Shown here: in pieces, positions 1-64,000 of the stretch
How the letters are laid out: each line of letters starts with the position of its first letter
Position numbering within the stretch: position 1 is the stretch's first letter
NCBI GenBank assembly: GCA_003168335.1
Contig: PMSM01000002.1
Coordinates: forward strand, 1-64,000
Direction: 5' to 3'
Source of the DNA: Blastocatellia bacterium
Lineage (GTDB): Bacteria; Acidobacteriota; Blastocatellia; Pyrinomonadales; Pyrinomonadaceae
Length of the DNA stretch: 64,000 bases
Translations under genes and position numbers: made by a program
Notes under the pieces: generated by a model
Told to the model about the DNA's origin: nothing
What the model saw: only the letters and a program-made list of their open reading frames with translations
The model's database searches: none

Positions 1-3000
1 GGGAGGCAAACTCGATCTTCTTTTGATGGGCCCGCTCGGCGAGTATTTCGATCGTGTCCTCGACGGCGTTGTTCAGCAGGAAGTCAAGCGTCTCGAATTG
101 AAGTTTGCCGGCCTCCATCTTCGAGAAGTCCAGAATGTCGTTGATGATCGTCAAGAGCGCTTCGCCACTGGCGCGAATCGTCTCGGCACAGTCGAGTTGC
201 TCTTCATCGAGGTCCGTGTCCAGTAAGAGCCCGGTCATGCCGATCACGCCGTTCATCGGTGTCCGAATCTCGTGACTCATGTTGGCCAGGAATTCTGATT
301 TAAGCCGCACTGATTCCAACGCCACGTCGCGTGCCAGTTTTAGTTCGGTTTCGACCTGTTTCCTTTCGGTGATATCGCGGCCAATGCCCTGAATGCCGAC
401 TGGCTTGCCGTTTTCGTAGATCGCTCGCGAACTGACCTCTACCAGCAATGGCTCGCCGCCCTTCTTGAGCATCTCTAATTCGTAGACAGTTTCGTCACAG
501 CTGGTGAGCTTGCGCGCGGACATCTCTTGCACCAGTTTGAATGTGTCCGGTGAGACGACCTGAGAGAAGTTGAGATGGAGAGCTTCTTCACGGGTATAGC
601 CCGTCATTCGTTCGCCGCTCCTGTTCAGTGAAGTGAAATTGCCGTTAAGATCGGCCGTGTAAATTACGTCACTGGCATTTTCGAAGAGGTCGCGAAAACG
701 CTGTTCGCTCTGTATCAAATCATCTTCGATTTGCTTCTGCTCAGTGATGTCCTGATCGGTGCCCGTGATTTTCACCACTTGACCAAGTTCGTCACATAGA
801 ATCCTGCCATTGGCGCGGAGGACCCGCACGGCGCCGTCAGGGCGAATGATGCGGTAGTCATAGCTGGCGATCTTCTTTGATCGCTGCGACCTTTCATTAA
901 TTGTTTTTATGATGTGCCGGTCGTCTGGATGCACCAGCGCCATAAATTCTTCAAAAGATGGTCCGAACTCGCGCTGGTCGAGACCAAAGATTTGCCATTC
1001 CTCGTGCGACCACTTCACTTCTCCCGAAGCGGCATCATGTTCCCAACTGCCAAGATGAGCGATTCGCTGTGCTTCAGACATCAACTTTTCATTCGTCTTA
1101 AGTGCAGCCTCGATTCGCTTGCGCTCGCCGATGTCCGAGAACACACCGTCGGCATACAACACACCGCCTTTCTCGTAGGGCTCTCTGGCCCTGTCGTGCA
1201 GCCAAATCCAGGCACCGTCTTTCCGCTGAATTCGAAATTCGACATCGTAGGGTTTTCTTTCCGTGAACAGCGAACGATAGCCTTCTAAGACCTGCGCCAC
1301 GTCATCGGGGTGAATTCTTCCGATCCAGCTTTGTCTATCATCGCTGAGAAGTTCAGCCGGGGTGAACCCATAAACCGATTCAACGTTAGCGCTGATAAAG
1401 ACTGTGTTGCCTTTTTCGTCTGTCGTCCATGTGACATCCGGAATATTCTCTAACAGGGAGCGATATTTTTCTTCACTCTGACGAACCGTCTTCTCCAGTT
1501 GCTTGCGCTCGCCGATGTCTTGCATGGTTGCGCGAATCCCAATGATCTGCCCACTCGGGTCGTTGAGCATCTGGTCGTCAAGCTGAACGTCCAGCAGCGT
1601 TCCGTCCTTCCGCCGAAAGGAGCGCTCGATACTGCCAAGTGCTTTTGTCCCCGAAAGCTTTTCCGCGAAGGTCTGGTGCGCATTCTCGGCCTCTTCAATG
1701 AAATCCCAAACGTGGTGTCCAATCATCTCTGCTTCGGAATAGCCGAGCATCAATAGTTCCGTCGTGTTGACACAGGTGATCCGTCCCTCAATATCCAATT
1801 CGTGGTAACCAACTGGAGCATCGTAGAAGAGGTCGCGAAAGCGTTGTTCACTTTCGATCAAAGCCTGCTCAGCTCGCTTGCGCTCAGTAATGTCCTGGGT
1901 CGTTCCCCAAATCCTGGTGACGCGACCCGTCGCATCGGCAATCGCCTTGCAATTCACTTGGAGCGTCCTTACAGCGCCATCCGGCCGGGTTACGCGGTAA
2001 TCGAACTCCGGGAACTCACCACCGCCCAAAACCTGTTTAATGGACCTCATCACCAACTTTCGGTCGTCCGGATGGATATAGCCAAAATAATCCTTGAAGG
2101 TCACTTCAAGCTGTTGTGGCGGCAGGCCGAAAATCCGGTAAAGCTCCTCTGACCAGTGCAACTCTTTGTTGACGTTGTCCCACTCCCAACTTCCGACATG
2201 AGCAATCTGCTGCGCGGCAGTGAGTTGCATCTCATTCGTTTTGAGTTCTATTTCGATCTGCTTGCGCTCGATCGCCAGGCCAAGCTGGTCTGCGACTGAG
2301 GCGAGCAGCTCAAGGTCTTGCTGACTATAGGCGTCTTTGTCTTCATAGTGCTGGACGACAAGCACCCCAATAATGTCGGTAGATGTTCGCAGCGGTACGC
2401 CTAACCAGGCAGCTGGAAGCGTTCCTACCAATTCGATTTCGCCTTTTAACACCAGCTCCTGGATAAGCTCAGGAGTCAGAAGCATCGAACGCCCGCTGCG
2501 CAAGACAAAAGCGGTAAGCCCCTTGCCAAGTCTCTGAGATGAGGCAACCGTATCAAATTCGTCTTTACAGAAAGGGATGTGGACCAGGTCTGATGTCTTA
2601 TTGTAAAGCGCAACAAAGCAATTTTCTGCGGAAAGAAGTTTGCTGATTGACTGGTGGGCGAGCGTAAATAATTCATCCAGATTAGAGGTCGTGATGACGC
2701 CCTGGACTATTTCAGTTATAGCTTGTCGTTCCGCTTCAGCCCGCCTGCGTTCGGTGATGTCATTGGCGAGAATAAGTTCAGCTCGCCGATCATCAAACAC
2801 CAACAAATGAGAAGTGATTTCTACCTCAATGATAGTGCCGTCTTTTTTGAGGTGTCTCCACCTGCCCGCCACATCAACTCCCCTGGACCCCCTGGCGATG
2901 GAATCGTAAAGAGCGGGTAGGTCTTCAGCCGGACGAATGTCTTTAATCGTCATGGCGAGGAAGTCTTCCTGTGAATAGCCGTAGTGCTGCACGGCTGACT

Positions 3001-5398
3001 CGTTAACCGCGAGGAAGGCGAGCGTTTCCAGATCGTAAACCCACATTGGTTGCGGGTTGCTTTCAAAAAGGAGGCGGTATCTCTCTTCACTCTCTCGCAG
3101 TGCCTCCTCTGCCCGCTTGCGCTCGGTGATGTCGCGGGCCATGCCTTGCACACCGGTGGGCCGGGTACCTTCATAGGTCAGACGAGAGTTGATCTCGAGC
3201 ACGACTCGATGACCGTCTTTGTGGATCATCTCAAGTTCATAAACGGACGGTGCCATCTCGGTGCCCTTGAGGGCCACCATGTTCCTGGCCATGGTCAGAT
3301 ACTCAGGCGCGATTACCTGAGAGACGTTCATTTTGAGGGACTCATCGTGTGTGTAGCCGGCGATCTTTTCGCAGGCCTTATTAACTGAAGTGTAGTTACC
3401 CTCGAGGTCGTGGGTGTAGATAATGTCATTGGCGTTTTCAAACAGGTCCCGGTATTTCTCTTCGCTTTCACGCAGGGAAGCTTCCGCCCGCTTGCGCTCA
3501 CTGATATCGCTGCCAATTCCCAGATAGCCCGTGAGTTGACCGCCTTGATCATGCAGGGCCGTGACTGAAACCATGACGGGGAGGCGACTGCCGTCCTTGC
3601 GAATGTATGTCCATTCATCTTCGGCCTGTTTACCAATCCGGGCCTTCTCTACGAAGACCTCAATGCCAGGTTCGATTCTTCTTCCCAGCTCTTCGCTCAT
3701 CAACGCCGCTCGTTGTTCCAATTCCAGGGGGTCGTGAAAAAGAGCCGGACTGAGTTTGCCGATTACTTCCTCAGCGCTGTATCCAAGCATCCGCTCGGCA
3801 GCTTTGTTGAAGGTGCGAATCGTACCGTCCAAATCCGCGGAAATGATTGTGTAGTTGGCGCTGTCCAGAATGGTGCGCATCAGCGTGCTTAGATCGCCGA
3901 GGGCCTTGCTGGCTTGCTCAGCCCGCCGAGCATTTCGGCGCGCGTTCTGCGCCAAACGAACTGACCCTGAAAGCATGAGCGCCGAAAGCAAACCGACTAT
4001 CAAGGTGGCGATCGGAACGTTCGAGCCAAATTGCGATACCGTTGTAGCCTTTGGCCAAACCCATATCTGCCAGGTAGTGCCCGGAAACTCTACCTCGGTC
4101 TTTTGTTTCGTTTGTTGGCTGCGCTGGCCCCCAATATCGCCGCCATAAATCTGCGTCTTACCATCGAGCACTGCGACCGCATAGTCATGCCCCAGGTTTA
4201 CTTCAGCCGCAGCTTCATCAACGAATTCCTGCACAGTCTGCGCGCCGATGATGAAACCGCTCACCCGTCCGCTCTCAAAGACAGGTACATAGAGGTAGAA
4301 AGCCCTGCCTTTCTGTCCGAGATCAATCGCGGGTGTGACCCTCGCTATGTCCTGGTCACTAAAGGACACCGGAAGCGAGTTTTCAAGGTCAAAGACGGTA
4401 TCTAAGTCGACCCGGAATTGATCCCCGGGGAGTTGCGCAGTCCAGCGTTCTTTGCGGGAGGAGTCTGACCAGCAGAGAGCGACCAAACCGGGAAAATCCT
4501 TGAGGTTGAGCCTGGCACTCGCTTCCCAGCTTTCCTCACTCGGTTTTCCATTCTGCTCCCAACGTTCGGCCATGCGGTGCAATGCCTGCACCCGAATTTG
4601 AATATGTCCGGCTATCTCGCTGCGCAGGTTTGCAGCCTCTGTCTTAACGAGAAGTTCGCTCTGGGCCCGCTGCTGTACTATCAACGCCTGCCACATACAG
4701 AGGGTAATGGTGACGACAACCAGTCCGACCAGAATCGGCAGCCAGTACGAGTCTTTGCTTCGTTGTCTGGGGCCTTGATCGCGCCAGGCGAGTGTCAAAA
4801 GGCTTGCTCCAATTAAGGCAGTTCCGAGCGCCGTGTGAATTGCCATGCGTGCGAGGTCGCCCCACACGTACACGCTCGCAACTCCGGTGAAATAGCCGGC
4901 GAAAGCCACGATTCCCTGAACTGTGCAGGCCGCTCCCAGGACGCCAACTATCCGAGGGCGGAAGCGAAATCTTCTCGATGCGCCGAGCAAGCTTATCCCC
5001 AAGCCTGCCGCGAAAAAGAATGCGGCGGTAGTGACCGCCATGCGTCCTGGGTACGCGTTGGCGACATTTATGTAGGACTTCATCAACACTTGATCGATAC
5101 CCACGTCAACGCCGAATCGATATTCAACGAGCGTTAACAGGCCCATGCTGGAAGCTAAGACGCCGCCAAGAGTGGCCCAACGCGGCCGACCAAGAGAGAG
5201 CGCGATGATTGCTGTGCCGCAGAGAATAAAGCCGAGAGCCGAGTTGTAGACCATCGCTACAAAGTTCGGCCGTACGTGAATGAGTACCTCGTTGTGTGTA
5301 TGCCAACCAACGACAACCAGCAGTCCCAGCGCAGTGGCGAGTGATCCGGCTGTGACTGCGAACAGTTTGAGCAACCGAGATGTCGTGTATGTGTTCAT
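1..5398 (-). CDS. Giant membrane-bound multi-PAS sensor histidine kinase (3' end outside window)
   Basis: The minus strand is open from an ATG at 5398 to the window edge, about 1,799 codons with no stop, so the C-terminus is missing. By hand translation the N-terminus (about residues 1-235) has several hydrophobic segments. A CHASE-like extracytoplasmic region and another membrane segment follow, ending near residue 470. Then come three PAS domains, one GAF, and five more PAS domains, most ending in the usual DITERK-type linker. The HisKA domain has the phospho-acceptor His near residue 1709 in the motif NMSHEIRTP. The ATPase domain, and any receiver, lie beyond position 1. It should be an inner-membrane sensor that autophosphorylates. 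There is no clear Shine-Dalgarno site, and the frame stays open upstream without another ATG. It is divergent from the next kinase. Confidence is high for the family; the ligand is unknown. Confidence 0.9.
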
Positions 5399-5965
5399 CG
5401 CTGATTCAAACTGGCGCCGGGAAGGAACTTCTGTGCCAGGATTTCTTCCGGGAAGAATTTGGTGGAGTAACCGACAACGAGAGTCGGGCAATTTGCCGCG
5501 GCATATCAGACCAATGCACAGCAGAAGTGCTGCATACTGCACCACCTTGCCGCGTGAGGGGCAAGGTCTAACACCATCCGCACCTTCTATGCCAAACATC
5601 CGATTGAAGAACGCGGTCGACATCGCCCCAACCTCACGAGTGTCGAACTGCCCCATCAAACGTGCGCCAACCCATCGGATCGCAATCTCTGGTCAGATTT
5701 CAGATGAGAAGGGTTGCGCCAGCCGAACGGGCGGATTAGAATCGCCCGCAAGACAAGAGGTCCCCCGGTGTTCATGCGTAGTTCGGACACCTCCGCCCCG
5801 ACTTGCTGTGTTCCCTGGCGCCACCGCCGAACCTCTCGCCTTTTGCTAAGCGATTTTTTGCGGATCTGCTAAGAGGTGCTGGCTTCTCTCGCTCCGCTTT
5901 TCCTGGGGCGGCGGCCACCAATTAGCCGTTTCTTTCAATTGGTATTTCTACGCACAGGGCGAGTT
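5399..5965. other. Divergent intergenic region between two giant kinases
   Basis: About 570 bases separate the two kinase starts, so the promoters of both genes should lie here. I see no convincing gene, terminator or dispersed palindrome. Open frames across it have no ribosome site or protein-like composition. An in-frame GTG at 5876 would lengthen the downstream kinase by 30 residues that resemble no domain. Confidence 0.5.
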
Positions 5966-8900
5966 ATGAAAGACAGCAACAATGAAAACGGAGCACGTGT
6001 CCCTGACGTCCCGTCGCCGGCGGAAAACGACGACCCGAACGGGCGCTTGAGCATTGAAGAAAGAGACCAGTTGCTTTGTCGCGAACAGGAGGCCCGGCTT
6101 GAAGCTGAAGTGATGCGGGACGCCAACCTGGCGCTAACGCAGGACCTCAGCCTGGAAAGAATACTTGAAACGCTGCTCAACTACCTGCGAAAGCTTGTTC
6201 CTTTTGACTCTGCCAACGTGATGTTGGTGGCAGGCGATTCATGCTTCGTCACCAGCGCAATCAAGGGCTATGAAGATTTCCTCGATGATATAAGCCTGGC
6301 GAAAGGGAACAGCTATAGCCTGAAGACGAACGCTCTGCTTAGGCAGATATGTGAGACGAAACAGAGCCTGCTCATTTCAGACACAAAGGACGAGCCTTGC
6401 TGGCAGTCTGCCCCTGGGAGTGCGCACGTCCGCAATTGGATCGGCGTCCCGCTGTTTGCGCACGACGAGATAATGGGACTCTATTCGCTGGACAAGGCCC
6501 AGCCCGGTTTCTTCACCGCTGCACACGTGAGAAAAGCTGAGTCGCTCGCGGCGCAGGCAGCTACGGCGATCCGAAATGCGCAGTTGTTCGGGCGGGTCGA
6601 AAGATACGCTGCCGAGTTGGAGCAACTAGTGGCTGAGCGCAAGCGGACCGAGGGTGAATTAAGAAAACAAAAGGAAATCCTGCAGACGATATTTGACCAC
6701 ATTCCCATAATGATAAGTTTCGTCGATTCTGAGCTTCGCTTCCGATTGGTCAATCGCGAATGGGAACGAGAATTGGGCTGGTCTCTCCATGAACTAAAGA
6801 ACCCCGATGTGGATATCTGGTCAGAGTTCTATCCCGATCCGGAAGATCGCGAAAAGATGAAAGAGTTTATTCGGGAACCGAGAGGTGAGTGGGCTGACTT
6901 TAAGATTAGAACAAGGGATGGGCGGACGATAGATACGACTTGGGCCAGGATCCAGTTGTCCGACGGTTCGAGTATCGGCATTGGGAAAGACATTACCGAG
7001 CACAAGCGCGCTGAAGAAGCCCGACGTGAAGCGGAACAGAAGTACCGCGACATTTTTGAAAACGCGGACGAGGGTATCTTTCAATCAACGCCAGAAGGCC
7101 GTTACGTTGTGGCCAATCCTGCCCTGGCTCGCATGTGTGGCTTTGCGTCCCCGGAAGAACTGATCAGTAGTCTCAAGGATATTTCGCGAGAGGTATATGT
7201 TGACCCGGCCCGGCGCGAAGAATTCAAGAGCTTGCTTGAGGAACACGGAATTGTGCGCGGCTTTGAACACCAGGCCTTTCGCAAAGATGGCAGCAAGATC
7301 TGGATCTCAGTGAATGCCCGTGCCGTGCGTGACGAGGGCGGCGCAATTCGTTACTACGAGGGAACTGCTCAGGACATAAACGAACGCAAGCGAGCGGAAG
7401 CCCGGAGCGCGGCGTTTGCCACGTTGGCGCGGAAACTCAGTGGCGCCAGAGCGCCGCTCGAGGCAGCGCAAATCATTGTCGATACTGCCGACGAGTTGTT
7501 TGGTTGGGATTCGTGCACTTTCGATCTGTATGATCCTGACAAAGACCTCATTCACGCCATTTTGATCATCGACGCAATCGACGGCTTGCGCACAGATGTG
7601 CCGCCTGCTCTGGGGAGGAGACCCCCGACGGCGAAAGGTCGCTATGTTATCGAACGGGGAGCCAGATTAACCCTGCGAGAAGCGCCCTACAAATTTGACG
7701 ATGACTCGCTTCGCTTCGGTGACCGGAACCGGCCATCAGCGTCAATCATGAGCGCTCCAATACGGCATGCTGCTGAGGTGATAGGAATTTTCTCCATCCA
7801 GAGTTACGAGCCTCAATTTTACGACCATGATGCGTTGAGCGATCTTGAGGCGCTTGCCGACCATTGCGGCGCAGCCTTGAATCGCATTCGGGCCGAACAA
7901 TCACTCTATGAAAGCGAAGAGCGGTTTCGGCAATTATCCGAAGCCCCGTTTGAAGCGATTATCCTTCACGACCAGGGCACGATTTTGGAAGTGAATCAAT
8001 CCTTCTGTCGGATGTACGGCTATGAGCGCGCTGAAGTGATCGGCAAGTCTGTCCTTGACCTGACGCCGCCCGAGTTCCGTGAACTGCTTCTGCAAAAGGT
8101 GCGGTCAGGAGGTGCAGGTTCTTATGATGGTCTCGCGTTACGTAAGGATGGCACGATCTTCAGGGCGGAATTGGCGGGGAAACCGATTTATTATCAGGGT
8201 CGCACTGTCCGCGTCGCGGCAATCCGTGACATCACCGAACAAAAACGGAACGAGCGGCGGCAGGCTGCGCAGTACGCCATCACGCGGGTGCTGGCTGAGT
8301 CGGCCACGCTCGCCGAAGCCACACCACAACTACTAAAGGTCATCTGCGAGAGTCTGCGGTGGAACATGGGTGAATTCTGGCGCGTATCCGACAGCACAGG
8401 CCTCCTTCGCTGTGTCGAAACATGGCATGTGCCTGGGCTTGATGCAACCTCATTCATTGAAGCTTCTCGCCAAACTGAGTTAGGCCCAGGCGCTGGCTTG
8501 CCCGGTCGCGTCTGGCAAAGTGGCCAGCCTGCGTGGATACCCGATGTAACCACGGATCCGACCTTTAGGCGCGCGGCGATAGCCGCAAAAGTTGGGCTAC
8601 ATGCCGCATTGGCTTTCCCGATTTTGCTGGGCAGTCAAACCCTGGGCGCCATGCTGTTCCTCAGCCGCAGGGTCCGTGACGTTGATGAAGACTTGCTCGA
8701 GACAATGTCGGCCATCGGTAGCCAGATCGGTCAGTTCACTGAACGCAAGCGGGCGGAGGGGTTGCTGCGCGAAAGCGAAGAGCGCTATCGCGACCTGGTT
8801 GAAAATAGCCGGGAGTTCATTTGTACGCACGACCTGGATGGATTGATCCTATCGGCAAACCGGGCGGCTTCGGAGGTGTTGGGCTACGATCTGAAAGATT

Positions 8901-11302
8901 ATTGCGGAGAGAAAAACTACCGCGACCTCTTGGTTCCTGAAGTCCGCGATCAATTTGACGATTATCTGGCCCGCCTCCGCCGAGATGGCGTCGCCAGCGG
9001 CCTCAACCTGGTGCAAACCAGTTCCGGTGAACGCCGCATATTGGAATATCACAACACCCTGCGCACCGAAGGGGTCGCCACCCCTGTCGTGCGAGGTATG
9101 GCGCGCGACGTCACGGAACAGAGGCGCGCCGAGAAAACCATGTCGGATCTCCGTCGTGAACTTGAACTGACGATGAGTTCGATGGAGGAAGGCGTCCACC
9201 GCGTGGACATGCAAGGGAACATTGCCTTTGAAAATCCAGCCGCAGCCCGCATGCTGGGCTGGGAAGTTGCCGAGTTGTTGGGTAGGCCCGCGCACCTGAC
9301 GATGCACCACACGAGGCCGGATGGAACGACTTATCCGAAGGAGGAGTGTCCTATCTATGCCACGTCGTGCGATGGCATTTCCCGCCATGCGGCTGACGAA
9401 GTGTTTTGGCGGCAGGATGGGACGAGCTTCCCGGTGGAATACAAGACCGCTCCGATGCGGAATGATCGAAATGAGATTGTCGCCATAGTAGTTACTTTCA
9501 GCGATATTACGGAACGCAAACGCGCGGAGGAGTCGCTGCAACTGTTTCGCACCCTGATTGATCAGTCCGGCGACGCCATCGAGGTAATCGATCAGACTAC
9601 GTTTCGCTTCATCGACTGCAACGAAAGTGCCTATCGGTCTCTTGGCTACAGTCGTGAAGAGTTTCTTTCTCTTACCATATTCGACATCGATTCTTCGATC
9701 GACCGTTCGATAATCGCGCGGCTTGACGAGGAGATGGAAGAACCAGGCTTCGAGACTCTAGAAAGTCTTCATCTGCGCAAGGATGGGACGACCTTCCCCG
9801 TCGAGATTAACGTAAAGCTAGTAAGACTTGAGAGGGACTATCGTCTTGCGGTGGTGCGGGACATTACCGGCCGCAAACGCGCGGAAGCAGCCCTGAGAGA
9901 GCGTGAAGCCAAGCTCAGCGCCATCTACAGTGCGGCGCCGGTCGGCATCGGCGTGGACGTGAACCGTGTCATCCAAGAGGTCAACGACACGATGTGCAGC
10001 ATCACCGGATACTCGCGCGAGGAACTTATTGGACAGAACTCGCGCTTCCTCTTCCTGACCCAGGAAGACTATGAGAGTGTTGGGCGCGAGAAGAACCGCA
10101 TGACCGCGGAACGCCTTCCCAAATCCATATTGGCCCGCTTGAAGCGGAAGGACGGCCGCATCATTGACGTCCTCTTGAATGCGGTGCCGCTCGACGCCGC
10201 GGATCTCTCTCAAGGGGTCACCTTCACCGTGCTCGACATTACCGAACGCAAAGGCGTTGAAGAAGCTCTCCGCGAAAGTGAAGAGCGCTATCGCGAGTTG
10301 TTCGAAAATGCCAAGGACGCGATCTATGTTCACGATCTAAGTGGGCGATATACGTCGGTAAATCGTGCCGCCGAAAAGTTATCTGGTTTCACCAGGGAAG
10401 AGATCCTGGGAAAGCACTTCTCGAATTTTGTGTGGCCACGCGATTTGAAGCAGGTGCGCGTAAACCTTTGTCGGAAGTTGGATGAAGAGAACGAAACAAT
10501 CTATGACGTTGATTTGGTGACCCGCACCGGGCAGCGCGTGCCCGTCGAAGTCAGCAGCCGTTTGGTCTATGAAAACGGTGTGGCCGTCGGCGTCCAGGGC
10601 GTGGCCCGCGACATCACCGATCGCAAGCGGGCGCAGGATGCGTTGCGTATTTACTCGCAGCGGCTGATTCAAGCCCAGGAAGCTGAAAGAGAAAAGATTG
10701 CCCGTGAGTTGCACGACCAGATTGGCCAGATCCTGACTGCCGTGAGAATTAACCTCCAGTCAATTCAGCGTTCCTACGGGACCGATGAAAACATTTCTCG
10801 TTTTGACGAAAGCATCGGCATTGTCGATGAAGCGCTCGGCCGGGTGCGCGAGCTTTCGATCGAGTTGCGTCCATCCCTGCTCGACGATCTGGGCCTGACC
10901 GCGGCCCTCCGCTGGTATGTGGATCGTTTTGCTCAGCGAACCGGAATCATCGCGGAGATGCTGAACGGCTTTGAGGAAGGTGGTGGCCGCCTGCCAGGTG
11001 AACTTGAGACCGTGTGTTTCAGAATTGCTCAGGAGGCGTTAACCAACGTGGCCCGGCACGCCCAAGCGGGCAGCGTGTCAGTGCAGCTTGAGCGTTCGCG
11101 GGACAGAATGCTGCTCACTATCATCGACGACGGAGTCGGCTTTGACGTCGACAAACTGAAAAAGAGCGCGTCGGCTGCTACCGCGCTCGGATTGCGCGGC
11201 ATGGAAGAGCGTGCGCTCGCGGTTGGAGGGTACATCAAAATTGACTCTGGTTTGGAACGCGGGACGCAAATCCGCGCGACTTTCCCGCTCAAGCGAAAGT
11301 AG
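5966..11302 (+). CDS. Giant cytoplasmic PAS/GAF sensor kinase, NarL-type (HisKA_3)
   Basis: This is a 1,778-residue protein. Domains in order, with rough residues: GAF (60-200), PAS (235-350), PAS (357-474), GAF (482-640), PAS (650-760), GAF (766-926), then five PAS domains between 939 and 1552. A HisKA_3 dimerisation domain follows, with His1583 in the motif ARELHDQIG, and a C-terminal HATPase (1682-1778). No membrane segment is visible, so it is probably cytosolic. HisKA_3 kinases pair with LuxR/NarL-type regulators, and one starts 8 bases downstream, so the two form an obvious cognate operon. I chose the ATG at 5966 because it is preceded by AGGGCGAG. The alternative GTG at 5876 adds a non-domain tail. 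One PAS (357-474) closely resembles a PAS in the hybrid kinase at 14908. Confidence 0.93.
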   Translation: MKDSNNENGARVPDVPSPAENDDPNGRLSIEERDQLLCREQEARLEAEVMRDANLALTQDLSLERILETLLNYLRKLVPFDSANVMLVAGDSCFVTSAIKGYEDFLDDISLAKGNSYSLKTNALLRQICETKQSLLISDTKDEPCWQSAPGSAHVRNWIGVPLFAHDEIMGLYSLDKAQPGFFTAAHVRKAESLAAQAATAIRNAQLFGRVERYAAELEQLVAERKRTEGELRKQKEILQTIFDHIPIMISFVDSELRFRLVNREWERELGWSLHELKNPDVDIWSEFYPDPEDREKMKEFIREPRGEWADFKIRTRDGRTIDTTWARIQLSDGSSIGIGKDITEHKRAEEARREAEQKYRDIFENADEGIFQSTPEGRYVVANPALARMCGFASPEELISSLKDISREVYVDPARREEFKSLLEEHGIVRGFEHQAFRKDGSKIWISVNARAVRDEGGAIRYYEGTAQDINERKRAEARSAAFATLARKLSGARAPLEAAQIIVDTADELFGWDSCTFDLYDPDKDLIHAILIIDAIDGLRTDVPPALGRRPPTAKGRYVIERGARLTLREAPYKFDDDSLRFGDRNRPSASIMSAPIRHAAEVIGIFSIQSYEPQFYDHDALSDLEALADHCGAALNRIRAEQSLYESEERFRQLSEAPFEAIILHDQGTILEVNQSFCRMYGYERAEVIGKSVLDLTPPEFRELLLQKVRSGGAGSYDGLALRKDGTIFRAELAGKPIYYQGRTVRVAAIRDITEQKRNERRQAAQYAITRVLAESATLAEATPQLLKVICESLRWNMGEFWRVSDSTGLLRCVETWHVPGLDATSFIEASRQTELGPGAGLPGRVWQSGQPAWIPDVTTDPTFRRAAIAAKVGLHAALAFPILLGSQTLGAMLFLSRRVRDVDEDLLETMSAIGSQIGQFTERKRAEGLLRESEERYRDLVENSREFICTHDLDGLILSANRAASEVLGYDLKDYCGEKNYRDLLVPEVRDQFDDYLARLRRDGVASGLNLVQTSSGERRILEYHNTLRTEGVATPVVRGMARDVTEQRRAEKTMSDLRRELELTMSSMEEGVHRVDMQGNIAFENPAAARMLGWEVAELLGRPAHLTMHHTRPDGTTYPKEECPIYATSCDGISRHAADEVFWRQDGTSFPVEYKTAPMRNDRNEIVAIVVTFSDITERKRAEESLQLFRTLIDQSGDAIEVIDQTTFRFIDCNESAYRSLGYSREEFLSLTIFDIDSSIDRSIIARLDEEMEEPGFETLESLHLRKDGTTFPVEINVKLVRLERDYRLAVVRDITGRKRAEAALREREAKLSAIYSAAPVGIGVDVNRVIQEVNDTMCSITGYSREELIGQNSRFLFLTQEDYESVGREKNRMTAERLPKSILARLKRKDGRIIDVLLNAVPLDAADLSQGVTFTVLDITERKGVEEALRESEERYRELFENAKDAIYVHDLSGRYTSVNRAAEKLSGFTREEILGKHFSNFVWPRDLKQVRVNLCRKLDEENETIYDVDLVTRTGQRVPVEVSSRLVYENGVAVGVQGVARDITDRKRAQDALRIYSQRLIQAQEAEREKIARELHDQIGQILTAVRINLQSIQRSYGTDENISRFDESIGIVDEALGRVRELSIELRPSLLDDLGLTAALRWYVDRFAQRTGIIAEMLNGFEEGGGRLPGELETVCFRIAQEALTNVARHAQAGSVSVQLERSRDRMLLTIIDDGVGFDVDKLKKSASAATALGLRGMEERALAVGGYIKIDSGLERGTQIRATFPLKRK

Positions 11303-11310
11303 AAAACAGA

Positions 11311-11961
11311 GTGGATACAGTCCGAATATTGCTGGCTGACGATCACAAGCTGGTTCGCGCCGGCATTCGATCACTTCTGGAAAGACTGCCTGGCATCGAA
11401 GTAGTTGCCGAAGCCAGTGACGGACGTGAAGCCCTGCGCCTGATCGGGGAACATCGTCCGCAGATCGTGTTGATGGATATTGCCATGCCCGAGCTGAACG
11501 GACTGGAAGCCACCCGCCGCGCAGCCAAGGCTTTTCCGGATGTGTCCGTGATCATTCTGTCGATTTACTCTGATGAGGAGCACGTCTATCAATCACTGCT
11601 GGCCGGGGCGTCAGGCTATCTGCTGAAAGGCGCGGCCATCGAAGAGCTCGAGTTGGCAATTCGAGCGGTTGCTCAGCACGAGACATATCTGAGTCCGCCG
11701 ATCTCGAGGCCTGTGATCATGGAATATGTCCGACGCACCGGCGGGGATTCGCGCTCAGCCAAAAAACTTTCGCCACGCCAAACCGAAGTCCTACAGTTGA
11801 TCGCGGAAGGTAAATCGATGAAGCAAATCGCCCTCGGACTAAGTATCAGCGTCAAGACCGTCGAGTCGCACCGCGCCGCTTTGATGAACCGCATCGGCAT
11901 CCAGGACATCGCCGGTCTGGTTCGCTATGCCGTCAAGATTGGTCTCATTGATCTTACCTAA
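11311..11961 (+). CDS. NarL/FixJ-family response regulator, partner of the upstream kinase
   Basis: This 216-residue protein has an N-terminal receiver with phospho-acceptor Asp56 (motif VLMDIAMP), the acidic pair ADDH near residues 9-12 and Lys near 107. The C-terminal LuxR-type helix-turn-helix (about 150-210) reads LSPRQTEVLQLIAEG and SVKTVESHRA. It should bind DNA as a phosphorylated dimer. The GTG start lies 8 bases after the kinase stop, so the two genes are probably co-transcribed and translationally coupled. It is very similar throughout to the regulator at 12242, consistent with tandem duplication. I found no terminator after it. Targets cannot be told from sequence, but a palindrome 60 bases downstream is a candidate binding site. 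Confidence 0.93.
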   Translation: MDTVRILLADDHKLVRAGIRSLLERLPGIEVVAEASDGREALRLIGEHRPQIVLMDIAMPELNGLEATRRAAKAFPDVSVIILSIYSDEEHVYQSLLAGASGYLLKGAAIEELELAIRAVAQHETYLSPPISRPVIMEYVRRTGGDSRSAKKLSPRQTEVLQLIAEGKSMKQIALGLSISVKTVESHRAALMNRIGIQDIAGLVRYAVKIGLIDLT

Positions 11962-12020
11962 CGTCACAGAATAGTTACCTCGCTCCTCGTTTTCCGTTAA
12001 GTCATAACCGCGAAAGGATG

Positions 12021-12040
12021 TCAGGGTTTCCCTGATTGTG
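12021..12040. promoter_or_regulatory. Palindromic operator-like site ahead of the second NarL regulator
   Basis: The sequence TCAGGGTTTCCCTGATTGTG contains a perfect 6-base inverted repeat (TCAGGG/CCCTGA) with a TTT spacer, followed by TTGTG. A near match occurs at 13155-13175. LuxR-type regulators commonly bind short inverted repeats of this size, so it may be a site for one or both neighbouring regulators. That role is inferred. Confidence 0.45.
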
Positions 12041-12241
12041 TATTAAGGTAAAGTCGGATAGTGTTGCGTTTTCGAGCGCTGTCAGAGGTCTGGGATCAGG
12101 TTTGGGCGTTCCACTCTGAGGCGGGAGTAGAAGTTAACCGGATGACGCCATTTTTTTAGACGCACTGTTGCGAACTCACGTGAACCTCCAATCTCCTCTG
12201 GTTGTTCCACTCACGATCCCTACGGGATTGTCAGGATTGGA

Positions 12242-12892
12242 TTGAACCCGACTCGAGTTTTGCTGGCCGACGATCACGCCCTCGTGCGCGCGGGTATTCG
12301 CGCGCTATTAAGTACGATAGAGGGAGTCGAGGTAATTGCGGAAGCGGGCAATGGTCTCGAAGCCCTACAATTGATCAGGGAACTGCAACCCGACATCGTG
12401 CTGCTGGATATTACTCTGCCGGACCTAAGCGGCCTTGAAGTGCTGAAGGAGAGTAAGAAGGATTTTCCTGATCTGCGCGTGATTATCCTGACGGTACATG
12501 AGGCGGGCGAATATGCGATGGAGGCGCTGCGCTCCGGAGCCGCTGGGTACCTTCCCAAGAGCGCCGCGGCCAATGAACTTCAGGTGGCGATTAAAATCGT
12601 AAGCCGTGGCGAAACCTACGTCTCAGGCGAAGTCTCAAGGAAGACATTGCTGGAATTCAGCAAAGGCGCAACGGAACCTACGCATTTTCTTGCCAGGCTC
12701 ACTCCCCGGCAGCGCGAGATCTTAACCCTCATCGCCGAAGGGCACAGCACCAAAGACATAGCGCGCCGCTTGAACATCAGTGTCAAGACCGTCGAGTCTC
12801 ATCGGGCCCAGTTGATGGAGCGGCTGGATATTCACGACGTCGCTGGCCTGGTTCGTTATGCGATCAAAAAGGGTCTGGTAAAGGTTGACTAA
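12242..12892 (+). CDS. NarL/FixJ-family response regulator (near-twin)
   Basis: This 216-residue regulator has the same length and architecture as the one at 11311: receiver with Asp56 (VLLDITLP) and a C-terminal LuxR helix-turn-helix (LTPRQREILTLIAEG, SVKTVESHRA). The TTG start at 12242 is preceded by AGGA at a workable distance and aligns exactly with the twin's start. No kinase lies immediately beside it. It may share the upstream HisKA_3 kinase or be driven by another. The 280-base gap before it contains a palindrome and suggests its own promoter. The DNA-recognition helices of the two regulators are nearly identical, so their target sites may overlap. Confidence 0.92.
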   Translation: MNPTRVLLADDHALVRAGIRALLSTIEGVEVIAEAGNGLEALQLIRELQPDIVLLDITLPDLSGLEVLKESKKDFPDLRVIILTVHEAGEYAMEALRSGAAGYLPKSAAANELQVAIKIVSRGETYVSGEVSRKTLLEFSKGATEPTHFLARLTPRQREILTLIAEGHSTKDIARRLNISVKTVESHRAQLMERLDIHDVAGLVRYAIKKGLVKVD

Positions 12893-13154
12893 GTCGCCCA
12901 ATGGCGCCGTGGGTGAATTTCGCGACGAACATTTTAAAGCCGGGGTCGAGGCTCTGCCCGAGCAAATGACCTGCGAGCGTCAAGCATCTTTGCCTGACTT
13001 TCTCTTTAACCTCTCCCGCCGACCTAACTTCGAAAGTTTTTTCTGCTAACTCGGTAGCGGTTTGCACATCGCCTTGCTTGTTTCTCAAGTGTCAAAGCAT
13101 GCGCTGGCTACCCGTTACGGCGCTTACGCTCACTCAGGGATCTCCTGAGTAGCG

Positions 13155-13175
13155 TTAGGGTTTTGCCTAATTGTG
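13155..13175. promoter_or_regulatory. Second copy of the palindromic operator-like site
   Basis: TTAGG and CCTAA form an inverted repeat around GTTTTG and are followed by TTGTG, matching the site at 12021-12040 in arms, T-rich spacer and trailing TTGTG. The spacer is one base longer. The same motif flanking a NarL-type regulator on both sides supports a shared regulatory role, by inference. Confidence 0.42.
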
Positions 13176-13575
13176 CGAATTGTTGCAGGGGCATACCCTA
13201 CGCTAGCGGAACTGGATCTCCTTAACCCGCGAGTGCGGCACGCGTCTTAAGAGTCGATCTTCCGAAACTCCGAGATGGAAGAGTAAAGGGCATGATGAAA
13301 TTGCTGATTGGAAAAAGTCCATCACGTCATTAATGAATCGCCCCGAACGTTTCCGGCAACTCTGGTATGGAAGACTCAAACGGGCCCCGAAAGCCACGAG
13401 TACTGAACGAAGAGCGAATAGATGTGCGACCGCCGACAGGTCACCTCTTTCTTAAGCGCCTCGCTAAAAGCCAACAGAGCCAAATAGACGAGTTTGTCGG
13501 CAGTCCTAAGGACTGACTGCTTGTCTTATTAAGGGATCGCGGTAAGGCCGTGGGGACGGCTGGCCGCGTACGAAG

Positions 13576-13614
13576 AAGGACGCCGTTTCGGGGGCGAGCG
13601 CGGCGTCCTTTTTC
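13576..13614 (+). terminator. Intrinsic terminator without an upstream gene
   Basis: A perfect 10-bp stem, AAGGACGCCG with CGGCGTCCTT, encloses a 15-base loop and is followed by a T-rich tract (TTTCTCTCT). The nearest plus-strand stop codon upstream is about 680 bases away, so it probably ends a non-coding transcript or an attenuator. Confidence 0.7.
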
Positions 13615-13701
13615 TCTCTATCTGTAGTGATCGATAAGGAATTAGAGCAAGGCGATCCAGGTTGGGCCCTCCTGAAGTTTCCTCGTCCAGGTTGATAATC
13701 G

Positions 13702-14901
13702 ATGCGTCAGAGTCCCTCGCCACAGAATGGGCAGGAAGCACTGCGGGCTTCCGAGCTTCGCTATCGGCGGCTCTTTGAGTCCGCGAAAGACGGCATTCTG
13801 ATCCTCGATGCCGTCAGCGGGCAGATCGTTGACGTTAATCCTTTTCTCGCCGGCTTGCTGGGTTATTCCAAAGAAGACCTCATGGGCAGGGAGCTCTGGG
13901 AAATCGGTGTCTTCAAAGATGTGCTCGGTTCAAAAGCCGCCTTTGTCGAATTGCAAAAGCAAGGGTACATACGCTACGAAGACCTGCCACTCAAAACCCG
14001 AGGCGGCCTTGTCAAACAGGTTGAATTTGTGAGCAACAGCTATCTTGCGGGCGCGAGCCGCGTGATCCAGTGCAACATCCGTGACATCACGGAGCGCAAG
14101 CGGGCAGAGGCGGAATTGAAGGCGACGAATCAACGCCTGCAGCGAGCCCTCGCGGAGTTACATGATAAGCGAGACGAACTCACCGGCATGACCCAGCAAT
14201 TCTGGCAGGCGTCAAAGTTGGCCACGATGGGCGAGTTGGCTGCGAGCATCGCGCATGAGCTTAACAATCCGCTCGCGACTGTGGGCCTGCACGCGGAACA
14301 CTTATTGACGCAATTGCCCGACGACTCGGACAAGCGAAAGCCTTTGGAAATTATTTCGCAGGAAGTAGATCGGATGGCCGGCCTGGTCGATAACCTGCTT
14401 CAGTTTAGTCGTCGCGGCCATCGCCAGGTATCAACCGTTGATGCGGGCGAGGAGATTGCCACCTCCGTCGAGTTTGTTCACTACTATTTACAGAGTCACA
14501 AAATCGAAGTGGACCGCGAGTTTGCTGCTGGCTTGCCAAGCATTCAGGCCGACCGTCAGCAGTTGCGCCAACTATTTCTTAATTTGCTGACAAACGCGAC
14601 CGATGCGATGCCGCAGGGTGGAAAGCTGATAGTGCGTGCGGCTCCCAGCGTTTTACATGACGCGGAGGCTGTGGCGATCGAGTTTGCTGACACCGGCGAG
14701 GGCATTACACCAGAGAACCTCGAAAAACTCTGGGAGCCGTTCTTCACTACCAAGCCGGAAGGCAAAGGTACCGGCTTGGGCCTGGCCATCTGTCGCCGCA
14801 TTGTCGAAGAACACGGCGGGAAAATCGATATTCAGAGTCAGGCGGGACGCGGAACGACGATTCGCATTGTCCTTCCCGCAACCACCCAAGCATCGAGCTA
14901 A
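13702..14901 (+). CDS. PAS-domain sensor histidine kinase
   Basis: This soluble 399-residue kinase has one PAS domain (about 15-135, ending in DITERKRAE), a coiled-coil linker (135-175), and HisKA with His185 in the motif ASIAHELNNPLA. A C-terminal HATPase (about 285-397) carries recognisable N and G boxes (NLLTNATDAM, GKGTGLGLAICRRI). The H-box type resembles NtrB-class kinases, which suits the NtrC-type regulator encoded at the end of the same run. It lacks membrane segments. The stop is 6 bases before the next start, so it begins an apparent operon extending to about 21.9 kb. ATG at 13702 is the only plausible start and has a weak AGG upstream. Confidence 0.92.
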   Translation: MRQSPSPQNGQEALRASELRYRRLFESAKDGILILDAVSGQIVDVNPFLAGLLGYSKEDLMGRELWEIGVFKDVLGSKAAFVELQKQGYIRYEDLPLKTRGGLVKQVEFVSNSYLAGASRVIQCNIRDITERKRAEAELKATNQRLQRALAELHDKRDELTGMTQQFWQASKLATMGELAASIAHELNNPLATVGLHAEHLLTQLPDDSDKRKPLEIISQEVDRMAGLVDNLLQFSRRGHRQVSTVDAGEEIATSVEFVHYYLQSHKIEVDREFAAGLPSIQADRQQLRQLFLNLLTNATDAMPQGGKLIVRAAPSVLHDAEAVAIEFADTGEGITPENLEKLWEPFFTTKPEGKGTGLGLAICRRIVEEHGGKIDIQSQAGRGTTIRIVLPATTQASS

Positions 14902-14907
14902 TTTGCA

Positions 14908-17900
14908 ATGGTCAATAGCAGCATAGGCAAAATCCTGGTCGTCGACGATAAAGTCGAGCTGAAGAATGTGCTCGTCGAAGCGTTGACTTCACAGGGTTAT
15001 GAAACGGCCGGCTTTACCTCTGCCGAAGAGGCGCTCGCGGCTCTGCGCAGCGAGGCTTTCGACGTGCTGCTTACCGACCTGATGATGCCCGAGATGGATG
15101 GCATAACTCTGGTCAGAGAGAGCTTGCTGATCGATCCGCATCTCATCGCCATCATGATGACCGGCCAGGGCACAATCCAGACCGCAGTCGATGCCATGAA
15201 GGTCGGCGCCTTCGACTATGTCCTCAAGCCGTTTCGACTGCAAACGGTGCTGCCGGTGCTCACGCGGGCCATGAATGCGCGCCACCTCAGGCTCGACAAT
15301 CTGCAACTGCGCGAGACGTTGGCCATCTATGAATTGGCCCAAACGATTGCTTTCACTCTCGATCCGCAAGCCCTCATCAGCAAGGTGGCCGACGCCGCGC
15401 TGCAACAGACCGACGCCGATGAAGTGTCAGTGCTTTTGCCCACTGCCGACGGCGACGAACTGTATGTAGCCGCGGTGCGCGGTGAGAATCGGCAGCGTTT
15501 GCTGGGAGAGCGAGTGCCGCTGGGAGAGAGCATTTCTGGTTGGGTGGCGCGCGAGCGCGAGCCGCTGATGCTGGAAGGCGAAATCAAGGACCCGCGCTTT
15601 CGCTCGTTATGGCCTCATCCGGAAATTCGCTCCTCTATTTCCATTCCTATGCAGGTCGCAAACAAGCTGGTCGGGACCATCAATATCAATGCTCTCGATC
15701 GGCCGCGGCCTTTCACGCTGGGGCAGATGAAAGCTGTGACAATCCTGGCCAGCACTGCGGCCGCGGCGCTGGAAAGCGCTTCGCTCTATCGGCAAGTGCA
15801 GCAAGCTGAGGAAAAATATCGCTCGATCTTTGAGAACGCAATCGGGGGAGTTTTCCAGTCCACACCCGAGGGCCGGCTCCTCACGGCCAATCCCGCGATG
15901 GCCCGCATTCTGGGATACGACTCGCCCGAGGAAGTCATCGAGAAGATCACCGATGTAACACATCAACTCTACGTTCACCCTGAGGACCTGGCCAGAGCCG
16001 CTCAGTCGCAACAGGAAGGCGGCGTCTTACAAGGCTTCGAGTTCGAGGCGTACCGCAAAGACCGCGAAAAGATCTGGCTTTCGTTGAACCGCCGCTCGGT
16101 TTGCGATGAAAGCGGCATTGAACTTTACCGCGAAGGCAGCGTCGAGGATATTACCGAGCGCAAGCGGGCTGAAGGGGCGCTACGTGAGAGCGAACATCGT
16201 TACCGCTCCCTGTTTGAGAATATGATCGAAGGGTATGCGTATTGCCGGATGCTATTTGATCACGACACGCCGAGCGACTTTACTTTCATCGCAGTCAACA
16301 GCAAGTTCGAGCACCTAAGTGGACTTAAAGATGTGGTTGGGAAGAAGGTCAGTGAACTTATTCCTGGTTTTCAAGAGACTTCCTCGGAGTTGATAGGGAT
16401 CTATGGCCGGGTGGCTTTGACCGGCGAGCCGGAAAGGCTTGAGACGTATGTGGAGTCACTTGGAAATTGGTTTTCGATCGCCCTCTACAGCCCAGCCAAA
16501 GAATACTTCGTTATCATATTTGACAACATCTCCGAGCGCAAACAAGCAGAAGCCGCTTTGTGTGAGCGGCTCGATATGCAGGAACAGCTCGCTCAGATCG
16601 CCGCCACGTCGCCTGGCGTGCTTTATTCATTCCGGCTGCTGCCGGACGGCTCTCGATGCTTCCCTTATGCCAGTCCGGCGGTCGAGGATTTGTTCGGAGT
16701 CGCGGCGAGTGACCTGGCACGCAGTGCGTCCGAGGTCTTCGAAAGGATTCATCCCGAGGACATCGACTATGTGCAGGCGAGCATCGCCGAATCCGCGCGC
16801 ACGTCTTTGCCATGGTCGAACGAATTTCGTTTTTCCCACCCGGAGAAGGGGCAGGTTTGGGTCATGGCTAGTTCGGTGCCGCAACGTGAGCCCAACGGCA
16901 GCATCCTTTGGCGCGGCTTCGCCCTGGACATCACTGAGCGAAAGCGGTCGGAGGCCGACCTCATGCGCCTGGCGGCGGCTGTCGAACAAACGGCCGATAG
17001 CGTTGTCATCACCGATCCGGAAGGCAATATCCAGTACGTAAACCCGGCCTTCGAGCGCATCACTGGCTACACCAGGGAAGATGTGCTGGGGCAGAATCCG
17101 CGAGTTTTGAAGAGTGGACAGACGGACCCGGCCATCTACAAAGAACTATGGGAAGCGATTACGCGAGGCGAGGTCTGGGTGGGTCAACTCACTAACCGCA
17201 AGAAGGATGGAACGCTTTTCGAAGAACGCGTGACCATCTCTCCGGTACATGACAAAAACGACCACATCGTGAACTATATCGCGGTCAAGCAGGACATTTC
17301 AGACTTTATCAAGCTCGAGGATCAACTTCGCCAGTCGCAGAAGATGGAGGCGATTGGTCAGTTGGCGGGCGGCGTGGCTCACGACTTCAACAATCTGCTG
17401 ACGGCGATTAATGGTTACAGTGGTCTGGCGCTCCAAAAGATGGACGACAATCACCCGCTGAGGGGTTATCTCGAAGAGATAAAAAAGGCCGGTGACCGGG
17501 CGGCCAATCTCACTCGCCAGCTACTGGCTTTCGGCCGCAAGCAGATCCTGCAGCCACTCCCGATTAGTCTGAATGATGTAGTCACAGACATGAACAAAAT
17601 GCTGCGGCGATTGATCGGTGAAGATATCGTACTCACCGCCAAACTCGATCCGGCGTTGAAGAAAATCAAGGCCGACCCCGGACAAATCGAACAGGTCCTG
17701 GTTAATCTGATCGTGAACGCCAGAGACTCGATGCCGCAGGGTGGGAAACTGACGATTGAAACCACAACTATCGATCTTGATCGAGAATACGCCGGCCGGC
17801 ACGTAGGCGTCGTGCCCGGCAGATACGTGATGCTCGCCGTCAGCGATACCGGCACCGGCATGTCCGAGGACACGCGAGCTCGCATCTTCGATCCCTTCTT

Positions 17901-18543
17901 CACTACCAAAGAGAAAGGAAAAGGAACCGGGCTCGGGCTATCGACGGTCTACGGCATAGTCAAACAGAGCGGCGGCAACATCTGGGTTTATAGCGAGATT
18001 GGCCATGGAACCACCTTCAAGGTTTACCTGCCGGAGTTGGCCGCCGCGCCGCAAAAAACCGAAGCCGCGGCAGTTGAGTCACTTATGCCCGGCGGATCAG
18101 AAACCATTCTGCTGGTGGAAGACGAAGATGTGGTCCGCGGTTTGGCCCGCAAGATTCTGGAGCACGCGGGTTATCACGTTTTGGAGGCGAGCCGCGGCGA
18201 AGAAGCGGTGCGCTTGTTTCATCAACAAGCGCAGCCGATTGATTTGTTACTTACCGATGTGGTTATGCCTGAGACCAGCGGCAAAGAGGTCGCGGACCGT
18301 TTGACCGAACTCCTTCCCGGATTGAGGGTGCTGTTCATGTCCGGCTACACCGATGAAGCGATCGTTCATCATGGCGTGCTGGATTCGAATGTTGAATTCA
18401 TCCAAAAACCATTCACGCCGGCAGCGCTGGTCAGGAAGGTGCGCGCGGTCCTGGATTCTGAGTTGGTAATCAGTGATTCCGTCTCTCTGCTCCCAAAGGG
18501 AGAGGGCGAAATTGAAGTTGAACATGAACATCATGACGCGTAA
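14908..18543 (+). CDS. Hybrid histidine kinase with a receiver at each end
   Basis: This is a 1,211-residue protein. Order: N-terminal receiver with Asp57 (LLTDLMMPEMDG), coiled coil, GAF (about 145-295), four PAS domains (300-805), HisKA with His825 (GGVAHDFNNLLTAI), HATPase (920-1045) and a C-terminal receiver with Asp1117 (LLTDVVMPETSG). No membrane segment is visible. Two receivers flanking a kinase suggest that it both accepts phosphate from another kinase, plausibly the one encoded 6 bases upstream, and passes it on internally. The last residues (LLPKGEGE) match translation of a dispersed CTCTCCC-type repeat, so the C-terminus was probably extended by a repeat. The next gene overlaps its 3' end. 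Confidence 0.93.
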   Translation: MVNSSIGKILVVDDKVELKNVLVEALTSQGYETAGFTSAEEALAALRSEAFDVLLTDLMMPEMDGITLVRESLLIDPHLIAIMMTGQGTIQTAVDAMKVGAFDYVLKPFRLQTVLPVLTRAMNARHLRLDNLQLRETLAIYELAQTIAFTLDPQALISKVADAALQQTDADEVSVLLPTADGDELYVAAVRGENRQRLLGERVPLGESISGWVAREREPLMLEGEIKDPRFRSLWPHPEIRSSISIPMQVANKLVGTININALDRPRPFTLGQMKAVTILASTAAAALESASLYRQVQQAEEKYRSIFENAIGGVFQSTPEGRLLTANPAMARILGYDSPEEVIEKITDVTHQLYVHPEDLARAAQSQQEGGVLQGFEFEAYRKDREKIWLSLNRRSVCDESGIELYREGSVEDITERKRAEGALRESEHRYRSLFENMIEGYAYCRMLFDHDTPSDFTFIAVNSKFEHLSGLKDVVGKKVSELIPGFQETSSELIGIYGRVALTGEPERLETYVESLGNWFSIALYSPAKEYFVIIFDNISERKQAEAALCERLDMQEQLAQIAATSPGVLYSFRLLPDGSRCFPYASPAVEDLFGVAASDLARSASEVFERIHPEDIDYVQASIAESARTSLPWSNEFRFSHPEKGQVWVMASSVPQREPNGSILWRGFALDITERKRSEADLMRLAAAVEQTADSVVITDPEGNIQYVNPAFERITGYTREDVLGQNPRVLKSGQTDPAIYKELWEAITRGEVWVGQLTNRKKDGTLFEERVTISPVHDKNDHIVNYIAVKQDISDFIKLEDQLRQSQKMEAIGQLAGGVAHDFNNLLTAINGYSGLALQKMDDNHPLRGYLEEIKKAGDRAANLTRQLLAFGRKQILQPLPISLNDVVTDMNKMLRRLIGEDIVLTAKLDPALKKIKADPGQIEQVLVNLIVNARDSMPQGGKLTIETTTIDLDREYAGRHVGVVPGRYVMLAVSDTGTGMSEDTRARIFDPFFTTKEKGKGTGLGLSTVYGIVKQSGGNIWVYSEIGHGTTFKVYLPELAAAPQKTEAAAVESLMPGGSETILLVEDEDVVRGLARKILEHAGYHVLEASRGEEAVRLFHQQAQPIDLLLTDVVMPETSGKEVADRLTELLPGLRVLFMSGYTDEAIVHHGVLDSNVEFIQKPFTPAALVRKVRAVLDSELVISDSVSLLPKGEGEIEVEHEHHDA

Positions 18544-20347
18544 GAACTCTGAAAAACCGACGATCCTGATCATCGACGACGATGAACAGATTCGCAGCTT
18601 GCTCAAGGATGTACTGGGCGCGAACGCCGACTGCACAACTGTCGGCTCTGCTGAAGACGCTCTGGTACTCCTGAAGAGTGTGAACTTTAATCTCGTGATC
18701 AGCGACATAAACATGGGAGGGATTAGCGGTCTGGATCTGGTGCCGCTCGTTTTGGAACAAACCCCGGACACGGTCGTCGTGATGATCAGTGGACAAAGCA
18801 CCATCGACTTCGCTATCGAAGCCATGCGCGCGGGCGCGTTTGATTACATCACCAAGCCTTTGGATCTTCGGCTGGTCCAGACGGCGGTTAACCGCGCTCT
18901 TTCTCATCATCATTTGTTAACGCAGAAGCGCCGTTATGAAAACCAACTCGAGGACCTGGTCAAAGAGCGCACTGCCGAAGTCGAACATCTCGCTTATCAC
19001 GACGGGCTGACGGATCTTCCCAATCGAGTTCTGTTTGCGGATCGTTGTACCCAGGCGTTGGCCATTGCGCAGCGTAACCAGAATCTGGTCGCGGTGCTGC
19101 TGGTGTCGATTGATCGATTCAAAAAAGTTACCGAAAGCCTCGGGCACGCGGCCGGTGATGCGGTTTTGACTCAGGCCGCGACCCGTTTGCAAGGTTGCGT
19201 CACCAGTGGCGATACGGTCGCGCGTTTTGAAGGGGACGAGTTCGCGCTGCTATTAACGCATGTCACTGAAACCGGAGACCTGACTGAGGCCGCTCGCGCC
19301 ATAGACGAGGTGTTCAAGGCGCCTTTCCACCTTGGCCGGCAAGAGGTGTACGTGACCACCAGCGTGGGGATCAGTCTGTTTCCCTTTAACGGTGAAGACA
19401 GCAGCACCATCTTGAGGAATGCCGTCGCCGCGCTGTATCGAGCGAAAAAGCAGGGTGGCAACAACTATCAATTCTATGCCGCGGATATGAATGCCATGGC
19501 CGTCAAGCGTCTGGCGCTCGAGACCAGCATGCGCCGGGCCATCGAGCACGACGAGTTCATTACCTACTACCAGCCGGTGGTGAATCTGGCTTCGGGTGCG
19601 GTCGTGGGGCTCGAGGCATTGGTTCGCTGGCAGCACCCGGAACTTGGTTTGCTCCCGCCGGGTAAATTCATTGGGCTGGCCGAAGACACCGGGTTGATCC
19701 TGGATATTGGCGACTTTGTAATGCGCGCTGCGTGCGCGCAAACCCGAGCGTGGCAGGATCGGGGGCTCGGCCGGCTGCGCATTGCGGTAAATCTTTCAGC
19801 GCGCCACTTTCAACAAAAGAATTTTCTCGATCGACTGTTGGAAATCCTCGGCGAGACCAGACTCGACCCCACCTGTCTCGATCTCGAGCTGACCGAAACT
19901 TCGATCATGGAAAACACAGAATCAGCTATGAAAGTTCTGACACAGCTTAGAAAGCTCGGCGTCAGGGTGGCGATTGATGACTTTGGCACGGGATATTCGT
20001 CGCTCAGCTATCTGAAACGTCTTCCCATCGACACGGTGAAACTTGATCGGTCGTTTGTAAAAGGCGCCAGCACCGATCCGGACGACGCCGCGCTGGTAAT
20101 GGCGATCGTGACTTTAGCGCACAACCTGAAACTCAGAGTAATTGCCGAAGGCGTGGAAACAGAAGAGCAGGCCGTGTTCTTAAGGCTGCTTAGATGCGAC
20201 GAAGCGCAGGGTTTCCTTTTCGGCAAGCCCATGCCGCCCGAAGTTTTCGAGTCTTCCATCACAGTCGATCCAAAACGGAAACTACACGTTCTTTCAAATT
20301 CATCGCGGCGGGACAGCAAAGGCTTCATGAGCGTGGTCAACGAATGA
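18524..20347 (+). CDS. Response regulator with GGDEF and EAL domains (c-di-GMP turnover)
   Basis: This protein of about 607 residues has a receiver with Asp61 (LVISDINMGG), a GGDEF domain (about 165-325) and an EAL domain (about 345-585). The diguanylate cyclase signature reads EGDEF (residues 236-240), with Glu in place of the first Gly, so cyclase activity is doubtful. The EAL domain keeps EALVRW, the ELTETS motif, DDFGTGYSS, KLDRSF and AEGVETEEQ, so it is probably an active phosphodiesterase hydrolysing c-di-GMP. I start it at the ATG at 18524, overlapping the hybrid kinase by 20 bases. ATG 18533 is equally possible. An ATG at 18473 would put repeat-derived sequence into the protein. It lies in the same run as the kinases that probably phosphorylate it. 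Confidence 0.92.
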   Translation: MNIMTRKNSEKPTILIIDDDEQIRSLLKDVLGANADCTTVGSAEDALVLLKSVNFNLVISDINMGGISGLDLVPLVLEQTPDTVVVMISGQSTIDFAIEAMRAGAFDYITKPLDLRLVQTAVNRALSHHHLLTQKRRYENQLEDLVKERTAEVEHLAYHDGLTDLPNRVLFADRCTQALAIAQRNQNLVAVLLVSIDRFKKVTESLGHAAGDAVLTQAATRLQGCVTSGDTVARFEGDEFALLLTHVTETGDLTEAARAIDEVFKAPFHLGRQEVYVTTSVGISLFPFNGEDSSTILRNAVAALYRAKKQGGNNYQFYAADMNAMAVKRLALETSMRRAIEHDEFITYYQPVVNLASGAVVGLEALVRWQHPELGLLPPGKFIGLAEDTGLILDIGDFVMRAACAQTRAWQDRGLGRLRIAVNLSARHFQQKNFLDRLLEILGETRLDPTCLDLELTETSIMENTESAMKVLTQLRKLGVRVAIDDFGTGYSSLSYLKRLPIDTVKLDRSFVKGASTDPDDAALVMAIVTLAHNLKLRVIAEGVETEEQAVFLRLLRCDEAQGFLFGKPMPPEVFESSITVDPKRKLHVLSNSSRRDSKGFMSVVNE

Positions 20348-20377
20348 GTGGACAAGCTGCTCAGGCGTGGCTATTTG

Positions 20378-20483
20378 ATATCTCCCTTCTCCCGCTGGGA
20401 GAAGGGCTGGGGAAGAGGGGCGGAGCTGGGGCGGGTCGATACTCAAGCCCTCTCCCCAACCCTCTCCCAAAGGGAGAGGGAGT
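20378..20483. repeat. CTCTCCC-type dispersed hairpin pair
   Basis: Two G/C-rich hairpins lie between the GGDEF-EAL gene and the sigma-54 activator. The first is built on CTTCTCCCGCTGGGAGAAG and the second on CCTCTCCCAAAGGGAGAGG. Related sequence occurs at 18483-18507 (inside the hybrid kinase 3' end) and at 60107-60206. It may act as a weak terminator or mRNA-stabilising structure. Confidence 0.7.
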
Positions 20484-20501
20484 CAGGACAAACTAAACCC
20501 G

Positions 20502-21923
20502 ATGGACAGAACCTTACACGCGTTAGTGATTGACGATGAGCAGCCGGTGCGAGACTTTGTTTGCACCGTGTTGGAGAATGACGGCTGGAAAGTAAGTCGC
20601 GCGGCCTCGGCCGAAGACGCCTTTGAAATCCTGGGGCAGGAGAAGTGGCCCATAGTCTTTTGCGACGTAATGCTGGGCGGCGCCGACGGCTTTGCAGTGC
20701 TGCGACGTTTCAAAGAAGAGCTGCCGGAAACAAAAGTAGTCTTGATGACGGGGCACGGTAACGCTGCCGGGGCATTGGATGCCACGGCGTTTGGCGCCTA
20801 TGACTATCTCCTGAAGCCGTTTGGCGTTGAAGAGCTGCAATCTTTGTCCGCGGCTTTGCGTGATCAGATAACCAGCCGGCCTCACCGGGTCTCAATCGGA
20901 AAACGGGCCGCCACACAATCGTCGGACATAGATCTGATTGGCCGCAGTCACGCGTTCATCGAAGTGATGAAACAGGTGGGCCGCGTTGCCACGACAAGTT
21001 TGCCGGTATTCTTAACCGGTGAATCCGGTACCGGGAAAGAGTTGGTGGCCTCGACGCTTCACCGGCGCAGCGGCCGAGCCGACAAGACTTTCGTAGCGGT
21101 CAATTGCGGCGCGATACCCGCGGAGTTGATCGAGTCCGAGTTGTTCGGACATGTGAAAGGATCGTTTACGGGCGCCGATCGCGATCGACGTGGTTTGTGG
21201 GAAGAAGCCAACGAAGGGACTGTGTTCCTCGACGAGATCACGGAAACCAGTTTGCCGTTCCAGGTAAAACTTTTGCGCGTCTTGCAGGAAGGCGAAGTGC
21301 GTCGGGTCGGTTCAAACCAGACGCAGCGAGTCACCGCCCGGGTAATCGCCGCCAGTAATCGCGATGTCGAAGCCGAAGTGAAAGCCGGAAGATTCCGCGA
21401 AGACCTGTACTATCGCCTGAATGCGGTCTCGATCATCCTGCCTCCTTTACGTGAGCGCCGCGAGGACATTCCGCCGCTGGCGCAGGCCTTCGCTGACCGA
21501 GTTTATTCATTAGGCCCGGCGGTTCGTTTCTCGTCCGAAGCCCTCGAACTGCTGCAGAGGTACTCCTGGCCCGGGAACATTCGCGAGCTTGAGAACGCCG
21601 TGGTGCGGGCGGCCGCGATGTGTGACGGATTGATCCGAGTTCAGGATCTTCCGGAACGCATCCGCAATTTCCAGCAACAGGCTGACCGTGAGATTGCGCC
21701 GGGACAGATCGAGCCTGAACAACAAGAAGAGTGGCCCACTTTGGCTGAGATCGAGGGGCGCCATGTAGCGCGCGTGCTGGCCCACACTGGCGGCAACAAG
21801 CAGGCAGCATCGCGAGTCCTGGGCGTCGATCGCAAGACCCTCGACCGCATGATCAAACGACACGGCATAAGTTTCGCAAGGACATCCAGCCAGAATCCGA
21901 ATGGTTTCGGGTCGAAGGCATAG
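20502..21923 (+). CDS. NtrC-family sigma-54-dependent response regulator
   Basis: This 473-residue protein has a receiver with Asp55 (IVFCDVMLGG) and a sigma-54 interaction AAA+ domain (about 145-370). It has Walker A GESGTGKE from residue 173, Walker B VFLDEITE, and a Fis-type helix-turn-helix at about 420-460 (HTGGNKQAASRVLGVDRKTLDRM). The sigma-54 contact loop reads GSFTGA (220-225) instead of the usual GAFTGA. It should activate RNA polymerase-sigma54 by ATP hydrolysis when phosphorylated. It ends the signalling run that starts at 13702, separated from the previous gene by a 154-base repeat-bearing gap. The kinases encoded upstream are the likely phosphodonors. I found no clear -24/-12 promoter inside the window. 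Confidence 0.93.
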   Translation: MDRTLHALVIDDEQPVRDFVCTVLENDGWKVSRAASAEDAFEILGQEKWPIVFCDVMLGGADGFAVLRRFKEELPETKVVLMTGHGNAAGALDATAFGAYDYLLKPFGVEELQSLSAALRDQITSRPHRVSIGKRAATQSSDIDLIGRSHAFIEVMKQVGRVATTSLPVFLTGESGTGKELVASTLHRRSGRADKTFVAVNCGAIPAELIESELFGHVKGSFTGADRDRRGLWEEANEGTVFLDEITETSLPFQVKLLRVLQEGEVRRVGSNQTQRVTARVIAASNRDVEAEVKAGRFREDLYYRLNAVSIILPPLRERREDIPPLAQAFADRVYSLGPAVRFSSEALELLQRYSWPGNIRELENAVVRAAAMCDGLIRVQDLPERIRNFQQQADREIAPGQIEPEQQEEWPTLAEIEGRHVARVLAHTGGNKQAASRVLGVDRKTLDRMIKRHGISFARTSSQNPNGFGSKA

Positions 21924-22417
21924 GCACCGCCATTGAAGCGAGGCGAAATAGTAGAGTCGGTAATTTTCGCCGCACCTAAACGCCACAAACCTCAGTTTGC
22001 GTGATTTCTCTCGGACCTCGCTTTAGATCGCAGGCCCGAAGGGCCGACATGCAATAGCCACGCCCGCAAGGGCGTGGATCAGAAGCTTATCAAGACAAAT
22101 GAGCGCCGATCGTGGTGCGCCACAAGACAATGATTGATGACATCACGTTGGCATGAAGTGCCGGCCCGTCGGGCTTAAGCTCAGGAAACCACACACCCTC
22201 TGCGCGACAATCCCAAATTGTCCCACCACCACCATTGCCCTACACCTCACTGAAGTAAGAGGCTAACGAGAAACCACCCTTTGAGATTCGAACTTAACAA
22301 CTAAGACCCGCTCTCGCTTCTTCGAGGGCACAACACGCACGGCACAACTGTTGCTCAGGTACTTCACCGACGAGGGCCGCGACGTCTCCTTCAGCGCGGC
22401 AAGTAAGTAACAACCTG

Positions 22418-22470
22418 GGCGGTGTGGATTAACTCTTTTGCTTTCGTCCCCACGGCTAATCCACGCCGCC
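22418..22470. repeat. 14-bp inverted repeat, candidate structured RNA
   Basis: The arms at 22418-22431 and 22457-22470 (GGCGGTGTGGATTA and TAATCCACGCCGCC) pair over 14 bp with a single G-U, around a 25-base loop. It has no T-run, so it is not a terminator. I recognise no riboswitch or RNA family. Confidence 0.55.
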
Positions 22471-22598
22471 AGTCTTCACGCAACTAACGTAGCCCCGGAA
22501 TCTCCGCCCTTCTCAAGCATAGCTCTTCAAGCGGAGGTCAAACTGTTCTCGCCTAACTTCGATCAGATCAAGAACTGACGCGTAAGGAGATGAGCTAA

Positions 22599-22636
22599 GG
22601 GGCTGGCATGGGTTAACTCCCACTGGCCCTTTTTTT
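22599..22636 (+). terminator. Terminator-like hairpin with T7 run upstream of a kinase gene
   Basis: GGGCTGG pairs with CTGGCCC and TGGG with CCCA around TTAACT, followed by TTTTTTT. It lies about 33 bases before the start of the Ser/Thr kinase. It could be a terminator for a transcript in the preceding non-coding region, or an attenuator in the kinase leader. Confidence 0.65.
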
Positions 22637-22668
22637 CTACGCCGCCTTCCAAGGGATCCAAAAGCACG

Positions 22669-23832
22669 ATGTCCACATGTAACGAAAACCAATCAAGCCC
22701 CGCTCTGCTCGCGCCCGATACGATTTTACAAAGCCGCTATCGCGTGGTTCGACAACTTGGCAGGGGCGGAATGGGCGCGGTCTATGAAGCAATCGATCTT
22801 CGCCTCGGCCACACTGTGGCGCTGAAGCAGACCCTGACGAATGACGAAGAGCAGTGGAAACAATTTGAGCATGAAGCGCGTCTGATGGCCTGGCTCAATC
22901 ATCCGGTCCTGCCGCGAGTTAGTGATTACTTTACTGAGGGCCACCGCGCGTTCTTCGTCATGCAGTTTGTCGCCGGCTCTGACCTGGCGGCAATACTCGC
23001 ACAACAGCCCGGACCGCTGCCGCGAAACGCCGTAGTCGCCTGGGCCGATCAGTTGCTTGACGCACTCATCTACCTGCACACGCACGAACGGCAAATTATT
23101 CATCGCGATATCAAACCTCATAATCTGAAAATCACTCCGACCGGCCAGATAGTTCTGCTCGACTTTGGGTTGGCCAAGACACAGTCGGCGGATCCTTCGG
23201 GCTCGATATCCTGCACCAGCGTCTTTGGGTACACGCCGCGCTATGCGCCGCTCGAGCAAATTCAGGATACGGGCACGAGTCCGCAGAGCGACATCTATGC
23301 CCTGGGAGCGACGCTGTATCATTTGCTCACGGGAGTGAAACCGCCCGATGCGCTGGCGCGGGCCACGGCGTTGGTCAGTGCGCGACCGAATCCCTTAAAG
23401 CCGGCCAACGAAGTCAACCCGGCGGTTGGTCTGGAACTCGCCGAAATTTTAACCCGCGCAATGGCCCAGAATCCGGATGAGCGTTACAGCAGTGCCGCTG
23501 AATTTCGCGAAGCACTTCGCCAGATTGGCCGCGTTGATCCAAGCGAAGTGGAGTATGTTGCCCATCACGCTGAGATTGATTCGACGGTTGTGGAAACAGG
23601 AGAGACGACCATTGTCAGGTCTATCCGTCTGGCTCCAACTGGCAGGCTCGGGTCGCACGCGATCGCCGCGATGTTCGTCATTCTGCTCACCGCGTTCGGC
23701 GTTTTCTGTAGTTACTATCCCTGGAAGATTCCGCCTGCAAACCTTCAGCAATCGATCTATACAAATAGCGCGACTGCCACACCGGTCACGGTGCCGCCGG
23801 CCAGGTCCCCCACGCGAGTCACGCAACGGTGA
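22669..23832 (+). CDS. Ser/Thr protein kinase with C-terminal membrane anchor
   Basis: This 387-residue Hanks-type kinase has a glycine-rich loop GRGGMG near residue 31, the ATP-binding Lys in VALKQT, the catalytic loop HRDIKPHN near residue 144, DFGLAK, and an activation segment ending in TPRYAPLEQ. A single hydrophobic segment near residues 328-345 (AIAAMFVILLTAFGVF) precedes a short Pro/Thr-rich tail, so the kinase domain should be cytosolic with the tail outside. It has no sensor such as PASTA or TPR. It stands alone between two terminator-like hairpins, so it is probably monocistronic. Substrates are unknown. Its place beside the two-component block suggests, but does not prove, cross-talk. 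Confidence 0.92.
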   Translation: MSTCNENQSSPALLAPDTILQSRYRVVRQLGRGGMGAVYEAIDLRLGHTVALKQTLTNDEEQWKQFEHEARLMAWLNHPVLPRVSDYFTEGHRAFFVMQFVAGSDLAAILAQQPGPLPRNAVVAWADQLLDALIYLHTHERQIIHRDIKPHNLKITPTGQIVLLDFGLAKTQSADPSGSISCTSVFGYTPRYAPLEQIQDTGTSPQSDIYALGATLYHLLTGVKPPDALARATALVSARPNPLKPANEVNPAVGLELAEILTRAMAQNPDERYSSAAEFREALRQIGRVDPSEVEYVAHHAEIDSTVVETGETTIVRSIRLAPTGRLGSHAIAAMFVILLTAFGVFCSYYPWKIPPANLQQSIYTNSATATPVTVPPARSPTRVTQR

Positions 23833-23900
23833 ACGCCGCCCGTACCAGAGCTAATTCATCGGGTGGTTGATCCAAATTCGATTAGACCAGGAAAAAATAG

Positions 23901-23934
23901 AAAAGGCCGGGCCCTCCCACAAGCCTGGCCTTTT
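23901..23934 (+). terminator. Intrinsic terminator after the Ser/Thr kinase
   Basis: AAAAGGCCGGGC pairs with GCCTGGCCTTTT over 12 bp with one G-U, around a 10-base loop. A-rich and T-rich sides allow it to work in both directions. It lies 69 bases after the kinase stop. Confidence 0.8.
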
Positions 23935-24069
23935 CCTCACAGCTTTAGGGGCTGTGTTTTTTGGGCGGAGACATTCAGCCTCGATGCTTGTGTCCTCACC
24001 ACACAAGCGACGCCCGGATTCTCGCTATTCTACTCCCAAAAATAAATTCGTCAATGTAGCGTTGAATAG

Positions 24070-24264
24070 GGTACTGGTTCAGTTTGAGCCAAAGGTCGAT
24101 CTTCTGCTGGGAGCGCGGACGTCTCGTCCGCACTGAGCGCGGAGCGCGAACAGTTATTGCTGCCAGAAGCTCGAAAAAGGGAGCGTGCTTCGCACGCTGT
24201 GCGGACGGGACGTCCGCGCTCCCAGCGTCATCTTCATTGGTGGGACTGAAACTGAACCAGTACC
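24070..24264. mobile_element. MITE-like element with 16-bp perfect terminal inverted repeats
   Basis: GGTACTGGTTCAGTTT at 24070 is exactly complemented by AAACTGAACCAGTACC ending at 24264. A second inverted repeat inside, built on GGGAGCGCGGACGTC, forms a long hairpin. TTGAAT occurs on both sides (24062-24067 and 24265-24270) and may be a target duplication, though two extra bases separate the left copy from the element. It encodes no transposase, so it is non-autonomous if mobile. Confidence 0.6.
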
Positions 24265-24424
24265 TTGAATTGCCGAAAACAGAACGGAAGCGAATTGGCC
24301 GTTCCGGTTTCTAATACCGTTCCACGTTTTCGTCGTAGGTGTTGGCGCTAGCTGCGATGGTCGCGAAATGCCACTGCTTCAATCCCAAGCCATTCCGGGC
24401 ATTTTGTGAGCTTTCCTGCTCACT

Positions 24425-24745
24425 TTGTCAGTTTTCTTCGTCGTTTTCTTAACCTTGCTCGTGGCAAACAAGGGTTTGTTTGTCGTTTCCCTAACCTTGT
24501 TCGGGGCAGACAAATCTTTGTTGGTCGTTTTCTTAGCCTTGCTCGGCGCAAACAAAGCCTTACTTGTCGCTTCCTTAACCTTGTTTGGGGCAAACAAAGC
24601 TTTGTTGGTCGCTTCCCTAACCTTGTTCGGGGCAGACAAAGCTTTGTTGGTCGTTTTCTTAACCTTGCTGGGCACAAACAAAGCTTTACTTGTCGCTTCC
24701 TTAACCTTGTTTGGGGCAAACAAGGCTTTGTTCGTCGCTTTGTAA
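24425..24745. repeat. 42-bp tandem minisatellite (about 7.5 copies), possibly coding
   Basis: A 42-base unit repeats about seven and a half times, with a higher-order period of three units (126 bases). Because 42 is a multiple of three, several frames stay open. The minus frame (24379-24723) would give a Lys-rich 14-residue repeat such as KVKKTTNKALSAPN ending in a basic tail, reminiscent of histone-H1-like proteins. Its only upstream start is TTG at 24723, with no ribosome site and a stop just upstream. The plus frame gives a hydrophobic repeat. Whether any protein is made is undecided. Confidence 0.7.
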
Positions 24746-24889
24746 CACTGCTTTGGCGTCTTTACAGCGATGCTAAATCAGGAGGCTTGCATGCCTAGCC
24801 GCAAAACAGCGCTGCTTTGCCGCTTTGCAGCGCTACAAAATCGCCAGGCCAATAAAGAAGTTTTGCATCCAATTCTCAGCTGGGTGGCG

Positions 24890-25567
24890 TCACCGGTCCA
24901 GGACAGTGATGTCAGTGACTGGATGGATCTCCCATGCAGTTGCTCGCCAATTGTCACGTTTTCTCGGCGCTGTATTCTCCGATTCATCAATGTGCTCAAA
25001 ATCGAACAGCATCCAACCTGTAATTTTCACCCGATGGCCCTTCAGTGCCAGGAGGGCTTGCGTTGACCAGTCCAGTCCCCGGGCGAGCGCCAGAGCTCGC
25101 AGTCTCGGCGTTACTTCGACAATCATCCTACGCGTCAGACCCGAATCGTCCATGCGGCGAACGATTTCAATATGAGTGTCGCGGTCGGCCAGGTCCTGTG
25201 CCATGCAGTTCGTTGATTCAATCCCCCCGGGCTTTACGTCGAAGACGATCCCTTCGATCTCAGCCGCCGAGCTATCCGGCCAGCGCCGCGTATCTTTACC
25301 GGTCGCAAGTACGGCCTCCAAAGTGATCGCCGGATTGATGTTTTTTGGTTTCGGGCTGTTCCAGCGGTTCTTCAAGTAATTGAGTTGCTGGACAATCGGC
25401 GAAGCGCGTGAGCCGGTTAATCCACATTGGTGGTACATGATTTGGGCGTTGGCCGGTCCACCACACGCGGCGACCGCGAGCAGGGCGATTGCAAATACAT
25501 TGATCTGAGAAGAGTGCTTCAGTGCGTCTCCAGAGCAGCAACTCGAAATAGCTCTGTTCCTGTGCAA
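24890..25567 (-). CDS. Secreted protein of unknown function
   Basis: The open frame of 225 residues has a hydrophobic stretch (INVFAIALLAVAAC) and a likely signal peptidase site after PANA, so the mature protein would begin QIMYHQC. The mature part of about 180 residues contains several charged stretches and two or three Cys, and I do not recognise a family. The only start upstream of the signal peptide is TTG at 25567. There is no strong Shine-Dalgarno site, so the N-terminus is uncertain. It lies just outside the tRNA-bounded interval. It could be periplasmic or extracellular. Confidence 0.6.
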   Translation of the reverse strand: MHRNRAISSCCSGDALKHSSQINVFAIALLAVAACGGPANAQIMYHQCGLTGSRASPIVQQLNYLKNRWNSPKPKNINPAITLEAVLATGKDTRRWPDSSAAEIEGIVFDVKPGGIESTNCMAQDLADRDTHIEIVRRMDDSGLTRRMIVEVTPRLRALALARGLDWSTQALLALKGHRVKITGWMLFDFEHIDESENTAPRKRDNWRATAWEIHPVTDITVLDR

Positions 25568-25674
25568 GTCATCGGCGAGCGACCTTGATGCGCGAATATC
25601 CCGCGAAGAAAATCAACCGATTGGTCACATTATTATTCCACCAATCTTCAAGGTCAATGACGTGACATCCTGAG

Positions 25675-25923
25675 TTATTGATAATTAATGGTGCACCCGG
25701 CACGACTCGAACGTGCGACCCCCTGATTCGTAGTGCGTTCAGGGGCACTCCAGCAGGTTATGGCTCGCCATCCCATTTGGTTGGCGACCGCTTGCATCGC
25801 CTGCACGCCGCGTTCGAACCTTCGGACTCTCGATCTCACACCTAGAAAGACGATGCCGCCGATGCCCACGAACATCAACACAAATAAAAGTAGTATTCCA
25901 ACGAACGGAAGCAATTCAGTCAT
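25675..25923 (-). pseudogene. Membrane protein gene truncated into a tRNA-Arg fragment
   Basis: The ATG at 25923 has a good ribosome site (AAGGTGA) and opens a protein with one membrane segment (residues 5-30, GILLLFVLMFVGIGG) and a basic linker. The family-like part runs to about residue 63 (SAPER). From there the frame reads directly through the sense strand of a tRNA-Arg 3' fragment, giving TTNQGVARSSRAGCT and a stop shortly after. The original C-terminal part is therefore lost, and I cannot find it elsewhere in the window. I do not recognise the family. It may still be translated as an 82-residue membrane peptide. Confidence 0.6.
25686..25734 (-). repeat. 49-bp direct repeat: 3' part of tRNA-Arg(ACG), att-like site
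   Basis: These 49 bases are identical to 33530-33578 and in the same orientation. They cover the tRNA from the anticodon loop to the encoded CCA end plus three bases beyond. A copy of a tRNA 3' end at this distance downstream of the intact gene is the classic footprint of an element integrated at a tRNA. The breakpoint at the anticodon loop matches a known crossover position of tyrosine integrases. Integration itself is inferred. Confidence 0.75.
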
Positions 25924-25982
25924 TCGCTTTCACCTTTCCTCTAGTCCACGGACTTGACGCTCAGCCGCGCTGGCATTCCGAA

Positions 25983-26465
25983 CTAAAAAGGCAGTGCCTC
26001 TTCGAGATTGGAAGTCGTCTTAGGGAAGCTCGAACTGGCGAGGCATTGTAGTGAGCCGTTTGACCACATAATTGTCTTCCCATCGCCAAAGGTGAGGCGC
26101 TGTCCTACGTTCGTCCCGCCTTTCGTCTTTGACTCCAGTGAAAAGTTATGTTTGTTTGCAAAGGCTTCCACCGCCGCGGCGGCATCCCGAGATGAAGGAA
26201 AGTTGGCGACTGTGAGTTCTACCGGCATGGAGATCGTAACGGCTTGCATGGTATAGCTTGCCTTGACGGCATCTGTCGCACTTTCGAACTCGGTGGTTTG
26301 TGACGTAGACAATTTGAACTTAATCAAACCCACGCTCGCTTCTTTCGGCAGCAAGTCCTTAACCGAGCCTTTGTAAGGATCGAGGTTTTGGCCACCCGTC
26401 ATGCTACATAGCCGGCAGGCGAAAATGAGCAAGAGGACCGGCGCTAGACTCGAGACAATCTTCAT
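25983..26465 (-). CDS. Small exported protein, unknown function
   Basis: This 160-residue protein starts at an ATG with a strong ribosome site (GAGGAG 8-9 bases upstream). The N-terminus is a signal peptide (VSSLAPVLLLIFAC), possibly a lipoprotein signal at Cys17 or Cys20, though neither fits the lipobox perfectly. The mature part contains a stretch resembling a small alpha/beta domain (MPVELTVANFPSSRDAAAAVEAF, then GQRLTFGDGKTIMW). I do not recognise the family. It is one of four minus-strand exported-protein genes with AGGAG-type ribosome sites inside the tRNA-bounded interval. Confidence 0.75.
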   Translation of the reverse strand: MKIVSSLAPVLLLIFACRLCSMTGGQNLDPYKGSVKDLLPKEASVGLIKFKLSTSQTTEFESATDAVKASYTMQAVTISMPVELTVANFPSSRDAAAAVEAFANKHNFSLESKTKGGTNVGQRLTFGDGKTIMWSNGSLQCLASSSFPKTTSNLEEALPF

Positions 26466-26675
26466 TTGTTTCTCCTCAGTGGCAAGGCAGTTTCGGCATA
26501 GTGGGCACTAATCGGCCATGCCTTTCGACGACGAATGGAATGTCAGCATATTCTCTGACAACAGACGGTGACAACCTGGACTGTCCTTGTAGTTCACAAC
26601 GCCGCCGTGAGCGTGCGCCAATAGCGAGGATTGACCCCCGCGAGTGACGCACCCTTGATTGAGCAGGCAAGGGAA

Positions 26676-27245
26676 CTACCTTGTCTTGATCTTAAACCAC
26701 TTTCCTTTCATCTGAACTACCTTGTAATCAGGAGTGGCCAACACGCCTCGAAAATTGCCACCGCCCTGCGCTATAACGTTGCCGCCGCCCTGCGCTATTA
26801 CACCCGCGCCGTCGGACGTCAGCAGGTTGCCGCCGCCTTGTGATACGACCCTGCCAACTTCGAGCTTGATCGACGCCCCCGAGCGCAAATCTGTTACGTC
26901 TTGAAACCGACGGCCGCTAGAGGTCGAAACTGCACCGAGCCGCAAGGTTTTGCGCTGGTCAGCTCGGTATTCTCTGACCTGTCTACTCATGTCGAGCGCT
27001 TTGTGAACCTGGCTAAAATCATAATTTGACGGATCACAGTCTACGCCACCTTGCGGTTTGGACATCCCCGCGGTTTCATCCCACAGACCCCAACTGATCC
27101 TTGGGTCCGAACAGGGGTTGTTGGTGTACTTCTGAGTGTCCACGGATGACATGGCCCACTGCTGAGCATTCGCGCTCACCGAAGACAGCGACAGCAGAAC
27201 GCCCGCCGCCATAAGTGTGAAAAGCATCGTTCTGAACTTTGCCAT
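26676..27245 (-). CDS. Secreted Gly-rich-repeat protein, unknown function
   Basis: This 189-residue protein starts at an ATG with AGGAG 9 bases upstream. The signal peptide (LFTLMAAGVLLSLSSVSANA) is cleaved before QQWAMSS. The mature N-terminal half has two Cys that could form a disulphide. The C-terminal half has a short repeat, QGGGN, three times in about 30 residues (VVSQGGGNLL, VIAQGGGNVIAQGGGN), suggestive of an extended or beta-helical segment. The last residues are Lys-rich. Function is unknown. It neighbours two other secreted unknowns on the same strand. Confidence 0.75.
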   Translation of the reverse strand: MAKFRTMLFTLMAAGVLLSLSSVSANAQQWAMSSVDTQKYTNNPCSDPRISWGLWDETAGMSKPQGGVDCDPSNYDFSQVHKALDMSRQVREYRADQRKTLRLGAVSTSSGRRFQDVTDLRSGASIKLEVGRVVSQGGGNLLTSDGAGVIAQGGGNVIAQGGGNFRGVLATPDYKVVQMKGKWFKIKTR

Positions 27246-27366
27246 AATTGATTCTCCTTTTCGAGTTTGACTGAATCACTCTGCGGACCCTCAGCGCAGA
27301 GCAAGTTGGAATTCATAACGCTGTGGAGAGCGGTCGCTCCCTTCGGCCACGTCGTAATAAGCCCCA

Positions 27367-28443
27367 CTAACAGCGCACCACGCCGAGGTACTTGAGACGC
27401 AGCACGTACTTCCCGTCGTCCAGCGTCATCTCATTTCCGTTCCGCGTTATCTTGAAGTCACCAAAGAGCGCGCCGTCTCCGGACTTCATCACCAATCCAG
27501 CGCCCTGCATTTGGTACTTGCCGCCCTGCATTGAGCCTCCGTAATGCAGCATTGCCCAACTGCCGTCGTTGCAAAACTGCATGTCCGGCGGCGAGCCGCT
27601 CTGCTTCTCGGCCTCACCTTTCGTGGTTATCGAGAGCAATGCCCAGCGGGTGCCGGCCAAATTCTCCGGAGCATTAGTCGTTTCCGGCGAAGCTCCGCTA
27701 GTCTTGGTTGACGAAGGTCCAGGCGCATTGGTAGCCGGTGTCAGGTTCGAGACCGTGTTGCTCTCAGGAGCTGAAGTTGCTGTTTGAGGTTGAGCAGTCT
27801 CTGGCCCGGTTGGTTGGACTGTTGAAACGTTAGCTGATCCGTTGCCCTTTAAGGATTGTGCTGTTTGCGTAGCCTGACTCTTAACGGATTGAACGGTTTG
27901 ATTGGCTTGGGCGCTGGTTGCCTGAACAGTCTGAGCTTGCTTGTTCGCTTCCGTGTTCGCCTTGTTGAGCTTTGCAGTCGCCTCGTCCATCTTCTGGCTC
28001 AGCTTGCTCAAGAAGCCCTTCTTCTTGGGTGTGGGCGATGAACTGTTGGCAGTGCTCGTCAACGCTTGATCCGTAGCAGGCTGACTATTCGACTGCGCCG
28101 CGTTGGTGTCGCCGCCAGCCGTTGTAGCGCCGTTCCGATAGTTGGCGCGCACTGCAACAATCAAATCGTCAGAGGCACCAGCGTCGTGCAACTCTCTTTC
28201 GTCTGCCGGGTTGGGTTGAAAATCGACGCCCTTCTGCCCGACGATCTGAATCAACTCCGGCTGAGTAGAATCGTTCAGCGTCAAGAGTTTCAGCAGCCTC
28301 TTTTTGTTGAGCGGTTCGCCGGCTGGTTTAGCTTGCCCAACGCTTGAATCAGTTGCCGGCGGTTTTTGCCCAAGCGCACTCGAGGCAAATAGTGCTGTGC
28401 AGACAATCACGAAAACGATCGTCAGAACTCTTTCATGGTTCAT
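27367..28443 (-). CDS. Secreted Ala/Gln/Thr-rich protein with a lipocalin-like C-terminal domain
   Basis: This 358-residue protein has a strong ribosome site (GGAGGTGA). Its signal peptide ends near ALG, with the mature start at QKPP. Residues 45-105 form a small conserved-looking domain (LLKLLTLND, then DDLIVAVRANYR). A long low-complexity linker, about 110-255, is rich in Ala, Gln, Thr and Ser and includes a predicted coiled coil (LSQKMDEATAKLNKAN). The C-terminal 95 residues (AGTRWALLSI, MQFCNDGSWAMLHYGG, KYVLRLKYLG) resemble small beta-barrel domains of lipocalin or META type, a tentative assignment. It is probably periplasmic or surface exposed. It is transcribed away from the sigma/kinase pair in the same interval. 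Confidence 0.7.
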   Translation of the reverse strand: MNHERVLTIVFVIVCTALFASSALGQKPPATDSSVGQAKPAGEPLNKKRLLKLLTLNDSTQPELIQIVGQKGVDFQPNPADERELHDAGASDDLIVAVRANYRNGATTAGGDTNAAQSNSQPATDQALTSTANSSSPTPKKKGFLSKLSQKMDEATAKLNKANTEANKQAQTVQATSAQANQTVQSVKSQATQTAQSLKGNGSANVSTVQPTGPETAQPQTATSAPESNTVSNLTPATNAPGPSSTKTSGASPETTNAPENLAGTRWALLSITTKGEAEKQSGSPPDMQFCNDGSWAMLHYGGSMQGGKYQMQGAGLVMKSGDGALFGDFKITRNGNEMTLDDGKYVLRLKYLGVVRC

Positions 28444-28474
28444 TGGTCACCTCCACGCGACGTCTGAGATTCGT

Positions 28475-29239
28475 CTACGGTTTCACTACAAATTCCTGTT
28501 TCTTTCCGTCTTTATTTGGCCCGCTGGCGATCCCGCACACCCAGAGATTTGTGGCATCGGCAAAGCAGGTAAAGGTGGCTTCTTTATCAGTGATCTGATC
28601 GTTGCGGGAACGATAGAACGTCTTCTGGTTCCATTTCACGTGCACCGGATAGACGAGGGTATCGGGTGTGCCCTGTCCGGAATCGATGTACGTCCTCCAG
28701 CGATGCGGAGCGCCGAGATTGAACTCACTGATGTCCATCGTGGTCGCACCATCCTGTCCAACTGGAGAAGGTTTCTCATACAGGCAGCGGATGAGTTTCT
28801 TTGCTAAATCAACCGGAGGCGGAGAGCCGTTTCGGCCGCCGTGCTTGAGGTTCTCGCAATCCAGGAGCTCGCGGTCAGCCAGCACGGTATTGTTGTCATC
28901 TACGCGAAGTTTGTCAGTCAGAATTGTCGGCGCGGCTCCACCTAAAGCTCGAAAACCACATTCCTGAGAGTAGATAGGTCTGGTGACGATGCGTGGCGCT
29001 TTTCCGGGGAGCGGGTCGACCTGAACTCGGTAGAACATTCCAACGCCGGTGTTCACCTCAATAATCGTTCCCTTGGACGGGATCGCGTATTGGGCGCCAA
29101 GGCACGCGGCATTCTCTGAAAATTCGACGCGGTCGCCCTCCTTGTATTTGGGGGTCTGCGCGGAGGCTAAGGAGGTCGAGAGGCCGAACGCCATAATTGC
29201 GATGACCGTAATGATTAACCGATGTGATGTTCTCTTCAT
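28475..29239 (-). CDS. Secreted protein of unknown function
   Basis: I start this 254-residue protein at the ATG at 29239, which has AGGAGA 7-8 bases upstream. A TTG 18 bases earlier overlaps that ribosome site. The signal peptide (LIITVIAIMAFGLSTSLASA) is followed by an N-terminal beta-rich region (KYKEGDRVEFSENA, GTIIEVNTG) that resembles small SH3-like barrels found in acidobacterial secreted proteins. The C-terminal half contains HVKWNQKTFYRSRND and EATFTCFADATNLWVC. Several Cys could form disulphides in the periplasm. The family is unknown. It is the first gene of the minus-strand exported-protein series and is divergent from the ECF sigma gene. Confidence 0.72.
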   Translation of the reverse strand: MKRTSHRLIITVIAIMAFGLSTSLASAQTPKYKEGDRVEFSENAACLGAQYAIPSKGTIIEVNTGVGMFYRVQVDPLPGKAPRIVTRPIYSQECGFRALGGAAPTILTDKLRVDDNNTVLADRELLDCENLKHGGRNGSPPPVDLAKKLIRCLYEKPSPVGQDGATTMDISEFNLGAPHRWRTYIDSGQGTPDTLVYPVHVKWNQKTFYRSRNDQITDKEATFTCFADATNLWVCGIASGPNKDGKKQEFVVKP

Positions 29240-29537
29240 GTTTGTTTCTCCTGTCAAAAAAGCCTTTCTGCCGCGGTTCCAGTCAGGTGCTCCTGGTGGC
29301 CGCCAAGTTCATTCAGAAGTTTTCCCTCTATCTATAAGGGCGTAATCCTGAGCCGAATCTTTCCAACCTCGCAGGTCAGAATTGAAATTGACCGGATTTG
29401 CGAGTAGGCTCTCGCTCAACGAGCGGGGCCCGACAGACTGACGCAGTTCATCCTCTGGGCTGCTTACCTTCCGGGTGTTTTATCGCGCCGCGCGACTGCA
29501 CCGACGACGCAACCGTTTCCGGAACCAGACTTGAACC

Positions 29538-30119
29538 GTGAACCCTGTGGCTGATTTCCCCCAAACAGGCGTAACCCAACTGCTTTTGCAGGCGAGTGCC
29601 GGCGATCAGAAAGCGGTCGACGCGCTCTTCGAGAAGGTCTATGGCGAGCTGCGCGGCCTCGCGAGGAACTACTTACAGGACGAGCGCCCGGATCACACGC
29701 TACAAGCCACGGCGCTGGTGCACGAAGCCTATCTGCGTTTGGTTGGGTCAGAGCAAATCGAATGGCAGAATCGCGCGCAGTTTTTCAGCATCGCCGCGCA
29801 GGTGATGCGACATATTCTGGTTGATCACGCGCGGCGGCACTCCGCAGACAAACGCGGCAGTGGTGAACGCAAACTTTCGCTCGACGAAGCCATCAGCTTC
29901 GCGGAAGAGCATGACGTGAATCTGGTCGCGCTCGACGATGCGCTTACCACGCTCGCAGCTCTCGATGAAGAGCAAAGCCGCATAGTCGAGCTGAGGTTCT
30001 TTGGCGGACTTTCGATCAAAGAGATCGCGTCCGTCCTCGACATCTCTGAAACGACAGTGAGTCGCAAATGGAATACAGCCAAGCTGTGGCTGCACGATCA
30101 GATTGCGCCGAGGAAATGA
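29538..30119 (+). CDS. ECF-subfamily RNA polymerase sigma factor
   Basis: This 193-residue protein matches the acidobacterial/planctomycete ECF group (TIGR02999 type). The sigma-2 region contains ALVHEAYLRLVG and FFSIAAQVMRHILVDHAR. The sigma-4 helix-turn-helix reads IVELRFFGGLSIKEIASVLDISETTVSRKW. There is no anti-sigma gene nearby; the kinase gene starts 8 bases after its stop. In this sigma class, control by a co-encoded Ser/Thr kinase is the usual model. The GTG start at 29538 has no strong ribosome site, but the protein begins at the usual place for the family. Targets are unknown; the divergent secreted-protein genes are obvious candidates. Confidence 0.9.
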   Translation: MNPVADFPQTGVTQLLLQASAGDQKAVDALFEKVYGELRGLARNYLQDERPDHTLQATALVHEAYLRLVGSEQIEWQNRAQFFSIAAQVMRHILVDHARRHSADKRGSGERKLSLDEAISFAEEHDVNLVALDDALTTLAALDEEQSRIVELRFFGGLSIKEIASVLDISETTVSRKWNTAKLWLHDQIAPRK

Positions 30120-30126
30120 CTGAGTC

Positions 30127-32877
30127 ATGAATGCTGAACGACACCAACGCGTAATGGATCTGCTGGGCCAGGCACTCGACCGCGCGACCAATCAACGCGC
30201 CGCCTGGACAGAGGCCGCTTGCGCCGGCGATCAATCTCTGTGCGACGACGTGATGCGACTGCTGGCACAGCAAACGTCTGCGGCTCAGTTTCTGGAAGAG
30301 TCGCCTCTGGCCGCAGCCGTAGGAACGGAGAAGTCCGACGCACGGTCGCTTGTGGGTGACCACATTGGTTCGTACAAAATCATCAGTGAGATTGGACGCG
30401 GCGGCATGGGCACAGTTTATCTTGCCGCGCGCGACGACCAGCAATTCACCAGACGTGTTGCGGTAAAACTCATTAAGCGCGGCATGGATACTGATTTCGT
30501 CGTGCAGCGTTTTCGCAACGAGCGCCAGATACTCGCCAATCTGGATCATCCGAACATCGCGCGACTAATCGACGGCGGCGCAACTGAAGCAGACTTACCT
30601 TACTTCATCATGGAGTATGTCGAAGGCCAGCCGATCACCGAGTATGCGAATGCGAACGATTTAACTACCACTGAGCGACTCAAACTCTTTCGCACGGTTT
30701 GCTCTGCGGCACAGTACGCGCATCAGAATCTGGTCATTCATCGCGACATCAAGCCATCGAACATTTTGGTGACGAAAGACGGCGAGCCGAAGCTCTTGGA
30801 TTTCGGCATTGCCAAACTCCTGCAAGTGGATACGTCAGAGGAGGCTGAGCTAACAGCAACCGCCGTGCGCGTGATGACGCCCGAATACGCTAGTCCTGAA
30901 CAAGTGAAGGGCGAGCGCGTCTCCACAGCGACTGACGTCTATTCCCTGGGAGTGCTGCTTTACGAGTTGCTCACGGGCCGTCGTCCTTATCGGGTCAAGA
31001 GTCGCCAACCCGAAGAGATTGCCAAGGCTATTTGCGAGCAGGAACCGGAGAAGCCTAGCCAGGCGATCAGTAGGCAGCCGTCAGTCGTCAGCAGGCAGAG
31101 AGACGGACAAAGAACTAATCCAATCATCAAGGGGAAATCCTTGCGCGGTGATCTCGACAACATTGTACTGATGGCTTTGCGGAAAGAACCGACTCGCCGC
31201 TACGCCTCAGTCGAACAATTCTCCGAAGACATTCGCCGCCATCTTGAAGGCTTACCCGTCATTGCGCGCCAAGCCACGCTCTCATATCGAACATCAAAGT
31301 TTGTTCGGCGCAACAAACTTGGCGTTGCCGCCGCGGCCCTGGTTCTCTTGACGTTGGGCGGTGGGATCGTGGCGACGACCGTCGAAGCGCGACGCGCCAA
31401 CCGGCGCTTCAACGATGTACGCAGACTCGCCCATTCAGTGTTGTTCGACTATCACGATCAAATCGCGGCGCTGCCCGGCTCGACTAAGGTGCGAGAGAGA
31501 TTGGTCAAAGACTCTCTTGAATATCTCGACAATTTGTCGCAAGAGGCCGGCAGTGATCGACCGTTAATGCGAGAGCTGGCGGCGGCTTACGAAAAGGTGG
31601 CTGCTGTGCAGGGCGGCATTGCGGTGTCAAACCGCGGCACCTTGCTTTCTGAGTCGAATCTCGGCGACACACGAGGGGCTATAGCCAGCCTAGGCAAGGC
31701 GTTGGTATTACGTGAAAGATTGGCGGTGCTTGAACCGAACAATCGCGACATTCGGAACGAGTTGGCGGATTGCTATGTAGGTCTTGGTGGGCAATATTTG
31801 TTTACTGGTCCTCCGGAGAAGGCAGTGGAGTACCAACGCAAGGCTATTCCTCTTGTTGAGACGTCGCTGGCCGCCGATCCAGCAAACGAAAGACTTCAAT
31901 ATGAACTGTTCGGGATATATCTGGGTATGGCTAAGGCCCTGGGCAATCCCGCCGTGGCGAACCTGGGCGACACGCAGGGTGCCCTCGAATTCATGAACAA
32001 AGCTCAGCTGCTTGCGGAGAAACTGGTAGCGGACCATCCAACCGATGTGGATTATCAAGTGGCCCTCGGATCTTTTTACAACTTGTCCGGTTCGATGCTG
32101 GGTGCGATTGGCAAGGAGAAGGAGGCTTTGGAAAGTGAACTGAAAGCGGTGGCCATTGATCAGCGTCTCGTAGATCGCGATAGCAGCAACACGATGCTGC
32201 GGAGAGAACTCGCTGTCCAGGTTGGCAATGCGGGCGGCAGCATGCTCAAGCTGGGTGATAACTTCGGGGCCCTGGAAAAATTCAAGCAAGCAGTGACAAT
32301 CTATGAATCACTGGTTGCCGCCGACCCGAATGATGCGAACATCCGCAGGAATTCCGCTGTCGGTTATCGCAACCTCGGCAGTGCTGTAGGGACAAGCAAT
32401 GTGGTCGAAGCGCTGAGCGCCTTCCACAAGGCGCTGCAAATCTTCGCCGAACTGACGGCCAAGGATCCGAACAACGCCGACTTTCGGCGACAGTGGGCCT
32501 TTACCTATCTTTCGCTGAGCCGCTTTCAACCGAAAGCCGACGATTTGGACGGCGCAGTGGACAGCGCAATTCAGGGCATCAAGATCGACGAAGCATTGGT
32601 CGCGTCGTCACCGACAAACGCGAGCGCGCGCAACACCCTCGCGCTCTTGTACTCACAACTGGGCGCGTCTCATACAGCGCTCGCAGCAAAGGCAGGTACA
32701 AGCAAGCAGACCGCACAGTGGCAGGCAGCCAAAGACTCATATCAAAAGAGTTTGGACATCTATCAGGACATGAAGAGCAACGGAACGCTCAAAGGTGCGG
32801 ATGCAGGTAAGCCTGACGAACTCGCGAAAGAAATCGCCAAGTGCGATGCCGTATTGGAAAGAGTCAAAGCAAAATAG
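30127..32877 (+). CDS. Ser/Thr protein kinase with TPR-like extracytoplasmic tail
   Basis: This is a 916-residue protein. An N-terminal region of about 75 residues, typical of sigma-linked acidobacterial kinases, precedes the kinase domain (about 80-355). That domain has GRGGMG, VAVKLIKRG, HRDIKPSN (His205, Asp207) and DFGIAK. One membrane segment lies near residues 398-416 (LGVAAAALVLLTLGG). The rest, about 430-910, is a run of helical TPR-like repeats (LGDTQGALEFMNKAQLLAEKLV, FGALEKFKQAVTIYESLV), probably outside the membrane. It forms an operon with the ECF sigma gene 8 bases upstream. The likely role is sensing through the TPR tail and controlling the sigma factor by phosphorylation, which is an inference from family context. 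Confidence 0.92.
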   Translation: MNAERHQRVMDLLGQALDRATNQRAAWTEAACAGDQSLCDDVMRLLAQQTSAAQFLEESPLAAAVGTEKSDARSLVGDHIGSYKIISEIGRGGMGTVYLAARDDQQFTRRVAVKLIKRGMDTDFVVQRFRNERQILANLDHPNIARLIDGGATEADLPYFIMEYVEGQPITEYANANDLTTTERLKLFRTVCSAAQYAHQNLVIHRDIKPSNILVTKDGEPKLLDFGIAKLLQVDTSEEAELTATAVRVMTPEYASPEQVKGERVSTATDVYSLGVLLYELLTGRRPYRVKSRQPEEIAKAICEQEPEKPSQAISRQPSVVSRQRDGQRTNPIIKGKSLRGDLDNIVLMALRKEPTRRYASVEQFSEDIRRHLEGLPVIARQATLSYRTSKFVRRNKLGVAAAALVLLTLGGGIVATTVEARRANRRFNDVRRLAHSVLFDYHDQIAALPGSTKVRERLVKDSLEYLDNLSQEAGSDRPLMRELAAAYEKVAAVQGGIAVSNRGTLLSESNLGDTRGAIASLGKALVLRERLAVLEPNNRDIRNELADCYVGLGGQYLFTGPPEKAVEYQRKAIPLVETSLAADPANERLQYELFGIYLGMAKALGNPAVANLGDTQGALEFMNKAQLLAEKLVADHPTDVDYQVALGSFYNLSGSMLGAIGKEKEALESELKAVAIDQRLVDRDSSNTMLRRELAVQVGNAGGSMLKLGDNFGALEKFKQAVTIYESLVAADPNDANIRRNSAVGYRNLGSAVGTSNVVEALSAFHKALQIFAELTAKDPNNADFRRQWAFTYLSLSRFQPKADDLDGAVDSAIQGIKIDEALVASSPTNASARNTLALLYSQLGASHTALAAKAGTSKQTAQWQAAKDSYQKSLDIYQDMKSNGTLKGADAGKPDELAKEIAKCDAVLERVKAK

Positions 32878-33529
32878 AATCCATTGCCTTGTGCTTTCTT
32901 TACGATTCAAGATTCACCGCGCTCGGTCAACTGACGTTGATATGGAATTCCGTTTGTTGTCTTCCGGCCCAATTGACCTCGTCTTTGAGATTCCAATCTG
33001 GAATCTCAAGACCGACTTTCAAGAATAGCGTCCGAGATGGTGGGAGTCATTAATGCCGATAACGGGCGGGCCTGACTGCTCGTTACTGTTATGGGATAAG
33101 AGGATTCTCTTCTCAACACCCGCCTCAGGATGGGATGGACAACGGACCTAATATCCGTTGCGCAGTTCGAAGCTCAATCCCGGGCGTCTGTAAATTATTG
33201 AGAAGGATTCGACGGCGGAGTCGAACCCGTACGGGATTGCTCCCAACGGATTCTGAGTAAGACCAAGGCCAGTTTGCCAGATCTCACCAAACGAGATGAA
33301 CCAATATTTACCGGACCGGCAGCCGTCAAATTCATGCCTTTTTTGTCCAACGGCTCGACCGTGTTCCAGAAAAGTTGTCATAGCTTAGGCGCAAGAAAGA
33401 CCCCGCGCCGTCTGCCGCTGTCACTAACTTAACGATTCCATTGGTCAACAGTGGGTGGTATGAGGCGCGCGACCTGCTGATAAAAATCAGGAGGTGCCGC
33501 GCGTGCTAACTGATTGCTTGAATTGAAAA
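32878..33529. other. 650-base region with no supportable gene
   Basis: The space between the TPR kinase and the tRNA has only short frames with no ribosome sites or recognisable domains. It is the right-hand end of the tRNA-bounded interval. An integrase gene, intact or decayed, might be expected here, but I see no recognisable integrase motif. Confidence 0.45.
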
Positions 33530-33578
33530 TAATGGTGCACCCGGCACGACTCGAACGTGCGACCCCCTGATTCGTAGT
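33530..33578 (-). repeat. 49-bp direct repeat inside tRNA-Arg (att-like site, tRNA side)
   Basis: This is the copy of the 49-bp repeat embedded in the intact tRNA-Arg gene, from just beyond the CCA end to the anticodon loop. Its partner lies 7,844 bases to the left in the same orientation. Together they bound the candidate island. Confidence 0.75.
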
Positions 33579-33609
33579 CAGGTACTCTATCCAGCTGAGC
33601 TACGGGTGC
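33533..33609 (-). tRNA. tRNA-Arg (anticodon ACG)
   Basis: The minus strand from 33609 folds as a standard cloverleaf. The 7-bp acceptor stem is GCACCCG with CGGGTGC. The D arm contains AGCTCAGCTGGATAGAG. The anticodon stem is CCTGA/TCAGG with loop CTACGAA, giving anticodon ACG, and the T arm contains GTTCGAGTC. Discriminator A and an encoded CCA follow. ACG normally becomes ICG and reads CGU, CGC and CGA. Its 3' part is duplicated at 25686-25734. Confidence 0.97.
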
Positions 33610-33762
33610 TGATTGGTTTAGTGAATGGCTAAATCGAGGACAAGTTTAAGGTTTAAGGTTTCAAGTTTCAAGTTCACCTCGCCCCGAAGTAGGGTCAGGT
33701 TGCCTTGTCCACCCAGCTGCAGATAACTCGCAGCTGGGAGCTCGAAATCTGAAATTAAGTCT

Positions 33763-34806
33763 TTACCGCGCGAAGTATCCCGGCTTAGTGCTGGCCACCA
33801 GATCGGCACGAGCTATCTCGACGCGGATCTCGCGCCACTTCCCGTCACGAGCGCTCGGGTTCGGAGGCTGGTAGGCGATGGTGTAAAGCGACCGCAGCTC
33901 CGCGGCTACCTGCGCGTACAGCTTAGCAAGATCGTCCAGGCGGTGAATCTCATGAATACGCCCGCCGGTGCGGTCGGCCATCAGTTGCAGACGCGTGCGC
34001 GCCGCTCCGTACATCGCGGTGATTGAAGGGTCCGGAAGTGGTAGACGCGTCGGGTCGCCGGAAGGCAGAGCCAGAGGAAAAATCGTCACGCCTTCCCGGT
34101 CCGAGGTGTTCAATACTGAGACTACTTCAGAGTTTGCTTCCGCTTTGATGGCCGTGCTGACTTCCGCATTGGAAGCTTTCGAGATTATCGCCCGATCAGA
34201 GTTTCGTGCCTCAGTATCCAACCCATCAGTTAAAGCCACGATGGCTTTGCGCCGCTTGCCTTCGTGGGCCAGCTCTTTCAGCGAGTACTTCAAAGCATCA
34301 TACAGAGGCGTTTCACCGGCGCCAGTGGCCAGAACATTGATCGCATAAGCAACCTTGTTACGATCGGTGGTGAATCCGAGCAGCGACTTAACTCCCTTGC
34401 CGCTGAACTCAACGACGGCAACTCGATCTTCCGGGCTGAGCGCATCCAGGAAGCGCGTTGCGGCCGTTCGGATCTGTTGACGAAAGTTTATCGTCGAGCC
34501 GGACATGTCGAGCAGCAAGACCAGACTGAACGGCGCATCCGTCGGTTCGAAATGCAGGATGGGGCGCCGCACGCCGTCTTCATAGATCGCGAAGTCATTA
34601 GACGACAAGGTCGTGACTGGGTGTCCCTGTTTGTCCACGACTCCTACATTCAATTGCACCAGGGATGTGTCGGTGATGATTGTTTCGTCTTGCTGTTGGG
34701 CATGGATCCCGCAGGGAATTGCGATCAATAGCGCGGCGAACAACAGGACTAACGTCGCCTGTCGTGCGAGATTAGAGACTGAAAGTGCAGAAGGGAATGA
34801 AGTCAT
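33763..34806 (-). CDS. Secreted VWFA-related protein (acidobacterial type)
   Basis: This 347-residue protein has a signal peptide (LVLLFAALLIAIPCGIHA). A short beta-sandwich region (VQLNVGVVDKQGHPVTTLSSNDFAIYEDG) precedes a von Willebrand factor A domain from about residue 94. The metal-ion-dependent adhesion site DMSGS starts at Asp100, and a later ALTDGLDT motif supplies further ligands. This matches the VWFA-related domain family expanded in Acidobacteria. It is probably periplasmic or surface-exposed and mediates metal-dependent protein interactions; its partner is unknown. The ATG at 34806 has only a weak ribosome site. It stands alone next to the tRNA gene. Confidence 0.9.
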   Translation of the reverse strand: MTSFPSALSVSNLARQATLVLLFAALLIAIPCGIHAQQQDETIITDTSLVQLNVGVVDKQGHPVTTLSSNDFAIYEDGVRRPILHFEPTDAPFSLVLLLDMSGSTINFRQQIRTAATRFLDALSPEDRVAVVEFSGKGVKSLLGFTTDRNKVAYAINVLATGAGETPLYDALKYSLKELAHEGKRRKAIVALTDGLDTEARNSDRAIISKASNAEVSTAIKAEANSEVVSVLNTSDREGVTIFPLALPSGDPTRLPLPDPSITAMYGAARTRLQLMADRTGGRIHEIHRLDDLAKLYAQVAAELRSLYTIAYQPPNPSARDGKWREIRVEIARADLVASTKPGYFAR

Positions 34807-34959
34807 CCGTCTTTAACTGATCTGAATAAGGTTGCTGGGGTAGGGTGAGTATGCCTGTCCGCTGGTCGAGTTTGCAACTTGCGGCACGACGGATTCGATT
34901 TGCTATCGAGCCTAACTAACAGTTAGTCAACAGCATGCTTAGCAAATATTAAGTGCCTA

Positions 34960-34986
34960 TTGCGCGCATCGCCAATCGAATATAAT
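34960..34986 (+). promoter_or_regulatory. Candidate sigma-70 type promoter for the zinc-ribbon gene
   Basis: TATAAT at 34981-34986 is preceded by TTGCGC at 34960-34965 with a 15-base spacer. The spacer is shorter than ideal, but the -10 is perfect. The predicted transcript would have a short leader carrying the ribosome site GGAG at 35003. Confidence 0.4.
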
Positions 34987-35015
34987 TAGCCGCATTAATT
35001 TTGGAGTCTCCCACC

Positions 35016-35495
35016 GTGTACCGACCAAATTTTTGTGTGGAATGTGGCGAGCGCCTGGCGCGCAAAAGTTGGCGCGCGTTGTTTGGTGGACGGTTTTGCG
35101 TTGCTTGTGCGCGCCGGCTGGGCCGGATAGTGATCGCCAGGCCAATCGCAATTCTCGCAATCACCGCTATCTCATCTTTTGCCCTGGGAAGATACTTGCG
35201 GCCGCCGGCGCCGCCGCTGCTCATTCAGCGAGCGGCAAATTCTCCGCTCTCTGACTTGCCGGTGAACACGAATGACACCACGCGTACAACCAATCGCAAA
35301 GAGAGTGATTCCAGAAACCAGAATGCAGCGGCTCTCAGACCACAAGCGGCCGACGAACCTGCTTACATTTGCGGCGCGCGAACTCAGAAAGGCACGCCGT
35401 GTCATCGACGTGTGCATGCTGCCGGCGAGCGCTGCTTTCAACACAAAGGCATGCCCAGCTTGCTTCCCGTATCTAAACTAGTTGTGCGGCAGTGA
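35016..35495 (+). CDS. Zinc-ribbon membrane protein with C-terminal Cys/His motif
   Basis: I start this 159-residue protein at the GTG at 35016, 9 bases after GGAG; a TTG at 35001 is the alternative. Two CxxC pairs (CVEC at residue 7 and CVAC at residue 28) form an N-terminal zinc ribbon. One membrane segment follows, at about 40-58 (PIAILAITAISSFALG), and then a disordered Asn/Thr/Arg-rich linker. The C-terminus carries a second Cys/His cluster, CGARTQKGTPCHRR then CFQHKG, resembling small zinc-binding motifs of unknown role. I do not recognise a named family. A decayed copy of its C-terminus lies at 40599-40667. Confidence 0.72.
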   Translation: MYRPNFCVECGERLARKSWRALFGGRFCVACARRLGRIVIARPIAILAITAISSFALGRYLRPPAPPLLIQRAANSPLSDLPVNTNDTTRTTNRKESDSRNQNAAALRPQAADEPAYICGARTQKGTPCHRRVHAAGERCFQHKGMPSLLPVSKLVVRQ

Positions 35496-35845
35496 AATTT
35501 CATTTGTGTGCCTATTTGAGAAATTTAGTTACACACGGGTGCTAATTGTTCTCGACGGCGCTCTAAATTTGCACCGCTCTCTAAATGAGGCTGCGCGCGC
35601 TTCGCAGTCATAATATTGTCAAAAAAGATTCTTTCAAATTTGGGGAGTCGTCAATCTCACCTCAAACGCCCCCCCCCACAGTCGCGGTTTGACTCTTGGT
35701 CACCCAGTTGACAGACGCGTCCCGACATTCTCACGATAGAAAAATTTGACCATGTCTCGGTCACCGTCACGGAATGGGTTCTTGGCGGCAGGGGGATGCC
35801 GCCAAGATAGACCAACGGCGAAGCGCCACGTGCAAACCTGTGGCC
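35496..35845. other. 350-base intergenic region
   Basis: No gene is supported. It includes a run of nine C (35669-35677), which could be prone to slippage, and no clear terminator or repeat. Confidence 0.45.
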
Positions 35846-36421
35846 TTACGGAGCAAGCAGATCCGCGTCAGATGCCACTAGCCTTTTGTACACAGCTACT
35901 GTGGTGTTCAGAGGTTTGAGTGTGCCGGCGGTCGGGTCTGAGGGATCCTGTGTCACAGAGTATTGCCTCGCCCTGGCTTGGGTCCTCGTCAAAGTATCTT
36001 CATCTGTGACGGTAAAGAGGTAGGTAACTCTCCGATGGAACTTAAGTAAAAGATCCACCAGCGAAGGGTTGCCGTGGGTATCCGTCGTCGAAATGAAGCT
36101 CGCAGTTATGAGCGTCACCACCAGCTTCCCGTCGTTACGGCACTGCCAGCTTCCGACATAAGGGGTGCCCGTTCCCGAGTTCAGCATGATATCAGAGAAC
36201 CCTGTATTATATTGAAAAGCGACACCGTCGCTGTGCAAGTTGAGTTGGAAAAGAACCGTGTGGTTGACTCCTGTCGAGTCACCCCATATGTCGTCTAATG
36301 TTTGAGGCAGGGTATAGGAACCGACAAATTTGCCATTCTTGCAACCTACATCGGCAAATGCCGGCATAGCGATAAACACCAACGCAACAAGTGAGAGAAT
36401 AACGTTCTTCAGCTTCGACAT
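35846..36421 (-). CDS. Secreted protein of unknown function
   Basis: I start this 191-residue protein at the ATG at 36421, which has AGGAGG 7 bases upstream; an earlier ATG at 36463 lies before that ribosome site and is unlikely. The signal peptide is VILSLVALVFIAMPAFA, with the mature N-terminus DVGCKNGKF. The mature part looks like a beta-rich domain (KFVGSYTLPQ, GTPYVGSWQCRNDGKLVVTLITASF) with two Cys that may form a disulphide. The pattern of a Gly-x-Tyr/Trp start and strand-rich body recalls lipocalin-like secreted proteins, without certainty. It is divergent from the ECF sigma gene at 36687, a plausible but unproven target of that sigma factor. Confidence 0.75.
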   Translation of the reverse strand: MSKLKNVILSLVALVFIAMPAFADVGCKNGKFVGSYTLPQTLDDIWGDSTGVNHTVLFQLNLHSDGVAFQYNTGFSDIMLNSGTGTPYVGSWQCRNDGKLVVTLITASFISTTDTHGNPSLVDLLLKFHRRVTYLFTVTDEDTLTRTQARARQYSVTQDPSDPTAGTLKPLNTTVAVYKRLVASDADLLAP

Positions 36422-36686
36422 ACTTGAATCCTCCTGACTTAGACTGTGAAAACTAAGTTCCAAAATGGATCAGGGCATGTTCTCAATGCCAGATCCCTTA
36501 GGTCCTTAGCAGGGAACCCGAGGTTACAGTCCTCGGATCGTGATTTTAGAAATCGATGGGCGTGGATTGGCAGATTCGGCGCAGCTGATCGCCTCTCGTT
36601 TGCGTTCGACGCATCTGGCGCTCGCGCCGCGACTGCTGATATCCTCGCTCTAACTACTAATGCGCAAATCGCGCGGGAAACCTCTA

Positions 36687-37253
36687 ATGGAATCTGCGGC
36701 CCATCAGGTTACGAGGCTCTTAAGGGAATGGAGTGATGGCGACGAGAGCTCGCTTGAGCAGTTGATGCCGCTCGTGCATGGCGAGCTCCACCGCCTGGCG
36801 CATCAACACATGCGGCGCGAAGGACCGGGACACGTGCTGCAAACGTCCGCCCTGATCAATGAGGCGTATCTTCGTCTGGTGGACCAGCCACAGATACGTT
36901 GGGAGAATCGGAGCCACTTTTTTGGGATTGCCGCCAGGTTAATGCGAAGGATTTTGGTTGATGACGCGCGCAAGCGAAATTCCGCCAAACGCGGCGGCAG
37001 CCTGATCCAGGTTCCACTTGATGAAGCGGCCAGTTTGGCGCAGGAGCAGGCGGCGAATGTGACGGCGCTTGATGAGGCTTTGAAGAGACTGGAGGCGATC
37101 GATGCACGCCAGGGTCAGATTGTGGAACTGCGCTTTTTTGGCGGATTAAGCATTGAAGAAACCGCGAGTGTTTTGCAGGTCTCGCCCGGAACCGTGATGC
37201 GCGACTGGACCTTCGCGCGCGCGTGGTTGCGTACCGAGATGACGAGCGTGTAG
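36687..37253 (+). CDS. ECF-subfamily RNA polymerase sigma factor
   Basis: This protein of about 188 residues is in the same ECF group as the gene at 29538. It has TRLLREWSDGDESSLEQLMPLVHGEL, NEAYLRLVD, FFGIAARLMRRILVDDAR and the sigma-4 motif VELRFFGGLSIEETASVLQVSPGTVMRDW. I chose the ATG at 36687 because family members start just before the TRLL motif; an in-frame ATG at 36660 is the alternative. A kinase gene starts 24 bases after the stop. No anti-sigma factor is present. It probably directs RNA polymerase to a small regulon under kinase control. Confidence 0.9.
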   Translation: MESAAHQVTRLLREWSDGDESSLEQLMPLVHGELHRLAHQHMRREGPGHVLQTSALINEAYLRLVDQPQIRWENRSHFFGIAARLMRRILVDDARKRNSAKRGGSLIQVPLDEAASLAQEQAANVTALDEALKRLEAIDARQGQIVELRFFGGLSIEETASVLQVSPGTVMRDWTFARAWLRTEMTSV

Positions 37254-37277
37254 TCGATAGGCTAATAGGCCCAACTT

Positions 37278-40200
37278 ATGCCCGATCCACATTGGGAAAA
37301 TCTGAAAGAAGTTTTTCACGCGGCCCTGGCGTTGGCGCCCGAGCAACGCGCGGCCTATCTCGACCGGGCTGCTAACGGTGACGCCTCCTTGCGCCTCGCG
37401 GTCGAGTCACTCCTGAAGTCTCATGAAGAAACTGAGAACTTTGTGGATGCGCCGGCATATCAAGCTGCGGCTGAGATGTTAGTTGATGGTGATGATCTCA
37501 AAGCAGGAAGGAATATTGCACACTACCGGATTGTTCAGTTGCTCGGTGAAGGTGGCATGGGGCAGGTCTATCTGGCTGAAGATGGCAAGCTCCATCGAAG
37601 AGTGTCGCTTAAATTCCTCTCGACGAGCTTCATGAAGGACCATGAACGCCGGCGCCGCTTTGAACAGGAAGCGCGCGCTGCGTCTGCCCTTAACCATCCG
37701 AACATTTTAACGATTCACGAGATTAGCGAAGTCGAAGGCCGCCGGTATATTGCGACTGAGTTCATCGAGGGTAAGACATTACGTGAACGCTTGCAGTCTG
37801 GCATAGACATTGATGATGCGCTCGATATTGCAATTCAGATTGCGTCGGCTTTAGTCGCCGCGCATCGAGTAAATATCGTGCATCGTGATATCAAGCCAGA
37901 GAACATCATGATCCGCCGCGATGACGGTCTGGTGAAGGTGCTCGACTTTGGTCTGGCGAAGATGTCTGCACCGGGATCTGCAAAAGCCGAGGTCAACAGC
38001 GAAGCCGAAACGAGGAGGCACGCAAACACTGCGCCCGGCGTAGTCATGGGCACCTTAGCTTATATGTCACCCGAACAAGCGCGTGGTGATGCAGTTGATG
38101 AGCGGACTGATATCTGGAGCCTGGGTGTAGTGCTTTACGAGATGGTTGCCGGTTGCTCACCGTTTGTGGCCGGCACTTCGAATGAAATCATCTCGGGGAT
38201 CTTGTCAAAAGAGCCGCCGCCCCCGCTGACGCGTTATTCACGCGACGTACCCGAACGTCTCGCTGAGATCGTAGAGAAAGCACTGACAAAGAACAGAGAA
38301 GAGCGGTATCAAACCAGTCAGGATCTGCTGATCGATCTGAAGCGTCTGAGACAGTCGCGGGAACTCAAGGCCGGTATGGAGCGCAGCAGCCCGCGGGAGC
38401 AATCAGGCCTTCCGACCTCCCAAGGACCAACCGGTGAAGCAACAAGTTCGCGACCTGAAGGCGGGACTCCAACCGTCCCGTCTACTTCAAGCGCAGAGTA
38501 TCTTATCGGTGAAATCAGGCGTCACAAGCGCGGAGTAGTTATTGTGTCCGCACTTGGTCTGGTTGCGCTGACCGCAACGATCTTTGGCTCGATAATGTTC
38601 ATGAACCGTTATAAACCCATTCAAGGAAGACTCCTCGGACCCTCACCCGCCATGAGAATCACCAGACTCACGGACACCGGCAAAGCAACCACCGCCGCTA
38701 TCTCTCCGGATGGAAACTATGTCGTATATGTACGGGAGGAGGAGGGAAAGTTAGGGCTCTGGCTTAGGCAGGTGGGATCGGCCACCGAAAGGGAGATCGT
38801 TCCGCCCATGGACGGCCAGATCGTGGGGACCACTTTTTCGCGCGACGGCAGCCTCATCTATTACACCGCGTCGGCTTTTGCGTCACCCGGGGTGCTTTAT
38901 CAAGTGCCGACTCTGGGCGGCACTTCACGAAAAGTGTTGGAGAATATCTCTGGCCCGGTTGGTCTTTCCCGTGATGGTAAGCGTTTGGCCTTCATTCGAA
39001 GTGTTGAGGGCGCACATCACGTCGATTCTTTGATCGTCGCCAACGTTGATGGCACGGGAGAGCAGGTACTCGCGAGGAAAGAAAGCCCGGCATATTTCGA
39101 TAACGGGCCCACTTGGTCGCCCGACGGCAAGACAGTTGTTTGCGGCGCTGCAGTGGAACCTGACTTCCAGTTCGAGTCTTTCGTCGTCATACCTGTTGAC
39201 GGTGAGCAGGAGAGATGGATGACCTCACATAGGTGGAGTCACGTTTCCAGAACCGTCTGGCTTGGTGACGGGAGCGGATTGATGGTCCTTGCTCTCGAGA
39301 ACCGCACAACCGAATTACAACTCTGGCACATCTCGTATCCTGGCGGTGAGGTGCAAAGGGTTACCAATGACCTTAATGGCTATTTGGCCGACAGCCTGAG
39401 CATCACGGCCGACTCCAGCGCCCTTGTGGCCGCACAGGAGGATAGATCCTCCAAAATTTGGGTGGCCCCAACGGGCGAGGGAGAGGATCGCGCAAAACAG
39501 CTCACCGATGGAAAGTTCGATGGGCTAAACGGTGTGGCCTGGACGCCGGACGGGAAAATACTTTGTGTTTTAAAGACTGGCGACGATTATAACATCTGGT
39601 TGATGAATCGCGATGGGACGGAACGGAAGCAGTTGACCGCGGATTCCTATGAGAAACGGCTACCGAAAATGTCACCCGATGGACGCTACATTGTTTTCTC
39701 TTCACTCCATGGCGAATCCATAAACATTTGGAAGATGGATGCAGACGGCAGCAATCAGAAACAACTTACTAGAGGTGCCTTCGGGGAACTTTGCACAGGG
39801 TTCACGCCGGATGGCAAGTGGGTCCTTTTCTGGTCCTGGACGGAATCCGGCTCGGCAATGATCTCGAAGGTTTCCATAGAGGGTGGTGAGCCGGTGCAAT
39901 TGACTGACTATTGGACTATCTGGCCAACCATCTCGCCCGATGGAAAGCTCATCGCAGCCGGATATCTTGATGAACAGCAGGGGCACCACCTTGCAATCAT
40001 TCCGTCGCTTGGCGGACAACCCATAAAACTCCTACCCCTGCCTTCATCCATGAGTCCAGCTTTCCCTTTCGGATGGACGCCGGACTCCAGTTCGCTGGTT
40101 TACGCGCAGAAACACAACGGCGTCGCCAACATCTGGGGCCAACCCATCAACGGCGACCCGCCCAGACAGTTAACCAATTTCAAATCTGATCTCATCTTTG

Positions 40201-40289
40201 GATTTGCTCTTTCGGCAGATGGCCGACAGTTTGTGCTGGCGCGCGGAACCCAAACACGTGACGTTGTGCTCATCCGAGATTTTCACTGA
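37278..40289 (+). CDS. Ser/Thr protein kinase with TolB/WD40-like beta-propeller tail
   Basis: This is a 1,003-residue protein. The N-terminal 80 residues (HWENLKEVFHAAL, AYLDRAANGD) match the segment that precedes many sigma-linked acidobacterial kinases. The kinase domain (about 82-355) has GEGGMG, VSLKFL, HRDIKPEN (His202, Asp204) and DFGLAK. A membrane segment lies near 419-442. The remainder, about 460-1000, contains repeated PDG motifs (ISPDGNYVVYV, WSPDGKTVV, MSPDGRYIVFSS) of TolB-type beta-propeller blades, probably outside the cytoplasmic membrane. It forms a pair with the ECF sigma gene 24 bases upstream. The propeller likely senses an extracytoplasmic ligand, which is inferred. Confidence 0.92.
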   Translation: MPDPHWENLKEVFHAALALAPEQRAAYLDRAANGDASLRLAVESLLKSHEETENFVDAPAYQAAAEMLVDGDDLKAGRNIAHYRIVQLLGEGGMGQVYLAEDGKLHRRVSLKFLSTSFMKDHERRRRFEQEARAASALNHPNILTIHEISEVEGRRYIATEFIEGKTLRERLQSGIDIDDALDIAIQIASALVAAHRVNIVHRDIKPENIMIRRDDGLVKVLDFGLAKMSAPGSAKAEVNSEAETRRHANTAPGVVMGTLAYMSPEQARGDAVDERTDIWSLGVVLYEMVAGCSPFVAGTSNEIISGILSKEPPPPLTRYSRDVPERLAEIVEKALTKNREERYQTSQDLLIDLKRLRQSRELKAGMERSSPREQSGLPTSQGPTGEATSSRPEGGTPTVPSTSSAEYLIGEIRRHKRGVVIVSALGLVALTATIFGSIMFMNRYKPIQGRLLGPSPAMRITRLTDTGKATTAAISPDGNYVVYVREEEGKLGLWLRQVGSATEREIVPPMDGQIVGTTFSRDGSLIYYTASAFASPGVLYQVPTLGGTSRKVLENISGPVGLSRDGKRLAFIRSVEGAHHVDSLIVANVDGTGEQVLARKESPAYFDNGPTWSPDGKTVVCGAAVEPDFQFESFVVIPVDGEQERWMTSHRWSHVSRTVWLGDGSGLMVLALENRTTELQLWHISYPGGEVQRVTNDLNGYLADSLSITADSSALVAAQEDRSSKIWVAPTGEGEDRAKQLTDGKFDGLNGVAWTPDGKILCVLKTGDDYNIWLMNRDGTERKQLTADSYEKRLPKMSPDGRYIVFSSLHGESINIWKMDADGSNQKQLTRGAFGELCTGFTPDGKWVLFWSWTESGSAMISKVSIEGGEPVQLTDYWTIWPTISPDGKLIAAGYLDEQQGHHLAIIPSLGGQPIKLLPLPSSMSPAFPFGWTPDSSSLVYAQKHNGVANIWGQPINGDPPRQLTNFKSDLIFGFALSADGRQFVLARGTQTRDVVLIRDFH

Positions 40290-40598
40290 AAAGAGGAGAC
40301 GTTCCACGGAAAGTACATGATCAGTCCTTTCCCGTTTTGAATTTGCTCCTTGTTCATCACTCCTTAGCCGCTATATTCGACACGCCGGAGTTCGCGGCCG
40401 TGGTCGGGCCGGAGACGAACTCGACTTCATTGTGTAAAGGTGCCGGCCCACACGAGAGAGAGTGAATCACTATTAGCGCTTTGTGCGCCTCTTGTGTGAC
40501 AACCCAGCGCATCCAGTAGAACTTATTCGATCAAAAACCTTCAATTGCTCAAATGGACGCTGCGAAACGCGCTGTAATAAACTTAGATCGCCCCTCAA

Positions 40599-40667
40599 TT
40601 GTATTTTCAACACAAAGGCATGCCGGCGATCCTGCCTCTGGATAAGTTAGAGGTGAAAAGCAAATGA
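40599..40667 (+). pseudogene. Remnant of a paralogue of the zinc-ribbon protein C-terminus
   Basis: One frame reads FQHKGMPAILPLDKLEVKSK and a stop, closely matching the end of the protein at 35016 (FQHKGMPSLLPVSKLVV). The DNA match is strongest over TTTCAACACAAAGGCATGCC. The upstream half and the preceding Cys are not conserved, so only a fragment of a former duplicate remains. Confidence 0.55.
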
Positions 40668-40704
40668 GATTTACGCACTCCTGTCATAGTTCACGATTGA
40701 GATG

Positions 40705-40744
40705 AAAAGCCCGCGTGAATCAGAACTAAATCACGCGGGCTTTT
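40705..40744. terminator. Bidirectional intrinsic terminator
   Basis: AAAAGCCCGCGTGA pairs perfectly with TCACGCGGGCTTTT (14 bp) around a 12-base loop. A-runs and T-runs at the ends make it usable on both strands, between the kinase gene and the convergent tricorn-like gene. Confidence 0.85.
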
Positions 40745-40780
40745 TATAAGCACGGGCTGATCAAGTGGAAGCGTCAACAC

Positions 40781-40910
40781 TTTGGAGTGCGCTGACTCGT
40801 CAGCGCTTTGGTCGGTCGCGACTTGTCGCGACCACGTCCTACTTGCGTCTTTTTACGAATGCGGCGACTCGCCGCCGCAGACCAAAGCGGCGGCGAGTCG
40901 CCGCACTCCA
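40781..40910. repeat. Palindromic element, GGAGTGCG family (copy 1)
   Basis: It begins TTTGGAGTGCGC and ends CCGCACTCCA, with nested hairpins inside (GCGACTCGCCGC and its complement). Related elements occur at 44715-44823 and 63134-63338. It is non-coding and MITE-like in form. Confidence 0.65.
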
Positions 40911-40915
40911 TACGT

Positions 40916-43900
40916 TTACTTAGGCGTCTTAATCGGGGCCGGCGGCCTCGGCGGCAGCTTCACCGGATTTTTCAGTTTCGCCATTACCTCGGCGATGCCT
41001 CGTTCGAGTTGCGGATCGCGCCCGGCGATCTCCGATTTCGGATCGTTGTCGACTTCGATGTCCGGATCAACCCCGTGCCCTTCGATGATCCACTGGCCAT
41101 CCTTACTGGCGAAGGCTGAGCCCGGCACAAAGACCGCACCACCATCGATTAGTGCCCCGCGATTGCTGATGCCGACTACGCCGCCCCAGGAACGCTTGCC
41201 GATTAGCGGCCCCAGGCCCGCCTCGCGAAACATCGCCGGAAAGATGTCGCCGTCGGAAGCTGAGTTGCCGTCGAGCAGCGCCACCATCGGACCAAGGAAC
41301 ACTCCGTCGGGATAGGTACTCGGTTCTTCGTCTCCGCGCTGGTAGTTGAGGGCCAGAACTTTCCGCCGCAGCCGCTCGATCAGCATGCGCGAGACGTTGC
41401 CGCCGCCGTTGGCGCGCACGTCCACGATCAGTCCTTCTTTGTTAAGCTGCGGATAGTACCACTTGATGAATTCGCGAATCCCGGCGGCGCCCATGTCGGG
41501 GACGTGAATATAGCCGACGCGTCCGCCCGTTGCTTCTTCAACTTTCTTCCGATTGCGCGCGACCCAGTCGAGATAGATCAGATTGCCTTCGTCCGTGATC
41601 GGCCGATAAGAAACCGTACGCGCGCCAGTCATGTTGGGACTGCTGTTGACGGTCAGTTGGACCGGATTGTCCGCCTTGTTGCGCAGCAGGCGATATGGAT
41701 CGTCGCTGCCCTTCAGCTCTTCGCCGTCGATCGCCAACACGTAATCTCCTACCTTGATGTTCACGCCGATCTCTTTCAGCGGCGAGCGATAGATATCTTC
41801 TTCGTTCTCGCCCTCAAAAATCTTCGAGATGCGATAGCGCCCCGACTGCCGGTCGAGTTCAAAGCGAGCGCCCGGCAAACCCACGCGGGGTCTCGGCGGA
41901 ATCTGGAAATCGCCACCCTCGATGTAAGCGTGCTGCACCGTCAGCTCAGAAATCATCTCGGCAATCACGTAATTCAGATCTGAGCGATGCGCGACGTATT
42001 GCAGCAGCGGCTTGTATTGCTCGCGCAGTGCCACCCAGTCATAGCCGTGCATGTTGGACACATAGAACCAATCGCGATAACGCCGCCAGACCTCGTTGAA
42101 GATCTGGTTCCACTCTTCGGCGGGCACCCGGTCGACCACCAACCCCGCGGTGGAAACCGGCTTTCTCGTTTTGTCACTGAGCGGAGTGGCGTCATAAAGA
42201 CTGAATCCCGGTCCCTGGCGGACTAGAACTTTAGAACCGTCGCCGGACATCGCGTAACCGCCGATGTCATCGGCGATGGTGGTTTCCTTGCGATCCTTAA
42301 ATGCGAAGATGCGTAACTGCGCCGGGCGATCGCCCTGCCGGCCGTAATAGAACGCCGGGCCGACGAAATAGAGGAGGTGCCCGGCCTTCGCGGCCAGACC
42401 GCCATAGTTGTCGGCCCCCACCGGCACGCGCGCAACTCTATTCGTAATGCCGTCGAAATCAACGACCAGGTCGGCCGGAGGTTTGGGTGTGGTTTCCGCT
42501 TTGGGCTCGGCCGGCTTCGGTTGTTCCGCAGGAGCGCCCTCGGCCGGTTTTTCTGCCTGCTTCGCAACACTCACTTCGTCGCTTTCGGCTGGGAACGGAT
42601 GCTTAACGTCTTTACGCAAGGCCATCGCATAGATGTAGGCGTCGCGATTCGTGGCATAGTTGAATTCGATATTCGAAATCTGCGGCGCGAACTCGCGATT
42701 GCTGATGAAGTAGAGATAACTACCCTGCGGATCCCAGACCGGATTGAAAGAAGCGAAGATGCCTTCAGTGACGCGCCGGACTTTGTTGTCGGCCGCGCTC
42801 CAGACATAAACAGAGGGGTTCCCGTTGGGGTTCACCGGCATGCTGAAAGCGAGATAGTTGCCGCGCGGCGACCACACATAGTCTCGAATCTGTCCGCGTG
42901 ACGAATGGACAATCTCGGTCATCTTTCGATCCGCGAGCGTCACGATCCAGATCTTGCCGTCCTTGTCGCCGAAAGCGATTCGCTTGCCGTCGGCCGACCA
43001 TTCCGGCTGATAGCGCATCGCGCTGCCGCCGTTAGTGATCTGCTGCGCCGGCTTCGAACCATCCTGCGGCACCAGATAAAGTTCTTCTTCTCCGCTCAGG
43101 TCAGAGATGAAGGCGATCTGGGAACCGTCAGGTGACCAGCTGGGCCACTTGTCATGCGCGCCGGATGAATGGGTGAGATTGCGGGTCGGTCCTTTTTCGA
43201 TCGGCGCGGTGAAAATATCGCCGCGAGCTGAGAATAAGGCCCGCTCGCCCTTCGGACTCAAGTCATACGACTCAATATTATTTGCCGCTGAGATGCGGCT
43301 GGGCCGGCGCGCGAGTCCGTCATCAGGCACGGTAATAGAGATGGGCGTCGTCTTGCCGCTCTTCGCGTCGAGAATCTGCAACTCGCCATTCATTTCATAG
43401 ACGATGCGGTCTTCGTGATCGGAGCTCGGCCAACGCACGTCCCATTGTTTGCTGCGCGTGACCTGGGCGGTCTTGCCGGAGGAAACGCCATAACTGTAGA
43501 TATTGAAATGCCCGTCTCGATCTGAATTGAAGTAAATGGTGTCGCCAATCCACATTGGATCTCGCGTCGGACGAGGGCCTTCAGTGATTCGCTTTGTGTC
43601 GCTGGTCTTCAAATCAAAGATATACAGAACGTTGGCCTGACCGCCGCTGTAGCGCTTCTCAGATCGGAAGTCGCGAAATTGAGGCGAATAAACCATTCGC
43701 TCGCTGTCCGGTGAGAAATCACCCGAACCCGCTTCGGGCATCGGCAATGGTTCCGCAGGCCCGCCGTCAACGGAAACGCTGTAGAGGCGCGCGATGGGCA
43801 GCGACCACGAATCGCGCAGCGAGCGGAAAAAGATTCGTTTGCCGTCTTTGCTCCAACCATCAACCTGATTATCCCAGCCCCACCGCGGCGCCAGCGGACC

Positions 43901-44245
43901 GCGGGCCGGATAAAACGTCAGTTGCCGCGGCACACCGCCGGTTGACGGAATAACATAGACCTGCTCGTCGCCGTCGTATTGGCCGGTGAACGCGATCCAT
44001 TTTCCGTCCGGGGAAAACTTGGCAAAGACTTCAACGCCCGGATGCGCGGTCAGGCGGATTGCCGAGCCGCCGGTCGTCGGCGCGGTCCAGATGTCTCCGC
44101 CGTAAGTAAAGGCAACGCGATCGCCGTTAATATCCGGAAAGCGCAGCAGTTTGGTCTGGGCGAAAACCGCCGTGGACGCGAGCAATAAAAAAGCGACCGC
44201 AGTCGCTGTGACAAAAAGGCGAGCAAAGACATTTCTCTTGAACAA
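40916..44245 (-). CDS. Tricorn-type protease homologue, exported (peptidase S41 family)
   Basis: This 1,109-residue protein starts at TTG 44245 with GAGGAGGG upstream. Its signal peptide (LFVTATAVAFLLLASTAVFA) predicts export, unlike archaeal tricorn. Two beta-propeller regions follow (repeats such as FSPDGKWIAFTG), then a core and a PDZ domain (about 780-850). The peptidase domain has the His motif NMHGYDW, the catalytic Ser997-Asp998 in NSASDGD and the Glu motif IEGHGVDPDIEV. These correspond to the Ser/His/Glu residues of tricorn. A low-complexity Glu/Pro/Ala linker at about 545-590 joins the two halves. It probably degrades oligopeptides in the periplasm. It is convergent with the propeller kinase gene. 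Confidence 0.92.
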   Translation of the reverse strand: MFKRNVFARLFVTATAVAFLLLASTAVFAQTKLLRFPDINGDRVAFTYGGDIWTAPTTGGSAIRLTAHPGVEVFAKFSPDGKWIAFTGQYDGDEQVYVIPSTGGVPRQLTFYPARGPLAPRWGWDNQVDGWSKDGKRIFFRSLRDSWSLPIARLYSVSVDGGPAEPLPMPEAGSGDFSPDSERMVYSPQFRDFRSEKRYSGGQANVLYIFDLKTSDTKRITEGPRPTRDPMWIGDTIYFNSDRDGHFNIYSYGVSSGKTAQVTRSKQWDVRWPSSDHEDRIVYEMNGELQILDAKSGKTTPISITVPDDGLARRPSRISAANNIESYDLSPKGERALFSARGDIFTAPIEKGPTRNLTHSSGAHDKWPSWSPDGSQIAFISDLSGEEELYLVPQDGSKPAQQITNGGSAMRYQPEWSADGKRIAFGDKDGKIWIVTLADRKMTEIVHSSRGQIRDYVWSPRGNYLAFSMPVNPNGNPSVYVWSAADNKVRRVTEGIFASFNPVWDPQGSYLYFISNREFAPQISNIEFNYATNRDAYIYAMALRKDVKHPFPAESDEVSVAKQAEKPAEGAPAEQPKPAEPKAETTPKPPADLVVDFDGITNRVARVPVGADNYGGLAAKAGHLLYFVGPAFYYGRQGDRPAQLRIFAFKDRKETTIADDIGGYAMSGDGSKVLVRQGPGFSLYDATPLSDKTRKPVSTAGLVVDRVPAEEWNQIFNEVWRRYRDWFYVSNMHGYDWVALREQYKPLLQYVAHRSDLNYVIAEMISELTVQHAYIEGGDFQIPPRPRVGLPGARFELDRQSGRYRISKIFEGENEEDIYRSPLKEIGVNIKVGDYVLAIDGEELKGSDDPYRLLRNKADNPVQLTVNSSPNMTGARTVSYRPITDEGNLIYLDWVARNRKKVEEATGGRVGYIHVPDMGAAGIREFIKWYYPQLNKEGLIVDVRANGGGNVSRMLIERLRRKVLALNYQRGDEEPSTYPDGVFLGPMVALLDGNSASDGDIFPAMFREAGLGPLIGKRSWGGVVGISNRGALIDGGAVFVPGSAFASKDGQWIIEGHGVDPDIEVDNDPKSEIAGRDPQLERGIAEVMAKLKNPVKLPPRPPAPIKTPK

Positions 44246-44388
44246 GGGGGAACCCTCCTCTGACTAGTCGAAGTCAAAACCCGAAGATACCTGACGTAAA
44301 AGTAGCTATAGCGCCAGACGGCGCAGGGTGTTAGGGCAGTTTTACGCTTGACCCAGGCGTTAGGTTTCAGAAATGCAGCGAGCCGGAC

Positions 44389-44670
44389 TCACCATTTGAT
44401 CGAGCCTTCTTTGGTGGTGTCGATCTGTGCCAGTTCGGTCGAAGCGTAAAAGAAGCCTTTCATGTTGTCCATCAGAAACCCCTGGGCATCAGGGTTGGTA
44501 AGATCAAGACCGTAATGATTGATGATGCGCGTCTGCGCCTGCAGCCATTCAGCCCAGCAGGGCTGGCAAACTTCGGTGGCGACTTTCTGACCGAGTTCGG
44601 TCGGCAGCGGCGCATAGCCGAGCGGCGCCCGCTTCTGCCCGCAACGGGCGCATTTAATTTCGTCTGACAT
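44389..44670 (-). CDS. YggX-like iron-trafficking / oxidative damage protection protein
   Basis: This 93-residue protein has a strong ribosome site (GAGGTGA). It shows the YggX-like pattern: a Cys-containing N-terminus (IKCARCGQ), a second Cys pair (VCQPCW), a helical WAEWLQAQTRIINHYGLDL segment and the phrase NPDAQGFLMDNMKGFF. Members of the family protect iron-sulphur proteins from oxidation and may carry Fe(II). The two extra CxxC pairs suggest it binds a metal directly, unlike the single Cys in enterobacterial YggX. It sits next to a peroxiredoxin gene on the same strand, a sensible oxidative-stress neighbourhood. Confidence 0.85.
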   Translation of the reverse strand: MSDEIKCARCGQKRAPLGYAPLPTELGQKVATEVCQPCWAEWLQAQTRIINHYGLDLTNPDAQGFLMDNMKGFFYASTELAQIDTTKEGSIKW

Positions 44671-44714
44671 TAGTTTGTTTCACCTCGCGAGGATTATAGC
44701 GGAGTTCGAGAAAA

Positions 44715-44823
44715 TTTGGAGGGCGGCGACCTGTCGCCGCTTTCTCCATCGAGTCGGCTCAACAGGCCATGGCCGCGACCAGGCGCGGCCTGACAAAGCG
44801 CTGACAGGTCAGCGCACTCCAAA
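44715..44823. repeat. Palindromic element, GGAGTGCG family (copy 2)
   Basis: It starts TTTGGAGGGCGGCGAC and ends GCGCACTCCAAA. The ends are inverted relatives of those at 40781-40910. It lies between the YggX-like and peroxiredoxin genes and touches the last codon region of the latter. Confidence 0.6.
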
Positions 44824-45294
44824 TCATTTCTGTGCTTCCTTGATTGCTTTAATAGTGTCGTCATCCTTTGGCCGAAACAACCCGAGCGGTCGCACATCCC
44901 GATGACGAATGACGCCGCCGGCGTCGATCACGAAAACCGAGCGGGCGACTTTGCCGGGGATCAAGGACTGTGCGCCGTAGAGATCCGCGACTTTGCGGTC
45001 GACGTCGGCCAGCAAACGAAGCGGTAGACTGTGATGCTCGGCAAAACTCTTATGCGAATCAACTGTATTGGTCGAAAGGCCGACTACTTCCGCGCCGGTC
45101 GCCGCGTAATCTTCCCAACGGTCGCGCACGGAACACATCTGGCGCGTGCAGATAGGCGTCTCGTCGCCGGGATAAAACAGCAACACCACGACCTTGCCGC
45201 GGTGATCCGACAGACGCCACTCCGCGCCTGCGCCGTCGCGCAGAGTAAAGTCTGGCGCTTCGGTTCCTGCTTGTGCCGCGCTGGGGTTGGCCAA
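44824..45294 (-). CDS. Peroxiredoxin, BCP/PrxQ type
   Basis: This 156-residue thioredoxin-fold enzyme has the peroxidatic Cys49 in PGDETPICT and a resolving Cys54 five residues later, the arrangement of atypical 2-Cys PrxQ/BCP enzymes. It should reduce hydroperoxides in the cytosol with electrons from thioredoxin. Motifs APDFTLRDGAG, VVVLLFYPGDETP and RSVFVIDAGGVIRH support this. The start is TTG 45294, three bases after the stop of the preceding gene on the same strand, so translation may be coupled. Its 3' end abuts a GGAGTGCG-type repeat. Length is normal for the family. Confidence 0.9.
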   Translation of the reverse strand: MANPSAAQAGTEAPDFTLRDGAGAEWRLSDHRGKVVVLLFYPGDETPICTRQMCSVRDRWEDYAATGAEVVGLSTNTVDSHKSFAEHHSLPLRLLADVDRKVADLYGAQSLIPGKVARSVFVIDAGGVIRHRDVRPLGLFRPKDDDTIKAIKEAQK

Positions 45295-45296
45295 AG

Positions 45297-46316
45297 TTAC
45301 TTTATGACTGATGCCAGATTCACCGCGGCCACCTGAGTCTTAATTTCGACTTCGGTGCCGCGAGTGGTGATCTTCAGATTATCGAGAGCGCTCTGGGCCA
45401 GGGCCTTTCGCGCCGGCGCCAACCGGCCGATCATTAGCCCGCCAAGTTGCCTCAATCCGGTAACCGTATCGTTCAAGTTATTTGCCGCTTCCGCCGAATC
45501 GGTGCGGGCCACGAGGGTTAGTGAAACATCGCTCTCAGTCGATCCGATATTTCCATAAACCTGTCTGATCGAGCCGGCGTCCTTGGCAATCGTATCATTG
45601 CCGAGGCCCGAATTCGTCATCAGCTCGCGCGGTAAATTTGCGCCAAAGCCGATCACCGCTTTGGGGTCGCGCGTCGCTAGTGACACCAGGTCGCTATTCG
45701 CCCGACTACCTCGCTGGCCCACTGCAATTGCGGCGCGCACATTCGGCAGAGTCCCAATCGCCAGCGAATTCGCGTCGAGGGCGCACACCGCCAGTTCATT
45801 AAATCTTATGTCCCACAGACCGAGCAGCTTCATCTGATCATTGATGGTTACGATCATGATCGTCGCCCCGCGATATTTCTCTTCGCGATACGTTCCGTTG
45901 GCCGCGCTACGGGTGGCGGCGGCGAGCGCTTTAGCGTCGAACGTTCCGTGCGCGATGGCCACGGTCTCGAGCTTGGTTACTTTGGCCGATGGATATGTGT
46001 AACGCATTCCCAGGACCACGCGATCAAAAGCCCGCGGATCGATGCCGGTGCGCGTCTTGAACTTGTCGATCTCAGCGTTGGCCTGCGCAAGCTTTGCCGG
46101 ATCACCTGCCATGATGCGCGGCATGGTTTCGTTCAACATCCGCCGCACGTCGATAAGCGCGATGCCGTCCGCGGCGGGCAGATAGCTCAGCGGGTTGGCC
46201 GGCGGCGCTGAATTGGTTGCGGATGTGCGCGCCCGCGATCCCGAACCGAAACCCGAGAGCAGAGCGACTAAAACGAACGCTAATGCGATTGACGACACAA
46301 GAACTTTCTTATTCAC
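45297..46316 (-). CDS. Exported or membrane-anchored protein of unknown function
   Basis: I start this 339-residue protein at GTG 46316, which follows AGAGGA by 7 bases; an upstream in-frame start at 46355 precedes that ribosome site. A hydrophobic N-terminus (LVSSIALAFVLVALLSGFG) is a signal peptide or anchor. The body contains PLSYLPAADGIALIDVRRMLNE and the recurring alpha/beta pattern of acidobacterial proteins of this kind (DRVVLGMRY, GTYREEKYRGATIMIV, DPKAVIGFGANLPREL). I do not know a named function. It is followed directly by the peroxiredoxin gene, probably as one transcript. Confidence 0.75.
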   Translation of the reverse strand: MNKKVLVSSIALAFVLVALLSGFGSGSRARTSATNSAPPANPLSYLPAADGIALIDVRRMLNETMPRIMAGDPAKLAQANAEIDKFKTRTGIDPRAFDRVVLGMRYTYPSAKVTKLETVAIAHGTFDAKALAAATRSAANGTYREEKYRGATIMIVTINDQMKLLGLWDIRFNELAVCALDANSLAIGTLPNVRAAIAVGQRGSRANSDLVSLATRDPKAVIGFGANLPRELMTNSGLGNDTIAKDAGSIRQVYGNIGSTESDVSLTLVARTDSAEAANNLNDTVTGLRQLGGLMIGRLAPARKALAQSALDNLKITTRGTEVEIKTQVAAVNLASVIK

Positions 46317-46484
46317 GATCAAATCCTCTTTCTTTGGTTTCACACCGCTTTCCAATTTAGAACACCACGTGCTGGCACTTTAAGGTCTGACGCCTTTCAT
46401 GGCTGCTTTGTTAACAGGCGACGTGGCTGTCCGATGCTCCGGCTGTCCGGCATGGTTGGCCTTTGCGCGTGCAGATCTGCGTTT

Positions 46485-47666
46485 CTAAACGCGCTCAACC
46501 AGCAAAGCGATGCCCATGCCGCCGCTAATACAAAGGGTCGCCAGTCCGCGTTGGGCACGTCTTCTCTTCATTTCATGCAGCAACGTAGTCATGATGCGCA
46601 CGCCGGTGCAGCCAATTGGATGACCCAAGGCGATCGCTCCGCCGTTCGGATTCAACCGTTCGGGATCGAATTGCAAGTCGCGATCGCAGGCGATGACCTG
46701 GGCCGCGAACGCTTCGTTAATCTCGACCAAATCGACTTCGGCAAGTGTCAGGTTCTGTCGGGCGAGCACCGCGCGCACCGCCGGCACCGGACCGATGCCC
46801 ATGATCTCTGGCGGTACGCCCACAATTTCGTAATCGACGATCCGCGCCAGTGGCTCAGCGTCTGATCCTTTCAGGGCGGCTTCGCTTAAGACCACGATCG
46901 CGGCGGCGCCGTCGGTAATCCCTGAAGAGTTGCCGGCTGTCACCGTCCCATCTTTGGCAAATACCGGAGCGAGCTTTTGCAAGTCTTCGATCGACGTTCC
47001 GGTCCGCACGTGCTCATCGGTCGTGAACATCGTAACGTTGCCTTTTCGATCTTTGAGTTCAAGCGGAACGCGTTCGTCGTTAAATCGCCCGGCCGCGATT
47101 GCCGCCGTGGCTCGCTGCTGAGAACGCAGGGCATACTCGTCTTGTTCGTCGCGCGAGATTTCGTAATGACGGGCCAACACTTCGGCCGTCTCGCCCATTA
47201 TTAATCCCGAAAGAGGATCATTGAAGCCGTCGCGGTACATGCCATCGACCAATTCGGTGTGACCCATGCGCATGCCGAAGCGGGCGCCCTCGGCAAAGTA
47301 GGGAACGCGCGACATGCTTTCGGCGCCGCCGGCCAGGATGATGTTGGCGCGGCCGAGCAGAATTTGTTCAGCGGCCAGAATGATCGCGCGCAGCCCGGAC
47401 CCGCAGGCCTGGTTCACGGTAAAGGCGGGCACGCGATCAGGCACGCCGGCGCGGAAAGTGATTTGTCGCGCGACGTTCGGCCCGCCGCCCGCTTGCCGGG
47501 CACAGCCCCAGATTGAATCATCGACCTGATCCGGTCGAATCTGAGCGCGTCGCAAACTTTCCTTTGCGACTGCGGTCCCCAAATCCGCGGCGGTCCAGCT
47601 TTGCAGCGATCCGCCAAAGCGTCCAATCGGAGTGCGTACTGCGCCTGCTAAAAAGATGGGTTTCAT
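46485..47666 (-). CDS. Acetyl-CoA acetyltransferase (thiolase)
   Basis: This 393-residue protein has all thiolase signatures: the acyl-accepting Cys88 in NQACGSGL, NEAFAAQ, GHPIGCTG with the catalytic His near 349, and the C-terminal Cys379 in CISGGMG. It should catalyse the reversible condensation of two acetyl-CoA to acetoacetyl-CoA, or thiolysis of 3-ketoacyl-CoA. Substrate chain length cannot be told. Length is typical. It is monocistronic in this window, with no beta-oxidation or polyhydroxybutyrate genes beside it, so the pathway is open. A 52-bp palindromic repeat lies just upstream of its start. Confidence 0.93.
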   Translation of the reverse strand: MKPIFLAGAVRTPIGRFGGSLQSWTAADLGTAVAKESLRRAQIRPDQVDDSIWGCARQAGGGPNVARQITFRAGVPDRVPAFTVNQACGSGLRAIILAAEQILLGRANIILAGGAESMSRVPYFAEGARFGMRMGHTELVDGMYRDGFNDPLSGLIMGETAEVLARHYEISRDEQDEYALRSQQRATAAIAAGRFNDERVPLELKDRKGNVTMFTTDEHVRTGTSIEDLQKLAPVFAKDGTVTAGNSSGITDGAAAIVVLSEAALKGSDAEPLARIVDYEIVGVPPEIMGIGPVPAVRAVLARQNLTLAEVDLVEINEAFAAQVIACDRDLQFDPERLNPNGGAIALGHPIGCTGVRIMTTLLHEMKRRRAQRGLATLCISGGMGIALLVERV

Positions 47667-47729
47667 TGATAAAAATCTTTACTTTTCGGAAAGCCTGTTC
47701 GGCGTTAAGCTCTTTTCAGTTACGCGCCT

Positions 47730-47781
47730 GTTTAGAGTCGGGCTACTGCCCGACTAAGCGGGCGGTAGCCCGCTTCTAAAC
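47730..47781. repeat. 52-bp GTTTAGA-type palindromic repeat (copy A)
   Basis: Two hairpins (GTCGGGCTACTGCCCGAC and AGCGGGCGGTAGCCCGCT) are bounded by GTTTAGA and TCTAAAC. The exact reverse complement occurs at 59323-59374, and a related copy lies inside a coding sequence at 52466-52529. It sits in the thiolase upstream region. Confidence 0.85.
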
Positions 47782-47849
47782 GTAGAGACCGTCGAACTAT
47801 GATTTCTCGAACTTCGGGATGTTAGCATAACGCCCGATGACTCCCGCAA

Positions 47850-49430
47850 ATGCTGCTACAACTCAACGACGTCGCGGCTGTTTCTGGCGCTAAGCGCTCA
47901 ATTGATGAGTTGCTTAGCGTGCATAGTGAATGGTTCCTGGCGCAGGACGGCGGCGCGCCGCTCGGGTTAGGCTGTGGTGAGTTCGATTTTTCCATCGATC
48001 ACCGCCGTCTGATTTTCTCCAGTTGGACTGAAACCGGTTCCCGGTCCTGGCGGATTACGGCCTGGAGTTGGACGGGCGACAAACTCTTGCTGGAGGCAAG
48101 CCGGCGCATGGGCGCCGAGGTGGCCAGACTCGAGTTGGTGCCGCGGGCTTCGGCTAAAGCGATCGTGGCGAGCATTGCCGCGGCGCGCCAGGTGCGGTGT
48201 GACCAGCTCGCGCAGATAGTGGCGCAGACTTTAGTCTGTGACTCCTCCGCGGAAGATCACAGACTGAAGTCTGTGCCACCTGCAAAGATCGAACGCGCGG
48301 TCTTGAGCCCCGGCATGCGACGCGATCAGCCCGGTCGTTACGCGCGCATTGTCCTGCGCCGGCCGCCTGAACGGATTGCGGTGACGGCCACGGTCGCCAA
48401 CAGCGACGCGCGGAACGTCGACTCGTTATTTTCATCGGCCCTGCTTTGGTTCAATCGACTGCAACAGCGTCCACAGCGGCCGGTGATAGAAAAACTTTTG
48501 ATCGCAGTCGAACACAACATCCTCGAAGCCGCGCGACAACGTCACGTGCTCTTGCGCGACTCTCTGCGGCAGCGGATTGAATTATGCGAGATTGATGAAG
48601 CATGGCAGAAGGTTGATCCCGTCCGGGCATTTGAGCGAAGGAATTTTTGGCGGAAGCGGCTGACACGGCTGCCGCCGGTAATCGAAGACGAGACGACCGA
48701 ACGAGTGAAGCAAATCATCGCGTCGGCACCGCACGCGATCGATGTGGTCACTGCTCGTCATGGCCAGACACTTCGTTATCACGGCCTGCCATTTGCCCGA
48801 GTTCGACACGTGATGGATCGAGATCGGATCTGGTTTGGCATTGAAGGCTCGCGGCGGCGTTTGCTCGACGAATACCACGAACAGGATTGGACCAAGCTGT
48901 TTGACGATCTTGAAAGCTATCGCCATGAGGATTGCCGCGATCGACATCACTGGCTTTATCGCGCAGCCGGAGAAGCCTGGCTGGAATCAATCCTGCGCCG
49001 CGACATCTCAAAACTTGATCCCGGTTTGATTGTCGCTCCGCTGCATGCGCAATTTCGCACGTCGCACGGCGGGCCAACCGGCGCCCGGCCAATCGATCTG
49101 CTGGCGCTGCGTCATGATGGCCGGCTGGCAGTGATCGAATTAAAGGTCAACGAAGATCGCGAGCATGTCTTTCAGGGCGTTGATTACTGGCGGCGGGTCG
49201 AAGCGCATCGACGCCGCGGCCACATCAGTTCTGCCAGGCTGTTTGGTGAACGAGAGATCAGCGAGGAATCGCCGTTGGTTTATCTGGTCGCGCCCACGCT
49301 TCGGTTCCATCCTTCGTTTGCGACCCTGGCCCGCACCATCGCGCCGGACATCGAGGTTTATCGTTTTGATATTAATGAAGACTGGCGCGCCGGTGTGCGC
49401 ACCGTGCGGCGAGAGCGAGTCAATGCGTGA
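47850..49430 (+). CDS. Unknown protein with a C-terminal PD-(D/E)XK nuclease-like domain
   Basis: The 526-residue protein ends in a domain with PIDLLALRHDGRLAVIELKVNED (about residues 408-430). The spaced Asp and Glu-x-Lys match the PD-(D/E)XK nuclease core, supported by a preceding Glu-containing helix. The N-terminal 350 residues resemble no family I recognise. They include a region of charged helices (VIEKLLIAVEHNILEAARQRHVLLRDSL). Residues about 124-144 ([20 protein letters not shown]) are a palindromic repeat read in frame, so the domain has an insertion there. No methylase or restriction partner is adjacent. It could be a DNA repair or defence nuclease, but this is inference only. Confidence 0.72.
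   Translation: MLLQLNDVAAVSGAKRSIDELLSVHSEWFLAQDGGAPLGLGCGEFDFSIDHRRLIFSSWTETGSRSWRITAWSWTGDKLLLEASRRMGAEVARLELVPRASAKAIVASIAAARQVRCDQLAQIVAQTLVCDSSAEDHRLKSVPPAKIERAVLSPGMRRDQPGRYARIVLRRPPERIAVTATVANSDARNVDSLFSSALLWFNRLQQRPQRPVIEKLLIAVEHNILEAARQRHVLLRDSLRQRIELCEIDEAWQKVDPVRAFERRNFWRKRLTRLPPVIEDETTERVKQIIASAPHAIDVVTARHGQTLRYHGLPFARVRHVMDRDRIWFGIEGSRRRLLDEYHEQDWTKLFDDLESYRHEDCRDRHHWLYRAAGEAWLESILRRDISKLDPGLIVAPLHAQFRTSHGGPTGARPIDLLALRHDGRLAVIELKVNEDREHVFQGVDYWRRVEAHRRRGHISSARLFGEREISEESPLVYLVAPTLRFHPSFATLARTIAPDIEVYRFDINEDWRAGVRTVRRERVNA
48219..48279. repeat. CAGACTTTAGTCTG-type palindrome inside a coding sequence
   Basis: A 23-bp inverted repeat (48219-48241 and 48257-48279, two mismatches, both G-U compatible) lies wholly within the PD-(D/E)XK-like gene and keeps the frame open. 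The same family occurs at 57333-57397, after mnmA. Confidence 0.85.
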
Positions 49431-49909
49431 ATTTCCGTTGTGATTTCGTGGTCGAGCCGGGAAAGTTCGATGATTGGGTCGGGCTCTGAAAACGTTCTTT
49501 TGAACTGTGAATTTGAAACTGTGACCGTCAGCGAGCCTGCGAAGCAGGCGACTGTATAGACCGGGGACCGAGCAGCGAAAGAATTCCGAGCCCCGTAAGG
49601 GGCGACAGGTACAGAACCGCTCGCGGTAGCGAGCGGGTAACGTTGCTCGTAAAACCCGCGTGCTACCGCAAGCGGTTCCGTGCCAATTTCTGTCGCCCGC
49701 TAAAGCGGGCTTGATGTTTTGATTGGTGCTGGATCCCCGGGCTTACGCCCGGGGCTACTAACATACCGCCCGCTGACGCGGGCTGGGTTCACGCCCGATT
49801 TGGTTGCCGTTAGGCGACGATGGATCCGCTAGCGAACTGATCCTTCAAACTTCACGCTCGAGATAATTGCACCTCTAGATTTGCTCTTCTTTGTCTCACA
49901 GCGTCTTTC
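49431..49909. repeat. Cluster of short palindromic repeats
   Basis: No gene is supported in these 480 bases. They hold an imperfect inverted repeat (49602-49696, arms around GAACCGCT and GGTAGC) and several small hairpins such as CCCGCTAAAGCGGG and CCCGGGCTTACGCCCGGG. Such clusters often lie between convergent genes, as here, and may aid termination. Confidence 0.6.
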
Positions 49910-52900
49910 TTAAGTCGTAAGTCGCCGGTAGATTCCCGGCAGACGCTCAGGTAATGAAAGCACGTCATCGATAATTGTGTAACCAACGTCGCCGTAAAGA
50001 TCGCGCAACTCTGACTCGGATTCACGATCGATCGTGATGCAAAAAGGAGTAATTCCCATCGTCTTCGCCTGACGCAAAGCTTCGCGCGTGTCTTCGCGGG
50101 CATAACGCGCGTCACCGTAATCGTGATCGTAAGGACGGCCGTCCGACAAAACGATCAGCAGACGCGTGCGCGCATCCTGCTTTGCCAGCTTCGCCGCTGC
50201 GTGTCGAATCGCGGCGCCCAGACGCGTGTTGTTCTGATAAGTGATGCCGCCGATCCGCCGCATTACCTCGTCCGAATAGTGCTCGCCAAAATCTTTGAGC
50301 ACATAAAATTTCACGTTGCGCCGGCCTTCAGACGTAAAGCCGTTGATCGAGTATCTGTCGCCCACAGCTTCCAGCGCTTCGCTCATCAACACCAGCCCCT
50401 CTTTTTCGATCTCGATGATGCGGCGGCCGGGGTGCGTGTAAGGCTGCAAAGGATGGCGACCAATCGTGCGCGCGGTCGATGAAGATTGATCGAGAAGAAA
50501 CGACACCGCAACATCGCGGCGACGACGCAGGCGTCTGGTATAGAGGCGCTCTGATTGCTGTCCATCGGCACGGCGATCGATGAAGTAATCCACGACGGCG
50601 TTCAGATCGTAATCGTCGCCGTCAATCTCGTTGGTAACGCGCGCCAGGTCCTCAGGCTTCATCAACTGAAACTGATGACGAATTGAAGAGACGACGCCTT
50701 TGTATCGTTCGCGCGTGTCGTCAACAAACGCGCGCTCGCCGCGTTTCACTTTCTTTTCGACGACGCGGCACCAGCCGACGCGATGATCAACCAGCTCGCG
50801 GTCCCACTCGTCATAGTTGAAGGCAACTTCACCGGCTTCCAAATCCTGTTCAGGCAGGTCACCTTCGCTCCACGCCTCGCTGCCGTCCAATTCGTCGAAC
50901 TCGCCGTCCGCCTCAGTGTTCCAGGCGTTGAAAAGCTCGCGCGCATCGCGGCGTTGCGGTTGGCGGTTCGCATCGCGCTCGGCGAGCATCTGCTCAGCGG
51001 TCTTGCTCGCGTCTTCCTGATCCAGTTCATCCGGCACTTCCACTTGCTGCTCTGAGTCTTCCCTTGAGATGGACTGAAAAAGCGAGTAGACGCGGCTGGT
51101 CGCCATTAGAGTGTCGGCCAAGGTCATGGCCGGTCTGGAGATATATTCGGCAACAATCGTTTCAAGTTCAGAAACCACTTGCCGGTAAAACTCGCGCGCG
51201 TCGTCAAGTGCTCCTCCGAGAAGGGTTATTTGAAACAGCAACTCGAATGGCACCAGCGCAGCCGGCAAGTCGACTATCCGTGGGCGGCGATTGCGAAGGT
51301 GCGCGCGAATCAAGTCGAGGTCACGCGCCAGACCGCGATACGCTTGTCGCAGGCGCCGATCGATGCGCCCATTTTCGAGCGTGCCAAAGATTCTGCGCGC
51401 CAGCGCCGGAATCGGAAACAGGTTGAGGATGTGACGATAGTCGAGATCGCTGCTAATTTTTTCTGCTTTGCGCCCTGGCGCCTTTGCGTGACCTTCCGGC
51501 TCTTCAATTCCTTCCCGTTTGCCAACATCGTTGAGGTCAACAGCAAACGCATCCCGCGCGTCCTGATTCGCAGGATCGTAAAATTCAGCCAGCTCCGTAA
51601 ATGCAGCGCGCAGATCGCTAGTGTCTCGGTCGTAGGTGCCGAACTCGATTTGTCCCGCCGCGTGCGCGGCCAGCACTTTGTAAAGTCGAAAGTCCAGTTC
51701 TTCATCGCCAAATTCCGTGACCACCGAAGGCAGATGAATCGTGCGACCGTCGCCGATGCGCGACTCGACCGGCACTGCCGCCAGGGGCGCAATCTCAACC
51801 GTGTGTCCGGTCAAGCCCTCGACGTAGAGACGCAACAAGAGCTGTACCGATTCCAGCGAAACTCCGGCGCCCCCTTCGCGCAGGGCTTCATTGCTGCTGC
51901 GCGTCTCGAGCGCGTAATAGCTGCGCCGCGCCCGGGTGTCTCCGGCAATCAAGCCGGCCCGCGCCCAGCTTTCGAACTGTTCAATCGAAACTGTGTGCAG
52001 GGCTTTCGCGCTCGAACGCAAACATGCGAGGGCGGCTTCGGAATCGACGCGCGCGACTTCACTGGTCAAGGCGATCACGCGCCGCGCGAGGGCGACGGCG
52101 CTGGGGTGATCTTTCTGCGCCGCGATCGTTTGAAAAAAGGCGGGGCTGGAACGAACAAAGGCGACCAGTCCGGCGTTGCCGTGAGAAGCCACCGCCCAGA
52201 GCAGATCGATCCACTCGTCAAAGCATTCCGGCAGTGTGCGCAGGATCTCACCGCCCGCGATCAGCAGATGCAGCGCCGCCGCGCCGCCGCGTTCCAGAAA
52301 GCTCGCAGCCCGGCGAGTTAGTTTCAAGATTTGGTCGGCTTCGAGCCGCTCAATCGCCCCAGGTATTGCGGCCCAGGCATCAGCGGCGATGCCGCCGGCG
52401 CGCTCGGCAAACGCCGCCGCCAGATCAATCGCGGCGACGGTGATCTCACTGGATGATTCAGAGCCGTTTAGAGGCGGGCTACTGCCCGCCATCCATTCTG
52501 AATCGGCGGGCGATAGCCCGCCGCTAAACTTAGCGGACCGGTGTTTCCGAAGTCGCTCGACCACTACTGGCGCAGCATTCAGAAAATCCGCGCTGTGCTT
52601 TGCCGATCGCCGCGAAATCTCCGCCGCCACTTCGTAGATCGATCTAAGTAACTCACTGTCTCCAATTTTCGCCGCGAGCAAAGGCGCCTGACGAAATGTT
52701 TCCGCCGCCGTTGTCGCGGACAGGATCATCTGTCGCGCACAGACCTGGAAGACGAATGGTCGCGTGGCCGGGGGCACGTTACTGAATTCACCGGGACCGG
52801 CGGTGAAAAAGCTCACTCCGTTTTCCACGTCACCCATCGTCAAACGCCGGCCGAGTTCACCCCACGCTCGGAGTTCCGGAGGGTCCAGAACCAATGCGAC

Positions 52901-53128
52901 AGCGGGCGCCGCGCGCAGAAACTCGATGCTGGCACGCAGAGAAACTCCGGCGATCGCCGCGCTGGTCTCCAATGCCGCGCGCGTTTGCTCCAGCGGCAAA
53001 CCGCCTATCTCGCGCAGGAGACCGGCAAACGTGCGTCGCTCAGCCGGGTTCTTGATAGAACGCAGCCGCTCGTCGATTTCTTCGCCGATGGGATCGCTTG
53101 GATTGTCGTGGTTTATTTCGTCGGACAC
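49910..53128 (-). CDS. Large VWA protein, NorD/CbbO-like activase subunit
   Basis: This protein of about 1,072 residues has a long helical N-terminal region and a C-terminal von Willebrand A domain with the MIDAS motif LLDQSSST (Asp880) and VLSDGRPYD. The layout matches NorD/CbbO proteins, which work with a CbbQ/NorQ AAA+ ATPase to insert or remodel metal or sugar-phosphate ligands in client enzymes. Such an ATPase is encoded nearby on the same strand, with one gene in between. The start is uncertain: GTG 53128 gives a clean N-terminus, while ATG 53194 adds 22 unlikely residues. A palindromic repeat (52466-52529) is read in frame at about residues 200-221. No client enzyme (nitric oxide reductase, RuBisCO) is in the window. 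Confidence 0.85.
52466..52529. repeat. GTTTAGA-type palindrome inside the NorD/CbbO-like gene
   Basis: It has GTTTAGAGGCGGGCTACTGC at one end and GCCCGCCGCTAAAC at the other. It is translated on the minus strand as [22 protein letters not shown] without breaking the frame. It is a relative of the 52-bp repeats at 47730 and 59323. Confidence 0.82.
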
Positions 53129-53224
53129 TGTGTGGATTATTGATAATACCTTGTGACTAAAAAAAAGGAGACCTATCGAGGACGGACGCCTCATCGCCGC
53201 GTCACTCTGCGCCGAAAGAGCCTT

Positions 53225-54502
53225 TTACCGAGCAGCCAGGATTATGCGAAATCCAATGGAGCGGGCGTCTGGGATGACCCTGCGGCGGTAAGCGGAACGG
53301 CAGGAATTGGCGGAGCTTTCCCAGGAACCGCCCCGCATCGCCCGCACATCGGTTTCCTGCAAACTTTCTCTACCGTCGGTGGCTTTGTAGGGATAAGGCT
53401 TATACTTTGATTGACACCATTCCCACACGTTTCCGTACATGTCATATAGCCCGAATCCATTCGGCTGCTTTTGCCCCACCGGATGCGTCTGACTCCCCGA
53501 ATTAGCACCGTACCATGTCATCCCATCAACACTGCCGGCGTACGGCCCGCCCGTCCCGGCGCGACATGCGTATTCCCACTCCGCTTCAGTCGGTAAGCGA
53601 TACTCACGCCCCGTTATCTGTGATAGCTTGCGGCAAAACTCGACCGCATCGTTCCATGAGACACTATCCACGGGAAGATCATCTCCTTTGAAGCTTGATG
53701 GATTCGTACCCATCACCGCTTTGTACTGGGCCTGTGTCACTTCATACTTGCTCATATAAAGGCTTTGTATTGTCGCTTCGTTCTGTGGCCCCTCATCTTT
53801 GTCTCGACCCGTTTCCGAAAGAGGCGATCCCATCAAGAACGTTCCGCCGGGGACGGAGACCATCTGTATCTGGGCTCCATTCACGTTCTCTGTGAAAGAT
53901 TGGCCTGTGAGTTGCGGTTTGTTCTCGGGCTGGTTCGTTTGCTTTGATTGTGCGCTACCCGGCGATGCCCTCCGGATCTTAGGCCCTCGAATTAACCAAA
54001 CAATTGCTCCGATAATAATGACCACCAGAACGGCCCCGCCAATCAACGCCACCCGTTTGCCTACGCTGGAATGTCTTTCCGTTAACTGGCTGGTGGGAGG
54101 CGGTTGACCTGCAAATGCCATATTCTGATCTTTGCCAATCATTACCTCCGGCGGCGGAGCATTCATGGTCTTCATGGCGGACTGAGATGCCGCCTCTTCG
54201 GCCAAAGAATATTCGTGTGCAAAAGGTAAAGCTGTTTCCCGCTGCGGGCTTTGTATTTGAGCAGGGCTGGCAATCGTTTGAGGCAGAGGCGTCGGTTCTT
54301 TGTCAGTTTCAGGTGGCCGAGTTGTTCCGGCAGTATTCGGGGCGGGATACAATATCCCAGTGGGACCTGGGTCAGGATTACGAGAGGCAGAAACAGACTC
54401 AGTTGCTCTTGGGTCAAATGGGGCAGATAGAACCGAACCGTCCACCAGACAAAAGGTCATCGTATCGTCGAACGTACGATTGCAGGTCGGGCACCTCTTC
54501 AT
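53225..54502 (-). CDS. Membrane-anchored FGE/SUMF1-fold protein with zinc-ribbon N-terminus
   Basis: This is a 425-residue protein. The N-terminus CPTCNRTFDDTMTFCLVDGS is a small zinc-ribbon-like motif common on acidobacterial membrane proteins. A Pro/Thr-rich linker, one membrane segment (151-171) and a C-terminal formylglycine-generating-enzyme fold (about 205-425) follow. That fold has VPGGTFLMGS, PVDSVSWNDAVEFCRKLS, LPTEAEWEYACRAG, NVWEW and FRIILAAR. Only one Cys lies near the usual active-site region (NSCRSAYR), so copper-dependent formylglycine formation is doubtful. Many such domains only bind proteins or act in other oxygen-dependent enzymes. It lies between the VWA and AAA+ genes on the same strand. 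Confidence 0.88.
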   Translation of the reverse strand: MKRCPTCNRTFDDTMTFCLVDGSVLSAPFDPRATESVSASRNPDPGPTGILYPAPNTAGTTRPPETDKEPTPLPQTIASPAQIQSPQRETALPFAHEYSLAEEAASQSAMKTMNAPPPEVMIGKDQNMAFAGQPPPTSQLTERHSSVGKRVALIGGAVLVVIIIGAIVWLIRGPKIRRASPGSAQSKQTNQPENKPQLTGQSFTENVNGAQIQMVSVPGGTFLMGSPLSETGRDKDEGPQNEATIQSLYMSKYEVTQAQYKAVMGTNPSSFKGDDLPVDSVSWNDAVEFCRKLSQITGREYRLPTEAEWEYACRAGTGGPYAGSVDGMTWYGANSGSQTHPVGQKQPNGFGLYDMYGNVWEWCQSKYKPYPYKATDGRESLQETDVRAMRGGSWESSANSCRSAYRRRVIPDARSIGFRIILAAR

Positions 54503-54616
54503 TGGGCTCTCCAGTTTGCTAGGTAACTTTGCGCAAGAATAATATACATTTCGCGGTTCGTTAAATGGAGTGAATACTCTTGGGTTAATACCGTCTGCGG
54601 TAGCGAGCGTCCGGTG

Positions 54617-55423
54617 CTAGATTACCGTCGTCACGATCTCGCGGATGCTGCGTTGCAGGTCGCGGTCGTCGGTGATGGGTGAGCACATCGCCACTTCGGC
54701 AGCCCGGATTGGCGGGATACCGTGGGCGATCAGTTGCGCGGCGTAAATCAGCAGACGCGTCGAAACTCCTTCTTCCAATCCATGACCACGCAGGTTGCGC
54801 ACCTTCTGTCCAATCAAAACCAGATCGCGCGCAGTGCCCTCGTCGATGCCGCCTTCGCGGGCGACGATCGCCACTTCCATCTCGGGTGGCGGATAATCAA
54901 AATCGATCGCCACAAAGCGTTGCCGCGTTGATTGCTTCAAATCTTTCAGGATCGATTGATAGCCGGGGTTGTAGGAGACCACCAGCATGAAATCCGCCGG
55001 CGCGTCCAGAATCGTCCCTCGTTTTTCTATTGGTAGCCGGCGGCGATGATCGGTCAACGGGTGGATGATGACGACGGTATCTTTGCGGGCCTCAACGATT
55101 TCGTCGAGATAGCAAATCGCGCCGTGGCGCACGGCCGAAGTCAGCGGGCCGTCATGCCAGACCGTCTCTTCCCCTTCGATCAGAAAGCGTCCGACCAGAT
55201 CGGTTGACGAAAGATCTTCATGACAGGCGACCGTGATCAGTGGCCGTTCGAGCCGCCATGCCATATGTTCGACAAAGCGCGTCTTGCCACAGCCGGTCGG
55301 GCCTTTCAGGATCACGGGCAGGTGTGCGGCGTGCGCGGCTGCAAACAGATCGATCTCATGATCGACGGGCAGGTAATACGGCTCGTCAACGATTCGGTAT
55401 TCTTCTATGGCGCGTTCAGGCAT
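54617..55423 (-). CDS. MoxR-class AAA+ ATPase, CbbQ/NorQ-like
   Basis: This 268-residue AAA+ protein has Walker A GPTGCGKT (residues 41-48), Walker B CYLDEI (Asp107, Glu108), and the family phrase [14 protein letters not shown]. CbbQ/NorQ/GpvN-type ATPases form hexamers that act with a VWA partner to activate metalloenzymes such as nitric oxide reductase or RuBisCO. The VWA partner is plausibly the large protein encoded at 49910-53128 on the same strand. The gene order here is ATPase, FGE-fold protein, VWA protein. The start ATG 55423 is 12 bases after the stop of the DUF2314-like gene, so these genes could be one operon. Confidence 0.92.
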
Positions 55424-55434
55424 AACTCAAAAAT

Positions 55435-55932
55435 CTAGGCAGGATGATAAGTATCGAGAAACTTTCCCACAAAGTTTCCTTCCTCTGTTCCGTCGGGCTT
55501 AGTGATAGTCCAATCCATCAACTCGGACTCCGGAAGCGAATAAGTGTCACGGAGCTTGTATCCCGCAACCGTTTCTACATCGCTGGATATTATGCCCGTA
55601 ATAGTGCCATCCCTTATTTCCTTGACGTAAATGAATACCTGCTCGAACTTTCCCGACGAATCATGCAATCTCGTGGTGACAAAGAACACGTGCTTTGGCG
55701 GCAGTCCAGCGAGAAATCGTTTCTTTGCGTCAGGGTACGTCTTGCGGGCTTTCTCAACATAGGGCTTGATTGCCTCTTCGAACTTCTTTAGCGCTTCACT
55801 GGTGATTTGCTTCGGCTGATCCTTAGGAGCATTAGTCGCCAGCGGGGCCAGCTTTTCCGGCTCTTGTGAAACGCCGCCGATGGAACAACCAAGCAACAAT
55901 CCAATTAACAGAAACATGCGTCCTGGTTTCAT
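55435..55932 (-). CDS. DUF2314-like lipoprotein
   Basis: I start this 165-residue protein at the ATG at 55932. The N-terminus (MFLLIGLLLGCSIGG) is a lipoprotein signal with lipobox LLGC, so it should be lipid-anchored. The mature part (AIKPYVEKARKTYPDAKKRFLAG, VFFVTTRLHD, EQVFIYVKEIRDGTITGIISSDV, ELMDWTI) matches the DUF2314 pattern. That family has no established function. An in-frame ATG at 55974 would place non-signal residues in front. The gene lies 11 bases upstream of the AAA+ gene and is probably co-transcribed with it. Confidence 0.82.
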   Translation of the reverse strand: MKPGRMFLLIGLLLGCSIGGVSQEPEKLAPLATNAPKDQPKQITSEALKKFEEAIKPYVEKARKTYPDAKKRFLAGLPPKHVFFVTTRLHDSSGKFEQVFIYVKEIRDGTITGIISSDVETVAGYKLRDTYSLPESELMDWTITKPDGTEEGNFVGKFLDTYHPA

Positions 55933-56070
55933 CAGAAGGTTCCATTCATCGCAAGCTGACGTTTCGAACGGCATGCGCTATGCTTGTTCGCGGCCATCCA
56001 GTAGCAATTAAGATGATTCAGGATTTTAGCATTCAGGACGGAGAAGTCGAAAGAGGCCGGAAGATGCCGA

Positions 56071-56179
56071 TGGTGAGGTCAGTACCGGGAGCGATAGCGA
56101 CCGGGTCTCAACCGATGCGACGGGCGAGATCGTCAAGACTGTTACCCGGTCGCTACCGCTCCCGGTACTGACCTCATCA
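56071..56179. repeat. 36-bp inverted-repeat element between divergent genes
   Basis: The arms 56071-56106 and 56144-56179 match at 34 of 36 positions and begin TGGTGAGGTCAGTACCGGGA. A 37-base spacer separates them. It lies in the divergent promoter region of the DUF2314-like gene and mnmA and is non-coding and MITE-like. It may influence both genes. Confidence 0.75.
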
Positions 56180-56226
56180 CTCAACACGGTCCGTGCTGCA
56201 CGGTGCGTGGTGGTGCTAATGAACTT

Positions 56227-57333
56227 ATGAAAGTCGCAGTAGCCATGTCCGGTGGGGTGGATTCGTCCGCAGCAGCCGCAATTCTGAAAGAGCAGGGCCA
56301 CGAACTGGTCGGCTTTACGATGCAGTTGTGGAACCAGAATCGCGGCATCAGTGTGGATGAAAACGGCGAATCGCTGCCTTCGCGTTGTTGTTCACTCGAC
56401 GACGTTTACGATGCTCGCCGGGTGGCCGAAGAGCTTGGCTTTCCATTTTATGTTTTGAATCTCGAACGCGAATTCGAGCGCGACGTGGTGCAGCCGTTTG
56501 TCGCCAGTTATCTAAATGGCGAGACGCCGATCCCGTGCGTCGCCTGCAACAGTCGTCTGAAGTTTGCTTCGCTGGATCGTCTGGCGGTCAGTCTCGGTTG
56601 CGAGAAAGTCGCCACGGGTCATTACGCGCGAGTTGAATTCGATTGTGAGACTGGTCGTTATCAGCTCTTACGTGGACGCGACAGCCAGAAGGACCAGTCG
56701 TACTTTCTGTGGGAGCTGACCCAGGACCAGCTTTCGCGTTCGATGTTTCCGCTGGGCGAAATGTCGAAGCCCGCTGCGCGAGAGGCCGCCCGTCGCCACG
56801 AGCTGGCGGTGGCGGAAAAGTCTGAGTCGCAGGAAATCTGTTTCGTTCCCGACGGTGACTACGCGGGGTTTATCGATCGCTATCTCGCGGCCGAAGGACA
56901 AACCGGACGCTTGCCGGGCGCGGGTGAGATTGTGAGCACCGGCGGGAAAATGATTGGCGAGCACACCGGCATACATCACTACACGATCGGACAGCGCCGC
57001 GGGATTGGCATTTCAAGTGCGCTGCCGCTGTATGTCACCGGAATTGATTCAGCCCACAACCGGATCGTCGTGGGTAACCAGGAAGAATTGTTGCGCGAAG
57101 AATTCACGGCGGCCGGCGTCAACTGGATCGCTTTCGATAATCCGACCGCACCAGTTCGCGCCGAGGTGCGGGTGCGTTACCGGCACACTGCTGAGCCGGC
57201 CACGATTACTCCCGTGTCCGACCACCGCGTGCAGGTTAAGTTTGATGAACCGCAGCGCGCGATCACCCCGGGGCAGGCGACTGTCTTCTATCGTGGTGAT
57301 GAAGTCGTCGGTGGCGGCTGGATTGTTAAGTAG
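56227..57333 (+). CDS. mnmA: tRNA-specific 2-thiouridylase MnmA
   Basis: This 368-residue protein has the PP-loop SGGVDSS (residues 8-14), the catalytic Cys104 in PIPCVACN, and the second catalytic Cys205 in [10 protein letters not shown]. It also has the IGQRRG signature. It uses ATP and a persulphide sulphur donor to thiolate uridine 34 of tRNA-Lys, Glu and Gln in the cytosol. I start it at ATG 56227, because the family begins directly with the PP-loop strand; GTG 56203 is the other option. A 36-bp inverted repeat lies just upstream, and a CAGACTTTAGTCTG-type palindrome overlaps the stop codon. Confidence 0.95.
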
Positions 57334-57397
57334 CACAGACTTTAGTCTGTGATGGTTCGAGTTGATCCAGACATTAATCACAGACTAAAGTCTGTGC
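57333..57397. repeat. CAGACTTTAGTCTG-type palindrome after mnmA
   Basis: GCACAGACTTTAGTCTGTGA and its near-perfect inverse at 57378-57397 flank a 25-base centre. It abuts the mnmA stop and may act as a terminator-like structure. It is the same family as the in-gene copy at 48219. Confidence 0.75.
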
Positions 57398-57473
57398 CTC
57401 CTAAACCTTTTCGACCCTCGACTCGTACTCACAATCAGCCAAAATTCCTGGAGAACTAATAGGTAAACCGCTT

Positions 57474-59276
57474 ATGGCAATGTCAAAAACTCGCAAAGTC
57501 GTAATCACAATCGGGGGCATTCTGCTCGGACTCATACTCATAGTTGTCGTCGGTATCGCCATCATTGTTTCCGCGCTGCGCGGGAACCGGCCATCGATTC
57601 GTGACAATAGCGTACTGGCCCTGAAAATTTCCGGAGCCCTGCCGGACTATGTTCCCGATGATCCGTTTCGCCGCCTCTTCGGCGGTCAGCCGCAATCGCT
57701 CAACAGCCTGATGACGCAGTTCCGCAAAGCGAAAACTGACAAGCGCATCTCGGCAGTGATGTTGGACATCGACATGTCAGACGCGGGTTGGGCCAAGTCG
57801 GAAGAAATTCGCGGGGCGATTGCAGACTTTCGCGCCTCGGGCAAACCCGTCTATGCCTACATGGAGACAGGTCTCAACAAGGACTATTACATTGCCACGG
57901 CCTGCGACAAGATCTTTGTGCCGCCACCGGGTGAGTTATTCACGATCGGTCTGGCGGCGGACGTGATGTTCTTCCGCGGCTCCCTCGACAAGCTGGGAAT
58001 CTATCCCGACATTTACCAGATCGGGAAATACAAGAGCGCCGGCGACATGTTCACGCAAAAAGAGATGACGCCCGCTCATCGCGAGTTCATTGACGCGCTG
58101 CTCAACGACCTGTATGGCCGCTACATCGAAGAGATTGCCAAAGCGCGCTCGAAAACGCCCGACGCCATGAAGGCGCTCATCGATAATGCGCCGTACACGG
58201 CGACGCAAGCGAAAGACAACGGAATGATCGACGGCGCTTTGTATCACGACGAGGTCGAGAAGGAGCTGAAGAAGCGCCTCGGCTACAAAGACAGTGACGA
58301 AATGCCCATTGCCAGGGCCGGGGATTACCGGCAGATTTCTCAGGAGTCTTTGGGCTTGAACAAAGGCGAGCGCATCGCTGTGGTCTACGCCACGGGCGAC
58401 ATCACCTCAGGCAAGTCTACATTCGGCGGCTCTGGCGAAGAGACGATCGGATCGGATTCGCTGGTTAAGACCATCAACGACGCTCGCGATGACAAGAGCA
58501 TCAAGGCCATCGTTTTGCGCATAGACAGTCCGGGCGGGTCAGGTCTGGCTTCCGACATCATCTGGCGCGCTATTGAGTCGGCCAAAGAGAAGAAGCCCGT
58601 CGTAGTTTCGATGAGCGACGTCGCGGCATCGGGTGGCTACTACATCGCTTGTAACGCAAACAAGATTGTCGCTGAGCCTTCGACGATCACCGGTTCGATT
58701 GGGGTCCTGGGCGGCAAGCCGGTCCTCAAGGGATTCTATGACTGGATCGGGGTGACGAACGAGTATGTGCTGCGTGGCAAAAACGCCGGCATGTTTCGCG
58801 AGACGGAAAAGTTTAGCGACGACGAACGAAAGAAGTGGATAGAGTTTTTGAACACCACCTACGATGACTTCATCTCAAAAGTCGGGAAGGGCCGTAGCAA
58901 AGAGAAAACCTACATCGATACGATTGGCCAGGGTCGTGTGTGGACCGGCCGCCAGGGAAAAGAAAATGGACTGGTGGACGAGTACGGCGGACTTGATAAG
59001 GCGATCGAGATCGCCAAGCAACTCGCCAAGATTCCAGCTGACCAGAGTGTCCAGCGCGTGATCTTGCCAAAGCCGCCCGGCTTCATCGAGCAATTGATGA
59101 ACAGCGGTGACGATGGCGAGGGCGACCAGACGACTGCCCAGGCGAAGCAGCAGGCAGCAATCCTCGAAGCGATGCCGGTGGACGTCCGGCGTGCCTTGCG
59201 GTACGCGCAGTTGCTTGATCGGTCGAGGAGTGGCGAAGCGATCTACATGCTGCCGTTTAGTTTGCGGATCAGGTAG
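57474..59276 (+). CDS. sppA: Signal peptide peptidase SppA, long (tandem-domain) form
   Basis: This 600-residue membrane protease has an N-terminal anchor (about 10-33) and two Clp-like halves, the long form also found in E. coli. The general-base Lys lies in the first half (Lys185, motif QIGKYKSAG). The nucleophile Ser386 lies in the second half (SDVAASGGYY), followed by TGSIGVLGG. The complex should cleave leftover signal peptides and membrane stubs at the periplasmic face of the membrane. The ATG at 57474 has AGGT about 12 bases upstream; the next ATG, at 57480, is equally possible. It is probably monocistronic: the next gene is 123 bases downstream and a repeat lies between. Confidence 0.95.
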   Translation: MAMSKTRKVVITIGGILLGLILIVVVGIAIIVSALRGNRPSIRDNSVLALKISGALPDYVPDDPFRRLFGGQPQSLNSLMTQFRKAKTDKRISAVMLDIDMSDAGWAKSEEIRGAIADFRASGKPVYAYMETGLNKDYYIATACDKIFVPPPGELFTIGLAADVMFFRGSLDKLGIYPDIYQIGKYKSAGDMFTQKEMTPAHREFIDALLNDLYGRYIEEIAKARSKTPDAMKALIDNAPYTATQAKDNGMIDGALYHDEVEKELKKRLGYKDSDEMPIARAGDYRQISQESLGLNKGERIAVVYATGDITSGKSTFGGSGEETIGSDSLVKTINDARDDKSIKAIVLRIDSPGGSGLASDIIWRAIESAKEKKPVVVSMSDVAASGGYYIACNANKIVAEPSTITGSIGVLGGKPVLKGFYDWIGVTNEYVLRGKNAGMFRETEKFSDDERKKWIEFLNTTYDDFISKVGKGRSKEKTYIDTIGQGRVWTGRQGKENGLVDEYGGLDKAIEIAKQLAKIPADQSVQRVILPKPPGFIEQLMNSGDDGEGDQTTAQAKQQAAILEAMPVDVRRALRYAQLLDRSRSGEAIYMLPFSLRIR

Positions 59277-59322
59277 GCACGGTGTGCGACGAGCTTCGGT
59301 TGTCATATTTCTTTGCGCTTGT

Positions 59323-59374
59323 GTTTAGAAGCGGGCTACCGCCCGCTTAGTCGGGCAGTAGCCCGACTCTAAAC
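59323..59374. repeat. 52-bp GTTTAGA-type palindromic repeat (copy B)
   Basis: This is the exact reverse complement of 47730-47781, base for base over 52 positions. It sits just upstream of the OmpR-type regulator gene. The 11.5-kb spacing and perfect identity suggest recent copying or gene conversion. Confidence 0.88.
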
Positions 59375-59399
59375 ATTCTAATTCCGCTCTTGAGAATCA

Positions 59400-60071
59400 G
59401 TGAGAATCCTTCTGGTAGAAGACGAGCCACGCATGGCGCAAGTTCTCGCCAAAGGCTTGCGCGAGCACTCCTACGCCGTCGATATGGCCGGCGACGGCAA
59501 CGCGGCGCTCTATCAAACCTCAATCAACGATTACGATCTAATTCTGCTCGACGTGCTGCTTCCCGGGCCGGACGGGTTTGAAGTGTGTCGCGAGCTGCGC
59601 GCCCGCGGCGATGCCACGCCGGTCCTGATGCTGACGGCGCGGGCGACCGTCGACGATCGCATTACCGGTCTGGATGCCGGGGCGGACGATTATCTGACCA
59701 AGCCTTTTGCGTTCCGCGAACTGCTTGCGCGGGTCAGGGCGCTGCTGAGACGCGAGCCGCAGCTTCATCCAGGTCTGGTGCAACTCGATGATTTGGTGCT
59801 GGACTCGGCCAGTCATCGAGTCTCTCGCGCTGATCGTGAAATAGAACTCACCGCGAAAGAATATGCGTTGCTGGAATATCTGGCCCGCCGCGCCGGCCAG
59901 TTAGTCTCGCGCGCGGAGATCGCGGCGCACGTCTGGGACCAGTCCTTCGATCCTTTCTCAAACACCATCGAGGTTTACGTTAACCGGCTGCGCAAAAAGA
60001 TCGACGAACAACATCCAGTCAAACTCATCCACACCCGCCGCGGCGAAGGCTATATCCTCGAGCCGCGTTAA
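59400..60071 (+). CDS. OmpR/PhoB-family response regulator (no adjacent kinase)
   Basis: This 223-residue protein has a receiver with acidic pocket EDE, phospho-acceptor Asp in LILLDVLLPGPDG (about 51) and Lys in LTKPFAF. The winged-helix C-terminal domain reads LTAKEYALLEYLARRAGQLVSR and VYVNRLRKKID. It begins at GTG 59400, directly after a 52-bp repeat. OmpR-type regulators are usually followed by their kinase gene; here the next gene is an outer-membrane factor, so this one is an orphan in the window. The tripartite efflux genes start 201 bases downstream on the same strand, and control of them is the obvious hypothesis. Confidence 0.92.
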   Translation: MRILLVEDEPRMAQVLAKGLREHSYAVDMAGDGNAALYQTSINDYDLILLDVLLPGPDGFEVCRELRARGDATPVLMLTARATVDDRITGLDAGADDYLTKPFAFRELLARVRALLRREPQLHPGLVQLDDLVLDSASHRVSRADREIELTAKEYALLEYLARRAGQLVSRAEIAAHVWDQSFDPFSNTIEVYVNRLRKKIDEQHPVKLIHTRRGEGYILEPR

Positions 60072-60106
60072 TGTCCGGCAAACTTTAGTTTGTGGCTTTC
60101 TCAAGT

Positions 60107-60206
60107 TCCCCTCTCCCGATGGGGGAGGGGTTAGGGGAGAGGGACTGACGCGTCGCACAAACCCCCACCCCCAACCCTCCGCCAGCGGGGGAGGGAGATT
60201 GCAGAA
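60107..60206. repeat. CTCTCCC-type hairpin repeat
   Basis: CCCCTCTCCCGATGGGGGAG and a related G/C-rich hairpin form a two-hairpin unit like that at 20378-20483. It is in the gap between the OmpR-type regulator and the TolC-type gene. It is preceded by a half copy of the AAACTTTAGTTT-type palindrome at 60074-60094. Confidence 0.65.
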
Positions 60207-60272
60207 CGAGAAACTTAAGTTAATCTTCCATTAAGGTAAACGTCCGTATACTCACCGCTCTCAGACCAGGTT

Positions 60273-61718
60273 ATGCGGAACACATCGAAGGCAGGCGTAC
60301 GCTTGCTCTCAGCCCTAGCGGCGCTGGCATGCTTTCCAGGATTCGTGTGCGCGCAGACACCGTCGCCGCAATCGACGCCTTTTGCTGTTCCAAATGCGCC
60401 TGGCCCGTCGTCGACTCCGGCCGCGACACCGGTTCCCGGATCAGCCGCGCCCGTTTCGCTGGGCGGTCAGACTTCGCCGAACGCCAATTCGCTTACGCTC
60501 GAGGAAGCGCTACGTCTGGCGAAGGCGCAGGCGTCTTCTTTTCAACAGGCGGGGCTGAACGAACAAATTGCTGCTGAAGATGTGAAGCAGGCACAGGCTG
60601 CTTTTCTGCCGAAGGTGAGTGCGCCGCTGAGCTACATCTACACGTCGCCGGCGTTAGGTCTGAAGCCGGGTGAGCCGCGCGCGCCGAGTTTTATCGCGAA
60701 CAATGCGATCAGCGAGTACCAGGCGTTGGTGAATGTCTCGGGAGATTTTGATATTGCCGGCAAGCTCCGCGCCGGCCTGGCGCGGAATCGCGCGCTGCTC
60801 GCCGCGGCGCACGCCGGCACCGAAGTCGCACGCCGCGCGTTGGCTCAGGCCGTGCTCGAAACTTATTTCGGATTGGCATTGGCGATCGCGCAGCGGACTG
60901 CGGCAGAAGGAAACCTGGCCGCAGCCGAAGAGTTTGAGCGCATTACTTCGCTCCTGCTAAGCGGCGGTGAAATTGCCCCGGTTGATTTGACGCGAGCGCA
61001 TCTGCAAACCATTGTGCGTGGCGATGAATTGGAAAGGGCGCGCGCAAATGAAGAAGTCACGGCCGGATCTCTGCGGGTGCTGGTCGGCTATGATTTCACG
61101 CGCCCAATCAGCACGACGGATTTGGCACTGATCCTGCCGAACGATAACGAATTTCAGCAGTTCAGTCCCGGTGACGTTCCGCGCCGGCCTGAGTTCGCGC
61201 AACTTGAAGCACAGCTTCGCGCCGCCAGACAAGACATTAGGATCACGCGCTCTGATCGTTTGCCGGCGCTTTCGTATTCAATGAATGGTGGCTTCGATAC
61301 AGACTCGCTCAAGGGTCCGCGACTCAAGGAACATTCAGGGGTATCGGCGGCGGTGAGTCTCAGCATTCCCATCTTTGATTGGGGCGCCACCCGCAGCAAA
61401 GAACGTCAGGCGCGTCTGCGGGTTCAGGTAGCAGAGAACGAGCGCACCGTTGCCCTGCGCGGGTTTACGCAACAGTTCTATGCGGCGCGATCCCAGGCAG
61501 CCAGCGCGGCCGAGCGCGTGCGATTGGCGCGGGAGGGGATCCTGCAAGCGCAAAACAATCTGTCAGCTTCGATTGCGCGTTACCGCGCGGGTGAAGCGCA
61601 GATTATCGAGGTCACCGACGCGCAAACTATGCTGGTGACCCAGCGCACGGCCCTTTACCAGGCACTATTCGATTATCAAACGGCGCTCGGGCGTCTGAGA
61701 CAAGCGACAGGACAATGA
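60273..61718 (+). CDS. TolC-family outer membrane efflux protein
   Basis: This 481-residue protein has a signal peptide (VRLLSALAALACFPGFVCA). A Pro/Thr-rich lead follows, then the TolC fold: helical repeats with LTLEEALRLAKAQ at about residue 75, the turn VETYFGLALA, and a second repeat ending with RYRAGEAQIIEVTDAQTML and AQTGQATG-type residues. It should trimerise to form the outer-membrane exit duct of an RND efflux pump. It overlaps the start of the adaptor gene by 4 bases (ATGA), so translation is coupled. This is the first gene of a three-gene efflux operon. Substrate is not evident. Confidence 0.92.
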   Translation: MRNTSKAGVRLLSALAALACFPGFVCAQTPSPQSTPFAVPNAPGPSSTPAATPVPGSAAPVSLGGQTSPNANSLTLEEALRLAKAQASSFQQAGLNEQIAAEDVKQAQAAFLPKVSAPLSYIYTSPALGLKPGEPRAPSFIANNAISEYQALVNVSGDFDIAGKLRAGLARNRALLAAAHAGTEVARRALAQAVLETYFGLALAIAQRTAAEGNLAAAEEFERITSLLLSGGEIAPVDLTRAHLQTIVRGDELERARANEEVTAGSLRVLVGYDFTRPISTTDLALILPNDNEFQQFSPGDVPRRPEFAQLEAQLRAARQDIRITRSDRLPALSYSMNGGFDTDSLKGPRLKEHSGVSAAVSLSIPIFDWGATRSKERQARLRVQVAENERTVALRGFTQQFYAARSQAASAAERVRLAREGILQAQNNLSASIARYRAGEAQIIEVTDAQTMLVTQRTALYQALFDYQTALGRLRQATGQ

Positions 61719-63124
61719 AGCCAGAAGACGATTTAGACAAGCGCTCAACCGAAAGCGGCGAACCGGCTCACGAGTTTGCTTCTTATGAGCAGACACAGGT
61801 GCGTCGTGGATCGATGACGCCTCGACAGCGAAATCTCGTGGTCGTCTTGTCAGCGCTCGCCTTGCTCGTGATTCTCCTGATCGTCGTAGTCGTGTGGCGA
61901 CGGAAAACTGCGGTGACGGCCGAGGAAACGACGACGCCAATCGTCAGCGTGAAGGTGGGCAAAGCCGAGAAGGACGCCATCGCCGCCCAGATAGTAGCGG
62001 TCGGTACGATCTGGCCGCGAGAAAAATCTGATGTTGGAGCCAAGATTAGCGCGCAAATTAAAAAGATGGCGCTGTTGAAAAACAAGGTCGTCAGAGCGGG
62101 CGAGGTCATCGCCACTCTTGAGTCGCGCGATCTCCAGGCTCAACGGGCCGAAGCGGTCGCAGCTCTAAATCAGGAACGCGCCAGCGAGCGCAGCGTAACC
62201 ACCGGCACGATTCCGCAAACCAACGCGCAGGATCAGAAAGCTTTGCGGGATGCGCGCGCCAAAGCCATCACGGCGCGGGCGACCTTCGAACGTCGGCAGG
62301 TGCTCTATCAGAATGGTGGCATCTCGAAAAAGGATCTGGAAGCGTCACAACTTGATCGGGCGACTGCCGAAAGCGAACTCCGCCTTGCTGAACAAACGAT
62401 AACGCTGCGGGCGACGTCGCTTAACCCAAACGATCGCGCGCTCGCCGCCGCCAGAGTTGCGCAGGCGCAACAGCACCTGGCCACCCTCGACGCGCAGCTC
62501 AGCTATGCCACCATTCGCGCGCCCATCACCGGCATCGTCACAGACCAATTTCAATACGAGGGCGAGTTCGCATTGGCGGGTGGAAAGCTCGTAACCATTG
62601 CCGACATCAGCGAAGTGATCGTCAAGGCTCCCTTTGCCGACACGGTCGCGGCACAGCTCAAAGTGGGGGATCCCGCAGCGGTCTTGCCCACGGATACTTC
62701 AAGTGAAGAAATGAAAGGTCGGATCACCTTGCTCAGCCGCTCGTCTGATCCAACCAATCGCACAGTTGAAGTATGGGTGACGCTGGCGAACGGTGCGGGC
62801 AAGTTGCGATCGAATGGAGCGGCGCAGATCACTATTTCCGCCAACTCAAAAACCGATGCGGTTGTAGTTCCGACCTCAGCAGTGACGCTTGACGCCAGCA
62901 ATGCCAATGAAGGAACAGTGATGGTCGTGGACGGTGCGTCGGTCGCGCACGAAACAAAAGTTACCGTTGGGATTCGCACCCGCGACCAGATGGAAATTAC
63001 CTCCGGCTTGCAGGGCGGCGAGACGTTGGTGATTGAAGGCAACTACTCGCTGGCCGACGGGACCAGGGTCGAGATTGCCAAGGATGAACCAGGGAAAGAT
63101 GAGAAAAAGCCGGAAGAGAAGTGA
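61715..63124 (+). CDS. RND efflux periplasmic adaptor (HlyD/MFP family)
   Basis: This 469-residue protein has one N-terminal membrane anchor (about 35-54), then the adaptor fold. The barrel-sandwich lipoyl-like half reads GAKISAQIKKMALLKNKVVRAGEVIATLESRDLQ. A long coiled hairpin (about 145-255), the second lipoyl half (YATIRAPITGIVTDQF) and a beta-barrel and membrane-proximal part follow. It should connect the RND pump in the inner membrane with the TolC-type duct. Its ATG overlaps the tolC-like stop. The end is Lys/Glu-rich. The pump gene follows after a 222-base gap occupied by a palindromic element. Confidence 0.93.
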   Translation: MKPEDDLDKRSTESGEPAHEFASYEQTQVRRGSMTPRQRNLVVVLSALALLVILLIVVVVWRRKTAVTAEETTTPIVSVKVGKAEKDAIAAQIVAVGTIWPREKSDVGAKISAQIKKMALLKNKVVRAGEVIATLESRDLQAQRAEAVAALNQERASERSVTTGTIPQTNAQDQKALRDARAKAITARATFERRQVLYQNGGISKKDLEASQLDRATAESELRLAEQTITLRATSLNPNDRALAAARVAQAQQHLATLDAQLSYATIRAPITGIVTDQFQYEGEFALAGGKLVTIADISEVIVKAPFADTVAAQLKVGDPAAVLPTDTSSEEMKGRITLLSRSSDPTNRTVEVWVTLANGAGKLRSNGAAQITISANSKTDAVVVPTSAVTLDASNANEGTVMVVDGASVAHETKVTVGIRTRDQMEITSGLQGGETLVIEGNYSLADGTRVEIAKDEPGKDEKKPEEK

Positions 63125-63133
63125 GGTTGACTC

Positions 63134-63338
63134 TGTGGAGTGCGCCGGCAGAGCGAAGCGGCGACGGCGCTTTATGTCCGACAAACTTTAATTTGTCGCT
63201 TTGAGTAGCACAGGCTGCCAGCCTGTGCACAGACACTACAGGCTGGCAGCCTGTAGTACCGTAATCGACAAACTGAAGTTTGTCGGACAACAACATCCAA
63301 AGCGGTGTCGCCGCTTCGCTTTGCCACCGCACTCCAAA
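63134..63338. repeat. Nested palindromic element, GGAGTGCG family (copy 3)
   Basis: The outermost ends are GTGGAGTGCGCC and CACCGCACTCC. Inside lies an inverted repeat GTCCGACAAACTTTAATTTG with its complement, and inside that a third on CAGGCTGCCAGCCTG. Three repeat families are nested in one another between the adaptor and pump genes, likely by successive insertion. Confidence 0.8.
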
Positions 63339-63346
63339 AGAAGATC

Positions 63347-64000
63347 ATGAATCTCGCCCGCCTGGTCTCGAACCAATCACGCGCCGTGCTGGTCTTTGTG
63401 GCCTTGATCTGCGCGGGTGGGTTATATGCAGCCTGGCAATTGCCAATCGCAATTTTTCCGGCAACCGATTTCCCTCGCATCGTAATCATTGTTGATAACG
63501 GCGTGGCGCCGGCGCCGCAGACGCTGGTCTCGGTCACCCGCCCCATCGAAGAGGCAATGAACGGGATTCCCGGCATTCAGCGCATCAAGTCGAAAACCTC
63601 GCGCGGCTCTTCGGAAATAAGTCTTTTCTTCAACTGGAATGTCGATATCGTTCAATCACTGCAATTGGTCCAGGCCCGCCTTTCACAGCTGGCCTCGACG
63701 TTGCCGCCGACGGCCAGGATTGAGCACGTCGAGCGGCTGACTTTCGCCGTCTTTCCCGTGACCGGCTACAGTCTGACCTCGGACACGCGCGACCTGGCCA
63801 GTCTACGCGACATCGCCACCTACACTATTCGTCCGCAACTCGCTCGCTTGCCCGGTGTCGCAACTGTGGGCGTGGCCGGCGGCAAGACGCGCGAATTCCA
63901 CGTCCGCGTCGATCCAGACCGTCTGGTGGCCCACAACGTTTCAGTCCAGCAGGTGGTTGAGGCGGTCCATAATTCGAACATCATCGTCTCTCCAGGTCTG
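63347..64000 (+). CDS. RND efflux transporter, AcrB/CusA-like (3' end outside window)
   Basis: The open frame starts at ATG 63347 and runs off the window after 218 residues. The first transmembrane helix (VLVFVALICAGGLYAAW) and the porter-domain opening (ATDFPRIVIIVDNGVAPAPQTLVSVTRPIEEAMNGIPGIQRIKS, then LQLVQARLSQLASTLPP) match RND pumps of the hydrophobic/amphiphilic or heavy-metal classes. It should be the proton-driven inner-membrane pump of the tripartite system with the two upstream genes. The substrate class cannot be judged from this fragment, and the missing rest should contain the charged residues in TM4 needed for proton transfer. Confidence 0.92.
   Translation, partial: MNLARLVSNQSRAVLVFVALICAGGLYAAWQLPIAIFPATDFPRIVIIVDNGVAPAPQTLVSVTRPIEEAMNGIPGIQRIKSKTSRGSSEISLFFNWNVDIVQSLQLVQARLSQLASTLPPTARIEHVERLTFAVFPVTGYSLTSDTRDLASLRDIATYTIRPQLARLPGVATVGVAGGKTREFHVRVDPDRLVAHNVSVQQVVEAVHNSNIIVSPGL

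Follow-up and report, generated by a model that had tools for sequence, protein, structure and literature searches.

In the 64,000-nt window analysed here (contig PMSM01000002.1 of a soil Blastocatellia bacterium, family Pyrinomonadaceae), an interval of ~7.8 kb is very probably flanked by the scar left when a Pyrinomonadaceae tyrosine-integrase element, now decayed, integrated site-specifically into tRNA-Arg(ACG). The tRNA gene is intact and, by both ARAGORN and Rfam, the only one of the window. Its 3' part recurs as a perfect 49-bp direct repeat in the same orientation, which extends no further on either side and of which the window has just two copies (Table 1). The identity runs from tRNA nucleotide 32, at the 5' edge of the anticodon loop, to 3 nt beyond the CCA. 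The copies are 7.84 kb apart start to start, and the interval lies 3' of the tRNA. The initial annotation had described a repeat breaking at the anticodon loop and a 7.8-kb interval downstream of the tRNA 3' end, and both were confirmed by ARAGORN, the exact repeat search and the coordinates. It had also listed as cargo exported unknowns, an ECF sigma factor and a TPR-tailed Ser/Thr kinase, with no integrase. Pfam and NCBIfam searches agreed with this, the export signals being judged by eye. Neither an integrase nor a hidden remnant of one was recognized in the interval by PF00589, or by tblastn of the integrase from the relative G129 against 23801-33700 (best E = 21). Four points, taken up below, went beyond the initial annotation: the element arm adjoining the repeat, the related site on C7 of this genome, an insert of 9.7 kb instead of 7.8 kb against the best empty site, and an interval of unremarkable composition.

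Table 1 Features of the interval and its flanks in the window.
Feature	Coordinates	Strand	Evidence or remark
Flanking kinase gene; next to tRNA-Arg in G004	22669-23832	plus	73% in L037 (G004)
1.85 kb beyond the right repeat, not present in G004	23833-25685		ORF 24890-25567, 42-bp tandem repeats, hairpin
82-codon ORF reading through the arm; first 54 codons precede the arm	25675-25923	minus	ORF list
attR-side copy of the 49-bp direct repeat	25686-25734	minus	Exact repeat
Conserved element right-end arm core	25735-25766	minus	Reads GAGCCATAACCTGCTGGAGTGCCCCTGAACGC on the minus strand; pattern and alignment
160-aa protein of no known family, exported judging from its N-terminus	25983-26465	minus	Signal judged by eye
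189-aa protein, exported by eye	26676-27245	minus	28% over 158 aa, E 2.6e-10, Bryobacteraceae MAG
358-aa low-complexity protein, exported by eye	27367-28443	minus	No family match above cut-off
255-aa protein, exported by eye; best module marker	28475-29242	minus	12 of 119 family genomes (own genome counted)
ECF sigma factor, ECF43-like (QATA motif, Thr58)	29538-30119	plus	PF07638 195 bits; TIGR02999 221.7 bits
Hanks-type Ser/Thr kinase with hydrophobic segment and TPR tail	30127-32877	plus	PF00069 1e-49 and TPR models
Possible remnant of the element left end, TTATTTTCAAT directly following CCA	33522-33532	minus	First 10 nt recur at other sites
attL-side copy of the 49-bp direct repeat (tRNA 3' part)	33530-33578	minus	Exact repeat
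Intact tRNA-Arg(ACG), integration target	33533-33609	minus	ARAGORN; Rfam RF00005 64.1 bits
VWA-domain gene, flank on the tRNA 5' side, conserved neighbor	33763-34806	minus	PF13519

Just inside the right-hand repeat copy sits a 32-bp arm that ties the window to a family of elements. We screened 119 family genomes, allowing up to 3 mismatches, with a pattern of 26 specified positions, two of them two-fold, that spans 25732-25764. It was found at 14 places in nine of these genomes, with 0 mismatches in the window; the reversed pattern, used as a control, gave 0 matches in the same 119 genomes. At all 14 places, the window included, the sequence after the arm was a tRNA 3' part that begins at the anticodon loop (alignment, assigned by eye). 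Ten of these parts belonged to tRNA-Lys(CTT) and four to tRNA-Arg(ACG) (window, C7 of the same genome, G034 and G135). The tRNA piece was shortened or worn at four Lys places (G001:C175, G124:C257, G127:C335 and G132:C831). A long arm of ~100 nt was present at 11 of the 14 places, and the core alone in the window, G034 and G132:C831. Searching with the long arm as DNA gave 17 places in 11 of the 119 genomes; among the additional ones, G127:C57 had the arm core without a tRNA piece and three others were left-half matches. In IMG/VR there were 0 exact matches of a 19-nt pattern.

The window's own genome (G000; 5.16 Mb in 14 contigs) carries related sites. The best genome-wide matches to the 49-bp sequence were the two window copies and one further site, at C7:199855-199932 (L004:19855-19932), where the similarity to the window continues past the tRNA part into the element side. 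This third site is an orphan right end, made of a long arm and a tRNA-Arg 3' part, with no tRNA gene in the surrounding 40 kb (L004, L005); the other half of this island may have moved away by rearrangement. Two other places in G000 fit the tRNA-Arg repeat pattern at 3 mismatches. In addition, 49-bp copies of the tRNA-Lys(CTT) 3' part lie at C12:9242-9290 and C2:323752-323800, the intact gene being at C12:64164-64250, and these copies are likely further island scars.

A complete element of ~8 kb was found in G129, with tRNA-Lys(CTT), an integrase, an excisionase-type protein (TIGR01764 44 bits, cut-off 28.8), cargo, and the arm at the other end. The integrase is intact (364 aa, PF00589 112 bits), antisense and adjoining the tRNA. 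The cargo included an AlbA_2-type protein and a ParE-type toxin. Past the right end there was a C-terminal piece of another integrase of this kind (69% identity), so that G129 represents a tandem. Three further elements carried the arm at one end: G132 (6.9 kb, tRNA-Lys), G135 (2.8 kb, tRNA-Arg) and G034 (4.0 kb, tRNA-Arg). In each of them, the attL-side tRNA sequence adjoined no more than a C-terminal piece (~110 residues) of an integrase, with 81-84% identity to the G129 enzyme; G034 also retained an integrase stretch in another frame. The last ~100 integrase codons alone were kept in four of five integrase-bearing left ends. Identical breakpoints of these fragments were ruled out, their start points being different. 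Alongside the tRNA-Arg element of G034 there was a VWA-domain gene, as at the window's tRNA, and G135 had a similar one (by eye, from the ORF list).

In G132, the outer of two tandem arm elements (L140:9214-18383) encoded a terminase large subunit, a primase and an excisionase-like protein, so that the family may include phage- or satellite-like members. The IMG/VR sequence 3300009101_000214 (L221; 14.1 kb, 5.6 kb read) encoded an integrase 92% identical to that of G129 (residues 151-362), adjoining a tRNA-Lys 3' half and followed by a different arm and an ATPase-like protein, the latter by eye. The idea that every tyrosine integrase of the genus lies 3' of a tRNA proved wrong: an antisense position just 3' of a tRNA was seen in nine of 19 integrase loci.

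This anatomy, together with the known behavior of tyrosine integrases, suggests how the scar may have formed. The attP of a small Pyrinomonadaceae tyrosine-integrase element, composed of the arm and a tRNA 3' half, would have recombined at the anticodon-loop region of tRNA-Arg(ACG). The element's own 3' half would have completed the tRNA gene, and the 3' half that it displaced would have become the 49-bp copy at the far end. Loss of the integrase and of the end-repeat motifs would have followed.

An insert-free site was present in the congener G004, where the order is VWA gene, tRNA-Arg and a homologue of the flanking kinase gene, whose stop codon is 17 nt from the tRNA end. The G004 contig (10.3 kb) had no second tRNA-Arg copy. 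The window exceeds the G004 site by 9.7 kb, of which 7.8 kb lies between the repeats and 1.85 kb outside the right repeat. The empty site anticipated in the initial annotation exists as flanks without the insert, whereas the exact right-hand joint is unmatched because of the additional 1.85 kb. A third tRNA copy as outer edge of this stretch was rejected, the best match there being 9 bp. Within the stretch, an array of 42-bp tandem repeats (24398-24775) lies just outside the right repeat and is absent at the G004 site, and an 86% inverted repeat with 43-nt arms (24106-24226) resembles a small hairpin repeat element. On the minus strand at 22032-22077 there is an Acido-Lenti-1 RNA (RF01687, 48 bits).

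The 3' side of tRNA-Arg differs among the other congeners. In G003 and G006, the homologue of the flanking kinase gene adjoins tRNA-Lys(CTT) (L053:13630-13705 and L055:11552-11627) and not tRNA-Arg(ACG), as it does in G004 (L037:6036-6112). Here, two tRNA integration sites of a single genus have been rearranged with each other. Another gene set 3' of tRNA-Arg is common to G003 and G001, and the G000 orthologue of one of its genes is on C9. From the differing neighbors in G003, G006 and G001 it follows that the 3' flank has been rearranged within the genus. As this applies outside G000 and G004, the empty site is that of one draft genome, of ~850 contigs.

We compared 16 tRNA-Arg(ACG) loci of relatives (L032, L034-L037, L060-L069 and L146), some of which end at contig edges. 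Of the 15 loci tested for the VWA gene (L146 was not among them), 14 had it at the tRNA or close by. At the thresholds used, none of the 16 loci had the interval's sigma factor or exported-protein genes. Kinase matches above 250 bits were also absent from them; weaker ones were filtered out, because such kinases abound. A second partial tRNA copy lay nearby in three of the 16 (G034, G025 and G135). Relatives carrying the same genes without the right-hand repeat, which would have spoken against an island, were thus not met with in these loci. The arm family, the empty site of G004 and the missing sigma and exported-protein genes at the relatives' loci give good support to the proposed decayed island at a tRNA.

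The interval's sigma factor and kinase genes are separated by 7 bp. The kinase has 916 aa, with HRD at 205, DFG at 225 and, by eye, a hydrophobic stretch at ~400-417. According to the parts of PMC13147305 available to us, ECF43 sigma factors carry an uncharged Q-x-T-A motif and become active when an adjacent Hanks kinase phosphorylates its threonine. The window's sigma factor has QATA at residues 56-59, in agreement with an uncharged QTTA-like consensus with a phospho-threonine, and adjoins a Hanks-type kinase gene. The pairs EcfP-PknT and EcfK-PknS, as presented in those parts of PMC13147305, share the adjacent kinase gene, the counterpart here being QATA with Thr58. They differ from the window's pair by its TPR tail, the exported unknowns alongside and the Acidobacteriota host. 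By analogy with ECF43, the kinase may phosphorylate the sigma factor at Thr58 on an envelope signal, and the phosphorylated factor would then transcribe the divergent exported-protein genes as its likely targets.

Kinases matching at E <= 1e-150 were found in at least 33 of the 119 genomes, a lower bound because seven candidates per genome were scored, and G000 has a second one (48%). The closest kinase found (59%) is in the congener G006, with one stop inside and a sigma gene beside it; G004 has a partial one (57%). A related sigma gene adjoined the kinase in nine of ten kinase loci, and the tenth, in G004, ends at a contig edge. The presence of such pairs at many loci of the family and of the closest kinase in G006 is compatible with a pair native to the genus. 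When the four exported proteins and the kinase were scanned with PADLOC, the matches were to the kinase domain only, and a defense function of the cargo was rejected.

The four exported-looking proteins had no Pfam or NCBIfam family above its cut-off. We followed the 255-aa protein as marker of the module. In ten of the 11 other family genomes with a homologue, identity was below 60%. Among the congeners, G003 (28%) and G005 (44%) had only distant relatives, and G006 had one of 56%, on a contig other than that of its closest kinase; G004, G001 and G002 gave no match. The closest relatives found (75%) were in two Candidatus Eremiobacterota MAGs, and a third such MAG had a 45% relative at best. 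A 69% homologue was found in the Pyrinomonadaceae MAG SSF56 (G032), with sigma and kinase genes divergent from it as in the window and no tRNA within the 40 kb read. The first 54 codons of the ORF 25675-25923, and the ORF 25983-26465, were considered as homologues of genes beside this SSF56 module and rejected, the similarity not being significant against 500 shuffles. In a Bryobacteraceae MAG a sigma gene, a kinase gene (51% over 915 columns), a homologue of the 255-aa protein (42%) and a weak relative of the 26676-27245 protein stood side by side. The recurrence of sigma and kinase genes beside the 255-aa homologue in two other lineages makes the secretome part of the initial annotation plausible; its control by sigma factor and kinase would follow from the analogy above.

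In the tree of the 255-aa protein, the window, SSF56 and the two 75% Eremiobacterota MAGs formed one clade (97/97), the order inside which is open. Judging from these sequences, transfer between phyla would be the likeliest history of this gene. One of the Eremiobacterota homologues (L197:9001-9765) lies on a 2.37-Mb contig and has 57% GC against 71% in its flanks, which probably reflects a recent cross-phylum transfer. On the second Eremiobacterota contig (7.1 kb), gene and flank are alike in GC, so that it says little. The protein had no match on plasmids, and its structure model (pLDDT 73.5) had no match in PDB at E <= 0.001.

How the cargo came to lie behind the scar can be read in more than one way. 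By a reading to which we give somewhat less than an even chance, the repeat and arm are a true scar, and the sigma, kinase and exported-protein genes are not element cargo but chromosomal or separately acquired genes that a later deletion or rearrangement joined to it. Only 32 bp of the arm is left, directly adjoining the ORF that reads through the junction, which is possibly a gene cut there. The rearranged tRNA-Arg flank in the genus, the orphan attR on C7, the sigma/kinase pairs at many other loci, the kinase and exported-protein relatives of G006 and the native-like composition of the interval (see below) point the same way. Against a late joining, the 255-aa gene is missing or distant in the other congeners and its closest relatives are in another phylum, which suggests that part of the interval was gained at the tRNA-Arg site.

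A broader and rather doubtful proposal treats the arm family as a set of interchangeable ends. The right end and the integrase-proximal left end would be fixed, with interiors and target tRNA (Lys or Arg) changing, and many copies, as cassettes lacking an integrase, would depend for their movement on a few relatives that are complete or phage-like. The window's copy would then have captured a module of sigma factor, kinase and secreted proteins. None of the window's cargo genes was found inside another arm element.

Returning to the decayed integrase element, we looked at its ends and composition. TTGYGAC-type repeats occur ~47 and ~58 nt after the CCA at five other left ends, two in four of them and one in G129; the fifth, on C2 of G000, resembles a left end, but no integrase is proven for it. 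These repeats are absent from the window. Among 15 right ends scanned, a TTTGTTAC-type site was present in nine of the 11 with a long arm and in none of the four with the core only, including the window and G034. The left- and right-end motifs were picked by eye from the very sequences that were scored. The 10 nt TTATTTTCAA following the CCA in the window recur in that position at four tRNA-Lys sites, two in G000 and one each in G132 and G124, and TTATTTTCAAT was absent after the CCA at the tRNA-Arg of all four congeners compared. This is suggestive of a remnant of the element left end at 33522-33532. Having lost the integrase and the repeated end motifs, the window's copy is a fossil, and probably now fixed.

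Atypical composition is common in tRNA-integrated elements, and not required. The composition of the interval, proposed for comparison with its surroundings in the initial annotation, was typical of the genome: the GC content was 0.548 against 0.544, the tetranucleotide distance stood at the 7th percentile of 89 windows, and a compositional island was rejected.

It is quite improbable that the window's copy can still be excised by the integrase of a related element in trans. In favor of it, the two repeat copies match perfectly and the arm core, which lies nearest the crossover, is undamaged. However, the left-end motifs are missing, as is the right-arm motif of nine of the 11 long arms. G000 has 12 PF00589 matches, and the ten compared were at best ~41-42% identical to the G129 integrase, with none of the 81-92% group. 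The integrase-dependent alternative of the initial annotation is accordingly disfavored. Least credible of all is an ancestral interval with the tRNA fragment as an unrelated duplication: the native-like composition would fit, but the fragment bears the element arm, which leads us to reject a separate duplication, the relatives' loci have none of the sigma and exported-protein genes, and in G004 the flanks stand without any insert.

Both the decay of tRNA islands and tandem accretion belong to textbook knowledge, and the scar and the element follow a well-known pattern. As in tRNA islands of tyrosine integrases, the direct repeat is the tRNA 3' part and the tRNA is intact in the window, the G129 integrase is antisense beside its tRNA, and an insert-free site is found in a congener. 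Unlike them, the window's copy has lost its integrase, which is whole in G129 and partial in G034, G132 and G135, and the arm family uses two tRNAs with one conserved right end. CIMEs (cis-mobilizable elements) are described, in the portion of PMC5704250 at hand, as decayed elements that lost integration and transfer genes and kept attL and attR. Membership also calls for descent from an ICE or IME and for mobilization in cis. The window resembles them as so described, with att repeats kept, no integration or transfer genes seen (none of the interval proteins scanned belonged to a transfer family), and tandem accretion in the relatives G129 and G132; it differs in that its end motifs, probably serving mobilization, are gone. 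With Tycheposons, as far as the accessible text of PMC10872708 goes, it shares a cargo region adjoining a tRNA and a size within the 4-200 kb class, and differs by having no tyrosine recombinase at the tRNA. In another acidobacterium, candidate islands with tRNA genes and integrases were reported in the available part of PMC3174227.

The arm element family is apparently undescribed, no account of it having been found in the open-licence literature. As a search key, the right-end arm turns a tRNA repeat without an integrase into a recognizable scar of a specific element family, and reveals fossil islands to which searches by composition or integrase are blind, as happened in the window. One element family has the same end at two tRNA genes, and the gene tree of a secreted protein of the interval mixes phyla. 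As a minor observation, a large regulator, with TPR and receiver parts by eye, occurred in three genomes (L033:10771-12699, L076:13605-15548 and L063:10324-12243), and two of these occurrences are close to tRNA or att sites.
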